Assembly: GCA_016933965.1 (NCBI GenBank)
Contig: JAFGTS010000013.1
Span: forward strand, 88,063 to 136,783
Reading direction: 5' to 3'
Length of the DNA: 48,721 nucleotides
Source of the DNA: Deltaproteobacteria bacterium
GTDB lineage: Bacteria > Desulfobacterota > Syntrophia > Syntrophales > UBA2210
The translations under genes were made by a program, and so were the position numbers. The notes beneath the pieces were generated by a model. The model did not search any database and had not been told where the DNA came from. It worked only from the letters and a program-made list of their open reading frames with translations. Below are positions 1 through 48,721 of the stretch, piece after piece; the stretch's first letter is position 1, and every line of letters starts with the position of its first letter.

Positions 1-1079
1 TCTTCCGGAACAAGAGTGTTACCTGCTACGCGCAGGGAACACCGGAACTGTATGCCTGGCTCGACAGGAACCCGCTCATCGAGTTCCAGGGTATAGAGGT
101 GGTGACGAACCCGGCCGTCATCGGCGACAATGACAGGTTTATCAAGATCCTCCCGGCCCGCAAAGTTGACCTGACCGGCGGCATCGCCCTTCAGTTCGGT
201 AAGGGGAACGTTACGCTCGATTCCGGCGAAGTAATGGAGATATATTCCGGGGTCGAACTGTCGCGTGGGGGGAGGTCCGTCTTTGCCCTTCCGAGCCGTA
301 ACCTGCGCGGTGAGTCGAATATCATATCCTCCGTGCGCGATCTGCCCGGTCAGTTCTCGAACATGCAATCCCTCGACCTCATTGTCACCGAGTACGGCAT
401 TGCGTCGCTGAAGGGACGTACCGTGCGGGAGCGATGCCTGGCCCTGATAGATATCGCCCATCCCGATGACCGCCGGTTGCTGGTCCAGAAAGCGAAGGAC
501 CTGAACATTCTCTATCCCGACCAGATGTACATCATCGAATCGGGGCATCTCTATCCCGATGACGTGGCAAGCACTCATACGTTCAACAACACGGCCACCA
601 TTCGGTTCCGGGCCATCAAACCATCCGACGAGGATGGCATGCGGCGCCTCTTTTACCGGTTTTCCGACAGAAGCATCTATTATCGCTACTTCAGCCCCAT
701 ATCGATCATGCCCCACATGAAGATGCAGGAATATGTGAATGTGGATTTCAAGCGCACCATGTCCGTTGTGGGCGTCGTCACTGATGATTCGGGTGTCGAG
801 CGGGTCGTGGCAGAGGGTCGTTATATGAAACTCAAGGACGGGCCCTATGCCGATGTCGCCTTTATCGTGGACGAAAAACTCCAGGGTCTCGGGATCGGCT
901 CCTATCTGCTGGCGATGCTCATCGGGGTCGCCCGGAAACGGGGCATTCCCGGGTTCAAGGCGGACGTCATCACCGACAACAAGCCCATGCTGAAGGTCTT
1001 TGAAAAGACAGGTTTTCCCATGAAGGCCATGGTCCGTTGCGGTGTATACGAACTGACCATCCCGTTCCCCGAGGAATGA
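1..1079 (+). CDS. Acetyl-CoA hydrolase/transferase family protein fused to a GNAT acetyltransferase domain (5' partial)
   Basis: The reading frame is open from base 3 with no start in the window, so the N-terminal half is missing. The visible first part (to about base 590) matches the C-terminal half of class I CoA-transferases/acetyl-CoA hydrolases, including the segment GRSVFALPS and the ending ESGHLYP. These enzymes move CoA between acetate and another acyl group. From about base 595 a GNAT fold follows (start TIRFRAIKPSDE), with the acetyl-CoA pyrophosphate loop QGLGIGSYLL. This two-domain order is known in deltaproteobacterial proteins and hints at protein acetylation coupled to acyl-CoA metabolism, which is inference. 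The gene ends 180 bp before the peroxiredoxin gene, which has its own promoter. Confidence 0.88.
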   Translation, partial: FRNKSVTCYAQGTPELYAWLDRNPLIEFQGIEVVTNPAVIGDNDRFIKILPARKVDLTGGIALQFGKGNVTLDSGEVMEIYSGVELSRGGRSVFALPSRNLRGESNIISSVRDLPGQFSNMQSLDLIVTEYGIASLKGRTVRERCLALIDIAHPDDRRLLVQKAKDLNILYPDQMYIIESGHLYPDDVASTHTFNNTATIRFRAIKPSDEDGMRRLFYRFSDRSIYYRYFSPISIMPHMKMQEYVNVDFKRTMSVVGVVTDDSGVERVVAEGRYMKLKDGPYADVAFIVDEKLQGLGIGSYLLAMLIGVARKRGIPGFKADVITDNKPMLKVFEKTGFPMKAMVRCGVYELTIPFPEE

Positions 1080-1111
1080 TCCCGCAACCTTACATCCATC
1101 TCACATCCATC

Positions 1112-1140
1112 TTGACAGGCTTATAACGTGCAGGTATTCT
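1112..1140 (+). promoter_or_regulatory. Sigma-70-like promoter of the selenoprotein peroxiredoxin gene
   Basis: A perfect -35 box TTGACA (1112-1117) is separated by 17 bp from TATTCT (1135-1140), which matches 4 of 6 bases of the -10 consensus. It lies about 120 bp upstream of the AGGAGG ribosome site (1251-1256) and the ATG at 1262. No transcript evidence is available. Confidence 0.55.
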
Positions 1141-1261
1141 GTGACAACAAAGAACAGCGGTTATGAGATACGCTGTTGAAGGGGGTGAGGTCCTTTCACG
1201 TAATGCTTTTTTTGTTTTGATGGAAAGGAATCCAGCATAACAATAAAGAAAGGAGGTACCT

Positions 1262-1990
1262 ATGGGGGAAGAGATAAAGGTCGGCTGTGCAAGACCCACA
1301 GGCGGACCGGTCGGTGAATCAGTTGAACTGGAAACCGAAACTGACATGAAGGCACCAGGAAAGGAGGAGTCAAAGACGATGATCAAAGTCGGCAGGAAAG
1401 CACCTGATTTTGTCGCCCCGGCGTACCATCAGGGCAAATTCGTTTCTGTAAAACTGTCTGATTACCTGGGGAAGTGGGTACTTCTCTGCTTCTATCCGGG
1501 TGATTTTACTTTCGTCTGAGCAACGGAGATTTCGGCAGTTGCCGAAAAATTCAGTGACTTCCAGAAGCTTGGTGTCGAGATACTTTCCATGAGCGTTGAC
1601 AGTGTTTTCGTTCACAAGATGTGGGTGGACCATGAGTTGTCGAAAATGGTGAAAAAAAAGAAGGTTCCCTTTCCCATGCTTTCCGATGCCGGCGGAAAGG
1701 TTGGAACCATTTACGGCATCTATGACGAGGATGCCGGAGTCGAGACCCGGGGACGGTTCATAATCGATCCCGACGGCATTGTACAGGGGTTCGAGGTCCT
1801 CACGCCGCCTGTCGGGAGGAACATCAATGAATCGTTCCGCCAGGTGCAGGCGTTCCAGTTGGTACGTGCCAGCAAGGGTACCGAGGCGACGCCCTCCGGG
1901 TGGAAACCCGGCAAAAAGACCCTGAAGCCCGGTCCTAACCTGGTGGGGAATGTCTGGAAGGAATGGAAGACCGAAATGGCCTTCGATTGA
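1262..1990 (+). CDS. prxU: Selenocysteine-containing peroxiredoxin (in-frame UGA read as Sec86)
   Basis: A thiol/selenol peroxidase of the AhpC/TSA family, about 242 residues, reducing peroxides in the cytoplasm. The frame is interrupted once, by TGA at 1517-1519, exactly at the peroxidatic position: GDFTFV-U-ATE, where ordinary members have VCPTE. Family similarity continues unbroken in the same frame to the stop at 1990. A hairpin just after the UGA fits a bacterial SECIS. The usual resolving-cysteine motif (VCPxGWKPG) reads ATPSGWKPG, so no standard resolving Cys is present. The start at 1262 has AGGAGG with 5-base spacing and gives a 39-residue extension containing VGCARPTGG. An internal ATG at 1379 with AGGAGG 11 bases upstream would give the classic N-terminus. 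The alternative, a nonsense-mutated pseudogene, is unlikely because sequence downstream is intact. Confidence 0.85.
1520..1547 (+). promoter_or_regulatory. Candidate bacterial SECIS element
   Basis: Directly after the UGA (1517-1519) lies a 7-bp perfect stem, TTTCGGC (1530-1536) with GCCGAAA (1541-1547), closing an AGTT loop (1537-1540). The loop carries the G-U pair of bases typical of SelB-binding apical loops. The loop G (1538) is 18 bases after the UGA, within the roughly 16-37 base spacing known for bacterial SECIS elements. Confidence 0.7.
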
Positions 1991-2030
1991 TTCGAAAAAA
2001 TTTTCCTGATTTCCGAAAGAACCGTACAAA

Positions 2031-2069
2031 AGGGCCGTCCCGTCTTACATCGTGGGACGGCTCTTTTAT
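2031..2069. terminator. Bidirectional rho-independent terminator between convergent genes
   Basis: An 11-bp stem with one G-T wobble pairs 2031-2041 with 2054-2064 (core GCCGTCCC/GGGACGGC) around a 12-base loop. It is followed by TTTTATT on the plus strand and preceded by an A-run on the same strand. It can therefore terminate both the peroxiredoxin gene and the leftward synthetase gene, whose stop lies at 2066. Confidence 0.8.
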
Positions 2070-4198
2070 TCCAGGATGAAGAGGGCATCAACTACCTTCG
2101 GCTTCCCGTCGGCGATGATGATCGGATTCAGGTCGATCTCCCCTATTTCGGGGAAGTGAATGGCCAGCCGGCCGAGGGCGATCAGCAGTGATGAGAGGGA
2201 CTCCCGGTCGACGGGCTTCATCCCCCGGTACGCCCCGAGAAGGGCCTTTGCCGCAAGAGATTCCATCATGGAACGGGTATCTTCCGTCCCGAGCGGAGCG
2301 ATCCTGATCGTATTGTCGTGAAGCGCCTCGGTCAATACCCCACCGAGGCCGAACATGATACAAGGGGGAAACCCGGGATGATAACTGACGCCGGCCATGA
2401 ATTCCCTGTCACCCCGCACCATCTCCGATATCAGTATGGGAGAATGAGGAACGGCTCCCTTCACGGCATTGTATGCGCGTCTGACCGCCTCATCACTTTT
2501 CAGGTTCAGATGGACCAGCCCCCGCTCCGTTTTGTGGGGGATGTCCGTGGAACATGCCTTCAGGACCACGGGGAAACCGATCGAACGGGCCTGTTCGACC
2601 GCCTCATCGGCCGTTTCCACGAGGACTTCCCTGGTCGTGGATATGCCGTATGCGTCGAGAACTCTCTTGCAGCGGTATTCATCGAGGACGCCCCGCTTCG
2701 CATTCTGAATGATGTTTCGAGCTTCCGCCGGAACGGGACATTCTCCATCCGGCGTGCCGTTCGCCCTGTTCCTGATCAGAAGATGCCGGTACAGGGCGTT
2801 CATCGCCCGGGCCGCCTTTTCAGGGGAATCGAACGTGGGAATGCCGTTCTCCCGGAAGGTCCTGGTGGCATGATCGTCATTTCCGAAGAAGGATGATATG
2901 AGGAGGGGCTTTCCATGTCTTCGCGGCATGTTGACCAGGTTGTCCAGGTTCACTTTCGACATGTCGATGAATTCCTCTTCATCGAATGTGAAAAGGTCCT
3001 TCACCAGGGGTGAGACCTCGGTAAAGAGGCCGGTATCCATGATCCCGTGAAGAACGATGCCGTCCACATCATGACTGTTGAAGAGTATCTGCGGTATCTT
3101 TTCGGAGATCGCGTCCATACCGACATGAAAGGTCAGGTCAACGGGATTTTTCGCACTGGCATGGCTGCCCGGCAAATAACGGCTGACCTCTTTCTGAACA
3201 TCCTCGGAGAACACCGGAACGTCGAGACCGCCACGGTTGAGGGTATTGGCAATGGCCGTGCCGGGGCCGCCTGAATTCGTCAGGACGGCGATCCGGGGTC
3301 CTTTCAGCGCTGGTTGCGCCGCAAGCGCCCATCCTATCGTGTATACTTCTTCTATGGTGTCGACCCGAATGACGCCGGCCTGTTCGAACAACCCGTCGTA
3401 GACATAATCGGGACCGGCCATGGCTCCGGTATGGCTCGAACCGGAACGTGCACCGGCTTCTGTTCCGCCCACGTACTGAGCGACGACGGGTTTTGTTTTC
3501 GTAATTTCCCGGGCCACTTCAAGGAAACGGCCGGCACGACGGATTCCCTCAATGTAAAGACCGATGGCCCGCGTGTCGTCATCCTCTCCCAGATACTCGA
3601 GACAGTCCACGATATCGATATCAGCTTCGTTTCCGACGCTGATCGCCTTGCTGAGCCGCACACCCCTGCCGGAGAGATAGGGGAGGGTCTGGGCCACGTA
3701 CGTGCCGCTCTGCGACACAAGACCGAGGGACCCCTTAGACATCCTCGTCGGCATGACGGTGATGTTGAAGGGCAGATGCGTGTTGAGGATACCGAGGCAA
3801 TTCGGGCCGATGAAGCGCATACCGAAACGTCGGGCGATCGAAACGATTTCCTTTTCCCGCGCGCGGCCCGCATCTCCCGTCTCCTTAAACCCGGCGGTCA
3901 CGACGACGGCGAAACGGGTCCCTATCTTTCCGAACTTTTCCAGAATTTCCGGCACAAGCCGGGAAGGGATGACCAATACGGCGATATCGGGAGCATGGGG
4001 AAGGTCCAGTACCGACGGATAGGCCTTCTTCCCCAGGACCGTTTCCTCATCGGGATTCACCGGCATGACCTCACCGGTGAACCCGCTTTTTATGAGATTG
4101 AGGCACTGGATGGCGCCCATCTTTGTGATCGTATTGCTCGCGCCGACAACGGCGATGGAAGAGGGATTCATGATCGCATGCAGTGGATTGGGGGACAT
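2066..4198 (-). CDS. Acyl-CoA synthetase (ADP-forming), fused alpha-beta subunits
   Basis: About 710 residues, the usual size of single-chain acetate/acyl-CoA ligases (ADP-forming), which couple acyl-CoA + ADP + Pi to acid + CoA + ATP. The N-terminal CoA-binding Rossmann part begins NPSSIAVVGASN. Succinyl-CoA-ligase-like domains follow, with GLVSQSGTYV and the catalytic-histidine segment GSSHTGAMAG (His near residue 256). The C-terminal ATP-grasp domain starts near RCKRVLDAYGIST and contains FPVVLKACSTDIPHKTE. The start at 4198 is chosen because AGGAGG (4204-4209) sits 5 bases upstream; an upstream in-frame ATG at 4252 would add 18 unrelated residues. In syntrophs this enzyme type conserves energy from acyl-CoA intermediates; its substrate here cannot be read from sequence. 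Confidence 0.9.
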   Translation of the reverse strand: MSPNPLHAIMNPSSIAVVGASNTITKMGAIQCLNLIKSGFTGEVMPVNPDEETVLGKKAYPSVLDLPHAPDIAVLVIPSRLVPEILEKFGKIGTRFAVVVTAGFKETGDAGRAREKEIVSIARRFGMRFIGPNCLGILNTHLPFNITVMPTRMSKGSLGLVSQSGTYVAQTLPYLSGRGVRLSKAISVGNEADIDIVDCLEYLGEDDDTRAIGLYIEGIRRAGRFLEVAREITKTKPVVAQYVGGTEAGARSGSSHTGAMAGPDYVYDGLFEQAGVIRVDTIEEVYTIGWALAAQPALKGPRIAVLTNSGGPGTAIANTLNRGGLDVPVFSEDVQKEVSRYLPGSHASAKNPVDLTFHVGMDAISEKIPQILFNSHDVDGIVLHGIMDTGLFTEVSPLVKDLFTFDEEEFIDMSKVNLDNLVNMPRRHGKPLLISSFFGNDDHATRTFRENGIPTFDSPEKAARAMNALYRHLLIRNRANGTPDGECPVPAEARNIIQNAKRGVLDEYRCKRVLDAYGISTTREVLVETADEAVEQARSIGFPVVLKACSTDIPHKTERGLVHLNLKSDEAVRRAYNAVKGAVPHSPILISEMVRGDREFMAGVSYHPGFPPCIMFGLGGVLTEALHDNTIRIAPLGTEDTRSMMESLAAKALLGAYRGMKPVDRESLSSLLIALGRLAIHFPEIGEIDLNPIIIADGKPKVVDALFILE

Positions 4199-4320
4199 CA
4201 TTTCCTCCTGAACTGTGAGAACAGTATGAATTATGGAAAAACGCGGCAACAATATAAAGCTTCACGTTAAACGTCAAGAATTAAGTCTGGGGATTCGGGA
4301 ACCGGGATCATGTTTTGCTC

Positions 4321-4395
4321 CTCCCTTTCGCAAAGGGAGGCCGGGAGGGATTTATATTTACAAATCCCCCTCAATCCCCCTTTTTCAAAGGGGGA
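4321..4395. repeat. Cluster of three short palindromes (CCCCCTTT/AAAGGGGG type) in an intergenic gap
   Basis: The 343-bp gap between the divergent synthetase and thiolase genes contains three neighbouring inverted repeats: CTCCCTTT/AAAGGGAG (4321-4339), GGGATTT/AAATCCC (4347-4368) and TCCCCCTTT/AAAGGGGGA (4375-4395). Such pyrimidine/purine palindromes are common dispersed elements in environmental bacterial genomes. They may mark a small non-autonomous element or act as transcription barriers. Nothing else was seen in this gap. Confidence 0.6.
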
Positions 4396-4541
4396 CTTCA
4401 ATGTTGTCCCGCACTCAGGCACCTGAGATAATATTTTTCTTTTCCCCCTTTTTCTGATATGAAGCGACGCGGCAGGCCAGTTGTAGTGCCCGTCGCATGT
4501 CAGATGTCATCAATGAAAAATCGGATTAGGAGGGTAGTACG

Positions 4542-5795
4542 GTGAAAGATGTTGTTATTGTTTCAGCATGCAGAACGGCAATCGGTGTGTTCGGCGGCTC
4601 CCTGCGGGATGTGAACGCTCCCCGCATTGCGAGTGTGGCCATGAAGGAAGCGATCAGGCGGGCGGGAATCGACGCGGCGATGATTGAGGATGTCCGGTTC
4701 GGATGTTGCATAGAACCGGTTGACGCCCTGAACGTGAGCAGGGTGGGGGCATTGATGGCGGGGATCCCCGACAGCGTCCCCGCCGTTACCATAAACAGGG
4801 TCTGCATTTCGGCCATGGAGGCGGTCCTGAGCGGTGCGGCCATGATCCAGGCGGACATGGCGGATATCATCCTTGCAGGCGGTGTTGAGCACATGTCCGG
4901 TGCGCCCTATGTGACCCAGGACGCCCGGTGGGGGTGCCGGCTCCAGGACAAGTCTCTCGATGATATGTTGATTCACGCCCTGCATTGCGGTTCCCACCTC
5001 ATTCCCCATCCCGAGGAAGGACCGCTCAAGGAGGGCATGCCCTTGGAACTCTTCATCGGGAAGCCTTACATCATGGGTCACACGGCGGAATTCATCGCCC
5101 AGCTTCACAATATCAGCCGGGAAGAGATGGATGAGGTTGCCCTGAGAAGTCACAACGGTGCCGAGCGGGCCACCGTGGAAGGTGATTTCAGGGAAGAGAT
5201 CGTACCCGTCGAAATTCCCCAGAAAAAGGGAAAGCCACCGATCGTTTTCGACAAGGACGAACATTTCAGGCCCGGCCTTACGATGGAACAGCTTCAGAAA
5301 CTGCCGCCCGCCTTCATCCCGAAAATCGGAAAGGTAACGGCGGGAAACTCTTCGGGGATCAATGACGGGGCGGCCGCCATGGTCATCATGTCCGCCGATA
5401 AGGCGAGCGAACTGGGACTCAAACCCATCGCGAAGATCCGTGCCTCCGGCCGGGGCGCCTGCCATCCCTCGGTCATGGGATTGAGCCCTGTACCGGCGGT
5501 GAGAGACCTTTTGAAGAGAAATCCCGATCTCTCGCTCGAAGACTTCGAATTGATAGAGCTGAACGAGGCCTTTGCCGCTCAGTACATCGGGTGTGAACGT
5601 GAACTGGGGCTGAACCGCGAGATCACCAACGTGAACGGTTCGGGGATCGGCCTGGGACATCCCGTGGGTTGCACCGGTGCCCGTATCATGGTATCGCTTC
5701 TGTACGCCATGAAGAAACGAGGGAAAACACTCGGCCTCGCGACGCTGTGCGGCGGCGGCGGTGTCTCTTGTGCGACCGTCATGGAAATGATATAA
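4542..5795 (+). CDS. Thiolase (acetyl-CoA C-acyltransferase)
   Basis: A 417-residue thiolase, catalysing thiolytic cleavage of 3-ketoacyl-CoA or the reverse condensation. The catalytic triad is visible: nucleophile Cys88 in NRVCISAME, His373 in GLGHPVGCTG and Cys403 in TLCGGGGVS, plus the NEAFA loop. The nucleophile motif is a variant, with SAME in place of the usual SGxxA. The start is GTG at 4542, with AGGAGG at 4528-4533. It is monocistronic or leads the MoxR/VWA pair after a 69-bp gap holding a hairpin. It is likely a beta-oxidation enzyme; chain-length preference is unknown. Confidence 0.92.
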   Translation: MKDVVIVSACRTAIGVFGGSLRDVNAPRIASVAMKEAIRRAGIDAAMIEDVRFGCCIEPVDALNVSRVGALMAGIPDSVPAVTINRVCISAMEAVLSGAAMIQADMADIILAGGVEHMSGAPYVTQDARWGCRLQDKSLDDMLIHALHCGSHLIPHPEEGPLKEGMPLELFIGKPYIMGHTAEFIAQLHNISREEMDEVALRSHNGAERATVEGDFREEIVPVEIPQKKGKPPIVFDKDEHFRPGLTMEQLQKLPPAFIPKIGKVTAGNSSGINDGAAAMVIMSADKASELGLKPIAKIRASGRGACHPSVMGLSPVPAVRDLLKRNPDLSLEDFELIELNEAFAAQYIGCERELGLNREITNVNGSGIGLGHPVGCTGARIMVSLLYAMKKRGKTLGLATLCGGGGVSCATVMEMI

Positions 5796-5811
5796 ATACT
5801 CGTTTAATGAC

Positions 5812-5844
5812 CGTGGCGGAAGAGACCCTGTCCCCTCCGCCACG
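5812..5844. other. Stable intergenic hairpin
   Basis: A perfect 9-bp GC-rich stem CGTGGCGGA/TCCGCCACG (5812-5820 with 5836-5844) with a 15-base loop sits between the thiolase stop and the moxR start. There is no U-tract on either strand, so it is not a classic terminator. It could stabilise the upstream mRNA end or shape the moxR leader. Confidence 0.5.
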
Positions 5845-5864
5845 ATAAAAACCACGGAGTGAGG

Positions 5865-6725
5865 ATGATGAGCATGAGTTATACGACGGCGATTCACAAG
5901 TTTCAGGGTGCGTCGAAATACGTTCTTGATGATGAACTGGCGGAGATCGTCAATGTATCCATGGCACTGGAGATGCCCCTTCTCCTGAAAGGGGAACCGG
6001 GAACGGGAAAGACCATGCTTGCCCATGCCATTGCCGAGAACCTCGCCATGCCTCTGATCGTTCTGAACGTCAAGTCAAGCATGAAACTGATCGATGCCCT
6101 GTACCAGTACGACACGCTGACCCGCCTGAACGACAGCCGTTTCGGCGATTCGAGCCGTGATGTGAGCAATATCGAGGAATATATCAAAATGGGGAAAATC
6201 GGGCAGGCCTTCGTATCGGACAGGCGAACCGTTCTTCTCATCGATGAGATCGACAAGGCCGATACGGATTTTCAGGACGACATGCTGGACGTCCTGGACC
6301 AGATGCAGTTCGATATCATTGAGATCGACAAGACCATCACTGCCAGGAACCGTCCGGTCATCGTCATTACCTCGAACGCGAAGAAGGATCTTTCAGATCC
6401 TTTCCTGGGGCGCTGCAACTTCCACCATATCGCCTTCCCCGATCATGAAATGATGCGGCAGATCGTGGGCGTTCACTTCCCCGATCTGACCAGGCGCGTC
6501 GCCGATGCCTGCATCAACCTCTTCTACCGGCTCCGCAGCATCGACAGCATTGAGAAAAAACCGGCGACGAGGGAACTCATCAACTGGATACGAGCTCTCA
6601 GCGCCGATCCCGACTTCCGGCTTTCGGAACTTGAAAAGGGCAAGGTCCCCTATCTCGGGGTTCTTTTTAAAAAGAGCCCGGATCTGCAAATGGCGGCGCA
6701 GGCGATTTCCCGCGGCCGTTATTAA
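5865..6725 (+). CDS. MoxR-type AAA+ ATPase
   Basis: About 286 residues of a MoxR/CbbQ-like AAA+ ATPase, acting with a VWA partner in maturation or metal insertion of client enzymes. Walker A is GEPGTGKT (residues 43-50) and Walker B is LLIDEID followed by KAD. The sensor-1 region ITSNAKKDLSDPFLGR and an arginine-finger-like R in GRCNF follow. Starts possible at GTG 5859, ATG 5865, 5868 or 5874. GGAG at 5856-5859 favours 5865 or 5868, and the start is uncertain by up to 5 codons. The next gene begins 11 bp after this stop and encodes the VWA partner, which supports the assignment. Confidence 0.88.
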   Translation: MMSMSYTTAIHKFQGASKYVLDDELAEIVNVSMALEMPLLLKGEPGTGKTMLAHAIAENLAMPLIVLNVKSSMKLIDALYQYDTLTRLNDSRFGDSSRDVSNIEEYIKMGKIGQAFVSDRRTVLLIDEIDKADTDFQDDMLDVLDQMQFDIIEIDKTITARNRPVIVITSNAKKDLSDPFLGRCNFHHIAFPDHEMMRQIVGVHFPDLTRRVADACINLFYRLRSIDSIEKKPATRELINWIRALSADPDFRLSELEKGKVPYLGVLFKKSPDLQMAAQAISRGRY

Positions 6726-6736
6726 GGAAATCAACC

Positions 6737-7933
6737 GTGTTCGCGGATTTTTTCTACAGTCTCAGAGATTACGGTGTCCCCGTAACACCGACTGCCTTCC
6801 TCAGGCTGCAGAAGGCCCTCAGCATGGGGCTTATCCGGTCGATCAAGGATTTCTATGTCATCGCCCGGTCGCTGCTCGTCAAGAGTGAACGCTACTTCGA
6901 CATCTATGACCAGGTCTTCGCCCATCACTTTCGCGGCATCGAAATGGTCGACCCCGAGGATTACGAGCTCGACAAGATCGCCAAAGCACTTCTGGAAGAA
7001 TGGCTGAAAAATCCTGCCGATGTGGCGGCTGCCTTGGGGATCGACGAGGAAACGCTCAAAAAGCTCACGCCCGAAGAATTGAGAAAATATTTCATGGACC
7101 GCCTCAAGGAGCAGACCGAGGCCCACCACGGCGGAGACCGGTGGATCGGGACGGGCGGCACCTCTCCCGTCGGGCATTCCGGATTTCATCCCGGCGGCAT
7201 GCGGGTCGGCGGTGTTTCACGGAACAAGTCGGCCATCATGGTCGCCATGGATCGGCGGTACAAGGATTATTCCCAGCAGGGGCCCCTGACGCAGTCACAG
7301 ATCGGCGAGGCCCTGAAGCGCCTGCGCAGGATGGTCCCGTCGGGTCCCCGGGACGTGGTCAATGTCGACAAGACCATATATGAAACGATGAAAAATGCCG
7401 GCGAGATAGAAATTATCTTTGACAAGCGTTTGAAGGACCGTCTCAAGGTGATCCTCATGATCGACAACGGCGGCTGGTCCATGGACCCCTACGTCGAAGT
7501 CGTCCAGACGCTCTTCGATTATGCCCGGAACCAGTTCAAGGACCTGAAAACATATTTCTTCCACAACACGATCTACGACAAGGTCTGGGAAGACCCGGCC
7601 AGGTACCGCAAGCCGTTGAACACGCTCGAGTTCATCAGAAAGGACCCGGAAACGCGCATCGTCATCGTGGGTGATGCCAGCATGGCCCCTTATGAGCTGA
7701 TGTATTCAGGTGGTTCCATCTATTTCGAAGAGAAGAGCCGCAGGAAACCCAGCATCGAATACCTCCAGTTCCTCGCCGATACCTTCAGCCATACCTTGTG
7801 GCTCAATCCCCGGAGCGAGCATGCCTGGCACACGACATGGACGATCGAAGCCATCCGTGAGGTCCTGCCCATGTTCGAGCTGACCCTGGACGGCCTGGAC
7901 AAGGCCGTGACCTATCTCATGTCGAAACACTGA
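6737..7933 (+). CDS. VWA domain protein, CoxE-like partner of MoxR
   Basis: A 398-residue protein. The N-terminal helical half (MFADFFYSLRDYGVPVTPTAF) is typical of CoxE/VWA-containing MoxR partners. The middle carries a Gly/His-rich linker (residues about 129-160). The C-terminal VWA domain has its metal-site strand as VILMIDNGGWSM (Asp243, Gly245, Ser248). The canonical DxSxS motif is thus altered to DNGGWS, with one serine replaced by glycine. The start is GTG at 6737, preceded by AAGGAA with good spacing. MoxR-VWA pairs act as a chaperone for specific enzymes; no obvious client lies beside this one. Confidence 0.85.
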   Translation: MFADFFYSLRDYGVPVTPTAFLRLQKALSMGLIRSIKDFYVIARSLLVKSERYFDIYDQVFAHHFRGIEMVDPEDYELDKIAKALLEEWLKNPADVAAALGIDEETLKKLTPEELRKYFMDRLKEQTEAHHGGDRWIGTGGTSPVGHSGFHPGGMRVGGVSRNKSAIMVAMDRRYKDYSQQGPLTQSQIGEALKRLRRMVPSGPRDVVNVDKTIYETMKNAGEIEIIFDKRLKDRLKVILMIDNGGWSMDPYVEVVQTLFDYARNQFKDLKTYFFHNTIYDKVWEDPARYRKPLNTLEFIRKDPETRIVIVGDASMAPYELMYSGGSIYFEEKSRRKPSIEYLQFLADTFSHTLWLNPRSEHAWHTTWTIEAIREVLPMFELTLDGLDKAVTYLMSKH

Positions 7934-8042
7934 TACAAGACAACTGCATGAGACGTCTGACCTGATGCTCCCTTGTCACTGCGACGTACACTGAAGGAGT
8001 CGGGGATCAAGGTTTGTGTGCCCTGTATCCGGATGATCAAGA

Positions 8043-9641
8043 TCATTCGATCTCGTCGATGTTCTCGGCGATGTTTTCACAGTGGTCCGAGATGCGCTCC
8101 AGGTGTATGAGAATATCGACAAAGATGGGCCCCGCTTCCGGCTCGCAGATGCGCTTGTAGTGCCGTTCCAGGTGGCGCGCCCGGGCGTCCTTTACCAGGT
8201 CGTCTATCCTGTCTTCCCGTTTGAAAATGCTTTCGATCATTTCGCTTTTCTTCTTCCGGATGAGCGAGACCGTGTCTGCAATGTTTTCCAGGACGAGGGC
8301 TTCTATATCGTGCAGGTCATTCATGGCCTCGCCAGTAAAGGAGATGTGCCGCCGCTGTTTCCTCTGGGCCAGCTCGGCCAGCGTCAGGGCGTGATCGGCG
8401 ATGCGTTCCGTGTCGTCGGTAATGGCTGAGTAGGAAAAGAGTTTCCGTGATACGTCTATCGACAACGACTCCAGGGGGATCTTGCAGAGATAATCACCGA
8501 CCTCATGGCGAAGATTGTCGATGACGGATTCAATGTGGTTGATGCTCTTCCTGTCGTTCGCGTTGTACCGGTCGATAAGCCTGATCGCCATGCCGCTCAT
8601 CCGCTGGGCCAGGACGATCTCGCGTTCCAGTTCTTTTCGCGCGCATTCCAGGGCGGCGGTGGTGTCGGGAAGCTGCCGTTCATCGAGAAACTCGGGCCAG
8701 AGAGGGAGCAGATCACCTTTGCCCGGCATCAGTTTTTCAACAAGAATGGAAATGGGCTTCAAAAATGGAGTGAAGACGATCACGATGATGATGTTGAAAA
8801 GGATATGACCGCAGGCTATCTGCTGCGCCGTCTGTGAAGAGAGCGCTTTCACCGCTTCGAGGAACAGGGGATACAGGGCGAAACAGAGCGCGGCCCCGAG
8901 CAGCTTGAACAGAAGGTGGGCGACGGCGCATTTTTTCCCTTCAATGTTGGCCGTGATGCTTGCCAGAAGCGCCGTGGCGGCCGTGCCGATGTTGGCGCCG
9001 AAGATAATGGGAAGCGCCGCGTCAATGGTTATCATGGTATGGAATGCCAGAATGGCCAGAACGGAAATGGTGATCGCCGACGACTGAATGACGGCCGTCA
9101 CGGCGAAACCGATGAGAAGGCCATAGAGTGGGTGCTCGATATTCCTGAGAAAAGAGATGAAGGAATCGCTGCTCTTGAGCGGTTCCGTCGCGTGGGAGAC
9201 AAGGCTCAGGCCGAAAAAGATAAGCCCGAAGTAGAGAAGGGCCTCGCCGGCCGGCTTCCATTTTCCCGTGCCGGCGAATCGGATGCCGCTCCCGATAACA
9301 ATGAAGAGAGGCGAGATATCGGTGATCTTCCATACCACGAGCTGGACGGTGAGCGTCGTTCCGATATCGGCGCCGAGAATGATCCCCAGCGAATGATAGA
9401 AGCTGATGAGGCCGGCGCCGACCAGACCCACGGCCAGGACCGATGTGGCCGAACTGCTCTGAAAGAGTATCGTCGTCAGGGCCCCCGTGATAATCCCGTA
9501 GACGGGTCTCTTTACGGAAAGGGCAAAATACTCCCGAATGCGTTTGCTGGTGAAATTCTTCTGGACCGTGTTGGTGAGCCAGACCATTCCCAGCAGGAAC
9601 AGGGTGATACCGGCTGCAAACACGAAGATACTCTGCACCAT
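8043..9641 (-). CDS. Na+/phosphate cotransporter family protein with C-terminal PhoU-like domain
   Basis: A 532-residue inner-membrane symporter of the NptA/PNaS family, importing phosphate with sodium. Two inverted-topology repeats carry the family's QSSS signatures: LFQSSSATSVLAV (about residue 60) and VIQSSAITISVLAI (about residue 160). About eight or nine hydrophobic segments fill the first 310 residues. The C-terminal 200 residues are helical and charged, resembling PhoU (IDDLVKDARARHLERH, ERISDHCENIAENI), as is usual for this subfamily. It is transcribed alone; a promoter and a palindrome lie upstream. Confidence 0.9.
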   Translation of the reverse strand: MVQSIFVFAAGITLFLLGMVWLTNTVQKNFTSKRIREYFALSVKRPVYGIITGALTTILFQSSSATSVLAVGLVGAGLISFYHSLGIILGADIGTTLTVQLVVWKITDISPLFIVIGSGIRFAGTGKWKPAGEALLYFGLIFFGLSLVSHATEPLKSSDSFISFLRNIEHPLYGLLIGFAVTAVIQSSAITISVLAILAFHTMITIDAALPIIFGANIGTAATALLASITANIEGKKCAVAHLLFKLLGAALCFALYPLFLEAVKALSSQTAQQIACGHILFNIIIVIVFTPFLKPISILVEKLMPGKGDLLPLWPEFLDERQLPDTTAALECARKELEREIVLAQRMSGMAIRLIDRYNANDRKSINHIESVIDNLRHEVGDYLCKIPLESLSIDVSRKLFSYSAITDDTERIADHALTLAELAQRKQRRHISFTGEAMNDLHDIEALVLENIADTVSLIRKKKSEMIESIFKREDRIDDLVKDARARHLERHYKRICEPEAGPIFVDILIHLERISDHCENIAENIDEIE

Positions 9642-9727
9642 GACCGACCTTTTTGAAGCGAAACGCGTAAGGGTGCATTGCCGATATGGTTCACTTCCGA
9701 AAGCGAACCGCTGGAGACCTTGTGGGC

Positions 9728-9757
9728 ACTATACTGAAGATTCCTATAAATTTCCAA
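9728..9757 (-). promoter_or_regulatory. Candidate promoter of the Na+/phosphate symporter gene
   Basis: On the minus strand, TTGGAA (9757-9752) and TATAGT (9733-9728) are 18 bp apart, matching 4 of 6 and 5 of 6 consensus bases. This places transcription start about 90 bp before the ATG at 9641. Confidence 0.45.
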
Positions 9758-9768
9758 TAATGTTTGTG

Positions 9769-9782
9769 CTTTACGCGTAAAG
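9769..9782. promoter_or_regulatory. Perfect 14-bp palindrome, possible operator
   Basis: CTTTACGCGTAAAG reads the same on both strands. It lies 11 bp upstream of the candidate -35 box of the symporter gene and 13 bp past the stop of the ABC ATPase gene. The position suits an activator or repressor site for the symporter; a Pho-box pattern is not evident. Confidence 0.4.
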
Positions 9783-9795
9783 AAGAAAAACGCTC

Positions 9796-10542
9796 TTACA
9801 GGATCTGGTCCAGAAACAGCTTTGTCCGGTCCTGGGTGGGATTTTTGAAGAAGTGTTCGGGAGTCCCCTCTTCGATGACGGCGCCGTAGTCCATGAAGAG
9901 AACACGATCAGCCACTTCGCGGGCGAACCCCATTTCGTGGGTCACCACGATCATGGTCATTCCTTCCCGCGCGAGGGTCTTCATAACATCAAGGACCTCA
10001 CCGATCATTTCGGGGTCGAGTGCCGAGGTGGGTTCGTCGAACAGCATCAATTTCGGTTTCATTGCCAGGGCGCGGGCGATCGCTACCCGTTGCTGCTGTC
10101 CGCCCGAAAGCTTGCCGGGATATTCGTTCGCCTTTTCCAGGATGCCGACCTTCTTGAGTAACTCAACCGAAATTTCAGTGGCTTCCTTTTTTGAGCGTTT
10201 CCGAACGACGAGCTGTGCGAGATTGATGTTCTCCAGGACGGTTTTGTGAGGAAAGACATTGAACTGCTGGAAGACCATGCCGATCTCTTCACGGACCCTG
10301 TTGATCTCCGTTTTAGGATCACTGATATCGGCACCATCCACGATGATATGTCCACCGTCGATGGTCTCAAGCTTGTTGATGGAACGGAGCAGAGTGCTCT
10401 TGCCGGAACCGCTCGGTCCGATTATGACCATCTTTTCGCCGTCGTAGATGTCAAGCGAAACATTGTCAAGCGCCTTCAGGTTTCCGAAGAACTTGTACAC
10501 GTTCCGTATCTTGACCATGACATTGCGGTCATTTGCCGACAT
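9796..10542 (-). CDS. Polar amino acid ABC transporter ATP-binding protein
   Basis: A 248-residue ATPase of the GlnQ/HisP type that powers amino acid uptake at the inner membrane. Walker A is GPSGSGKST (42-50), the Q-loop is [12 protein letters not shown], the signature is LSGGQQQR (145-152) and Walker B is [12 protein letters not shown] with the H-loop VVTHEMGFA. It is the last gene of a three-gene leftward operon and overlaps the permease gene by 14 bp, indicating translational coupling. Confidence 0.95.
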
Positions 10543-11341
10543 CGATCCGTTCCTCCATGATACTGACGAGTTTTGACAGAAAGAGGGTGATGATGAGGTA
10601 GATCAGGGCCACCATGGTATAGGTCTCGAAATAGGTGAACGATTCAGAGGCGAATTCACGACCACGCCTCAGGAGGTCCGATACGGCGAGGATCGATACG
10701 AGCGATGAATCCTTGAGAAGGGCCACGAACTCGTTGCCCACGGGGGGCAGAATGGTTTTGAACGCCTGGGGCAGGATGACGTGTCGCATGGCCTGCGAGT
10801 AATTCATTCCCAGTGATCGGGCGGCCTCCATCTGTCCCTTGGGGATCGATTCGATCCCCGCCCTGAATATCTCGCCCATGTAGGCGCCGTAGCAGACACC
10901 CATGGCGATGACGGCACTGACCGTAGCGGGCAGGTTCACGACCCTGCCCAGGGCGAAATAGATGTAGAAAAGCTGGACCAGGAGGGGAATGCCCCGGATG
11001 ACCTCGACATACACCGAAGCGATACCATTGATGATCCGGTTGCTCGATATGCGCCCGAGGCCGGTAAAAAGGCCCAGCACCAGGGCGAGCAGGATCGCTT
11101 CAACGGTTACCTCGAATGTAACCAGGACCCCATCCGGCAAAAATTTGAGAATTGCCAGATAGGGGTCCGGTTTTGTCAGAGCAAGATATGCGACGATGAG
11201 TATTGCACCGGCGAATGATACTCTCCACGCGGTGAACAGCCCTACGTCCTCTCTCTTGGGGATCGCCGCGCCGTCGCCGATTGCAATAACTGTTTTTTTC
11301 GGTTCTTCCTTCTTGCCGGTCTTTCTCTTTACTTGAGCCAC
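10529..11341 (-). CDS. Polar amino acid ABC transporter permease
   Basis: A 270-residue inner-membrane permease of the HisM/GlnP family. A charged cytoplasmic N-terminus of about 30 residues ([12 protein letters not shown]) precedes about five or six hydrophobic helices. The coupling EAA loop is visible as [20 protein letters not shown]. It overlaps the ATPase gene (14 bp) and the binding-protein gene (13 bp). A single permease gene suggests a homodimeric channel. Confidence 0.93.
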
Positions 11342-12084
11342 TTCGCCTCTAACTGTTTGTCGATTCCTTTAGCCTGGACAGCCTTGATCCCGGTGTTGAT
11401 CATATCGAGCAGTTCCGTATTCCCCTTCTGAACGACGATGCCGTAATATTCTTCCGTAAAGGGAGTGCCGACGATTTTGAATTTTTCCTTGTACTCCGCT
11501 TTCTGGAGAGCGAAGTCGGCCGCGACGGGCGTGTCACAGACAACGCCGTTGATGCGCCCCGCTGCCATGTCTTCAAAGGCGAGACCGATCTCATCGTAGG
11601 TCTTCAGCTCCACGCCATCATTTTTCTTCACTTCAAAAGCCCCTGTCGTGCCGAGCTGCGCGCCCACTTTCTGTCCCTTCATGTCGGCAAGAACGACCGC
11701 CTTCGAGTCCTTGGGAACGATCAGCACCTGGCCCGCATTGATATAAGGAATTGAGAAATCCATCGTTTTCTGTCGTTCATCGGTGATGGTGACTGAAGAG
11801 ATAATGGCGTCATATTTCCCCACGGCGATCCCGGCGAAAATCCCGTCCCAGGCGGTATTCTGATACTTGACCGCAAATCCCCCTTCCTTCGCGACTGCGT
11901 TCATGAAGTCAATGTCGAACCCGATGATCTCCTTGTTCGCATCGACCATCTCCATGGGCGGCCAGGTGGCATCGGTTGCAACGGTGATGACTTTTTCCGC
12001 CGCGCACACAGGACCGACAATCATCGGAGAGATGATAAAGCCGGCCACGACCAGCAACGCAATGATAATTCGATGAACCCTCAT
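11329..12084 (-). CDS. Amino acid ABC transporter substrate-binding protein (SBP_bac_3)
   Basis: A 251-residue periplasmic binding protein, first gene of the ABC operon. The signal peptide is MRVHRIIIALLVVAGF and onward, with likely cleavage after VCA-A near residue 29. The mature protein shows family 3 hallmarks: TDATWPPMEMVD, IGFDIDFMNAVAKE, WDGIFAGIAVGKYDAI and GTTGAFEVKK. The ATG at 12084 is chosen for AGGAGG (12090-12095) 5 bases upstream; an ATG at 12117 would place 11 extra polar residues before the signal peptide. Exact amino acid specificity is not readable. Confidence 0.94.
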   Translation of the reverse strand: MRVHRIIIALLVVAGFIISPMIVGPVCAAEKVITVATDATWPPMEMVDANKEIIGFDIDFMNAVAKEGGFAVKYQNTAWDGIFAGIAVGKYDAIISSVTITDERQKTMDFSIPYINAGQVLIVPKDSKAVVLADMKGQKVGAQLGTTGAFEVKKNDGVELKTYDEIGLAFEDMAAGRINGVVCDTPVAADFALQKAEYKEKFKIVGTPFTEEYYGIVVQKGNTELLDMINTGIKAVQAKGIDKQLEAKWLK

Positions 12085-12175
12085 ATCTTCCTCCTTATAG
12101 GTATAATGGTGAAACAACTACTATTTAAGGATATTCACTGTCAAGACAATAATATGACTATTATGCAGAATTGAC

Positions 12176-12294
12176 GACTTCGTAAAAGGTCCCTATGCTG
12201 TGCCCAGCTTCATCCTTCGTCATTGCGACGTACGCTTAAGTACGCCTCATTTCTCAGGATTCGTACGCCGTGCCTCTGGAGCTTTTTACGAAGC
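12176..12294. repeat. Dispersed repeat with inverted ends (GACTTCGTAAAA / TTTTTACGAAGC)
   Basis: A roughly 119-bp element bounded by imperfect inverted repeats (12176-12188 and 12282-12294, core CTTCGTAAAA). It contains three copies of GTACGC (12230, 12240, 12263), two of them in a near-palindrome around CTTAAG. The structure resembles a non-autonomous, MITE- or REP-like element. It occupies most of the 366-bp gap between the ABC operon and the DMT transporter gene; the remainder shows nothing clear. Confidence 0.6.
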
Positions 12295-12450
12295 CGAACC
12301 CCGTACTCAGGCTTTACGACTTCTTAGGGGTCATCAGAATTTATGGATTCGCCACCGTCGGCTGAAATGAATCCGTTATAATTTCGTTGCTTTTCCGCCG
12401 CGTTCGGATATATAGGGCTTCCTGTTGCCACGGGGCATGGGTGGATTCCT

Positions 12451-13377
12451 ATGATGGTACACAGAACACAGAGGATCGGGGCGGATGTTCTCCTTCTCCT
12501 GACCAGCTTTTTCTGGGGGTTGACCTTTGTCATCGTCAAAGAGGCGATCAGCAGGGTGGGGGTGTTTCTTTTCCTTTCCCAGCGGTTCCTTCTGGCCTTC
12601 GCGATCCTCCTGGTACTCAGCTTTGCCGCGCGACGCACCTTCTCAATGCGGGCACTGCGGCAGGGGATCGTCCTCGGCGCGCTTCTTTTCGGCGCATTCG
12701 CCCTGCAGACGATGGCTCTTCGATACACGACGGCATCCAATACAGCTTTCCTGACGGGACTGAACGTGGTTTTCGTGCCCATCGTCGGTTCTCTGCTCTT
12801 CCGGCAGCATGTTACATGGAGCATGAAGGTAGGCGTGATTATCGCGGCTATGGGGATGTACTTTCTCTGTACGAACGGTGACGGTCATTTTGGCCGGGGC
12901 GAGGTGCTTGCCTTTTTTTGTGCCCTGTCCGTCGCCGGGCATGTGGTCATGACCGGTGAATATGCGATGTCCAGTGACGTTTACTGGCTGACCACGGTGC
13001 AGATCGGGACGGTGGCGTTTCTCAGCACGGCTGTGGCGGGCATCCAGCGAGAAGCGGTTTTTTCCTGGTACCCCGAGATACTTCCGGCACTTATCATCTG
13101 TGTCATTTTTGCCACCATATTCGCCTTTCTTGTTCAGACCTCCATGCAGCGATACACGAGTCCAACCCACACGGCGATCATATTCTGCATGGAACCCGTT
13201 TTCGGCGCGCTCTGCGCTCACATAATGCTTGGTGAGGCTTTCGGGTCACGCGGCTATGCCGGGGCCGCCCTGATCGTGGCGGGCATGATACTCTCGGAAA
13301 TTTCCTCTATTGCGGGTGTTCCTTCACCTGAGGATCGTGTTGAGGAAGAACCGAAGGGTGTGGTCATGAAAGGATAG
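12451..13377 (+). CDS. DMT superfamily (EamA) transporter
   Basis: A 308-residue membrane protein with about ten hydrophobic helices in two EamA repeats. The first repeat begins ADVLLLLTSFFWGLTFVIVK and the second has the typical segment HTAIIFCMEPVFGAL. Such proteins usually export metabolites or amino acids; the substrate is unknown. The start is ATG 12451 or the next codon, with only a weak ribosome site (GTGGA). It stands alone between repeats. Confidence 0.9.
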   Translation: MMVHRTQRIGADVLLLLTSFFWGLTFVIVKEAISRVGVFLFLSQRFLLAFAILLVLSFAARRTFSMRALRQGIVLGALLFGAFALQTMALRYTTASNTAFLTGLNVVFVPIVGSLLFRQHVTWSMKVGVIIAAMGMYFLCTNGDGHFGRGEVLAFFCALSVAGHVVMTGEYAMSSDVYWLTTVQIGTVAFLSTAVAGIQREAVFSWYPEILPALIICVIFATIFAFLVQTSMQRYTSPTHTAIIFCMEPVFGALCAHIMLGEAFGSRGYAGAALIVAGMILSEISSIAGVPSPEDRVEEEPKGVVMKG

Positions 13378-13451
13378 GAGGGTTATTGCCGAATCCGGTT
13401 GCGGCGCATCTGCAATGACATACTGGTTTTGTAGTGTACCGATGAGTTGCG

Positions 13452-13665
13452 GGATTACGGATTACGGATTATTCTTATGGGTACCTCGTTTGGTCTTTTT
13501 TTGTAGTGCGCCGATTTATCGGCGTTTTAAAAAGCGCCTGATGAATCAGGCAAGTACATTTCACATACGTTTCATGTTTATGTCACTTTGTCACTCTTTG
13601 AAAAGCGCCCGATACATGGGGCCGAGTCCATAATATAATCCGTAACCCGTAATCCTCTAATCCCG
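13452..13665 (+). repeat. Dispersed two-hairpin repeat, copy C (GGATTA-bounded)
   Basis: Copy C of a repeat also found near 21.4 kb and 22.7 kb. It has a GGATTAC-rich left tract (13453-13478), hairpin GCCGATTTATCGGC (13509-13523), T/A-rich spacer, hairpin GCCTGATGAATCAGGC (13536-13551), and a right tract of TAATCC units ending near 13664. It fills the gap between the DMT gene and the small DNA-binding protein gene. It is more diverged than copies A and B. Confidence 0.65.
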
Positions 13666-13667
13666 TT

Positions 13668-14063
13668 TCATAACTTCGTCTTTGAACCGTACATCTTCTT
13701 GCGGGATTTGAAGAGACGGGGAAGGAAACCCTGCCGTGGCGGGCCGCCTTCCTGCATGATGATACTTCCGTAGCCGCCGCTGAGTTCCCCCCGTGACAGG
13801 AACTCGTCATCGATAAGGGGTTTTTTATGTGGGGTCGAACCGGCGTCTTGGACCGGTTCGTTACGTGTAACGGGAATCACCGGTTTCTTTGCGAGGTTCA
13901 AAAGGGCCTTTTCAATGACCGCCGTGGTCGTTGCCTGAGACGCCTCTTTCTCGGCGTTCAGGATTTCCAGGGCACGTCCTGAAACCATTACGGTTATTGA
14001 CTTTTTTCCCTCAGCTTTTTTCTTCTCGCGCCAACGGCGCTGTCGTTCCTTTTCCCTGCTCAT
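13668..14063 (-). CDS. Small ribbon-helix-helix-like DNA-binding protein
   Basis: A 131-residue protein. A basic N-terminus (SREKERQRRWREKKK) leads into KSITVMVSGRALEILNAEKE and TTTAVIEKALLNLAKK, which fits a beta-strand, helix, helix pattern as in ribbon-helix-helix repressors. The C-terminal 70 residues are low-complexity and unrecognised. The ATG at 14063 is chosen because GAGAGG lies 6 bases upstream and the homologous-looking part starts there; an upstream ATG (14132) would add 23 unrelated residues. A palindrome overlaps the promoter region, consistent with autorepression. Family assignment is by pattern only. Confidence 0.6.
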   Translation of the reverse strand: MSREKERQRRWREKKKAEGKKSITVMVSGRALEILNAEKEASQATTTAVIEKALLNLAKKPVIPVTRNEPVQDAGSTPHKKPLIDDEFLSRGELSGGYGSIIMQEGGPPRQGFLPRLFKSRKKMYGSKTKL

Positions 14064-14083
14064 GGAGTGCCTCTCCGTAGCAA

Positions 14084-14100
14084 GTAACGTTACAAGTAAC
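14084..14100. promoter_or_regulatory. Palindrome GTAACGTTAC plus a further GTAAC, possible operator
   Basis: A perfect 10-bp palindrome (14084-14093) followed 2 bp later by another GTAAC (14096-14100) lies about 20 bp upstream of the small DNA-binding protein start. Short dyads and half-site repeats like this are typical operators of ribbon-helix-helix repressors. The link is inference. Confidence 0.4.
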
Positions 14101-14218
14101 GAATATATAGCAAAAGTATCATCGAGGGACAAGTGTTATTTTCTATTTTCAGGTTCTTCTGCCATTTAGTTTCGGAAAAGGGGTCAAGGGGTCGAGGTTT
14201 CAAGGGGTGCACATCCCT

Positions 14219-14989
14219 TCAGCCCAGCAGTTCATAGAGGATGATGGAAGCCGCAACGCCGAGATTCAGGGATTCAGTATCATCTCCGCCGTTGATCGAG
14301 ATACGGACAGCAGCCTCTCTGATGAGGGTTTGCGGAAGTCCTTCCGATTCGTTTCCCATCATAAAAATATACTTGCCGTCTTTTTTCAGGGACTGAAGCG
14401 GCTCACCGCCGCGGGGAACGGAAGCTGCCAGGTGGTAGCCGTTTTCCCGGGCGAATCGGGAAAGTTCGGTGTGATCGACGGGTGCGATGAAGGCCGTCTG
14501 GAAGAACGTTCCCGCTGTCGATCGAATGACCTTGGGATTATAGTGGTCGACGCAGAAGGGACTCAGTATGATCTGTCGAAGACCGAACCACCGGGCGGTT
14601 CTGACGATGGTTCCGAGATTACCGGGGTCCGAAACGCGGTCACAGTACATGAGGACCCGCGGGACCCCGGTGCTGAGAACGTCCAGAGAGAAACGTCGGA
14701 GCCGGCATACCAAAACGATCCCCTGTGATGTCTTTTCCGTTGAGAGGGTTTCCATGGTCTTCCTGGTACAGGAGTAGAGGGGAATCCCACCGGGCAGCGC
14801 CTCTCCAAGTTCGTCGATCATGGCATGTTCCAGGACGATGGACATCACCTCGTAGAGGGACCCCTCGCGGGCTCCTGCAAGGGCATTCATTCCCTCTGCC
14901 ATGAAGGTTTCCTGTTCATCACGGTACTTCTTCTGATGAAGCTTCCGTATCCATTTTTCCATGTTTTTCGAAAGGGGCGTGATCTCCAT
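14219..14989 (-). CDS. TrmH/SpoU-family RNA 2'-O-methyltransferase
   Basis: A 256-residue SAM-dependent RNA methyltransferase of the SPOUT class. The N-terminal substrate-binding domain contains EKWIRKLHQKKYRDEQETFM and the AEGMNAL motif. The catalytic domain shows motif 1 DPGNLGTIVRTARWFG, motif 2 IFMMGNESEGLP and motif 3 ESLNLGVAASIILYELL, which form the knotted SAM site. The target nucleotide (rRNA or tRNA) cannot be read from sequence. It lies upstream of the small DNA-binding gene on the same strand, 155 bp apart. Confidence 0.92.
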   Translation of the reverse strand: MEITPLSKNMEKWIRKLHQKKYRDEQETFMAEGMNALAGAREGSLYEVMSIVLEHAMIDELGEALPGGIPLYSCTRKTMETLSTEKTSQGIVLVCRLRRFSLDVLSTGVPRVLMYCDRVSDPGNLGTIVRTARWFGLRQIILSPFCVDHYNPKVIRSTAGTFFQTAFIAPVDHTELSRFARENGYHLAASVPRGGEPLQSLKKDGKYIFMMGNESEGLPQTLIREAAVRISINGGDDTESLNLGVAASIILYELLG

Positions 14990-15075
14990 GATTCCACTGC
15001 TTTCCCGGGACTGTGACTCTACATATCATAGAAAGAGGTTCATCAATACAGGAAAAGCTGCAGAGGGACACATAG

Positions 15076-15091
15076 TTGTCGCATGTGACAA
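15076..15091. promoter_or_regulatory. Near-perfect 16-bp palindrome, candidate operator upstream of the octahaem cytochrome gene
   Basis: TTGTCGCATGTGACAA (arms TTGTCGCA/TGTGACAA, one mismatch) lies about 195 bp upstream of the cytochrome start and about 90 bp upstream of the divergent methyltransferase start. The pattern resembles sites of the CRP/FNR/HcpR superfamily. HcpR-type regulators control nitrogen-oxide genes in deltaproteobacteria, which would suit an HAO-like target, but the match is loose. Apart from this, the 296-bp gap shows no gene. Confidence 0.4.
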
Positions 15092-15285
15092 TAACCGATC
15101 TCTGATCCGTTCTCTGGGCCTGCCTCTGGTATCATGTCGCAACGACGGATACTGATACCGGACCAAGCATATGGGCCGTCTGAGAATTAGTTGTAACGTT
15201 CAATAATCGTTGATTTATCCTGCGGGAGCCGGTATGATGACCTCCAATATCCTCAGAAAACATGCACCGGCTCAGGGTTGGGGTT

Positions 15286-17481
15286 ATGAAGAAAACATCC
15301 TGTCGGTTCCTGTCTTTCATTGTGGCGGTATCTATTACGGTCCTCTGGCTGGGAACGGAGTCTGCCGTTGCGAAGGAGGAATATGCCGCCCGGACGGGAA
15401 AGGGGTGCGCGTACTGCCATCAGGATGCCCTCGGCGGTCCTCTCACCTCTGTCGGGTTCGCCTATATACGGAACGGATACGAGTACCCGATATCGGAAAA
15501 GGTACTGGAAAGGTCCGAACACTTTCGATCTCCCGGTCACCGGTTTGCCCGGTTCGTCATCGGTTATATCCACCTTCTGGCGGCGATCATATTCTTCGGC
15601 GCCATCTTCTACATTCATATCTTTATCAGACCCACCCGGCTGACGGGCGGCATACCAAAATATGAGAGGATCCTCGGTGTTTCCTGCATGGTTACTCTCA
15701 CGCTCACCGGCATCTACCTGACCTGGTTCCGGATCGACCGATGGGAACAGTTCTTCAATAACACATTCGGGTTCATGCTGTTCATAAAGATCCTTCTCTT
15801 CCTTATTATGGTGCTGATAGCCGCCACGGCGATAACGGTGGTGCACCGGGGAATGAAACGCGAGGTCTTTGCTGCCCCGGCTCCCCGGGCATCGGGAGCG
15901 GTGACGCCGTCTGACTTGCGACTTTACGACGGTACTCAGGGAAGGGCCGCCTATGTGGTCCATGAAGACGCCATTTATGATGTGTCGGGCAGTGAAAAGT
16001 GGAAGGGAGGCCGTCATTTCGGCAAACACGCCGCGGGGAACGACCTGACGGAGGCCCTGAAAGGAGCGCCTCACGGGACGGAAGTATTCCAGAATGTGAA
16101 ATACGTGGGGACACTGGCGGCGGAGAAGGGCAGGCCCGCTGCGGTATCGCGAACGGCCCACAAGGTCTTCGTGGTCATGGCCTATACGAACCTGGTTATC
16201 ATTTTTCTCATCGCCGCCTGCATCAGCGTCTGGCGGTGGGGGGTTCCGGTGCATATCATGCCGGCGCCCGGTGCCGCCGTGACAACCGAAAAGACCTGTC
16301 TGTCCTGTCACAAGTCCAACAAACCCGCCTTGTATGCCGACTGGGAGAAGAGCGTTCACGCCGCCGTCGGCGTCACCTGTTACGATTGTCACCGGGGAGG
16401 AAACGACAGGAATCTTATCAGCGTGGAGCATCTGAAGAACAGCACGTCCCCCATATCGATCGTCGTTTCACCGAAACGCTGTGCCGGCTGTCACCCGGCG
16501 GAAGCAACGCAGTTCGAAAAAAGCAAGCATGCCCATACGCGGGATATCATGTGGACCGTCGATTCCTGGTTGAATGACGACATGAACAATGCCGTTGAGC
16601 GGACGACCGGATGTTACACCTGTCATGGCACCTTTGTGGAAGTCATAGATGGCAGGCCCCTTCCTGGCACCTGGCCCAATGTGGGCATCGGCAGAATCAA
16701 TCCCGACGGCAGCAGGGGATGTTGTTCAAGCTGTCACACGCGACACAGGTTTTCCATTGCCGAGGCGAGAAAACCGGAGGCCTGCGATCAGTGCCACCTT
16801 GGTCCCGATCATCCGCAGATAGAGATCTACAATGAATCCAAGCATGGGACCATCTATCATGCCGAGGGTCATCTGTGGGAATGGACGCCGGTGGACAACA
16901 CGTGGACGGCGGGCAGGGATTACCGTGCCCCCACCTGCTCATCGTGCCACATGTCGGCCGCCGCCGGCGTGGAGCGGTCCCACAATGTGACGGAACGTTT
17001 GTCCTGGGAGACACAGGCGCCCCTGACCGTCCGCCCTGCCGAGTTCAGGCCGTTCCCGGCGCGGACGGACTGGTGGCAGGAGCGGAAAAAGATGACAGGG
17101 GTTTGCCTCCAGTGCCATTCCGTTACCTGGGCCGATGATCACTTCAGAAATCTGGATGGGGTCGTAGAAAACTACAATGAAGAATATTACAGACCCGTCC
17201 GGTTACTTATGAACGAACTGTATGAAGCCGGGCTTCTGTCAGATGAGCTCTATTTCGATGAGGAACTTGAATGGGAGTTCTATGAGTTCTGGCATCACGA
17301 GGGGCGCCGGGCCCGCATGGGGGCCGCCATGATGGCGCCCGATTACGCCTGGTGGCACGGGTTCTACGAGTTGAAAAAGCGCTTCGCCGGGATCATGGAA
17401 TCAGCCGGGAAACTGAAACGGGGTGAGGATTCACCCCGTTATGAACGAATTCCCGGCAGGTACAGCGCCGATAGTAAATAG
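15286..17481 (+). CDS. Membrane-anchored cytochrome b5-like/HAO-like octahaem fusion cytochrome
   Basis: A 731-residue multidomain electron-transfer protein. A signal or anchor segment (1-29) precedes a single CxxCH haem motif (41-45). Three hydrophobic helices (about 87-110, 130-150, 162-186) resemble CopD/b-type membrane modules. A cytochrome b5-like domain (about 211-278) has YDVSGSEKW, GRHFGKHAAGND and APHG with candidate haem histidines. A fourth helix (293-318) is followed by eight CxxCH motifs (338, 365, 399, 443, 480, 500, 551, 607). The C-terminal part matches the hydroxylamine-oxidoreductase family: NESKHGTIYHAEGH, ERLSWETQ, VCLQCHS and HHEGRRARMGAAMMAPDY. The start 15286 gives the better signal peptide; ATG 15262 adds 8 residues. 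Likely activity: quinol-linked reduction of a nitrogen (or sulfur) compound at the periplasmic face, inferred. Confidence 0.8.
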   Translation: MKKTSCRFLSFIVAVSITVLWLGTESAVAKEEYAARTGKGCAYCHQDALGGPLTSVGFAYIRNGYEYPISEKVLERSEHFRSPGHRFARFVIGYIHLLAAIIFFGAIFYIHIFIRPTRLTGGIPKYERILGVSCMVTLTLTGIYLTWFRIDRWEQFFNNTFGFMLFIKILLFLIMVLIAATAITVVHRGMKREVFAAPAPRASGAVTPSDLRLYDGTQGRAAYVVHEDAIYDVSGSEKWKGGRHFGKHAAGNDLTEALKGAPHGTEVFQNVKYVGTLAAEKGRPAAVSRTAHKVFVVMAYTNLVIIFLIAACISVWRWGVPVHIMPAPGAAVTTEKTCLSCHKSNKPALYADWEKSVHAAVGVTCYDCHRGGNDRNLISVEHLKNSTSPISIVVSPKRCAGCHPAEATQFEKSKHAHTRDIMWTVDSWLNDDMNNAVERTTGCYTCHGTFVEVIDGRPLPGTWPNVGIGRINPDGSRGCCSSCHTRHRFSIAEARKPEACDQCHLGPDHPQIEIYNESKHGTIYHAEGHLWEWTPVDNTWTAGRDYRAPTCSSCHMSAAAGVERSHNVTERLSWETQAPLTVRPAEFRPFPARTDWWQERKKMTGVCLQCHSVTWADDHFRNLDGVVENYNEEYYRPVRLLMNELYEAGLLSDELYFDEELEWEFYEFWHHEGRRARMGAAMMAPDYAWWHGFYELKKRFAGIMESAGKLKRGEDSPRYERIPGRYSADSK

Positions 17482-17517
17482 AAGATGTCAGTCGACAAAA
17501 GGACATTCCCTCTTCTG

Positions 17518-20088
17518 TCATGAACTGTTCTTCGGCCTTGCCTCACCCGGGGAACTTTCCGCCGGGGGGTGACCGTCCAGTTCCTCAAGGGCCGCGGCTG
17601 CTTCCTCCGCCTCCCTGCGGGCTTCACTGGCGACACTTTCCGCTTCCTTTAAGCGGTCCTCAATATCCTTCACAGCCTTTTCCAGTTCTTTGCGCTTGTC
17701 CGTGTCCTCCTCGCTTTCGAGCAGCGTGCGGATGCCGGCGATGCGGTCCTTTCCTTCAGCGACCGCCTCAGAGGCCTGTTTTTCCATCTCCCGGGCCTTT
17801 TTCTCGGCATCGGCCGCCCTGTCGCGGGCGGCGGCGAGATCAGCCTTCGGACCCTCTTCCGGGAGCGCTTCGAGATCGATATCTTCAGCGGCGGTCACAA
17901 GGACCACGGTGGAAAGCTTTGAGAATATGGTTTCCAGGTGAACGCCGTATGGCCCCGCCGGCCCTTTTTTACCGATCGCCAGGGGCAGAAATACCATCGA
18001 CGCCCCGGTGGAATCTTCCACGACCCTGTCTATGGTGGCCTTTTCCACGATCATGATGCGGGCTGCGATCCTTACATCGTCGAGAAAGACGCCGATCCGT
18101 TTCTTGTTTTCCCCGGCTTCTTCGGGGGAACTCGCCACGTGCAGGCGGATCCGCGCCGTCTCCCAGTCTTCCGTCCTGGTCATGAGATAGGCCAGGAGAA
18201 GCATCAGCCTGCCCGTGGCGTCGTCACGCCACCAGACATCGATATGCCGGGGTTTTGATGGTTCATGGATTTCAGAACCGCAGGTCGGGTCATCGACATG
18301 AAGGACCAGGACGTTGCAGCCCATGCGGATGGCTTCAGTGAGGTACCTGCCGTAAAGTTTTTGTTCCTTGACACTTCTGAGCTGTTCGGGGCCGTTCAGC
18401 AGGATCGTGTTGGGTTTGACGGGCCCGATCCCGAAGGACTGAACGAGCAATTCCGCCCCTGTCCGGAAATCGGCTGCCGTGATGACCTTCACGAAGGCGT
18501 CGATGCCCTCGGCGACGATATCGGCACGGAGTTCTTCTTCCGCCGCGGCCCTCCGTTCCTCCATCTTTTTGCCCCGGCCTTCAAGTATCTTGACCGCCGT
18601 CGTGATACCGCTTTTTCCTTCCACCCAGGACGCGAACCGCAGCAGGCATTTCCTCCGCTCCGGGTCGTCGGAGAAGGCAAGTATCTGCGGCCGCCAGTCC
18701 CGGGGATGTTCTATCGTTTCAGGGATGGCGAGGAGGTGGTCCCTCATGAGCTTGAAGTGGTAGGCGTTCTTGCTGTCGGCCCATCGTGCCGGTCCCGCGG
18801 TTCGCTGCAGGTACTGGTAGATGCCGAAGAGAACGCCGCCGGCAATGCACCCGGCGATAAAATTGACGGACAGCATGACGCCCAGGCAGGCAAGCGCCCC
18901 CAGAAGGCTCAGGCGCTGGTCGAACCACCGGAAGGTGGGGCGGAAGGAGGGACTGCCGGCCCGCGATTCATAGTAGGTGGCATAGTTGAGGAGCCCGTAG
19001 GAAATGAGAAAGAACATGGAGACCACGGGTGCGATCATGTTCAGGTTTCCCAGTGCTACGGTGACCAGGGCGATGATGCAGGACAGGATGACGCCCCGGC
19101 GGGGGTTGTCCATCGGACCCCATCCCTCGGCAAAGGGGATGAGAAAGGAAAATATGCGGTCCTTCGCCATGGATTGAAGGATCCTCGGTGCTCCAAGAAA
19201 TGAGGCCATGGCCGATGAGACTGTCGCCGCGATAACTCCCGCATTGATGAGCCACCCGGCGGTGGCCACGCGCTTCATTGCCCCATAATCGCCGCTCAGG
19301 TCCTGCAGGGGAAGGACCGCAGCAAATATAAGGGCCACGGTAAAGTAAATGACGATCGATATGCCGACGGCGGCAAACGTCCCCAGGGGCAGGCTCTTTC
19401 CCGGGTCCTTTAGATCACCCGACATGCTCACTCCCTGGGTAAAGCCTGTCACGGCCGGGAAAAAAATTGCGAAAATGACCCAGAAGGGTGGACCGCCCTC
19501 GGGCTGTGTCAAGTTCCGAACCAGGAGCGACCCGTCGACGTTGCCCAGGGCGCCGGCATAGAATGAAATTATGGCGGCGGTCATGATGATCATGATGACA
19601 TACTGGAATCGGGTCGCCCAGTCGGCCCCCAGCCAGGCGAACACAAAGAGAACGGCCACGGCCGCCGCGGCGAGGACCTGTGGAAGCCAGCGCGGGGTTT
19701 CGGAAAACATGCCGGCCACCGCTTCCCCCATACCGATACAGTAGAAGGCGATCGATACGGACTGGGCAAGAAAGAGAACAACGCCGATGGCCCCGCCGAA
19801 CTCAACACCCAGCGTCCGCGAGATGAGATAATAATCTCCGCCTCCCCTGACCTTGAGATTTGTGGCGATCGCCGAGAGGGAAACACTGGTGAGGATAGAG
19901 ATCGTGTTCGCGAGGGCGATGATGAGCAATGCCTTTCCAAGGCCCGCGCTCCCAACGACATAACCAAGCCGCAGGAAGAGAATGATGCCGAGGATCGTCA
20001 GGATGCTCGGCGTGAAAACGCCCCCAAAGGTGCCCAGTTTGGCGGCGGCGTTCCCGGGCATGCTGTTGCTGTTAGTGGATCGTTTCAT
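17518..20088 (-). CDS. APC-superfamily transporter of the cation-chloride cotransporter type with C-terminal coiled coil
   Basis: An 856-residue protein. The N-terminal permease (about residues 18-440, roughly 12 helices) starts GTFGGVFTPSILTILGIIL, the pattern of Na-K-Cl/K-Cl cotransporters and related bacterial APC permeases. A cytoplasmic domain of about 300 residues follows, containing GIGPVKPNTILLNGP and LVLHVDDPT as in CCC/USP-like tails. The last 110 residues form a charged Ala/Glu/Arg heptad-rich coiled coil (EKKAREMEKQASEAVAEGKD) ending in a Pro/Ser tail. The ion specificity is unknown. Its start lies 31 bp from the corA stop on the same strand, so the pair is probably one operon for ion homeostasis. 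It converges on the cytochrome gene, 36 bp apart. Confidence 0.85.
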   Translation of the reverse strand: MKRSTNSNSMPGNAAAKLGTFGGVFTPSILTILGIILFLRLGYVVGSAGLGKALLIIALANTISILTSVSLSAIATNLKVRGGGDYYLISRTLGVEFGGAIGVVLFLAQSVSIAFYCIGMGEAVAGMFSETPRWLPQVLAAAAVAVLFVFAWLGADWATRFQYVIMIIMTAAIISFYAGALGNVDGSLLVRNLTQPEGGPPFWVIFAIFFPAVTGFTQGVSMSGDLKDPGKSLPLGTFAAVGISIVIYFTVALIFAAVLPLQDLSGDYGAMKRVATAGWLINAGVIAATVSSAMASFLGAPRILQSMAKDRIFSFLIPFAEGWGPMDNPRRGVILSCIIALVTVALGNLNMIAPVVSMFFLISYGLLNYATYYESRAGSPSFRPTFRWFDQRLSLLGALACLGVMLSVNFIAGCIAGGVLFGIYQYLQRTAGPARWADSKNAYHFKLMRDHLLAIPETIEHPRDWRPQILAFSDDPERRKCLLRFASWVEGKSGITTAVKILEGRGKKMEERRAAAEEELRADIVAEGIDAFVKVITAADFRTGAELLVQSFGIGPVKPNTILLNGPEQLRSVKEQKLYGRYLTEAIRMGCNVLVLHVDDPTCGSEIHEPSKPRHIDVWWRDDATGRLMLLLAYLMTRTEDWETARIRLHVASSPEEAGENKKRIGVFLDDVRIAARIMIVEKATIDRVVEDSTGASMVFLPLAIGKKGPAGPYGVHLETIFSKLSTVVLVTAAEDIDLEALPEEGPKADLAAARDRAADAEKKAREMEKQASEAVAEGKDRIAGIRTLLESEEDTDKRKELEKAVKDIEDRLKEAESVASEARREAEEAAAALEELDGHPPAESSPGEARPKNSS

Positions 20089-20119
20089 GGGAGTCTCTGT
20101 TCACAACAGTGGTGTCGGA

Positions 20120-21187
20120 TCAAAACCACTTTCTCCGGCGGAAAAAGATCAGCATGACCGCTGATACGGCAATAATGACGATCCAGAAAACCGGGTATGC
20201 CCAATGCCACTTCAATTCCGGCATGTATTCGAAGTTCATGCCGTAAATACCCGCTATGAAGGTGAGGGGAATAAATATGGTGGCGAAGATGGTCAGCACT
20301 TTCATGACCTCGTTCATGCGGTTGCTGATACTCGAAAGATACAGGTCGAGCAGTCCCGACAGCACGTCCTGGTATGCCTCGACGGCGTCGATCACCTGTA
20401 TCGTATGATCGTACAGGTCCCGGAGAAATATGCTCATTGATTCTTTCACAAGCTCCGATTCGCTTCGCTCGAGGCCGCTTACTATTTCCCGGAGCGGCCA
20501 GATGGACTTCCGCAGCATGACCACTTCCTTTTTCAGGCGGTGTATCGTCGCCATGGTTCCGGTATCGGGCTGTTTCGCGAGCTCTTCCTCGATCAGTTCC
20601 ACCTGCTCACCGTATCGCTCGAGGATGACGAAATAGTTGTCGACGATCGAATCCATGAGTGAATAGGCCAGATAATCTGCCCCCATCCGGCGGATGCGGC
20701 CGCGTCCGTTGCGAAGCCGCTCCCTCAGTGCGTTGAAGATGTCCCCTGTTCTTTCCTGAAAGGATATGACGTAATTCGGTCCCAGGATCACGCTTACCTG
20801 TTCGGACTCTATGGATTCGCCATCGGTGCCAAAATAGAACATTCGCAGGATGACAAAAATGTATTCTTCAAGTTCCTCGAACTTCGGCCGCTGGCCCGTG
20901 TGGACGATATCTTCCAGGACCAGGGGATGTATGTTGAAATATCCGCCTACCTTCTCGATGATGTCGACATCATGGAGACCGTCGATATTGACCCAGGTGA
21001 CCGCGGGTGTTTCCTTGAAGGGAAGGACATCTTCAATGTTTTTAACGTCCATCTCGCGGTGGGAGGTCGCGTCATAATCGATAAGGGATATTTCCACCGT
21101 TTCCGATTTCTTTTCTCCCACGTGAACGATGGTGCCGGGGGGGAGCCCCGCTTTTTCAGAAGCCCTTTTGAACAGGATATCCATCAT
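20120..21187 (-). CDS. corA: Magnesium/cobalt transporter CorA
   Basis: A 355-residue pentameric Mg2+ channel. A large N-terminal cytoplasmic domain and long helix lead to two C-terminal membrane helices. The signature YGMNFEYMPEL sits at the end of TM1, matching the GMN motif plus the MPEL periplasmic loop, and the C-terminus is basic (FFRRRKWF). An AGGAG site lies just before the ATG at 21187. It is the first gene of a probable two-gene leftward operon with the cation-chloride-type transporter. Confidence 0.96.
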   Translation of the reverse strand: MMDILFKRASEKAGLPPGTIVHVGEKKSETVEISLIDYDATSHREMDVKNIEDVLPFKETPAVTWVNIDGLHDVDIIEKVGGYFNIHPLVLEDIVHTGQRPKFEELEEYIFVILRMFYFGTDGESIESEQVSVILGPNYVISFQERTGDIFNALRERLRNGRGRIRRMGADYLAYSLMDSIVDNYFVILERYGEQVELIEEELAKQPDTGTMATIHRLKKEVVMLRKSIWPLREIVSGLERSESELVKESMSIFLRDLYDHTIQVIDAVEAYQDVLSGLLDLYLSSISNRMNEVMKVLTIFATIFIPLTFIAGIYGMNFEYMPELKWHWAYPVFWIVIIAVSAVMLIFFRRRKWF

Positions 21188-21351
21188 AACCTTTCTCCTT
21201 TCCCCCGGCGGCGAATGATGGGGGGTGCCGTTTCGCGAATTCCTCCTCTTGCGCCGGGCTTCAGATACGACTGGAAAAGTGGTTACAATTCAAACGGTTA
21301 AAAATTATAATGGAAAAGCCGAACAAATGACAGGAAATATTGATAAAGGGG

Positions 21352-21530
21352 CAAAGCGACAGAGGGGCAGAGCGACAGAGTGTGAAAAGCAAAAAGAGTA
21401 AAGAAAAGTAGTTGCCCGATTCATCGGGCACTTTTTAAAAAACGCCGATAAATCGGCATACTACGAAACAGGCCAAAAGACGTACACGGTAAATAATCGT
21501 AATTCGTAATCCTTCTAATCTTTAATCCCC
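21352..21530 (-). repeat. Dispersed two-hairpin repeat, copy A, inverted relative to copy B
   Basis: The reverse complement of this segment matches copy B (22641-22826) almost base for base through the core: GGATTA tract, then ATTTACCGTGTACGTCTTTT, hairpin GCCGATTTATCGGC (21443-21458), T-run, hairpin TGCCCGATTCATCGGGCA (21413-21430), and a tail with repeated GTCGCT-like units. Its GGATTA end runs into the NUDIX gene and supplies that gene's final codon and TAA stop. It fills most of the 334-bp gap upstream of corA. Confidence 0.75.
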
Positions 21531-22034
21531 TCTGCCCCTCAGATAGTCCTTCAGGGCGTCGCGGGTGCTTCTGAATGCGATCTCATTCCAGGGTATTTCG
21601 GATGGGGCGAAGAATTTCACTTCCAGGGTTTCATCCCGTGCTTCCGCGGTCCCTCCCGTGATGTCCGCAATGTAGACGACGATCACTACCGATTCACCGG
21701 AGTATGAATAAACGCCGACAAGAGAGCGGATCGCCACATCGAGTCCTGTTTCTTCACAGGCTTCCCGGACGGCCGCTTCCCCTACCTCTTCACCGGCATC
21801 GACAAAGCCACCGGGAAGCACCCATTTGCCGGCGGAAGGTGAGATCGCCCGTTTCACCAGCAGGATCTTTCCGTCGACTTCCATTATTGTGCAGGCCGCG
21901 ATCTTCGGGTCTATATAGAACACGAATGAACACCGGGAGCACACAAGGCGCTCTGGTTCACCTTTCTTTATCTGCTTTTTTTCGAGTGAACCCCCGCAGA
22001 GCGGGCAGAACCGGTAGAGGTCACTTCTTTCCAT
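21522..22034 (-). CDS. NUDIX hydrolase with N-terminal zinc ribbon
   Basis: About 170 residues. A Cys4 zinc ribbon (FCPLCGG...CSRCSF) precedes a NUDIX domain whose box is intact: GGFVDAGEEVGEAAVREACEETGL. The architecture resembles NudC-like or ADP-ribose/NADH pyrophosphatase relatives; the substrate is not certain. The ATG at 22034 is chosen because the zinc ribbon begins there; it overlaps the preceding NUDIX gene's end by 14 bp. The stop codon lies inside repeat copy A, so the original C-terminus may have been altered by the repeat. Confidence 0.88.
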   Translation of the reverse strand: MERSDLYRFCPLCGGSLEKKQIKKGEPERLVCSRCSFVFYIDPKIAACTIMEVDGKILLVKRAISPSAGKWVLPGGFVDAGEEVGEAAVREACEETGLDVAIRSLVGVYSYSGESVVIVVYIADITGGTAEARDETLEVKFFAPSEIPWNEIAFRSTRDALKDYLRGRGD

Positions 22035-22581
22035 GATGAAGGCGGTATTCCATGAAAAATCGATAGAAGGCGACAACGACCAGGGAATGGGTGATGACAC
22101 CGTCGCGGATCAACCGGGGAATAATATCGAGCGGGCAGGTGATCACCTCGATATCTTCCTTTTCGTCGAGCTCCTGTGTGCCGGCGGGAACACAATTTGT
22201 CGCCAGGTAGGTGTAACAGCGGTTGTTCTGTATGGCTGGATTCGGATGAACGAACCCGAGGGATATCAGTTCCTCCCCTTCATACCCCGTTTCTTCGCGA
22301 AGCTCGCGCCGGGCCGCGTCGAGCGGCGTGTCTCCCGGTTCCACAAGTCCGCCGGGGATCTCAAGGGTTACGTTTCTGATACCGTGACGATACTGGCGGA
22401 TCATGACCACGTCATTCTCCCGGGTAAGGGGGATGACGTTGATCCAGGAGGATGATTCAAGGATGAAAAAATCGTGTTCCTTGCCGGTCCTCGGCGACCG
22501 TGCCCGGTCCGTCCTGAGGCTGAAGACGCGAAAGGACGAATCCCGTTTACTTTTTATTATCTTCCAGTGGTCTGGCGGCAT
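22021..22581 (-). CDS. NUDIX hydrolase, ADP-ribose pyrophosphatase type
   Basis: A 186-residue hydrolase with NUDIX box GGLVEPGDTPLDAARRELRE followed by ETGY, and the ADP-ribose pyrophosphatase features WINVIPLTRENDVVMIRQYRHG before it and GFVHPNPAIQNNR after it. It probably cleaves ADP-ribose or similar nucleoside diphosphates in the cytoplasm. It is the first gene of a two-gene leftward unit; the second NUDIX gene overlaps it by 14 bp. The pair sits between inverted repeats A and B. Confidence 0.9.
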   Translation of the reverse strand: MPPDHWKIIKSKRDSSFRVFSLRTDRARSPRTGKEHDFFILESSSWINVIPLTRENDVVMIRQYRHGIRNVTLEIPGGLVEPGDTPLDAARRELREETGYEGEELISLGFVHPNPAIQNNRCYTYLATNCVPAGTQELDEKEDIEVITCPLDIIPRLIRDGVITHSLVVVAFYRFFMEYRLHHGKK

Positions 22582-22640
22582 GAGGAACCTATAGACAAAA
22601 GAAAAGCGGGGGTCAAGGAATAAAAAGGCTTAATGCCTGA

Positions 22641-22826
22641 GGATTAATGGGATTATGGATTAGAAGGATTCCGGATTACGGATTACGATTATTTACCGTG
22701 TACGTCTTTTGGCCTGTTTCGTAGTATGCCGATTTGTCGGCGTTTTTTAAAAAGCGCCCGATGAATCAGGCAACTACTTTTCTTTACTCTTTTTGCTTTT
22801 CACACTTTGTCGCTTTGTCGCTTTGC
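22641..22826 (+). repeat. Dispersed two-hairpin repeat, copy B
   Basis: A GGATTA-rich tract (six GGATTA/GGATTC units between 22641 and 22685) is followed by ATTTACCGTGTACGTCTTTT, hairpin GCCGATTTGTCGGC (22728-22741), a T/A run, hairpin GCCCGATGAATCAGGC (22756-22771) and a tail of repeated TTTGTCGC units. It is oriented opposite to copy A and co-directional with copy C. It fills the gap of about 333 bp between the NUDIX pair and the PEPCK-like gene; the last 90 bp hold a plain leader. Confidence 0.75.
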
Positions 22827-22914
22827 CACTTTACCCTGGCAGTCATTCCTCTTGACATAGTTCTTTACATTTCATAAAGTTACAAACTTCATCACACGAG
22901 GAGAACAGGGGGTT

Positions 22915-24588
22915 ATGAGAAACTATTTCAAGGAAGCGGCGGTGACGATCTATCGGGAGGCCCGTGAAGGGGGCCGGTTGCTCGAGGGGCTGGGGCTTGA
23001 CCAGTTGAAGGAGCTCTCCCTGCGGCAGGAAGGGGTGATCCAGACGAACCTGGGGTCGGTGGCGGCCGATTCGGAACCCATGTCACGCTCGGCGCCCTTT
23101 ACGAAGAACAATGTTGACCATATTTTCGGCGAGGAAGAGGAACGGCTTGCCCAGCAGGCCATTGAGCGCTTGCGGAGAGATCGGGTGGTATCACTGGACA
23201 CGATCATCGGTGACGGGCGCGATGGGGTAACGGCGCGTTTTCTGATGCCGGAGCAGTATATACAGATCGCTTACGGATTAAAGCTGTTGTTCGAGGACAC
23301 GCCGGCGCCGCGGGTAGTGGAGGAGCCCACCTATACCTTGATATTTTTCAGCGATGACTCCTTTGAACGGAACAAGGTCAGAAAGCTCCTGGAGAAGGAC
23401 GTGACGATCCGGTTGTGGATGGGTGAACGCCGGGGTGACCAGGTGAAGATATGCCGGAACAGCACCTATCTGGGAGAGGCGAAAAAAGGGGTGTTCCAGT
23501 TCGAGGGATGGCGGGTAAAGGCCATAGACAGGCAGGGAATATTTCTGCACTGCGGAGCCCGGAGGGACAACCTGTGGATATACGACCTGGAGACGGAAAG
23601 GCCTGAGTTGCAGGAGCGGGTGACCGGGGTTGCCGGGCTGACGGCGACGGGCAAGACGACGACGCTCTGCCGGAAGCTGGCGAAGCTACCCCGGGAGACA
23701 TCGGAGATGATAGGGGATGACGGCGGCACGCTCGGGTTCGACGGGAGTTATGCGGCCTTTGAAATGGGCGGCGTGTACATCAAGACGGAAGGTCTTGATG
23801 AAAACCAGCCTGAGATCCTGCGGGCGGCGCTGAGCGCCGACACGTTCCTGGAAAACGTTGCCATATCGAAATATCCTTACATGCCGGATTTCATGGACCT
23901 GAGCAAGACAGGAAACGGCCGGGCCGTCATCCGGCGGGACAACCTGGGACTGGCGAGCAAGGGCCTGCGGGCGGACCGCCTGGACTTTATCATCATGCTG
24001 ACGCGCAATCCCCTGGCGAACGTCATATCGAAGATGACACCGGAGCAGGCGACGATGCAGTTCATATACGGGGAATCGATCGAGAGCACGGGGGGCAATC
24101 CTGAGGAAGCAGGGACGTTCAAGCGCGTGGTGTTTCTGGATCCCTTTCTGACGGGAGACCGTCTCGAGCATGCCATGCTGTTTTACGAGATCCTCAGGCG
24201 GAACCGGATCAAATGTTACCTGGCGAACACGGGGACCATCGGGGAGCACGAGATGAAGGTTTCCCTGCGGCAGTCTCTGGCGACTTACAGCGATGTGATG
24301 CGGACGCAACTGCGTATAGGATCGGAGCCGGACCACCTGGGGTATCATTATCCCATCAAGAGCGACCGCTCGAACATGGACCTGATGAACGCGTCCCCCA
24401 TGTTCCGGGACCGTGAACTTCTGAGGCGCAAGGTATCGGATTTTCTGAAAGGCCGGCGGCTCGCTCTCGAACAGTTCGAATCGAAATGGGGAACCATTCC
24501 CGATGAGATCAGGGAATCACTTCCCTATCGGGAGGACCAGCTGCGATTTTCCTTTTCGGAAAAGGATAATCATCACTTTGTCGAGTAG
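22915..24588 (+). CDS. Phosphoenolpyruvate carboxykinase (ATP)-like protein, divergent
   Basis: A 557-residue protein of the PEPCK fold. The nucleotide P-loop is GLTATGKTTT (241-250), where classical ATP-PEPCK has GLSGTGKTT, and the metal/phosphate loop is MIGDDGGT (265-272) in place of IGDDEHxW. The substrate-binding first half is poorly conserved. The pairing with a phosphofructokinase 20 bp downstream suggests a role in gluconeogenesis (oxaloacetate to PEP), but the changed loops leave room for another kinase-like activity. The ATG at 22915 is preceded by a GGAG-type site. Confidence 0.75.
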   Translation: MRNYFKEAAVTIYREAREGGRLLEGLGLDQLKELSLRQEGVIQTNLGSVAADSEPMSRSAPFTKNNVDHIFGEEEERLAQQAIERLRRDRVVSLDTIIGDGRDGVTARFLMPEQYIQIAYGLKLLFEDTPAPRVVEEPTYTLIFFSDDSFERNKVRKLLEKDVTIRLWMGERRGDQVKICRNSTYLGEAKKGVFQFEGWRVKAIDRQGIFLHCGARRDNLWIYDLETERPELQERVTGVAGLTATGKTTTLCRKLAKLPRETSEMIGDDGGTLGFDGSYAAFEMGGVYIKTEGLDENQPEILRAALSADTFLENVAISKYPYMPDFMDLSKTGNGRAVIRRDNLGLASKGLRADRLDFIIMLTRNPLANVISKMTPEQATMQFIYGESIESTGGNPEEAGTFKRVVFLDPFLTGDRLEHAMLFYEILRRNRIKCYLANTGTIGEHEMKVSLRQSLATYSDVMRTQLRIGSEPDHLGYHYPIKSDRSNMDLMNASPMFRDRELLRRKVSDFLKGRRLALEQFESKWGTIPDEIRESLPYREDQLRFSFSEKDNHHFVE

Positions 24589-24608
24589 GAAGGGAGGTCC
24601 GTGTTTTT

Positions 24609-25706
24609 ATGAAGATAGCCGTCTTGACAGGGGGAGGGGATTGTCCCGGTCTCAACGGGGCCGTAAAGTGGGTAACGAAAACAGCCCTTGACCTCCATCT
24701 CGAGGAGGACCGATCTGAGAAGTTTGAAGTGCTCGGCGTCATGGGGGGCTGGAGGGGGCTCATCGAGGTGGACCCTGAAAGCGAGGAAAGCCGCCGCCGT
24801 CACCTGAAGGTGCTGACCGAGGAAATTGTCAGGGCCTGGGACCGCCAGGGCGGCACGAATCTCGGGACGACGCGGACGAACCCCTTCAATCCGAAAAATG
24901 ACCGGTCACAACAGGTCCTTGAAAACATCGAAAAGCTCGGCATCGATGTGATCGTCGCCATCGGAGGGGAGGACACCCTCGGGGTGGCTCACATGCTGTA
25001 CCGGCAGGGTATCAGGACCGTGGGTATTCCCAAGACGATCGACGGCGACCTCGAGGGGACCGAGTATTCCCTTGGTTTCGATTCTGCCGTCAATATCATC
25101 ACAGAGGAGATCGACCGTCTGAGAACCACGGCGGGTTCGCACGGCAGGATATTCGTGGTTGAGACGATGGGACGCCATGCGGGGTGGCTGGCACTGTACG
25201 GCGGGGAGGCAAGCGGCGCGTACATCATTCTGATCCCCGAACATCCCTTCAACATGGAACGTGTCTGTGACCTGCTTCGCGAACGGGAAGGGAGGGAGAT
25301 ACAGTACAGTATCATTGTCGTTTCCGAAGGCGCGAAACCCGAGGGGATGAGCGAGTTTGTGAAAGACACGAAACTTGATGATTTCGGGCACCGCTCACTT
25401 GGCGGCATAGCGGCCTATGTGGCCGATGAGATCGGACGCAATACCGGATTTGAGGCCCGGTACGTCATTCTCAGCCATCTCCAGCGGGGGGGCGTGCCCT
25501 CGGCCCGCGACCGCCTGATGGCCCGCCGGTTCGGGATCGCCGCCGTTGACATGATCCTGAACGAGGATTACGGCAGAATGGTGAGCCTTTCACACGGAGA
25601 GATAACCTCCGTCCCCCTGAAGGAGGTCGTCGACAAACTGAGACTCGTTGAAGTCGAGAAATATTACGATACGCAACGCTACAACGGAAAGCGTACCATC
25701 CTCTGA
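24609..25706 (+). CDS. 6-phosphofructokinase, probably pyrophosphate-dependent
   Basis: A 365-residue PFKA-family enzyme converting fructose 6-phosphate and the bisphosphate. The phosphate loop is TGGGDCPGLN (7-16). The donor-specificity motif reads GGEDT (119-123); the Asp where ATP enzymes carry Gly, together with Lys in PKTIDGD (141-147), are marks of PPi-using enzymes. The Glu where nearly all members have Asp (GGDDT) is unusual, as is Gly for Asn in TIDND. MGRHAGWLALY follows. It is co-transcribed with the PEPCK-like gene (20-bp gap). PPi use would make glycolysis/gluconeogenesis reversible, as known in syntrophic bacteria. Confidence 0.9.
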   Translation: MKIAVLTGGGDCPGLNGAVKWVTKTALDLHLEEDRSEKFEVLGVMGGWRGLIEVDPESEESRRRHLKVLTEEIVRAWDRQGGTNLGTTRTNPFNPKNDRSQQVLENIEKLGIDVIVAIGGEDTLGVAHMLYRQGIRTVGIPKTIDGDLEGTEYSLGFDSAVNIITEEIDRLRTTAGSHGRIFVVETMGRHAGWLALYGGEASGAYIILIPEHPFNMERVCDLLREREGREIQYSIIVVSEGAKPEGMSEFVKDTKLDDFGHRSLGGIAAYVADEIGRNTGFEARYVILSHLQRGGVPSARDRLMARRFGIAAVDMILNEDYGRMVSLSHGEITSVPLKEVVDKLRLVEVEKYYDTQRYNGKRTIL

Positions 25707-25740
25707 CAGAAAGGGAAAACCCGCGGTTCACTGCAAAACG

Positions 25741-26160
25741 TCAGTCACCGATGATCTTCACCAGCACCCGTTTCCTCCTTCCCCCATCGAATTCTCCATA
25801 GAATATCTGTTCCCAGGGACCGAAATCGAGCCGTCCTCCGGTGATCGCCACCACGACCTCCCTGCCCATGACCTGCCGTTTCAGATGGGCGTCTCCGTTG
25901 TCCTCGCCGGTCCGGTTGTGACGGTAGCGTGCTATCGGTTCGTGAGGCGCCAGCTCTTCCAACCATCGTTCATAGTCCTGATGAAGACCGGATTCGTCGT
26001 CATTGATAAAGACCGAGGCGGTGATGTGCATGGCGTTCACCAGGGCAAGGCCCTCCCGAACGCCGCTCGAGCGCAGGCATTCCTCGACCCGGGGGGTGAT
26101 ATTGACAAAGGCCCGTCGCGTGGGGATATTGAACCACAGTTCCTCCCGGTATGATTTCAT
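25741..26160 (-). CDS. YjbQ family protein (UPF0047)
   Basis: A 139-residue small beta-rich protein. Family features are [20 protein letters not shown], the metal-binding His-rich stretch [18 protein letters not shown] (residues about 81-97) and the ending [19 protein letters not shown]. Members show weak thiamine-phosphate synthase activity; the real role is unsettled. AGGAGG with 7-base spacing supports the ATG at 26160. It is convergent with the phosphofructokinase gene. Confidence 0.9.
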
Positions 26161-26352
26161 CCGTCATTCCTCCTTATATAAATGATGTGCATCCATATCG
26201 TCATAACCCCTCTCATTTCAGGCTGAAGACCGTCAAGACTTTTTACTGCGGTATCAGAAGATGCGTATGTACCCAGTCCTTTCTTCGGTACCCATCTATT
26301 CAGTTACACTCTTTAATAATGGTGACAAAATTAATACTCACTATTAAGAAGA

Positions 26353-26371
26353 TATCAGTAACATACTGATA
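26353..26371. promoter_or_regulatory. Perfect 19-bp inverted repeat upstream of the catabolic cluster
   Basis: TATCAGTA-ACA-TACTGATA: 8-bp perfect arms with a 3-base spacer, in a very AT-rich 347-bp gap, about 137 bp before the thiolase-like start. It is a good candidate operator for the cluster, possibly for the MerR-TetR fusion regulator encoded at 42.2 kb. The rest of the gap (26161-26352) shows no gene. Confidence 0.5.
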
Positions 26372-26414
26372 ATAATATTAATATAAGAACATGCAAATAA
26401 TTATTGACAACCAA

Positions 26415-26430
26415 GTACTGTATATAGTAC
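26415..26430. promoter_or_regulatory. Second imperfect palindrome beside a TTGACA box
   Basis: GTACTGTATATAGTAC (arms 7 of 8 matched) follows directly on TTGACA (26404-26409). No good -10 box is found at 16-18 bp from that TTGACA, so the exact promoter is unclear. The dyad shares the TACT/AGTA core with the repeat 45 bp upstream. Confidence 0.4.
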
Positions 26431-26507
26431 AGAACTATCCTGTCATATCGGGGCATCTATCGCGATACAATGAAAACAATTCAGAGATCAAAGGAGGTTG
26501 TCTGCAT

Positions 26508-27689
26508 ATGAGCAAGGGGAAAATAGCCATTGTCGGGATTGGCGAAGTTCCAACGGCCAATATGCCAACACGCACTCACTGGGACATTATTTACGACACC
26601 TGCATGGAGGCGGTGAAAGATGCGGGACTGCACAAGAACGACATCGAAGGCGTGGTCAGTGTTTCGCCGCAGGCCCAGCCGAAGATAACCGCGGAGCTTT
26701 CCTTCGGCAAGCTGCCCGAGGAACTCGGTCTCAAGGGGTGCAAAGATACGGTGAGCTGTAATGCAGGCGGGGCTTCAACCTCGAACTGTCTGCGCATGGC
26801 CGAACAGTGGATTCACAGCGGTATAGCCAAAGCGGTGCTGGTACAGCACGTGACCGTCCATTCCACCATACCCCTGGCGGATCAGATCAATTTTTTCGCC
26901 AAGGCGGGAGTGGATCTCCAGTGGGAATATCCCTACGGCACGACGTACAACATCATCATGGGCCTCATGGCAAACCGGTTCATGCATGAATCGGGCTGCA
27001 CGCCGGAACAGATGGCTTCGGTGGTCACGGCGCTCAGAAGCTGGGCATCACGGGACCCCAATTCGTTCTTCTATAAAAAGGATGTGCCCTCCGTCGAAAA
27101 AGTGCTCTCCTCCGATCTGCTCAATACACCGCTGCACAAGCGGGAAAGCAACGTGCTGGGTGACGGTGGATGTGCCATGGTGGTGGTTTCGGCAGAGGAC
27201 GCACAGAAGATGAAACGGCCGGCGGCTTACAAACTTGGCGATTCGGTCCGCTACTTCAGTGGAACCTGCGTCATGCGTGATTTCAAGAAAGTTGAAGAAG
27301 GATTCCGGGTAACCGCCAGGGAGGCCATGGCCCAGGCGGGTATTACCAAAGAAGATGTCAGCATCTGGAACTGTTACCTCGCCTATCCTCTTGCCCATCC
27401 GCTGGTAGCCGAACTTCTTGAAGTGGCGCCTCCCGGCAAAGCGGGTCAGTATTTCCTGGAGGGTCGCATGTCCTTCGGCGGCGATATTCCCTGGTCCACG
27501 ATCGGCGATGCGCCGGGTCGGGGACACACCGGTTCGGGCGTGAGCGCAGCCCACTATGTCGAGACCGCGCGTCAGCTTATGGGCAAGGCCGGAGAGCGCC
27601 AGGTGAAGAACTGCAGATATGTCTATCAGAATGCCGGCGGCGGTTCGGGATTCAACAATATCGCCACCATCTGGGGAAAGGAGATCTGA
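26508..27689 (+). CDS. Thiolase-like protein lacking the nucleophilic cysteine (SCP-x/Ltp2-like), putative aldolase or thiolase
   Basis: A 393-residue member of the SCP-x thiolase group. The fold markers are kept (HSGIAKAVLVQH, GDGGCAMVVVSAEDA, GRGHTGSG), but where thiolases have the nucleophile Cys in ACASGSAA this protein has Gly88 in NAGGASTSN. Cysteine-less relatives such as Ltp2 work with a DUF35 partner as retro-aldolases in steroid side-chain breakdown; a DUF35 gene follows 1 bp downstream here. BbsAB-type thiolases are the alternative, though they keep the Cys. The ATG 26508 is chosen for AGGAGG 26492-26497; a far-upstream frame start (26391) adds unrelated residues. It is the first gene of the catabolic cluster. 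Confidence 0.85.
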   Translation: MSKGKIAIVGIGEVPTANMPTRTHWDIIYDTCMEAVKDAGLHKNDIEGVVSVSPQAQPKITAELSFGKLPEELGLKGCKDTVSCNAGGASTSNCLRMAEQWIHSGIAKAVLVQHVTVHSTIPLADQINFFAKAGVDLQWEYPYGTTYNIIMGLMANRFMHESGCTPEQMASVVTALRSWASRDPNSFFYKKDVPSVEKVLSSDLLNTPLHKRESNVLGDGGCAMVVVSAEDAQKMKRPAAYKLGDSVRYFSGTCVMRDFKKVEEGFRVTAREAMAQAGITKEDVSIWNCYLAYPLAHPLVAELLEVAPPGKAGQYFLEGRMSFGGDIPWSTIGDAPGRGHTGSGVSAAHYVETARQLMGKAGERQVKNCRYVYQNAGGGSGFNNIATIWGKEI

Positions 27690-27690
27690 C

Positions 27691-28104
27691 ATGGAATTCG
27701 ATATGACCAAACCGGTACCGGAAGTTCAGCCCTGGTCCGAGAAATTCTGGGAAGGCACGAAAGAGGGGAAGCTGCTGATCCAGGTATGCAAGGACTGCAA
27801 ATCCAAAATATTCTATCCGAGGAAATACTGCCCGGAGTGCTGGTCCGGGAATCTGGATTGGATAGAGGGAAGCGGCAGGGCGAAGATATATTCCTTCTCC
27901 ACCGCATACAGCATGGTGGAGCCGAAGTTCATGGACGAGCTTCCCTACACCATCGCTTACGTGGACCTTGAAGAGGGCATCCGGATGATGACACGGATCG
28001 TGGACTGTGAACCCGCGGACATAGCGATCGGCATGGATGTGGAGGTGATATTCCATGAGCGGGGCGGGTTTTACCTGCCCTATTTCAGGCCGGTAAGGCA
28101 GTAG
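27691..28104 (+). CDS. DUF35 zinc-ribbon/OB-fold acyl-CoA-associated protein
   Basis: A 137-residue protein. A rubredoxin-like Cys4 zinc ribbon (CKDCKS, then CPECWSG) near residues 33-50 is followed by an OB-fold part (GRAKIYSFSTAYSM, PYTIAYVDLEEGIRMMTRIV, IGMDVEVIFHERG). DUF35 proteins are obligate partners of SCP-x-type thiolases and of Ltp2 aldolases. The ATG starts 1 bp after the preceding stop, strongly implying a complex of the two products. Confidence 0.92.
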   Translation: MEFDMTKPVPEVQPWSEKFWEGTKEGKLLIQVCKDCKSKIFYPRKYCPECWSGNLDWIEGSGRAKIYSFSTAYSMVEPKFMDELPYTIAYVDLEEGIRMMTRIVDCEPADIAIGMDVEVIFHERGGFYLPYFRPVRQ

Positions 28105-28135
28105 GTAAACAGAAAGGAACAGGGGGTGACACGTC

Positions 28136-28972
28136 ATGGGTGAATATCAGACACTGTTGTATGAGATCGGCGGTCCCAACGACGCCGTCTGCCGGATCAC
28201 CATGAATCGTCCGGAAAAATACAATGCCATCAATAGAGAGATGGCGGGAGAGCTTATCGATGCCTTTCGGCGGGTCAGGGATGTGCCCTCTGTGGGGGTC
28301 GTCGTTTTTTCCGGTGCCGGGAAGGCCTTTTGCACCGGGGGGGACCTGGATGTGTTCCCATCGCTGGCTGAACACCAGAATTCCCTGAACTGGCTTTCAC
28401 ATGAAGGGCTTGATGTTCAGCGGGCGATTACGGGCTGCGAGAAGGTGGTCATCGGCAAGATCACCGGGCACTGCCTTGCCGGCGGGCTCGAACTGGCCCT
28501 GTGCTGTGATCTCCTCTACGCGAAGGAAACGGCACGGATGGGTACGACGGAGATCAACATGGGTATCCTGCCGGGCTGGGGCGGGACGGCGAGGCTCCCG
28601 CGCAGCATGCCTGTCTACCGGGCACGGGAGATCGTTTACAGCGGCCGGAAGGATTACACGGCGCGAGAGATGTACGAAATGGGATTTTTGACCCGGGTAT
28701 TCCCCGATGACGAGTTTGAGGAGAGATTTGAAGAGGTGGTGACGAACATCGGCGCCAAGAAGCCCATCGCCCTTCGGATGGCGAAGGAGGTCATGGCAAA
28801 GACCCTGGAAAGCGGCTCTATTGAAACAGCGCTGGCCGTTGAGCGAAATGCCATCCAGTGGCTTGTCTATTCCCCCGATATCCAGACCGTCATGGACATG
28901 TACCGGGCGAAACCGGACCAGCTCGTGAAGGACCAGAAGAAAAAGAACATCGAATCGGATGTGTCGGAATAA
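28136..28972 (+). CDS. Enoyl-CoA hydratase/isomerase family protein
   Basis: A 278-residue crotonase. The oxyanion-hole segment AFCTGGDLDVFP and HCLAGGLELALCCD are present, and both acid/base glutamates of hydratases are kept (in GGLEL and TEINMGILPGWGG). It therefore probably hydrates a 2-enoyl-CoA made by the neighbouring acyl-CoA dehydrogenase; crotonases with retro-aldol or hydrolase action remain possible. A C-terminal charged tail (VKDQKKKNIESD) is extra. It lies 31 bp after the DUF35 gene and 26 bp before the dehydrogenase gene. Confidence 0.9.
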   Translation: MGEYQTLLYEIGGPNDAVCRITMNRPEKYNAINREMAGELIDAFRRVRDVPSVGVVVFSGAGKAFCTGGDLDVFPSLAEHQNSLNWLSHEGLDVQRAITGCEKVVIGKITGHCLAGGLELALCCDLLYAKETARMGTTEINMGILPGWGGTARLPRSMPVYRAREIVYSGRKDYTAREMYEMGFLTRVFPDDEFEERFEEVVTNIGAKKPIALRMAKEVMAKTLESGSIETALAVERNAIQWLVYSPDIQTVMDMYRAKPDQLVKDQKKKNIESDVSE

Positions 28973-28998
28973 GAGAACACTCAATAAGGAGAATAACC

Positions 28999-30162
28999 AT
29001 GGACTTCGGATTTACGGAAGAACAGACCATTATCCAGCAGACCTTCCGTTCCTTCTGCGAGAAGGAGCTCTCCTGGGAATATGTGCAGTGGATGGATGAG
29101 AACGTGAATTTTCCTCCCGACGAACTCTGGCAGAAGTTCGTCGACCTGGGTATGTTCTGGGGAATGATCCCCGTTGAATACGGAGGACAGGGAATGGGGC
29201 AGGTTGACGGGATGATCGCTTATGAGCAGATCTGTGCCCGCTCCATGTCGGTCGCGCTGGCCCTGGGCGTTACCATGGGATTCGGTGTACGATTCATCGG
29301 GGAACTGGGGACAAAGGAACAGAAGGACACCTATCTCCCCCTCATCGGAGAAGGAAAGTTCAAGACCTGCATGGCCCTGACCGAGCCGGGCGGAGGGACC
29401 GATATCCTCGGGGCGATCAAGACAACGGCGGAAGAGAAGGACGACCACTGGGTCATCAACGGTCAGAAGGTCTTTATCACCGGCGCTCATGTCGCCGATT
29501 CGCTGATCACCATCTGCAGGACGGAAAAAGAAGGGAGCCGCAGCCGGTCTCTCAGCAATTTCATGGTGCCCCGTGGATCAAAGGGAGTGACGATCAGAAG
29601 CATTCCGAAGATAAGCTGTCACCATTGTGATTCCGTGGAGATATTTTACGATGATGTGAAGGTGCCGAAAGAAAACCTCCTCGGTACACGGGGAAATGCC
29701 TTCTACGAGATCATGACCGTCCTGAATCCCGAGCGGATCGGCGTTGCCATGATGGGCGTCGGGATCATTGCCGCCATCTATGATCTCTGTTTCAAGTACG
29801 TCCAGGAGAGGGCCGCCTTCGGGGGACCCATCAGCCGGTTTCAGATCCTCCAGAACTATCTTGCCGACATGTATATCAACCTCGAAAATTCCCGGAACAT
29901 CACCTACAAGTCGGCCTGGCTCTGCGACACCGGGAAACCCTATCACCTTGAAGCGACGATGGCGAAGCTCGTGGCTGCTGAGGGGGCGCGGCACGCGGCG
30001 ACGTTTGGTTCCGAGATCTTCGGCGGATACGGTATCTGTAACGAATATCCCATATCCATGTTTGTCCGGGATGCTTACCAGATACAGTTCTCGCCCATTT
30101 CAAACGAAATGAGCAGGAACATGCTCATGCAGTTCCAGGGGTTGCCGAAATCATGGCCCTGA
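28999..30162 (+). CDS. Acyl-CoA dehydrogenase
   Basis: A 387-residue flavoprotein that forms an alpha,beta-double bond in an acyl-CoA and passes electrons to ETF. FAD/substrate signatures are MALTEPGGGTDI and INGQKVFITGAHVADS, and the C-terminal domain has FGSEIFGGYGICNEYPI. The C-terminal motif that in most members is YEGTxxIQ, carrying the catalytic Glu, here reads FSPISNEM, so that Glu is not at its standard position. The base may lie elsewhere, as in isovaleryl- or long-chain-type enzymes. The ATG 28999 is chosen for AAGGAG upstream and the family N-terminus MDFGFTEEQ. Confidence 0.9.
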   Translation: MDFGFTEEQTIIQQTFRSFCEKELSWEYVQWMDENVNFPPDELWQKFVDLGMFWGMIPVEYGGQGMGQVDGMIAYEQICARSMSVALALGVTMGFGVRFIGELGTKEQKDTYLPLIGEGKFKTCMALTEPGGGTDILGAIKTTAEEKDDHWVINGQKVFITGAHVADSLITICRTEKEGSRSRSLSNFMVPRGSKGVTIRSIPKISCHHCDSVEIFYDDVKVPKENLLGTRGNAFYEIMTVLNPERIGVAMMGVGIIAAIYDLCFKYVQERAAFGGPISRFQILQNYLADMYINLENSRNITYKSAWLCDTGKPYHLEATMAKLVAAEGARHAATFGSEIFGGYGICNEYPISMFVRDAYQIQFSPISNEMSRNMLMQFQGLPKSWP

Positions 30163-30184
30163 AAAATGAGGAGAGGAAGATCGA

Positions 30185-31747
30185 ATGTACACATTAAGAG
30201 ACATTCCGCGGGTCGGGGCGATCATGTTCCGCGACAACACGGCCATCGTCTTTGAGGGAAAGCGATGTACCTATGGAGAGTTCAACCGGCGGGTAAACCG
30301 TTTTTCCCATGTCCTCATTTCCCTCGGCTGTAGAAAGGGAGACCGGCTTGCCGTGATGGCCGACAATTGCTCGAAGTACCTGGAGGCTTACTTCGGGGCG
30401 GCAAAGATCGGCATGAGCGTCACCCCGCTCAACGTGCGCCTCGGCGACGACGAGATCACGTATATCGTCAATGACAGCGAGGCGACGGTACTTGTGGTCG
30501 GCGACGGATACGAAGAAAGGCTGGCCGGGCTCAAGGGACGCTTCACCGGCATAGGGAACTGGATCAGTTTCGATAATCCTGTTGACGGTTTTCTCGACTA
30601 TGAAACGCTTCTGGCGGGATCGCCCGAGGCGGAACCTGACGTTGATGTGTATGATGTTCAGGAAGACGACCTCGCCGTTCTCATGTACACGGGCGGTACT
30701 ACCGGGCTCCCCAAGGGTGTCATGCTCTCCCACCGCAACGTCATGATCTCCGGCATCGCGTCGGCGCTTGCAATGGGATTTACCCAGGAAGATGCCACCT
30801 GTTTCGTCCTGCCGATCTTTCACGTGTCCTGGTGGCCCATTCTGGCGGTGATGATCGCCGGGGGAAAGGCGTGCATCAACCGCCGTCCCGATCTCGACGC
30901 GATCTTTCAACTTATCCAGGACGAGAAATGCACGCACATGAATCTCGTGCCCACCATCTACGGATGGATGGTGGATTATCCCAATGTTGAGAAGTACGAC
31001 CTTTCGAGCCTCCGGCTTCTTACCTATGCGGGGAGCCCGTTCCCCGTGGAAGTCCTGAAAAAATGCATCCGGAAATTCGGCAACAAGTTCGCGCAGGGAT
31101 ACGGAGCGACCGAGACGGCAGGTGCGGCGATCGCCATGCTGGACTGGCGGGATCATCATCTCGAGGGGGAAAGATCAAAATATCTCCTGAGCGCCGGACA
31201 GCCGGCAATATGCGCGGAAGCGAAGATCGTGGATGACGATGACCGCACCCTCGCTCCCGGCGAGAAGGGAGAGATCTGCGCCCGGGGAAAACACATCATG
31301 ATGGGCTACTGGAAAAACCCGGAACTCACCGCCGAGGTCCTGAAGGGAGGCTGGTACCATACCGGCGACATGGGCTACATGGATGAGGACGGATACATTT
31401 ACATGACGGACCGTAAGGCGGACATGATCATCTCCGGCGGCGAGAACGTGTATCCCAAGGAAGTGGAGGATGTCATCTATGCCCATCCCGCGGTGAAGGA
31501 GTGCGCGGTCGTCTCCTCTCCCAGCGAAAAGTGGGGAGAGATCGTCCAGGCCGTGGTGGTGCTCAAGCCGGGAGAGAAGGCTGCGGAAGAAGAGATCATC
31601 GAGCACTGCAGGAAAACCCTGGCGGGTTATAAATGTCCCAAGGCGGTGGCCTTCTGGGATGATATTCCCAAGACCATCGTCGGCAAGATCATGAAGAAAG
31701 AGATCAAACAGAAGTTCTGGGAAGGGAAAGGCAGGGTGATCAGTTAG
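30185..31747 (+). CDS. Acyl-CoA synthetase (AMP-forming)/acyl-CoA ligase
   Basis: A 520-residue ANL-superfamily ligase activating a carboxylic acid with ATP and CoA. The P-loop is YTGGTTGLPKG (168-178). Further motifs are QGYGATET, TGDMGYMDEDGYIYMTDRKAD and the catalytic C-terminal lysine in TIVGKIMKKE (Lys501). Size and motifs fit medium-chain, aromatic or phenylpropanoid acid ligases; the substrate cannot be fixed by eye. It lies 22 bp after the acyl-CoA dehydrogenase and probably performs the entry step of the cluster's pathway. Confidence 0.92.
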   Translation: MYTLRDIPRVGAIMFRDNTAIVFEGKRCTYGEFNRRVNRFSHVLISLGCRKGDRLAVMADNCSKYLEAYFGAAKIGMSVTPLNVRLGDDEITYIVNDSEATVLVVGDGYEERLAGLKGRFTGIGNWISFDNPVDGFLDYETLLAGSPEAEPDVDVYDVQEDDLAVLMYTGGTTGLPKGVMLSHRNVMISGIASALAMGFTQEDATCFVLPIFHVSWWPILAVMIAGGKACINRRPDLDAIFQLIQDEKCTHMNLVPTIYGWMVDYPNVEKYDLSSLRLLTYAGSPFPVEVLKKCIRKFGNKFAQGYGATETAGAAIAMLDWRDHHLEGERSKYLLSAGQPAICAEAKIVDDDDRTLAPGEKGEICARGKHIMMGYWKNPELTAEVLKGGWYHTGDMGYMDEDGYIYMTDRKADMIISGGENVYPKEVEDVIYAHPAVKECAVVSSPSEKWGEIVQAVVVLKPGEKAAEEEIIEHCRKTLAGYKCPKAVAFWDDIPKTIVGKIMKKEIKQKFWEGKGRVIS

Positions 31748-31858
31748 CGGGCGGTATCCCCGGTGTGGGAGCGAACAGGGGCGTGAAGCACACCATGCAT
31801 GAAACAAAAGGAACGTTTGTGGATCATTGATAATAGATCGAAAACAGGAGGAACGAAA

Positions 31859-33241
31859 ATGGCAAAAGGAACAGGGAAAGCAGTCAAGAAGGAAGGAACA
31901 TTCACCCATATTTTCAGCCCTATCAAGCTCGGCCCGATCGAATTGAAGAACCGCATCGCCCTTGCACCGATGAACGAAACGATGTCCGGGGTGAACGGCG
32001 AGGCAACGGAGCAGATGCTCTCGTACTATGCAGCACGGGCGAAGGGGGGCACTTCTCTTGTCTGCACGGGCGCGGTCATGGGAACACGTCTGGCGTCCGA
32101 ATTCGTATGGGGCCGGAACCTCTATCTCTTCCATATGGGTCATCTGCAGGGACTTGGCATGCTCACCGAACGCATCCATTACTTCGGGTCCAAGGCCGCT
32201 ATCCAGATGACCATCGGCTTCGGCCGGCAGGGCCATTCGTACGATCACCACAAGCTGGCTCCCGCGCCTACGGCAGGTTTGCCCTATGAAATAACTGCCG
32301 AAAAGGCCACCGACCATGTCGTAGATGCCTGGCGCATGATCGAATATGCCAAATCATTCATGGTTGGGCAGATGACACGGGAGATGACGATTTCCGAGAT
32401 CCAGAGCGAGCAGAAGGAATTTGCCCAGAGCTGCCAGCTGGCAGTCATCGCCGGCTTCGATGTCATCGAGATCCATGCCCCGCACGGCTATATCGAGCAC
32501 CAATTCCTGTCACCGCTTTCCAACAAGCGCACGGATCTCTATGGCGGGGAATGGCGCAACCGCAAGCGTTTCCTTCTGGAGATCGCCGAGCAGATCCGTT
32601 ATGCTTGTCCGGGTGTGGCGGTGGGAGTCCGGATCAGCGCGGAAGAGCATATGAAGGGAGGACTGACGGAGGATGAGATGATCGATGTGGCAAAGGACCT
32701 CGAAGCGAGGGGGATCGATTATATCTCCCTCTCTGACGGCGCCGGCTATGAAGAGGGAGGGCATCTCATTACCGACATGGACCGTTCGAAGCATATTCCC
32801 GAACATGGCCAGGCCTTCAAGAAGGCCCTCAAGATCCCGGTGATCGTGGCCTCTCAGCATGATCCTAACAAGATCGAAAAGAACATTGCCGAGGGTAAAT
32901 ACGATATCCAGGCCCTGGGCCGGCAGCTCTTCTGCGACCCGGAATACCCCAACAAGCTCGCGGCCGGAAAGGTCAAGGAAATCGTCAGGTGCTCACGCTG
33001 CAACACCTGCCTCATGCGCTGCCTGAGCGGGATTACCCCCGCCTGCCCCAATAACCCGAATCTTGGGCGTGAATATGTCCTTGACGAATACAAGATCGGT
33101 CCCTGGAGGAAAGATGAACCGATCCTGCCCGAAGGCATAGTCCGTGTTCCCATGCCGGCCATTGACCGGCCGTGGTGGAAGAAAGAGCTGACCTTTATCG
33201 AAAAGAGCTGGCGGCCGCTCCAGGGAAGGACGCCGCGGTAA
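31859..33241 (+). CDS. Old-yellow-enzyme-type NADH:flavin oxidoreductase with Fe-S motif
   Basis: A 460-residue protein. The FMN TIM barrel starts IFSPIKLGPIELKNRIALAP and includes GFDVIEIHAPHGYIEHQFLS and GVRISAEEHMKGG. After the barrel comes a cysteine cluster CSRCNTCLMRC...CPNNP, as in the [4Fe-4S] site of 2,4-dienoyl-CoA reductase and the BaiCD/enoate reductase group. The FAD/NAD-binding C-terminal domain of those enzymes is absent, so an external electron donor is needed. It probably reduces an activated C=C bond of a cluster intermediate. The ATG 31859 follows AGGAGG; a start at 31799 would add 20 residues. Confidence 0.9.
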   Translation: MAKGTGKAVKKEGTFTHIFSPIKLGPIELKNRIALAPMNETMSGVNGEATEQMLSYYAARAKGGTSLVCTGAVMGTRLASEFVWGRNLYLFHMGHLQGLGMLTERIHYFGSKAAIQMTIGFGRQGHSYDHHKLAPAPTAGLPYEITAEKATDHVVDAWRMIEYAKSFMVGQMTREMTISEIQSEQKEFAQSCQLAVIAGFDVIEIHAPHGYIEHQFLSPLSNKRTDLYGGEWRNRKRFLLEIAEQIRYACPGVAVGVRISAEEHMKGGLTEDEMIDVAKDLEARGIDYISLSDGAGYEEGGHLITDMDRSKHIPEHGQAFKKALKIPVIVASQHDPNKIEKNIAEGKYDIQALGRQLFCDPEYPNKLAAGKVKEIVRCSRCNTCLMRCLSGITPACPNNPNLGREYVLDEYKIGPWRKDEPILPEGIVRVPMPAIDRPWWKKELTFIEKSWRPLQGRTPR

Positions 33242-33246
33242 GGGAA

Positions 33247-33285
33247 GGATTAACGGATTAGCGGATTAATGGATTAAGAGGATTA
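33247..33285 (+). repeat. Short tandem GGATTANN tract (five units)
   Basis: GGATTA occurs at 33247, 33255, 33263, 33271 and 33280, an 8-base period slipping to 9 at the end. The same unit edges the dispersed two-hairpin repeats at 13.4, 21.5 and 22.6 kb. Here no hairpins accompany it. It lies between the OYE gene stop and the ribosome site of the amidohydrolase gene. Confidence 0.7.
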
Positions 33286-33326
33286 AGGATCAGGTGTCTG
33301 ATCAGAGAAAATGAAAGGAGCGAACC

Positions 33327-34349
33327 ATGGCGGATGATTTCAAGAAAGACGGTTACTTCAAAATAGACCCGGAGTGCCATCTCATCGGTGACATGGAGCA
33401 TATCAACTATTTCCCCGGTGTCCAGATGTGGTGGCGCGCCATCGAAAATATCAGGAGGCCGCTCATGCTTGGCGCGCCTTTTTCGTTGCTCGAACCGTTC
33501 ATTAAGGGCATGGAAGAACGGGAGATGCTCAAGGACCCGAATCCGGAAAGTATCCTGTGGGCCATGGACAAGTATGGTGTCGATATTGCCTGCCTGCTTC
33601 CCGAGTCGATGATGGACTCCACAGGCTTTTCCACGCGCTGGGTGACGAACGGGCAGATGGCGAAAATCGTGGAGACGAACCCCGACCGGTTCATGTACCA
33701 GCCCAACATCTCTCCCATCAAGCACCGGGGTGTAAAGAACACGATCGATGAGCTCACTTACTGGGTAAAGGAAAAGGGCGCGAAGATATTCAAGTTCTAT
33801 CCGCCCGAGGATACGTATATGAATGACCCCGACATATGGCCTGTCTATGAAAAGGCCGAGGAATTCGGCATCGTCCTTGATATCCACACGGGATTCTGCT
33901 GGGTGCCGCCGGGCAAGAGCAAGTACGCCCTGCCTGTGCAGCTCGATGACGTGGCGCGCGATTTCCCGGAGCTCAAGATAAACGCCTTCCACATGGGGTA
34001 TCCCTATTGCGACGACCTCAACATGATCGCCATGCAGCATCCCAACGTATACGTCTGCCTGAGTCTCCTCATTCCATGGGCGGCGACGGCACCCCGGAAG
34101 TTTGCGAAGATACTCGGCGAAGCGATGCGCTGGGTTGGGCCGGACAAGATCACCTGGGGAACCGATTACGCGGGATTCGCCGCGCAGATAAGAGGTGGCG
34201 TCATGGGACTCCGGGATTTCCAGATACCCGAGGACATGCAGTTATCCTATGGATATCAGCCGATCACTGATGAGGACAGGCGGAAGATATTCGGCGCCAA
34301 CCTGGCGGGACTCCTGGGCATCGACAGTTCAAAGCGAAGGGTGAAATAA
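33327..34349 (+). CDS. Amidohydrolase-2 (TIM-barrel metal-dependent) family protein, possible aromatic decarboxylase
   Basis: A 340-residue protein of the ACMSD/gamma-resorcylate decarboxylase clan. Candidate metal ligands are Glu16 and His18 (DPECHL, an E-x-H motif like that of the decarboxylases rather than H-x-H of hydrolases), His187 (LDIHTGF), His222 (NAFHMGYP) and Asp280 (TWGTDYAGF). A non-oxidative decarboxylation or a hydrolysis of a ring or keto acid is the likely reaction; which one is inference. The start follows AAAGGAG. The corrinoid-protein gene begins 15 bp downstream. Confidence 0.82.
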   Translation: MADDFKKDGYFKIDPECHLIGDMEHINYFPGVQMWWRAIENIRRPLMLGAPFSLLEPFIKGMEEREMLKDPNPESILWAMDKYGVDIACLLPESMMDSTGFSTRWVTNGQMAKIVETNPDRFMYQPNISPIKHRGVKNTIDELTYWVKEKGAKIFKFYPPEDTYMNDPDIWPVYEKAEEFGIVLDIHTGFCWVPPGKSKYALPVQLDDVARDFPELKINAFHMGYPYCDDLNMIAMQHPNVYVCLSLLIPWAATAPRKFAKILGEAMRWVGPDKITWGTDYAGFAAQIRGGVMGLRDFQIPEDMQLSYGYQPITDEDRRKIFGANLAGLLGIDSSKRRVK

Positions 34350-34364
34350 CGGAAAGGTATTTCC

Positions 34365-35012
34365 ATGACACTTTCGGGACTGCCCCGTTCACTTGCAAAC
34401 CTTGATGAAAAGGAAGTGCTGCGTCTTGTGAATGAATGCCTATCCGGTAACGGGAATAGTACCCCTCTCATCGAAGGCCTGTCAAAAGGATTTGATGAGG
34501 TCATGGAACGGTACCGGCGGAGGGAATACGCGCTCTTTCACCTGGCGGCCGCGGGGGATATCACCCGAAAGGCACGGGCCCTCGTCGATGCCGCCGGTGC
34601 CCGCGGGAGGTCTCCGTTACCACGGGGTACGGTTGTCCTGGGGACTGTTCGGGGCGATATACACGACATGGGGAAAAACATCGTCGGCACCGTGCTTTCC
34701 TGTGCCGGCTATGCGGTAATAGACCTTGGCGTTGATGTTTCCCCTGATGAATTTGTCAGGGCTGCTGATTCTCCCGAAGTATCGCTCGTGGGGATCAGCA
34801 TTCTTCTGGCAACATCCTATGAGCCGCTGCGGGATACGGTGCGGGCCTTGAAAACTATGGAGCCCCGGCGGTCGCTTTCCGTCATGATCGGTGGCGGTTC
34901 TGCCGGCGAGGGAGTGAAAAAGTATGCAGGCGCCGATCATTTCGGCCGCACGCCGGTTGACGCCGTTGCGATCGCTCACCGCGTCTACGGTGCAACGAAG
35001 GATGTCGAGTGA
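34365..35012 (+). CDS. Corrinoid (B12)-binding methyltransferase protein
   Basis: A 215-residue protein with the two-part layout of MtaC/MtvC-type corrinoid proteins: an N-terminal helical cap (about 1-85) and a Rossmann B12 domain. The cobalt-ligating motif is complete: GDIHDMGKNI (Asp98, His100, Gly103), with GISILLATSYEP and MIGGGSAGEG completing the cofactor site. It carries methyl groups between two methyltransferases. The next gene overlaps its stop (TGATG) and encodes a UROD-type methyltransferase, its natural partner. No methyl-tetrahydrofolate methyltransferase or corrinoid reactivase is visible in the window. Confidence 0.92.
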   Translation: MTLSGLPRSLANLDEKEVLRLVNECLSGNGNSTPLIEGLSKGFDEVMERYRRREYALFHLAAAGDITRKARALVDAAGARGRSPLPRGTVVLGTVRGDIHDMGKNIVGTVLSCAGYAVIDLGVDVSPDEFVRAADSPEVSLVGISILLATSYEPLRDTVRALKTMEPRRSLSVMIGGGSAGEGVKKYAGADHFGRTPVDAVAIAHRVYGATKDVE

Positions 35013-36130
35013 TGAATTCCTTTGAGCGTATTGATGCCGTTCTGGCGCTGGAACAGCCGGACCGCGTGCCTCTCTCGCCGATCCTTGACCATTGGGCGGC
35101 GACCTTCACGGGAATATCGAATGCCGTCCTTATGAGTGACCCGGAAGAACGGATAAACGCCGTCATCAGAACGGCGACCAGCCACCGGTGGGACATGACC
35201 TATCTTGCAGACCTGGTGAACACGCCGCTCCTGCAGGTCGGCGTGCCTGCCCGCCTCCTGTTCCCCGGTCGCGATCTCCCGGCCGATGCGGCGCACCAGT
35301 TCGACGAGCGGGGCTTCATGGAGGACGCGGATTATGACATTCTTGTCTCGGAGGGGATCTATCCGTTCATCGAGGCGATCGCCACGCGGATATACCCGGA
35401 GATGACGCTGGAATCAGCGTTGATCTCACTTGACAGCGCCGGGAGGCACGGTGTTGAAGCCGCGGCCCGGGTGTGTGAAGCGGGTATCGTTCCGGAATCG
35501 GGATTTATCCTGCCCGGTCCTTCCTACGAGTATTTCAGCCTGGCACGAGGGTTGGAAAGGGCCATGGCCGACCTGCGGGAACGGCCCGGGGTAATGAAGG
35601 AAGCAGGCCGGCGCTATTGCCGCGACATGGTGGAACTTGCCATGAACGCCGTCGATCAGATCGGGATCAGGCGGGTGTTTATCGGATTGAGCCGATCGGC
35701 TGCCTCGTTTCTCAGCGCGCCGCTTTTTGAAGAAATGGTCCTTCCCGACCTGGAATACCTGGTCCGATCCCTTCTGGATGCCGGTATCATGCCGATACTT
35801 CACTGTGATTGCGACTGGACCCCGTTCTTGCACTATTTCCGAAGATTTCCCCGCGCTCGGTGCTTCATTGAACTGGACGGCTGCACCGATATATTCGAGG
35901 CAAAGAACATCCTGGGAGACACGATGGCCATCAAGGGTGACGTACCCGCGGAGCTGACCGCCCTGGGTTCGGCGGAAGAAGTTCGCCGGTATTGCCGCCG
36001 CCTGATCGAGAGTGTCGGCGCCGGGGGAGGGTTCATCCTCAGCTCGGGCTGTTCTCTGCCGGCGAACGCGAAATCCGGGAACGTCATGGCCATGACTGAG
36101 GCCGTTGAAAAGTGGGGGCGCTATGAATGA
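35012..36130 (+). CDS. Uroporphyrinogen decarboxylase-family corrinoid methyltransferase
   Basis: A 372-residue (beta/alpha)8 protein of the MtaA/MtbA/MtvB group. Candidate zinc ligands are His264 and Cys265/Cys267 in LHCDCDW plus Cys347 in SSGCSLPANAK, the arrangement that activates thiols or methoxy substrates; true haem-pathway UROD lacks these. The start is taken as ATG 35012, overlapping the corrinoid gene's TGA; GTG 35009 is equally in frame. The likely role is demethylating a methoxylated compound onto the corrinoid protein. Its last 135 bp are duplicated at 40111-40245. Confidence 0.9.
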   Translation: MNSFERIDAVLALEQPDRVPLSPILDHWAATFTGISNAVLMSDPEERINAVIRTATSHRWDMTYLADLVNTPLLQVGVPARLLFPGRDLPADAAHQFDERGFMEDADYDILVSEGIYPFIEAIATRIYPEMTLESALISLDSAGRHGVEAAARVCEAGIVPESGFILPGPSYEYFSLARGLERAMADLRERPGVMKEAGRRYCRDMVELAMNAVDQIGIRRVFIGLSRSAASFLSAPLFEEMVLPDLEYLVRSLLDAGIMPILHCDCDWTPFLHYFRRFPRARCFIELDGCTDIFEAKNILGDTMAIKGDVPAELTALGSAEEVRRYCRRLIESVGAGGGFILSSGCSLPANAKSGNVMAMTEAVEKWGRYE

Positions 36131-36178
36131 GAAACTTGTGATCGACCTGACGGGGCGTGTTGCCCCGATCACCGGTGC
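35996..36178 (+). repeat. 183-bp direct repeat, left copy (end of UROD gene + start of SDR remnant)
   Basis: Aligned by eye without gaps to 40111-40293, with about 15 mismatches (roughly 92% identity). It covers the last 45 codons of the methyltransferase gene and the first 18-19 codons of the SDR reading frame. The two copies bracket the molybdoenzyme module. Confidence 0.9.
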
Positions 36179-36242
36179 TGCAATTCCGATCACAGGGAGT
36201 GCGGACCTTCCGACATCGTATCAATATCGGAAATCAGTTTAA
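36123..36242 (+). pseudogene. SDR remnant: N-terminus joined to C-terminus with the middle deleted
   Basis: A 39-codon frame beginning MNEKLVIDLTGRVAPITGA, nearly identical to the start of the intact SDR at 40238. After the glycine-rich motif's TGA it jumps to AIPITGSADL, which resembles that protein's last residues (AIPVTGGVDL). About 240 internal codons are missing. The join falls where both ends read ATCAC-GG-GC, which suggests deletion between short repeats. The frame overlaps the UROD stop by 8 bp, exactly as the intact SDR does at the right-hand copy. Confidence 0.8.
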
Positions 36243-36252
36243 GGATGTGGCT

Positions 36253-39246
36253 ATGAAAACACAAGAGTCAAAGATAGCAAAGATGTCATTCTCCGCAATA
36301 CTTATTGGTTTGGAGAAAATGTTGCGATTCAAAGCTCGTCGATATGCGCAATTAAAAGAACTGATGAAACAAAAGAATTGCTGCATTCAGATAAGGCTCA
36401 AAGATAAGTCGCAGGGCAGATATTTCATATTTAATAATGGGAACGTCAGTTCAAAAAACGGCATTCATCCTCATCCCGATGCCACGTTGATATTTTATGA
36501 TGCCGAAACAGCCGCCAAGCTGATGATGCCCATGCACACGCCATTGGACCAGTTAAACGCGATGAAGAACTTCAAAATTGTTCCGGAAGGGCCCGATGAA
36601 TTAACTATGTGGTTCACCCGGTTGACCAATCTGATGGTAAATATCGGCCTGTACCAGCACTATGGCGTCGATATGGGCAATGGCGTCATGCGATACACCA
36701 ATGGCACCATTGCCGGCCCGGTGTTCGTCTATGTGAAAGATGGAAAAATCCTGCGCATCACTCCCATAGAATTTGATAACACTGACGCTGATTCCTGGAC
36801 GGTAAAAGCCAGGGGCAAGGAGTTTACACCACCGCGCATATCTACCCTTTCTCCCTATGGATTCAATTTTAAATCACAGGTCTATTCTCCTGACAGGCTG
36901 CTCTATCCCTTGAAGCGTGTCGATTTCGATCCCAACGGTGAACGCAACTGTAAGAACAGGGGGGTGTCGGGCTACGAAAGGATCAGTTGGGACGAGGCCC
37001 TTGATATCGTTGTTGGCGAAATCAAACGGGTCAAGAGAGAGCACGGCCCGGGCGCCATCATGCAGAGCACCGGCTCGCACCATTCATTCGGGAATAACGG
37101 CTATTACATGAGTGCGCAGCGAAGGTTCATGAATATGATCGGCCATACCTTTGTCCTGCAGAATGTCGACAGTTGGGAAGGATGGTACTGGGGCGCCATG
37201 CATCACTGGGGCGGCAGTTTTCTGCTTGGGGCGGGCGATCCCTCAGGGTGCGTTGAGGAAGCGTTGAAACACTGCGAGATGATGATCTTCTGGTCGAGCG
37301 ATCCGGAATCCACAAACGGGGCCTACGGTGGCATGGAAGGGACCATCCGTCGTCTCTGGCTCAGAGATCTTGGGGTTAAATTTGTCCATATCGATCCTTT
37401 TTATAACCATACAGCCGCATTGCTTGGAGGCAAGTGGATGGCGCCGCGGCCGGATTACGGGAACGCGCTGTCATTGGCCATTGCCTATGTCTGGATCACC
37501 GAAGACCTCTATGACAAGGAATATGTGAAAACCCGGACAACAGGATTTGATGAATGGAAAGATTATGTTTTAGGCAAGGAAGACGGCATACCCAAAACCC
37601 CTGAATGGCAGGAGAAAGAGACGAATGTCCCCGCAAAAGATGTGAGGGCGCTGGCAAGAGAATGGGCGTCAAAGAAGACCTTCCTGGGTGTTGGGGGGTT
37701 TGGTTGTACTTTGGGCGGAGCGTGCAGGTCGGCGACAGGAATTGAATGGGCCCGTTCCATGGTCTATCTGTTGGCCATGCGGGGCCTGGGAAAAGAGGGA
37801 GTCGGCCTGGGGAACATGCAGGCGACCACACCGGTCGACCTTACGTTCTACTTCCCCGGCTACACGGAAGGCGGGTTCTCCGGAGACCTCGCACGGACCG
37901 GATTGGCGATCAACATGTACCAAAGGATGCCCCAGTTGCCGTCCATGAACCCCTATGCCAGGCAGATGGTGCCGAGAATCAATGTGCCGGAAGCGATCCT
38001 TGAGGGAAAAACCAAGGGCTATGGCAACATAATGGAATCACAACACGTTGAACACCAGTTCCAGACCTTTGAGTATCCGCACCCGGGTTATTCGAAGGTT
38101 AAAATGTACTACAGGTATGGCGGGTCCTTCATCGGGACCATGCCTGAATCAAATCGTTACGTAAAGGCATACAGGACCGACGAAGTGGAATGTGTCGTGA
38201 ACCAGTCCATCTGGCTGGAAGGCGAGGCCACGTTTGCAGATATCATCCTGCCTGCCTGTACGAACTTTGAGAGGTGGGACATCAGCGAGGCGGCAAATCC
38301 GGGAGGATATGGTTTCGGTGCACAATCACAGCTGAACCACCGCGTTATAACGTTGCAGCATAAGTGTATAGAACCCCTGGGAGAGTCGAGATCGGATTAC
38401 GAAATATTTTATGAGTTGTCTAAGAGGCTTAACCTCGCAGGATATTATTCAGAGGGGTGCACCGAATTGGACTGGGTGAAAAAGACGTTTGATGCCACGG
38501 ACCTGCCAAAACACATCTCCTGGAAAGACTTCATGAAAAAAGGCTATTTTGTGGTTCCCGCGCCGAAGGAAGAACTGAAACAAAAACCCGGTTACCGGTG
38601 GTTCGCCGAAGGAAGAAATAATGATACATATAAGCTCGGGCCGCTACCGGCGGACATGAAAGACGGCATGGCCAATGAGGGCCTGCAGACACCGTCGGGG
38701 AAGATAGAATTTGTCGCCACGACCTTGAAAAGATATGACCCCGATGATCCCGAGAGACCGCCGATGAGTAAGTATATCCCCTCCTGGGAGGGCCATCATA
38801 CGACCGATCTTTTGCGAAAATATCCTCTGCAGATGCTAACCCCGCATGCACGCTACACCTTCAACACGATGAATGACGGCAAGAGCAGTTGCGTGAACGA
38901 TGTCAAAGACCACCGGGTTTTGATCGACGGTTATTACTATTGGATTGTCCGGATGAACACGGGAGATGCAAAGGAGAGAGACATCAGAAACAATGATTTG
39001 GTAAAAGTATTCAACGACCGCGGGGTGGTGATCTGTGCAACACAAGTCACGGAGCGGCTTCCGAAAGGCACGGTTCATTCTTACTCATCCTCGGCAATAT
39101 ATGATCCAATAGGCGAGCCGGGGACATCTCCTGACCGAGGAGGCTGTGTCAACCTTCTCACGCCCAAGAGACCCATTATCTCAAGATCAAGCTCATGCGC
39201 AGCAAATTCCAACCTTGTTCAGATCGAAAAGTGGGGAGGAATGTAG
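36253..39246 (+). CDS. Molybdopterin oxidoreductase, pyrogallol transhydroxylase-like large subunit with N-terminal SCP2-like domain
   Basis: A 997-residue protein. Residues from about 145 on follow the pyrogallol-phloroglucinol transhydroxylase (AthL) family of the DMSO-reductase superfamily: GPVFVYVKDGKILRITP, FDPNGERN, YERISWDEALDIVV, FADIILPACTNFERWD and a C-terminal cofactor domain ending VQIEKWGG. Key active-site features are kept: His276/277 in SHHSFGNNGY, and Asp306-Ser307 in VDSWEGW, matching the catalytic Asp and Mo-ligating Ser. As in that family, no N-terminal Fe-S motif is present. The extra first 140 residues (NGNVSSKNGIHPHPDATLIF, MHTPLDQLNAMKNFKI) look like an SCP2-type lipid/acyl-binding domain. 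The ATG 36253 follows AAGGA. The reaction is probably hydroxyl transfer or reduction on a phenolic ring. Confidence 0.85.
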   Translation: MKTQESKIAKMSFSAILIGLEKMLRFKARRYAQLKELMKQKNCCIQIRLKDKSQGRYFIFNNGNVSSKNGIHPHPDATLIFYDAETAAKLMMPMHTPLDQLNAMKNFKIVPEGPDELTMWFTRLTNLMVNIGLYQHYGVDMGNGVMRYTNGTIAGPVFVYVKDGKILRITPIEFDNTDADSWTVKARGKEFTPPRISTLSPYGFNFKSQVYSPDRLLYPLKRVDFDPNGERNCKNRGVSGYERISWDEALDIVVGEIKRVKREHGPGAIMQSTGSHHSFGNNGYYMSAQRRFMNMIGHTFVLQNVDSWEGWYWGAMHHWGGSFLLGAGDPSGCVEEALKHCEMMIFWSSDPESTNGAYGGMEGTIRRLWLRDLGVKFVHIDPFYNHTAALLGGKWMAPRPDYGNALSLAIAYVWITEDLYDKEYVKTRTTGFDEWKDYVLGKEDGIPKTPEWQEKETNVPAKDVRALAREWASKKTFLGVGGFGCTLGGACRSATGIEWARSMVYLLAMRGLGKEGVGLGNMQATTPVDLTFYFPGYTEGGFSGDLARTGLAINMYQRMPQLPSMNPYARQMVPRINVPEAILEGKTKGYGNIMESQHVEHQFQTFEYPHPGYSKVKMYYRYGGSFIGTMPESNRYVKAYRTDEVECVVNQSIWLEGEATFADIILPACTNFERWDISEAANPGGYGFGAQSQLNHRVITLQHKCIEPLGESRSDYEIFYELSKRLNLAGYYSEGCTELDWVKKTFDATDLPKHISWKDFMKKGYFVVPAPKEELKQKPGYRWFAEGRNNDTYKLGPLPADMKDGMANEGLQTPSGKIEFVATTLKRYDPDDPERPPMSKYIPSWEGHHTTDLLRKYPLQMLTPHARYTFNTMNDGKSSCVNDVKDHRVLIDGYYYWIVRMNTGDAKERDIRNNDLVKVFNDRGVVICATQVTERLPKGTVHSYSSSAIYDPIGEPGTSPDRGGCVNLLTPKRPIISRSSSCAANSNLVQIEKWGGM

Positions 39247-39247
39247 A

Positions 39248-40096
39248 ATGAAAAAATGGAATATGATCATCGATGTTAAAAATTGTGAAGATTGCAATTG
39301 TTGTTTTCTGGCCTGTAAGGATGAGCATGTAGACAATGATTTTCCTCCCCACTCCTCTTCTCAGCCCACACATATACACCGCTGGATCAATATTATGCGC
39401 AAGGAAAGAGGCCAATTCCCATTAATTGATGTCGCCTATCTGCCCATACCATGCATGCACTGCGACAATGCGCCGTGTATAAAGAATGCGGCGGATAATG
39501 CGGTGTATAAGAGAAATGATGGTATCGTCATCATTGACCCCATACAATCGAAGGGACAGAAGGATCTTGTAAAGAGTTGCCCCTATGGCGCTATCTGGTG
39601 GAATGACGAAAAGGAAATACCTCAGAAGTGCACTTTTTGTGCTCATCTTCTCGATGATGGATGGCAAAAATCAAGATGCGTCCAGGCTTGTCCGACAGGA
39701 GCGCTGAGAATGCTTCATGTTGAAGATTCAGAAATGGAGAAGGTCATACAGGACGAGAGGCTGGAAGTCCTTCATCCTGAATATCAAACAAAACCTCGCG
39801 TATACTATAAGAATCTCTACCGCTACTTTAAATGTTTTATTGCCGGCAGTATTGCGCTGAAACATGACGGTATTGAAGATTGTGTCGAAGGGGCATCAGT
39901 GGCCCTTTATCATAATGGAGAAAAGCTGTCTGTGACGAAAACTGATAAATTTGGCGATTTTAAGTTCGATAAACTCGAACCTGACAGCGGTTTGTATAAA
40001 ATCAGCGTGGAAAGTGCGGAATTGGAGAAGAAGATTATTGAAATCGATTTGAAGGAAAGTTGCAACGTGGGTACGATCCTTCTCCATAAACGGTGA
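39248..40096 (+). CDS. Iron-sulfur subunit of transhydroxylase-type molybdoenzyme with C-terminal beta-barrel domain
   Basis: A 282-residue protein starting 1 bp after the large-subunit stop, with GGAGGA just upstream. Ferredoxin-type cysteine sets (CEDCNCCFLAC, CMHCDNAPC, CPYGA, CTFCAH, CVQACPTGAL) would bind about three [4Fe-4S] clusters, as in the small subunit AthS. The last 80 residues (from about 200, GSIALKHDGIEDCVEGASVAL) form a Cna-B/transthyretin-like beta domain with DKFGDFKFDKL, also present in AthS. This shared architecture is strong support for the family call. Electrons or structural support are supplied to the large subunit; the pair is cytoplasmic, with no Tat signal. Confidence 0.9.
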   Translation: MKKWNMIIDVKNCEDCNCCFLACKDEHVDNDFPPHSSSQPTHIHRWINIMRKERGQFPLIDVAYLPIPCMHCDNAPCIKNAADNAVYKRNDGIVIIDPIQSKGQKDLVKSCPYGAIWWNDEKEIPQKCTFCAHLLDDGWQKSRCVQACPTGALRMLHVEDSEMEKVIQDERLEVLHPEYQTKPRVYYKNLYRYFKCFIAGSIALKHDGIEDCVEGASVALYHNGEKLSVTKTDKFGDFKFDKLEPDSGLYKISVESAELEKKIIEIDLKESCNVGTILLHKR

Positions 40097-40110
40097 TCAG
40101 GACTTGCATA

Positions 40111-40245
40111 CGCCGCCTGATCGAGAGCATCGGTGCCGGGGGAGGGTTCATCCTCAGCTCGGGCTGTTCTCTGCCGGCAAACGCGAAACCCGGGAACGTC
40201 ATGGCCATGACGGAAGCCGCTGAAGAGTGGGGGCGCTATGAATGA
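40111..40245 (+). pseudogene. C-terminal remnant of a UROD-type methyltransferase gene
   Basis: Forty-five codons in frame, RRLIESIGAGGGFILSSGCS and onward to EEWGRYE and TGA, match the end of the intact gene at 35012-36130 and keep its C-terminal zinc-site Cys. No start or upstream part exists; sequence before 40111 is unrelated and follows the Fe-S subunit stop by 14 bp. It is part of the right-hand 183-bp direct repeat. Confidence 0.88.
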
Positions 40246-40293
40246 GAAGCTTGCGATCGACCTGACAGGGCATGTTGCCCTGGTCACCGGTGC
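40111..40293 (+). repeat. 183-bp direct repeat, right copy (UROD remnant + start of intact SDR)
   Basis: The counterpart of 35996-36178, with the same length and no gaps in the eye alignment. It carries the UROD remnant and the first 18-19 codons of the functional SDR gene, so it also provides the SDR ribosome-binding context (translation may be coupled to nothing now that the UROD gene is truncated). Confidence 0.9.
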
Positions 40294-41083
40294 CTCGCGC
40301 GGGCTGGGCCGTTCGATTGCGCTTACCCTTGGTCGGGCCGGTGCCCGTGTTGCTGTCACGGACCTGCTGGTGGAAACTGAAAAAATAGATACCCATGAGG
40401 CAGCAAAATATGGCCTTCTGGCCGGGTATTTTGCCGGGACGCACGTCGTGAGGACAAAGGCGACGGCCGACGAAATAACAGCGGCGGGGGGGCAGGCCTG
40501 TGCCTTCAAAATGGATGTGACCAGGCGCGATGAGATAGAGCAGGTCGTCGGTGAGATATCGGATTCACTGGGTGAGGTCGATATCCTTGTGAACAACGCC
40601 GCGGTGATGGACAACTTCGGTTTTCTGGAAGCCCAGGACCTGGAACTCTGGGAGCGGGATATCCGGATCAATCTGACGGGGGCCTTCAACTGCATCAAAG
40701 CGGTCTGGCCCGGTATGATGAAGAAGAAATGGGGGAGGATTATCACGGTTTCATCAATAGCTGGACAGATGGGTGCATACGCGCAGCCGAGCTACGGTGC
40801 CTCCAAGGCCGGACTGGTCGGCCTGACGCGGTCTCTCGCCCTGGAAGGCGCGCGGCACGGGGTGACCGTCAATGCGGTCCTGCCGGGATTGATCGGCACC
40901 GAGGCGGTGAAGCTTCAGAAACCTGATATGAAGGAACGGTTTAAAGATCGAATTGCAATGAAACGCCTGGGGGAGCCCGAGGAAGTCGCTTCTGTAGTGG
41001 CCTTCCTTGCTTCCGGGATGTCCGGCTATATCACGGGGGCCGCGATCCCGGTTACCGGTGGCGTTGACTTGCTCACGTTTTAA
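40238..41083 (+). CDS. Short-chain dehydrogenase/reductase (SDR)
   Basis: A 281-residue NAD(P)-dependent oxidoreductase. The cofactor motif is TGASRGLG (about 17-24), followed by VDILVNNAAV and the catalytic YGASK with upstream SSIAG. An insertion of about 25 residues after the second strand (TDLLVETEKIDTHEAAKYGL) is longer than in typical FabG-like SDRs. The C-terminus GAAIPVTGGVDLLTF is family-typical. Phloroglucinol reductase is also an SDR, so ring-ketone or hydroxyl chemistry downstream of the molybdoenzyme is an attractive but unproven role. The ATG overlaps the UROD-remnant stop by 8 bp. Confidence 0.9.
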   Translation: MNEKLAIDLTGHVALVTGASRGLGRSIALTLGRAGARVAVTDLLVETEKIDTHEAAKYGLLAGYFAGTHVVRTKATADEITAAGGQACAFKMDVTRRDEIEQVVGEISDSLGEVDILVNNAAVMDNFGFLEAQDLELWERDIRINLTGAFNCIKAVWPGMMKKKWGRIITVSSIAGQMGAYAQPSYGASKAGLVGLTRSLALEGARHGVTVNAVLPGLIGTEAVKLQKPDMKERFKDRIAMKRLGEPEEVASVVAFLASGMSGYITGAAIPVTGGVDLLTF

Positions 41084-41096
41084 ATTGCCGATTACC

Positions 41097-42113
41097 ATGA
41101 AACTGCGCAGGTATAACATTTCAAAACAGACCGTTGAATTCAGGAGACCCAATTTCGGAAAGGCCATTACTGACAATCTTGCGACGATCTCCGTGGATCC
41201 TGACGTTCTTGACATGGCTTCCGAAACGCAACCACTGCTGGAACTGATCCGGCCGATGGCCAAATTCCACCTTGTGACAAAGGTGGAGATTCCCAAACTG
41301 GCGCGGCGGGGCAAGCTCATTGAATACGGCTGGGGCGTCATCCGGTCGCTTGTCATGATGAACGTGATGCAGCACCCGGGAATGAACCCGGTTTCTCGGA
41401 ACAGGCAGTCCAACCTGACGGACCTGAAAAAGGAGATCGCGGAATATGCCCGGGAGCGGGGATACATCTGCGGCTTCACAAAGATCGACCGCCGGTTCAT
41501 TGCCGAAGGTGATGACCGTCTGTTTCCCTATGACACAGCGCTTGTTCTGGGAATGGAAATGGACAGGGAACTTCTTGATGAGGTCCCTTCTCCCGGAAAG
41601 AGGCTCTTTGATTTCGAGATATACGTGAGATCGGGAAGGCTTGTTTTTGACGTGGCCCGTTTTATCAGAAGCAGAGGATATAGATGCTTCGTTCGAGCAC
41701 CTTTTGACGGGGGAGTAAAGTACCCGCCCCATGCGGTGATGGCGGGTCTCGGTGAACTGGGGGCGAACGGAGTGGTTATCACCCGGGAATTCGGGCCCCG
41801 GGTGAGATGGTGCATGATCAGCATCAATGCCGATATCGAGCTCGATGAACCGGTAAACCTGAACATGGCGGACTTCTGTGATGATTGCCGGCTGTGCATC
41901 AGGGCCTGTCCCGGCGGGGCCATTCCGGAAGAGCGCTTCTGGTGGCGAGGCGTGAACAAGCGAAAGATCAACGACAGCCGCTGCTATCCGTTTTTTATCA
42001 AATACGAAGGTTGCGGTCTGTGTTTGAAGGTCTGCCCGATTCACAGGTTCGGCTACGATGCGTGCATGGAGTGGTACATGAAGGATGGAATAGTGCTCGG
42101 GAAGCGGGCCTGA
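41097..42113 (+). CDS. Double [4Fe-4S] protein related to QueG/reductive-dehalogenase-like reductases
   Basis: A 338-residue protein. The C-terminal fifth holds two ferredoxin-like clusters, CDDCRLCIRACPGGAI and CGLCLKVCPIHRFG. The preceding domain (FVRAPFDGGVKYPPHAVMAGLGELGANGVVITREFGPRVR) matches the fold shared by epoxyqueuosine reductase and reductive dehalogenases, both cobalamin enzymes. No Tat signal is seen, so it is cytoplasmic. It could be a reductase of the pathway or an electron donor that reactivates the corrinoid protein; both are inference. The start is ATG 41097 without a clear ribosome site, 13 bp after the SDR stop. Confidence 0.8.
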   Translation: MKLRRYNISKQTVEFRRPNFGKAITDNLATISVDPDVLDMASETQPLLELIRPMAKFHLVTKVEIPKLARRGKLIEYGWGVIRSLVMMNVMQHPGMNPVSRNRQSNLTDLKKEIAEYARERGYICGFTKIDRRFIAEGDDRLFPYDTALVLGMEMDRELLDEVPSPGKRLFDFEIYVRSGRLVFDVARFIRSRGYRCFVRAPFDGGVKYPPHAVMAGLGELGANGVVITREFGPRVRWCMISINADIELDEPVNLNMADFCDDCRLCIRACPGGAIPEERFWWRGVNKRKINDSRCYPFFIKYEGCGLCLKVCPIHRFGYDACMEWYMKDGIVLGKRA

Positions 42114-42134
42114 CAGCACTCACCGGATCCGATT

Positions 42135-42163
42135 TTGACAGGTCTCCCTCCATGCGGTATAGA
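42135..42163 (+). promoter_or_regulatory. Sigma-70-like promoter of the MerR-TetR fusion regulator gene
   Basis: TTGACA (42135-42140) is followed after exactly 17 bp by TATAGA (42158-42163). The regulator's ATG lies about 34 bp downstream. The 17-bp spacing is that of an ordinary promoter rather than the 19-bp spacing of MerR-activated ones. Confidence 0.55.
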
Positions 42164-42196
42164 CTCCAAGATCATGAAAAATAGAAGGACATGATG

Positions 42197-43036
42197 ATGA
42201 AAAACACATCCTTTATGAAGATATCGGAATTATCGGAATTAACGGGTGTCTCCGCCTCGACCATCCGTTACTATCTCAGGGAAGGACTTATCAACCCTCC
42301 GGTCAGGACGGGGAAGACCATGGCATACTATGACGAAGGTCACGTCAAGCAACTCGAATTGATCAAGGAGATCCAGGATGGAGAGAAACTCCCCCTCCGT
42401 TTTGTGAAAAAGATGATGGAAAAGATAGAGAAGGAAACCCTGAGCGGCCAGCAGGGTGCCGCCAGAACGAACCGCCGCGAAGAGATCATCAAGGCGGCGA
42501 TCAGCCTGTTCCGTGAAAAGGGATACGAGAATACCAGCATTACCGATATTGTTGACAGGGCCCGGGTCGGCAGGGGGACCTTTTATCTCAATTTCGACAA
42601 CAAGGAAGAGCTGTTCATCGAATGCGCCGATAAGATATTTTTTGCCATGTATGATGATGTCTGGCAGGAAATCAAGAATGAGAAGGATATGATCGAACGA
42701 CTCAAAAAACGGGGTCTTGCCTTTTACCGTTCCTATCCCCAGTGGCAGGACATGATGAACCTCATAAGAGGTGCCGCCGTCGGAAAACGGGGACCCCTCG
42801 CGGAAAAACTGAAACAGGTCATGCACCAGATCATCGACCCGATCAGTCATGATGTGCAGCGGGGGATCGAGCAGGGCGCCATACGTGACCTTAACAGCAC
42901 CCTCGTGGGATTTATGCTGATGGGGATGTCGGAATATATCTCCTATCTCATTTATGAAGACGAAGCCTTCGACCGGGAAAGTACCTACGAGACTGTCTGG
43001 AACATTCTCGGAAGCGGTATCGAGAAAAAGAAATAA
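42197..43036 (+). CDS. MerR-TetR fusion transcriptional regulator
   Basis: About 279 residues with two DNA-binding domains. Residues about 6-75 are a MerR winged helix (ISELSELTGVSASTIRYYLREGLI, then AYYDEGHVKQLELIKEIQ). Residues about 93-140 are a TetR helix-turn-helix (AISLFREKGYENTSITDIVD, then GRGTFYLNFDNKEELF), followed by a helical ligand-binding domain. It probably senses an acyl-CoA or aromatic intermediate and controls the cluster upstream. Three ATGs are in tandem (42191, 42194, 42197); AAGGA at 42185-42189 best suits 42197. It has its own promoter. Confidence 0.88.
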   Translation: MKNTSFMKISELSELTGVSASTIRYYLREGLINPPVRTGKTMAYYDEGHVKQLELIKEIQDGEKLPLRFVKKMMEKIEKETLSGQQGAARTNRREEIIKAAISLFREKGYENTSITDIVDRARVGRGTFYLNFDNKEELFIECADKIFFAMYDDVWQEIKNEKDMIERLKKRGLAFYRSYPQWQDMMNLIRGAAVGKRGPLAEKLKQVMHQIIDPISHDVQRGIEQGAIRDLNSTLVGFMLMGMSEYISYLIYEDEAFDRESTYETVWNILGSGIEKKK

Positions 43037-43114
43037 TCACTGAACATTGTGAATACCGTCAACGGCCCGCTCCGGGTGATCCCGGGAACGCATGTGCCCG
43101 CCCTCTCTGGGAGA

Positions 43115-43143
43115 TTGACAGCGTCCGCGTTTTCGGGCAATAT
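43115..43143 (+). promoter_or_regulatory. Candidate promoter of cydAB
   Basis: TTGACA (43115-43120), 17 bp, then CAATAT (43138-43143; 3 of 6 consensus bases), about 73 bp before the cydA ATG. The weak -10 suggests it may need activation. Confidence 0.35.
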
Positions 43144-43215
43144 TGTTCCGGCGATCACACATGCCGCGTGTCATGCCGGACGTGATCCGGGGAATCGTGA
43201 AAGGAGGGTCGTGAC

Positions 43216-44547
43216 ATGGATGTCCTGATACTCTCGCGGATTCAGTTCGCCGCCGCCACCTATTTTCATTTTCTTTTTGTCCCCCTGACTCTGGGGTTGT
43301 CCATCATTATCGCCATCATGGAGACCATCTACGTCAGGAGCGGCGATACCGATTACCTGCGGATGACGAAATTCTGGGGAAAGATCTTTGTCATTAACTT
43401 CGTGGTGGGAGTGGTGACGGGCATCACCCTGGAATTCCAGTTCGGTACGAACTGGTCCCGTTACTCACAGTACGTGGGTGATGTATTCGGGCCCCTGCTG
43501 GCGATCGAAGCGACAGCGGCATTTTTCCTGGAATCGGTGTTTCTCGCCGTCTGGATATTCGGCTGGAAAAGACTTTCACCGAAGGCCCACGTGGCGGCCA
43601 TCTGGCTCGTGGCCTTTGCCTCGACCCTGTCGGCCCTCTGGATACTCGTGGCCAATTCCTGGATGCAACACCCCGTGGGATATGTCCTGCGGAACGGCAG
43701 GGCCGAGTTGGCAAACCTGCTCGATATCGTGACCCAGAGCTATTCCGTGCTTACCTTTCTCCATGCCACTTCGGCATCTTACGTGGTGGCGGGGTTTTTC
43801 GTCATGGGCGTCAGCGCCTTCCACCTGCTTCGGAACAGTCACCGCCTTCTCTTCGAAAAGTCGTTCAGGATCGGGCTTTATTTTTCCCTGATCTTCTCGA
43901 TCTTCGTTGTCGCCGAAGGTCACATGCACGGTGCCGACCTGGCTGAAAAACAACCGGCGAAGCTGGCGGCCCTCGAATCCCTCTGGGAAACCCAGGCCTA
44001 CGCGCCGCTCTACCTGCTGGCTGTTCCCGGCATGGACAATGAAGGCAATGTCCTCGAATTCGGACGCGTTCCGGGGGTCATGAGCCTCCTCGCCCACCAC
44101 CGGCCCGACGCCGTGGTGACGGGGCTCAACGATATACCGAAAGAGCTGCGGCCTCCCGTGGCCCCCGTTTTTTATTCGTTCAGGTTCATGGTCGTCCTGG
44201 GAGGGCTCTTTGTCCTGCTCACGCTGTATGGCTGGCTCCGGCGCAACAGGCTTTCCGAGAGCAGGACATTTCTCAGGATCCTGGTCTATGCCGTTCCGCT
44301 TCCCTATATCGTCTGCCTTGCGGGCTGGACCGTGACGGAAGTGGGAAGACAGCCCTGGATCGTGTACGGCCTGATGAAAACGGCCGACGCCGTTTCGCCC
44401 ATTGCGGCCGGGCACGTGGCGGTATCCCTGTGGGCATTCATCATCGTTTATTCCCTGGTCGGCGTCGGGGCCTTCGCCATGATGCTCCGGATCATTCGTA
44501 AAGGACCGGCGGAAGATGCGCGAAAGGAGGTGTCCAGCCATGCTTGA
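43216..44547 (+). CDS. cydA: Cytochrome bd-type quinol oxidase subunit I
   Basis: A 443-residue membrane subunit that oxidises quinol and carries three haems to reduce oxygen. Ligand and signature residues are visible: His18 in YFHFLFVPLTLGLS, the conserved GRxPW-type motif VGRQPWIVYG, and about nine helices. The periplasmic Q-loop between about 250 and 320 is short and lacks the long E. coli-type C-terminal insertion. In an anaerobe this oxidase protects against oxygen. AAAGGAGG lies before the ATG. cydB overlaps by 8 bp. Confidence 0.95.
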   Translation: MDVLILSRIQFAAATYFHFLFVPLTLGLSIIIAIMETIYVRSGDTDYLRMTKFWGKIFVINFVVGVVTGITLEFQFGTNWSRYSQYVGDVFGPLLAIEATAAFFLESVFLAVWIFGWKRLSPKAHVAAIWLVAFASTLSALWILVANSWMQHPVGYVLRNGRAELANLLDIVTQSYSVLTFLHATSASYVVAGFFVMGVSAFHLLRNSHRLLFEKSFRIGLYFSLIFSIFVVAEGHMHGADLAEKQPAKLAALESLWETQAYAPLYLLAVPGMDNEGNVLEFGRVPGVMSLLAHHRPDAVVTGLNDIPKELRPPVAPVFYSFRFMVVLGGLFVLLTLYGWLRRNRLSESRTFLRILVYAVPLPYIVCLAGWTVTEVGRQPWIVYGLMKTADAVSPIAAGHVAVSLWAFIIVYSLVGVGAFAMMLRIIRKGPAEDARKEVSSHA

Positions 44548-45565
44548 AACGCTGTGGTTCTTTCTGTGGGGGTTGCTCTGGGCCGTCTATTTCATGCTTG
44601 ACGGGTTCGACCTGGGACTGGGTATCCTGCTTCCCGTCACCTCGAAAAGAGATAAGGAAACGCGCGCGCTCTACCGTGCCATGGGGCCCTTCTGGGACGG
44701 AAACGAGGTCTGGCTGGTCGCCGCCGGGGGAGTGACCTTCGCCGCATTTCCCACGGCCTATGCCGTCATGTTCAGTTCCCTCTATGCCCCGCTCCTGTGC
44801 GTGCTCTTTGCGCTTATCATTCGCGCCGTCGCCGTCGAGTTCCGGGGGCAGCTTGAGGCGAGCGCCTGGCGTGCCTTCTGGGATGCCTGCCTCTGGGCGA
44901 GCAGTTTCGCGGCGGCCTTTCTCTTCGGTCTCATCTTCGCGAACCTCTTCCGGGGGATCCCCCTGAACGAGGACGGCCTGTTTCAGGGTTCACTGCTCGC
45001 GCTGTTCAACCTGTACGGTGTATCGGGCGGCGCTTTCTTCCTCATTGCCTTCATGTTCCACGGCTCGCTCTGGCTGGTGATAAAATCGGACGGAAAATTG
45101 AGGAGCCGGGCCATCGTGGCGGCCGTGTCTTCCTGGACGGCGGTGACCCTGGCGGCACTGCTCTTTCTCATTCTTTCAGGGTTCAGAACGGACCTCTACG
45201 TTAATTATGTGAATATGCCGGTCCTCTTCCTGATCCCCGGGGCCGCCATCGCAGCGCTCCTGGCCGCCCGGATATTCATCAGCCGCCGTTCGTGGTGGAA
45301 GGCCTGGTTTTCTTCCGCGATCTTCATCGTGGCGGCCACCTTTTTCGGCATCGCCGGTCTCTATCCCTACATCCTGCGGTCGACCCTTGACGAACGGTTC
45401 GGCATCACGTTATATGAAGCCGCGTCGAGCCCGCTGACCCTGAAGACGATGCTCGTGGTCGTCTGCATCTTTGTCCCCCTGGTCCTCGTGTATCAGGGGT
45501 GGGTGTACTGGTTGTTCAGGGACAGGATAGAAGACGGCGATACGGCGGCGGGGGAACCGTACTGA
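44540..45565 (+). CDS. cydB: Cytochrome bd-type quinol oxidase subunit II
   Basis: A 341-residue partner subunit. The N-terminus WFFLWGLLWAVYFMLDGFDL followed by GLGILLP is diagnostic of CydB, as is GNEVWLVAAGGVTFAAFP near residue 60. About eight hydrophobic helices run to the C-terminus. The ATG 44540 is chosen because AAAGGAGG lies 9 bases upstream and the family N-terminus starts there. No cydX-like small ORF was seen after it. Confidence 0.95.
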   Translation: MLETLWFFLWGLLWAVYFMLDGFDLGLGILLPVTSKRDKETRALYRAMGPFWDGNEVWLVAAGGVTFAAFPTAYAVMFSSLYAPLLCVLFALIIRAVAVEFRGQLEASAWRAFWDACLWASSFAAAFLFGLIFANLFRGIPLNEDGLFQGSLLALFNLYGVSGGAFFLIAFMFHGSLWLVIKSDGKLRSRAIVAAVSSWTAVTLAALLFLILSGFRTDLYVNYVNMPVLFLIPGAAIAALLAARIFISRRSWWKAWFSSAIFIVAATFFGIAGLYPYILRSTLDERFGITLYEAASSPLTLKTMLVVVCIFVPLVLVYQGWVYWLFRDRIEDGDTAAGEPY

Positions 45566-45598
45566 ATTGAAAGAACAACGGACGGAACGAAAGACGAC

Positions 45599-46639
45599 AT
45601 GAAGGCAATAGACCTGCGAAGCGATACGGTGACGATGCCCACACCGGTCATGATGGACGCCATCATGAAGGCCGACCTGGGAGATGATGTGTTCGGCGAG
45701 GACCCGACCACAAGAAGGTTCGAAGAACTGGCGGCGGAGACGCTCGGCATGGAATCGGCCATGCTGGTCGCCAGCGGCACCATGGGAAACCTGGTGTCCC
45801 TCCTGACCCATTGCGGCCGGGGAGATGAAGTGATCCTTGGTGACGAGGCACACATATTTCATTACGAGGCGGGAGGCATGTCCGCCCTGGGAGGCATCAT
45901 GCCGCATCTGGTGCCGAACAACGCGGATGGGACAATGGCCCTGAAGGACATTGAAGGGGCCGTTCGGGGGGACAACATCCATTACCCCCGCACCCGGCTG
46001 ATCTGCCTTGAAAATACCCACAACCGGTGTAACGGAGCCCCCCTGACGGCCGAATACACCGGTGCCGTGATCGGCCTCGCCCGCTCTTACGGCCTGAAGG
46101 TGCATCTCGACGGTGCCCGTATATTCAATGCCGCCGTGGCCCTCAACGTTCCCGCCCGCGAGCTTGCCCGCGGTGTCGATTCCGTCAGTTTCTGCCTGTC
46201 CAAGGGCCTTTCGGCGCCTGTCGGTTCCGTTGTATGCGGTTCTCATAAATTCATTAATGAGGCACGCCGGCTTAGAAAGGCGATCGGCGGAGGCATGCGC
46301 CAGACGGGGATACTGGCGGCGCCCGGCATGGTCGCTCTCCGTGAAATGACGGAACGGCTGGCCGAGGACCACGAAAACGCGCGCCTGCTCGCTGAGGGCA
46401 TCGCCGGTATTCCGGGCTTCTCCGTTGCCGTTGACCAGGTGAGGACGAATATCGTCTTCTTCACCCTGGAGAATGAAGGGCTGTCCGATGACGACTTTCT
46501 CGCGGAAACGGCGAAGCGGGGCCTCCTTCTCCTTAATCTCGGCCCGGCCCGTTTTCGGGCCGTCACCCATTACGGCATTACAAAAGATGACATAAAGAAG
46601 GCCCTGTCCCTGCTCGAAACGGTTATCGAGCGGAAATGA
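45599..46639 (+). CDS. ltaE: Low-specificity L-threonine aldolase
   Basis: A 346-residue PLP enzyme of fold type I cleaving threonine or allo-threonine to glycine and acetaldehyde. Motifs are IDLRSDTVTMPT at the N-terminus, GDDVFGEDPTT, the cofactor-stacking HIFHYEAGG, LHLDGAR-type KVHLDGARIFNA and the PLP lysine in SFCLSKGLSAPVGS. The full length is typical. It follows cydB by 33 bp and may be read through from it, although the functions are unrelated. Confidence 0.94.
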   Translation: MKAIDLRSDTVTMPTPVMMDAIMKADLGDDVFGEDPTTRRFEELAAETLGMESAMLVASGTMGNLVSLLTHCGRGDEVILGDEAHIFHYEAGGMSALGGIMPHLVPNNADGTMALKDIEGAVRGDNIHYPRTRLICLENTHNRCNGAPLTAEYTGAVIGLARSYGLKVHLDGARIFNAAVALNVPARELARGVDSVSFCLSKGLSAPVGSVVCGSHKFINEARRLRKAIGGGMRQTGILAAPGMVALREMTERLAEDHENARLLAEGIAGIPGFSVAVDQVRTNIVFFTLENEGLSDDDFLAETAKRGLLLLNLGPARFRAVTHYGITKDDIKKALSLLETVIERK

Positions 46640-46766
46640 CCGTGCCCGCATCCGTCATTCCCTGTGAAATTCTTCCGTGATATTTTTCTGATGATTTTTC
46701 TTCCGATTTATGCATAATCCCTCTTTTCAATTCATGATCATGAGGTCATACAAGGAGGTACAATGT

Positions 46767-47579
46767 ATGTGGATAGTATGTAAGAAGTTGATTTCATTGG
46801 TCCTTATCGTGTGCGTCGTGACGCTGCCGGTGCAGGTGTATGCCTATGGCGGTGGTGGCGGTGACGGCGGTGGTGGTGACACGAAGGACCTGGCGAGTGC
46901 CGGTGCCGGTGTCGGGGGGCCGCCTTTAACGTTTACGCCGCCCGACGATCTGCCCTTTGACATTCCTGATGACTATGAGAATCCGGAAAGTGAAGTCGCC
47001 GGCGGTACGGAAGCCCTCACCTACAAGTCACCCAACAAGGACATTTCACAGGCCCTGTCGCAATGGATGAGCCAGAAATATCACTCGCTGACAGCCAGGC
47101 TTCACAGCGCCATGGCGTCGGCCTATGGTGTCATGGGCAGCGTCTGCAGTTTCGTCAAGGTAAATGCGAAAATTGCCATCGCCACCATGGCTTTTATCGG
47201 CGCCGTCGCGGGTCTGATCGCCATGGCGCCGGCGGCGGCGGCCGCTGTCGGCATTACCATTGCAGGAGCCAAGGCAACCGCTGCGGCCTATGGTGCGGCG
47301 GCCCTTGTAACGGGTGCCCTTATGGCGGGTGCCGAACAATATGACAAGAGCCTTGAAGAAGGAAAGAGCCAGACCGATGCCGCTGCCGACGGGCTGACCA
47401 CCGGCGTGGGAAAAGGTGTCATCGACCAGGCTATCAACATGAATCCTGCTTTCGGGACGATCGATCTCATCCAGAAGGCGGGGACTGGGAAGGGACTTGG
47501 TGACCAGGCCCTTGAGGGAACCACGGGGGGAGGGACTCCCAATCTCGGTTTCGCCCCCATGGCCCCCATAGACGCCTGA
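46767..47579 (+). CDS. Exported Gly/Ala-rich protein of unknown function
   Basis: A 270-residue protein I do not recognise. A clear signal peptide (CKKLISLVLIVCVVTLPVQV, cleavage likely after VYA) is followed by a glycine/aspartate run (GGGGGDGGGGD, about residues 28-38), a Pro/Asp-rich stretch, and a long Ala/Gly hydrophobic region (about 145-205) that could be one or two membrane helices. A repeat-like acidic/Gly tail (SQTDAAADGLTTGVGKG) ends it, vaguely resembling polymorphic-toxin or RHS pre-toxin spacers without a toxin domain. AAGGAGG with 8-base spacing supports the ATG at 46767; an out-of-frame ATG at 46763 opens only 6 codons. The next gene starts 21 bp downstream. Confidence 0.7.
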   Translation: MWIVCKKLISLVLIVCVVTLPVQVYAYGGGGGDGGGGDTKDLASAGAGVGGPPLTFTPPDDLPFDIPDDYENPESEVAGGTEALTYKSPNKDISQALSQWMSQKYHSLTARLHSAMASAYGVMGSVCSFVKVNAKIAIATMAFIGAVAGLIAMAPAAAAAVGITIAGAKATAAAYGAAALVTGALMAGAEQYDKSLEEGKSQTDAAADGLTTGVGKGVIDQAINMNPAFGTIDLIQKAGTGKGLGDQALEGTTGGGTPNLGFAPMAPIDA

Positions 47580-47600
47580 TGACAGACAGGAGGTAACACA

Positions 47601-48721
47601 ATGAAAAGAAACATTAATTATATATGTGTGGCGATACTGATGGGGATCCTCCTGTTTCCTCTTACCGGCTGCAAGGAGCAGATGCAGGCGCTCACGGCGC
47701 CCATCGCCGGAAGCTCGGAAAAGGTCGAGGCGCGGTCGATCTACCTGCCGAACCAGTCGATTCCGGCTGATATCAAGCTGGTTTCTGCGGCCGTCGGTGT
47801 TTCCGCGTACGGAGAAGACCCTCAGAAGGTTGCCGGCGTCAGGATGGAACGGGCCATTGAAAAGCCCTGGAACGACCTTGTTCCCTCAAATTTCCTGCTC
47901 GCGCAGCACAAGATCATCGAGTATGGTCCCTCAACGGAATTTTACCAGTCCATGAGCCTTGCCGGATCCCTTGATTTTCAGGACCATCTGGGACGCCGGA
48001 CGATCCTCCTCTTTGATGCCACGTACCGCGTCGAGGGATCGGGGGTGACCATTTCCCGCTGCGGTGTCGCGCCCGTCTTTCCCGATGAACCGCAGGTCGT
48101 TGCCCTGGTCGTGCCGGGGAATAAAATTCCCAGGAACACGAAGAAGATCATGAGTTCCTTTGAATCCCTCTACCGATTCGCCCTGGCGAATTCGATTCCC
48201 ATGGACAAACCGGGTACCCTTCCCCCCGGGGACAATCTGTATGTCGTCTTCTGCTTCGTCATGGACCGCCTGTCGGTGACGGCCGACATCAAGTTCATGG
48301 TCGATGACGAGAAGACACGGTCCCAAGGATACTGTGATTCAACCCGGTATTACGATTACGACGGCTGGCGCGTGGCGATGCTGCCCGGCACCTTCAAGCT
48401 TCTCGACGAGAAACCGCTCTACTTCAAGTTGAGTTACCGCCCGGGCAAGGAACAGCCCATTATGCGGCGCTATGAGCGTCAGATAGCCATGTTCGGGACC
48501 TTTGACCGGGAGACCCTGCGCGAGGCCCAGAACCGTCCGGAACTCGAGATGATCCTGCCCTTTGAGACTGCAACGGCGCCCATCGACCCGAACGTGAAGA
48601 ACCGCTGGGAATCGGCTGTCGTGAAATACCCCGAAGTGAAGAGCATGGACGTGATGCAGGGATTAACATCGGTGTTCGGCGGCGGAGAGAAAAAACCCCA
48701 GCAGCGTGAACAGGTTATTCC
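47601..48721 (+). CDS. Putative outer-membrane or periplasmic lipoprotein (3' partial)
   Basis: The frame is open from ATG 47601 (AGGAGG 47588-47593) to the window end, 373 codons without stop. The N-terminus (YICVAILMGILLFPLTGC) is a lipoprotein signal with lipobox LTGC, so Cys near residue 25 should be lipidated. The mature part mixes beta-like segments (TILLFDATYRVEGSGVTISR, LYVVFCFVMDRLSVTADIKF) with a repeated YxxDGWRV-like stretch. No known domain was recognised. Its close spacing to the exported Gly/Ala-rich protein suggests both act together in the cell envelope. Confidence 0.75.
   Translation, partial: MKRNINYICVAILMGILLFPLTGCKEQMQALTAPIAGSSEKVEARSIYLPNQSIPADIKLVSAAVGVSAYGEDPQKVAGVRMERAIEKPWNDLVPSNFLLAQHKIIEYGPSTEFYQSMSLAGSLDFQDHLGRRTILLFDATYRVEGSGVTISRCGVAPVFPDEPQVVALVVPGNKIPRNTKKIMSSFESLYRFALANSIPMDKPGTLPPGDNLYVVFCFVMDRLSVTADIKFMVDDEKTRSQGYCDSTRYYDYDGWRVAMLPGTFKLLDEKPLYFKLSYRPGKEQPIMRRYERQIAMFGTFDRETLREAQNRPELEMILPFETATAPIDPNVKNRWESAVVKYPEVKSMDVMQGLTSVFGGGEKKPQQREQVI

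Follow-up and report, generated by a model that had tools for sequence, protein, structure and literature searches.

A membrane-anchored, cross-link-free octahaem cytochrome of the HAO family fused to a CopD/b5 module: a candidate periplasmic nitrogen-oxide reductase

Results

Gene structure and order of parts

Within the window, by which we mean the whole stretch of 48,721 nucleotides analysed here, an isolated gene flanked by unrelated genes encodes a single-chain CopD/b5-octahaem cytochrome of 731 aa (15286..17481, forward strand, as are all features of the gene given below). The frame opens with an ATG at 15286, closes with a stop ending at 17481 and contains no internal stops; the homologues agree with this start, although translation might instead begin at another ATG of the same frame, located 24 bases upstream. 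Nine CxxCH motifs (residues 41, 338, 365, 399, 443, 480, 500, 551, and 607) stand against 0.03 expected from composition alone, and the parts follow one another in the order haem c, three membrane helices, b5 domain, one membrane helix and octahaem domain. Pfam recognises CopD (130-196), Cyt-b5 (208-277), and Multi-haem_cyto PF13447 (479-652; 6.7e-32), all beyond the curated cut-offs; a NapC/NirT N-terminal match at aa 302-370 barely exceeds its own. An AlphaFold2 model of the monomer, built on a 51-sequence alignment of homologous loci, has a mean pLDDT of 85 and a pTM of 0.59.

The chain begins with a predicted signal peptide (aa 1-28; 15286..15369), for which a hydrophobic stretch at 4-29, a modelled helix at 2-22 and an AxA-like putative cleavage site identified by eye between ESAVA and KEEY provide the basis. 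The N-terminal haem c motif, CAYCH (C41-H45; 15406..15420), lies in a small region that precedes the first membrane helix in the model, and is present in all fused proteins and in all 41 stand-alone modules described below. Membrane helices 1 (aa 83-114; 15532..15627), 3 (aa 160-196; 15763..15873), and 4 (aa 290-318; 16153..16239) are supported by the model and by hydropathy; helix 2 (aa 125-149; 15658..15732) is present in the model and lies slightly below the hydropathy threshold. Helices 2 and 3 are CopD-like, falling in the Pfam CopD match. The b5 domain (aa 203-278; 15892..16119) sits between helices 3 and 4, and the octahaem domain (aa 333-731; 16282..17478) completes the protein. Pfam, AlphaFold2, and the motif count thereby agree with the parts that an earlier note had read from this DNA, namely a haem c motif, four membrane helices, a b5-like domain and eight CxxCH motifs in an HAO-like context.

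Distribution and authenticity of the fusion

Fourteen further full-length homologues of the same architecture, roughly 42-63% identical, retain the key residues, and the resulting 15 proteins derive from at least four phyla (Desulfobacterota, Krumholzibacteriota, Fermentibacterota, and Spirochaetota), which bears out the single-chain architecture claimed in the earlier note. Across the 15-protein alignment all checked residues are identical, with one His691 as the sole exception. In a scan of 84,980 genomes, homologues with 54-71% identity, full-length in some cases and partial in others, came from Deltaproteobacteria MAGs, Desulfosarcina widdelii (whose chromosome is complete), Krumholzibacteriia, Spirochaetales, and Fermentibacteria, while a phylum-wide sample of 394 genomes yielded more fused genes, with frames of 728-796 codons and the same part order, one of them in a single-contig genome. 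The fused gene also occurs in a second Spirochaetota genome.

The assembly that holds the window is in 55 contigs, which might favour a frame error or chimeric assembly joining two genes, the outcome that the earlier note had named as fatal to its proposal. However, the frame is continuous and the same fusion recurs in 14 other proteins, including those of the D. widdelii chromosome and the single-contig genome; as independent assemblies carry the identical fusion, we reject this explanation and see virtually no chance of an artefact. Our literature search, outside which most subscription journals lay, found no published account of a fused CopD/b5-octahaem architecture, nor anything on CopD together with cytochrome b5, or on D. 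widdelii with hydroxylamine or nitrite.

Fold and active site of the octahaem domain

The motif scan places haems 1 to 3 of the octahaem domain at CLSCH (16297..16311), CYDCH (16378..16392), and CAGCH (16480..16494), and haems 5 to 8 at CSSCH (16723..16737), CDQCH (16783..16797), CSSCH (16936..16950), and CLQCH (17104..17118). Counting residues in the 1fgj alignment and in the profile alignment matches haem 4, CYTCH (443-447; 16612..16626), to C229-H233 of HAO (hydroxylamine oxidoreductase), the motif of its catalytic P460 haem. The nearest solved structure by sequence is the octahaem cytochrome of Ignicoccus hospitalis (IhOCC, 4qo5; family-profile search, E 1.7e-59), followed by HAO-type proteins (6h5l and 1fgj among them), and the modelled fold ranks likewise, with Z 27.7 to 4qo5 over 368 residues and 21-23 to HAO, HOX, HAOr, and HDH. 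Comparison with NrfA and ONR gives Z of about 10, and Foldseek matches to MccA are weak. Together with eight CxxCH haems in HAO order, these results place the domain in the HAO family, as the earlier note had supposed.

At the active haem, D508-H509 (16807..16812) aligns with D267-H268 of HAO, on the distal side, and is invariant in the fused homologues. The position of the tyrosine that is cross-linked to the catalytic haem in oxidative HAO and HDH (Tyr467; counting in the alignment confirmed that position 467 of 1fgj is Tyr) is occupied in the 1fgj profile alignment by W689 (17350..17352), and by Trp in 15/15 fused proteins, an alignment-based answer to the check on this residue proposed in the earlier note. 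The fused homologues are very strongly conserved in the C-terminal helices and near haem 4. On sequence and predicted fold, then, the octahaem domain is a member of the HAO fold family that lacks the defining feature of oxidative HAO/HDH. Membership of the latter is rejected, given the missing Tyr and a score of 82 bits against the NCBIfam HDH model, whose cut-off is 900; NrfA/ONR membership is likewise rejected, because all nine motifs are CxxCH with no CxxCK, and the fold score is low. Absence of the cross-linking Tyr marks the reductive members of the family (PMC12758564; PMC8940962; PMC3701875), and as the Asp-His pair is retained, a reductase appears likelier than an oxidase. A stand-alone octahaem protein of the same order (L014:913-2169) differs from its relatives in having Tyr where HAO has Tyr467, and is possibly oxidative.

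Comparison with characterised proteins sharpens this picture. IhOCC, which is membrane-associated, is the best match in both sequence and fold and also lacks Tyr at the cross-link column, but it is a separate chain without the CopD/b5 module, and has Asp-Val where the fused protein has Asp-His. HAO and hydrazine dehydrogenase (1fgj, 4n4j, 6hif), which are homotrimers, share the order of the eight CxxCH motifs, the haem 4 position and the distal Asp-His at Z 21-23, yet are soluble and possess Tyr467, whereas the fused protein is membrane-bound, lacks that Tyr and adds a haem c and a b5 domain. The reductive HAO-like HAOr of Kuenenia (Kustc0457/0458, 6h5l) also aligns Trp, not Tyr, at the cross-link column, but forms a complex without a CopD/b5 membrane module.

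The retained HAO-type Asp-His pair might instead serve the periplasmic oxidation of hydroxylamine, hydrazine or NO, with electrons delivered to quinone or, via b5, to a cytosolic acceptor, in the manner of the forward HURM known from ammonia oxidisers (PMC3701875). The loss of the cross-linking Tyr from every fused protein, and the lack of a COX1-family oxidase in the window's own genome, make this direction quite improbable in our estimation.

Membrane module and predicted topology

The PF05425 (CopD family) profile matches 33/33 of the modules scanned, and no copper-gene context was recognised near these CopD-like modules. Six residues are invariant in the aligned set of 33: H96 (15571-15573) and H111 (15616-15618) in helix 1, K168 (15787-15789) in helix 3, and H244 (16015), H248 (16027), and H263 (16072) in the b5 domain. 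The modelled b5 domain matches 6nzx with Z 14.4 and an rmsd of 1.0 over 76 residues at 42% identity; this fold and the conserved His positions identify it as a cytochrome b5 domain, with the assignment of haem ligands putative. The archaeal single-domain b5 proteins on which it superposes (Hadesarchaea 6nzx, Methanococcoides 6vz6; 1.0 Å over 76 residues) stand alone, whereas the b5 domain of the fused protein is inserted between helices 3 and 4.

The four-helix bundle is less readily classified. Against cytochrome-b-type and designed haem bundles it reaches Z of about 10-12, which is within the chance range for helical bundles, and the Foldseek ranking offers channels, HyaC, and a designed dihaem bundle, all too weak to justify a family name. 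Quinol-reactive b-type subunits usually hold bis-His haem b pairs drawn from two helices; because the invariant His residues of the membrane helices are confined to helix 1, such a pair is not evident here. A HemJ-like site, comprising one helix 1 His and the helix 3 Lys, is a possible lead for haem binding in the CopD bundle; our search brought up neither a paper nor a structure that could be used to support it.

Attachment of haem c takes place only in the periplasm, and CxxCH motifs flank the helix set, before helix 1 and after helix 4. As both ends of the four helices should therefore be periplasmic, the b5 domain between helices 3 and 4 is predicted to be cytoplasmic, with the N-terminal haem c and the octahaem domain in the periplasm. 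Loop charges are consistent with this arrangement: those between helices 1 and 2, helix 3 and b5, and b5 and helix 4 are of cytoplasmic type, at +4/-1 each, and the outer loops are neutral. If the b5 domain is cytoplasmic, then the chain runs across the whole membrane, linking a b-type haem in the cytosol with an array of c-type haems in the periplasm. The earlier note had envisaged a self-contained line from quinol to periplasm; with b5 in its predicted position the line would instead span the entire membrane, and quinol at the bundle and a cytosolic carrier at b5 are both candidate electron donors.

The module as a separate gene

A search with the N-terminal 331 positions recovered the module as a separate gene at 41 distinct loci, each with exactly one CxxCH. 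A separate octahaem gene of the PF13447 type is the immediate same-strand neighbour in 7/41 (L063, L094, L100, L101, L102, L103, and L104), although the octahaem-type frame at L094 has only four CxxCH. If each locus is allowed a 1% chance of such adjacency, a deliberately generous figure, seven in 41 has P = 2e-7, with the loci partly related and four of them from one family. At L058 a distant octahaem gene is the convergent neighbour of the module, and at L079 an octahaem gene with the same orientation as the module is found 4 kb upstream of it. The tree nests the L058 module itself (1675-2655) within the fused modules, which suggests that its octahaem part was lost.

In the octahaem tree, which includes long branches, the partners of split modules are separated from the fused octahaem domain by a strongly supported branch (100/98). 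Derivation of the fused gene from the split operon of its relatives is consequently not supported; rather, the module has been paired with two octahaem lineages, an association that constitutes Rosetta-stone evidence that it feeds octahaem cytochromes. The module tree, which needs three label changes for 'fused', could reflect either a single fusion followed by losses (L029, L036, and L098), or repeated fusion. At two loci with divergent fused genes (L071:6418-10734 and L072:6755-11030) a tetrahaem gene, a stand-alone octahaem gene and the fused gene stand in a row; the tetrahaem gene of L072, where this was tested, is NrfH-like, and in the tree the stand-alone octahaem falls among fused ones. 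At L099 (3043-4686) an NrfA-like protein (PF02335) with seven CxxCH is encoded directly convergent to a stand-alone module.

That the stand-alone module is common without an octahaem neighbour could indicate that the octahaem part of the fused protein is non-enzymatic, serving as a general electron conduit that links the inner membrane to acceptors in the periplasm or outside the cell, multihaem cytochromes being frequently used for extracellular transfer, or acting as a redox or NO sensor. Histidine kinases with GAF domains are encoded near several modules, and in one family a large multi-GAF histidine kinase with a response-regulator domain is convergent to the module (L068, L079, L080, L101, L103, and L104). 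Against this stand the very high conservation of the haem 4 surroundings and the C-terminal helices, the retained Asp-His pair and the HAO fold, and we regard a conduit or sensor as an unlikely role.

Nitrogen-oxide context near relatives and in the own genome

Most loci of the fused gene share no conserved neighbour, and its relatives supply what context there is. Two loci with split genes (L103:5207-10556 and L104:6209-12598) encode NorC, a COX1-type NorB, a DUF364 protein, the octahaem cytochrome and the module in that order on one strand; NorC-NorB also lie near the module at L080 and L081, and at L079 a 755-aa protein of qNOR type, comprising NorB-type N-terminal and COX1 domains, is encoded between octahaem gene and module. 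These NOR assignments are based on PF22085, COX1 and motifs read by eye, as NCBIfam gives the subunits no name. NOR genes accompany the module in one family only (two genera), and there with the split version, whose octahaem is of the other HAO lineage. Nevertheless, a separate module beside an octahaem gene, twice in order with NorC-NorB, supports both a functional link and a nitrogen-oxide setting. Closer to the fused version, the hydroxylamine reductase Hcp (NCBIfam equivalog) is encoded about 2 kb from a fused gene at L059 (3089-8741), with an HD-domain protein and a 4Fe-4S protein between them, and at L057 (13569-14915) fragments of Hcp occur at a distance of about 4 kb from the fused gene. 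Prismane matches in the 14 other fused-gene genomes are mixed with CODH-sized frames and were not counted as Hcp.

The window's own genome, which is 97% complete, contains two cytochrome-c assembly genes; we found in it no PF03063 gene of the Hcp/CODH family, no NorB/COX1-family gene and no NrfA, the only weak match to the last being the fused gene itself. True NrfA is missing from 12/15 fused-gene genomes and present in 3/15, and the three that possess it indicate that the fused protein is not simply an NrfA replacement. Elsewhere in this genome are a 392-aa multihaem ORF with 11 CxxCH near a CcsA gene (L105:1552-2727) and a 355-aa multihaem ORF with 5 CxxCH (L075:2410-3474), and two consecutive ORFs in the window (43216-45565) resemble, by eye, subunits I and II of cytochrome bd oxidase. 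The earlier note had proposed nitrite, hydroxylamine or NO as possible substrates, a proposal to which NorC-NorB and qNOR beside the split version, and Hcp near two fused genes, now lend indirect support.

With the same protein and topology, the substrate might instead be an oxidised sulfur compound, such as tetrathionate or sulfite. The window genome and many relatives belong to sulfur-cycling groups, tetrathionate and sulfite reductases sit in the wider multihaem superfamily, and such a substrate has been proposed for related HAO-family proteins of Desulfobacterota (PMC9213671). Yet the fold falls clearly in the HAO branch (Z 22-28) where that of MccA is matched weakly, the HAO catalytic Asp-His pair is kept, and relatives have NorC-NorB, qNOR, or Hcp encoded close by, while among the neighbours tested we recognised no genes of sulfur metabolism. 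We regard a sulfur substrate as unlikely.

Discussion

Our favoured interpretation, which we consider about evenly balanced between right and wrong, is that the fused protein is a membrane-spanning, cross-link-free, reductive octahaem cytochrome of the HAO family that acts on a periplasmic nitrogen oxide. Electrons would enter through the membrane module, the b5 haem of which may lie on the cytoplasmic side, and would be carried across by the CopD-like four-helix bundle, where the conserved H96, H111 and K168 may accommodate a putative haem b. The N-terminal haem c would then form the periplasmic end of the module and hand electrons on to the octahaem domain and its haem chain, so that the flow from b5 would be directed outward. 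There, haem 4 would reduce nitrite, hydroxylamine or NO, with ammonium or hydroxylamine as the probable product.

Such a mode of working would resemble reverse-HURM, in which HaoA acts with a NapC/NrfH-type cytochrome, or NrfHA, with a different and fused membrane module. The epsilonproteobacterial HaoA and CycB of reverse-HURM likewise constitute a membrane-fed octahaem reductase free of the cross-link (PMC3701875), but their membrane partner is a separate tetrahaem protein of the NapC/NrfH type, where the present protein has a CopD/b5 module with a single haem c in the same chain. No other multihaem gene adjoins the fused gene within the window, although such a partner adjoins those of L071 and L072; Hcp, a further element of the reverse-HURM comparison, was not found in the own genome. 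The ammonifying NrfHA is also a membrane-fed periplasmic multihaem enzyme, but a pentahaem one with a CxxCK catalytic haem, a different membrane subunit and a fold similarity of only about Z 9-10. The present protein is set apart from both systems by its membrane module, which is fused into the enzyme chain.

A bolder version of this proposal, which we advance tentatively as possible though doubtful, is that the cytosolic b5 haem would accept electrons from a soluble donor linked to NAD(P)H, flavin or ferredoxin, and so bypass the quinone pool on the way to a periplasmic, nitrogen-oxide-reducing octahaem site. The CopD/b5 module would then represent a general trans-membrane electron injector for several octahaem lineages.

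HAO-family proteins are most frequent in Desulfobacterota, where neither their function nor their source of electrons is established (PMC9213671). The present work supplies a concrete electron-input module, fused or neighbouring, for part of the family and for two of its octahaem lineages, and renders the question testable in cultured organisms such as D. widdelii. If the nitrogen-oxide interpretation is true, then the fused protein would provide an NrfA-free route of nitrite or hydroxylamine reduction in organisms that are usually classed under sulfur metabolism.
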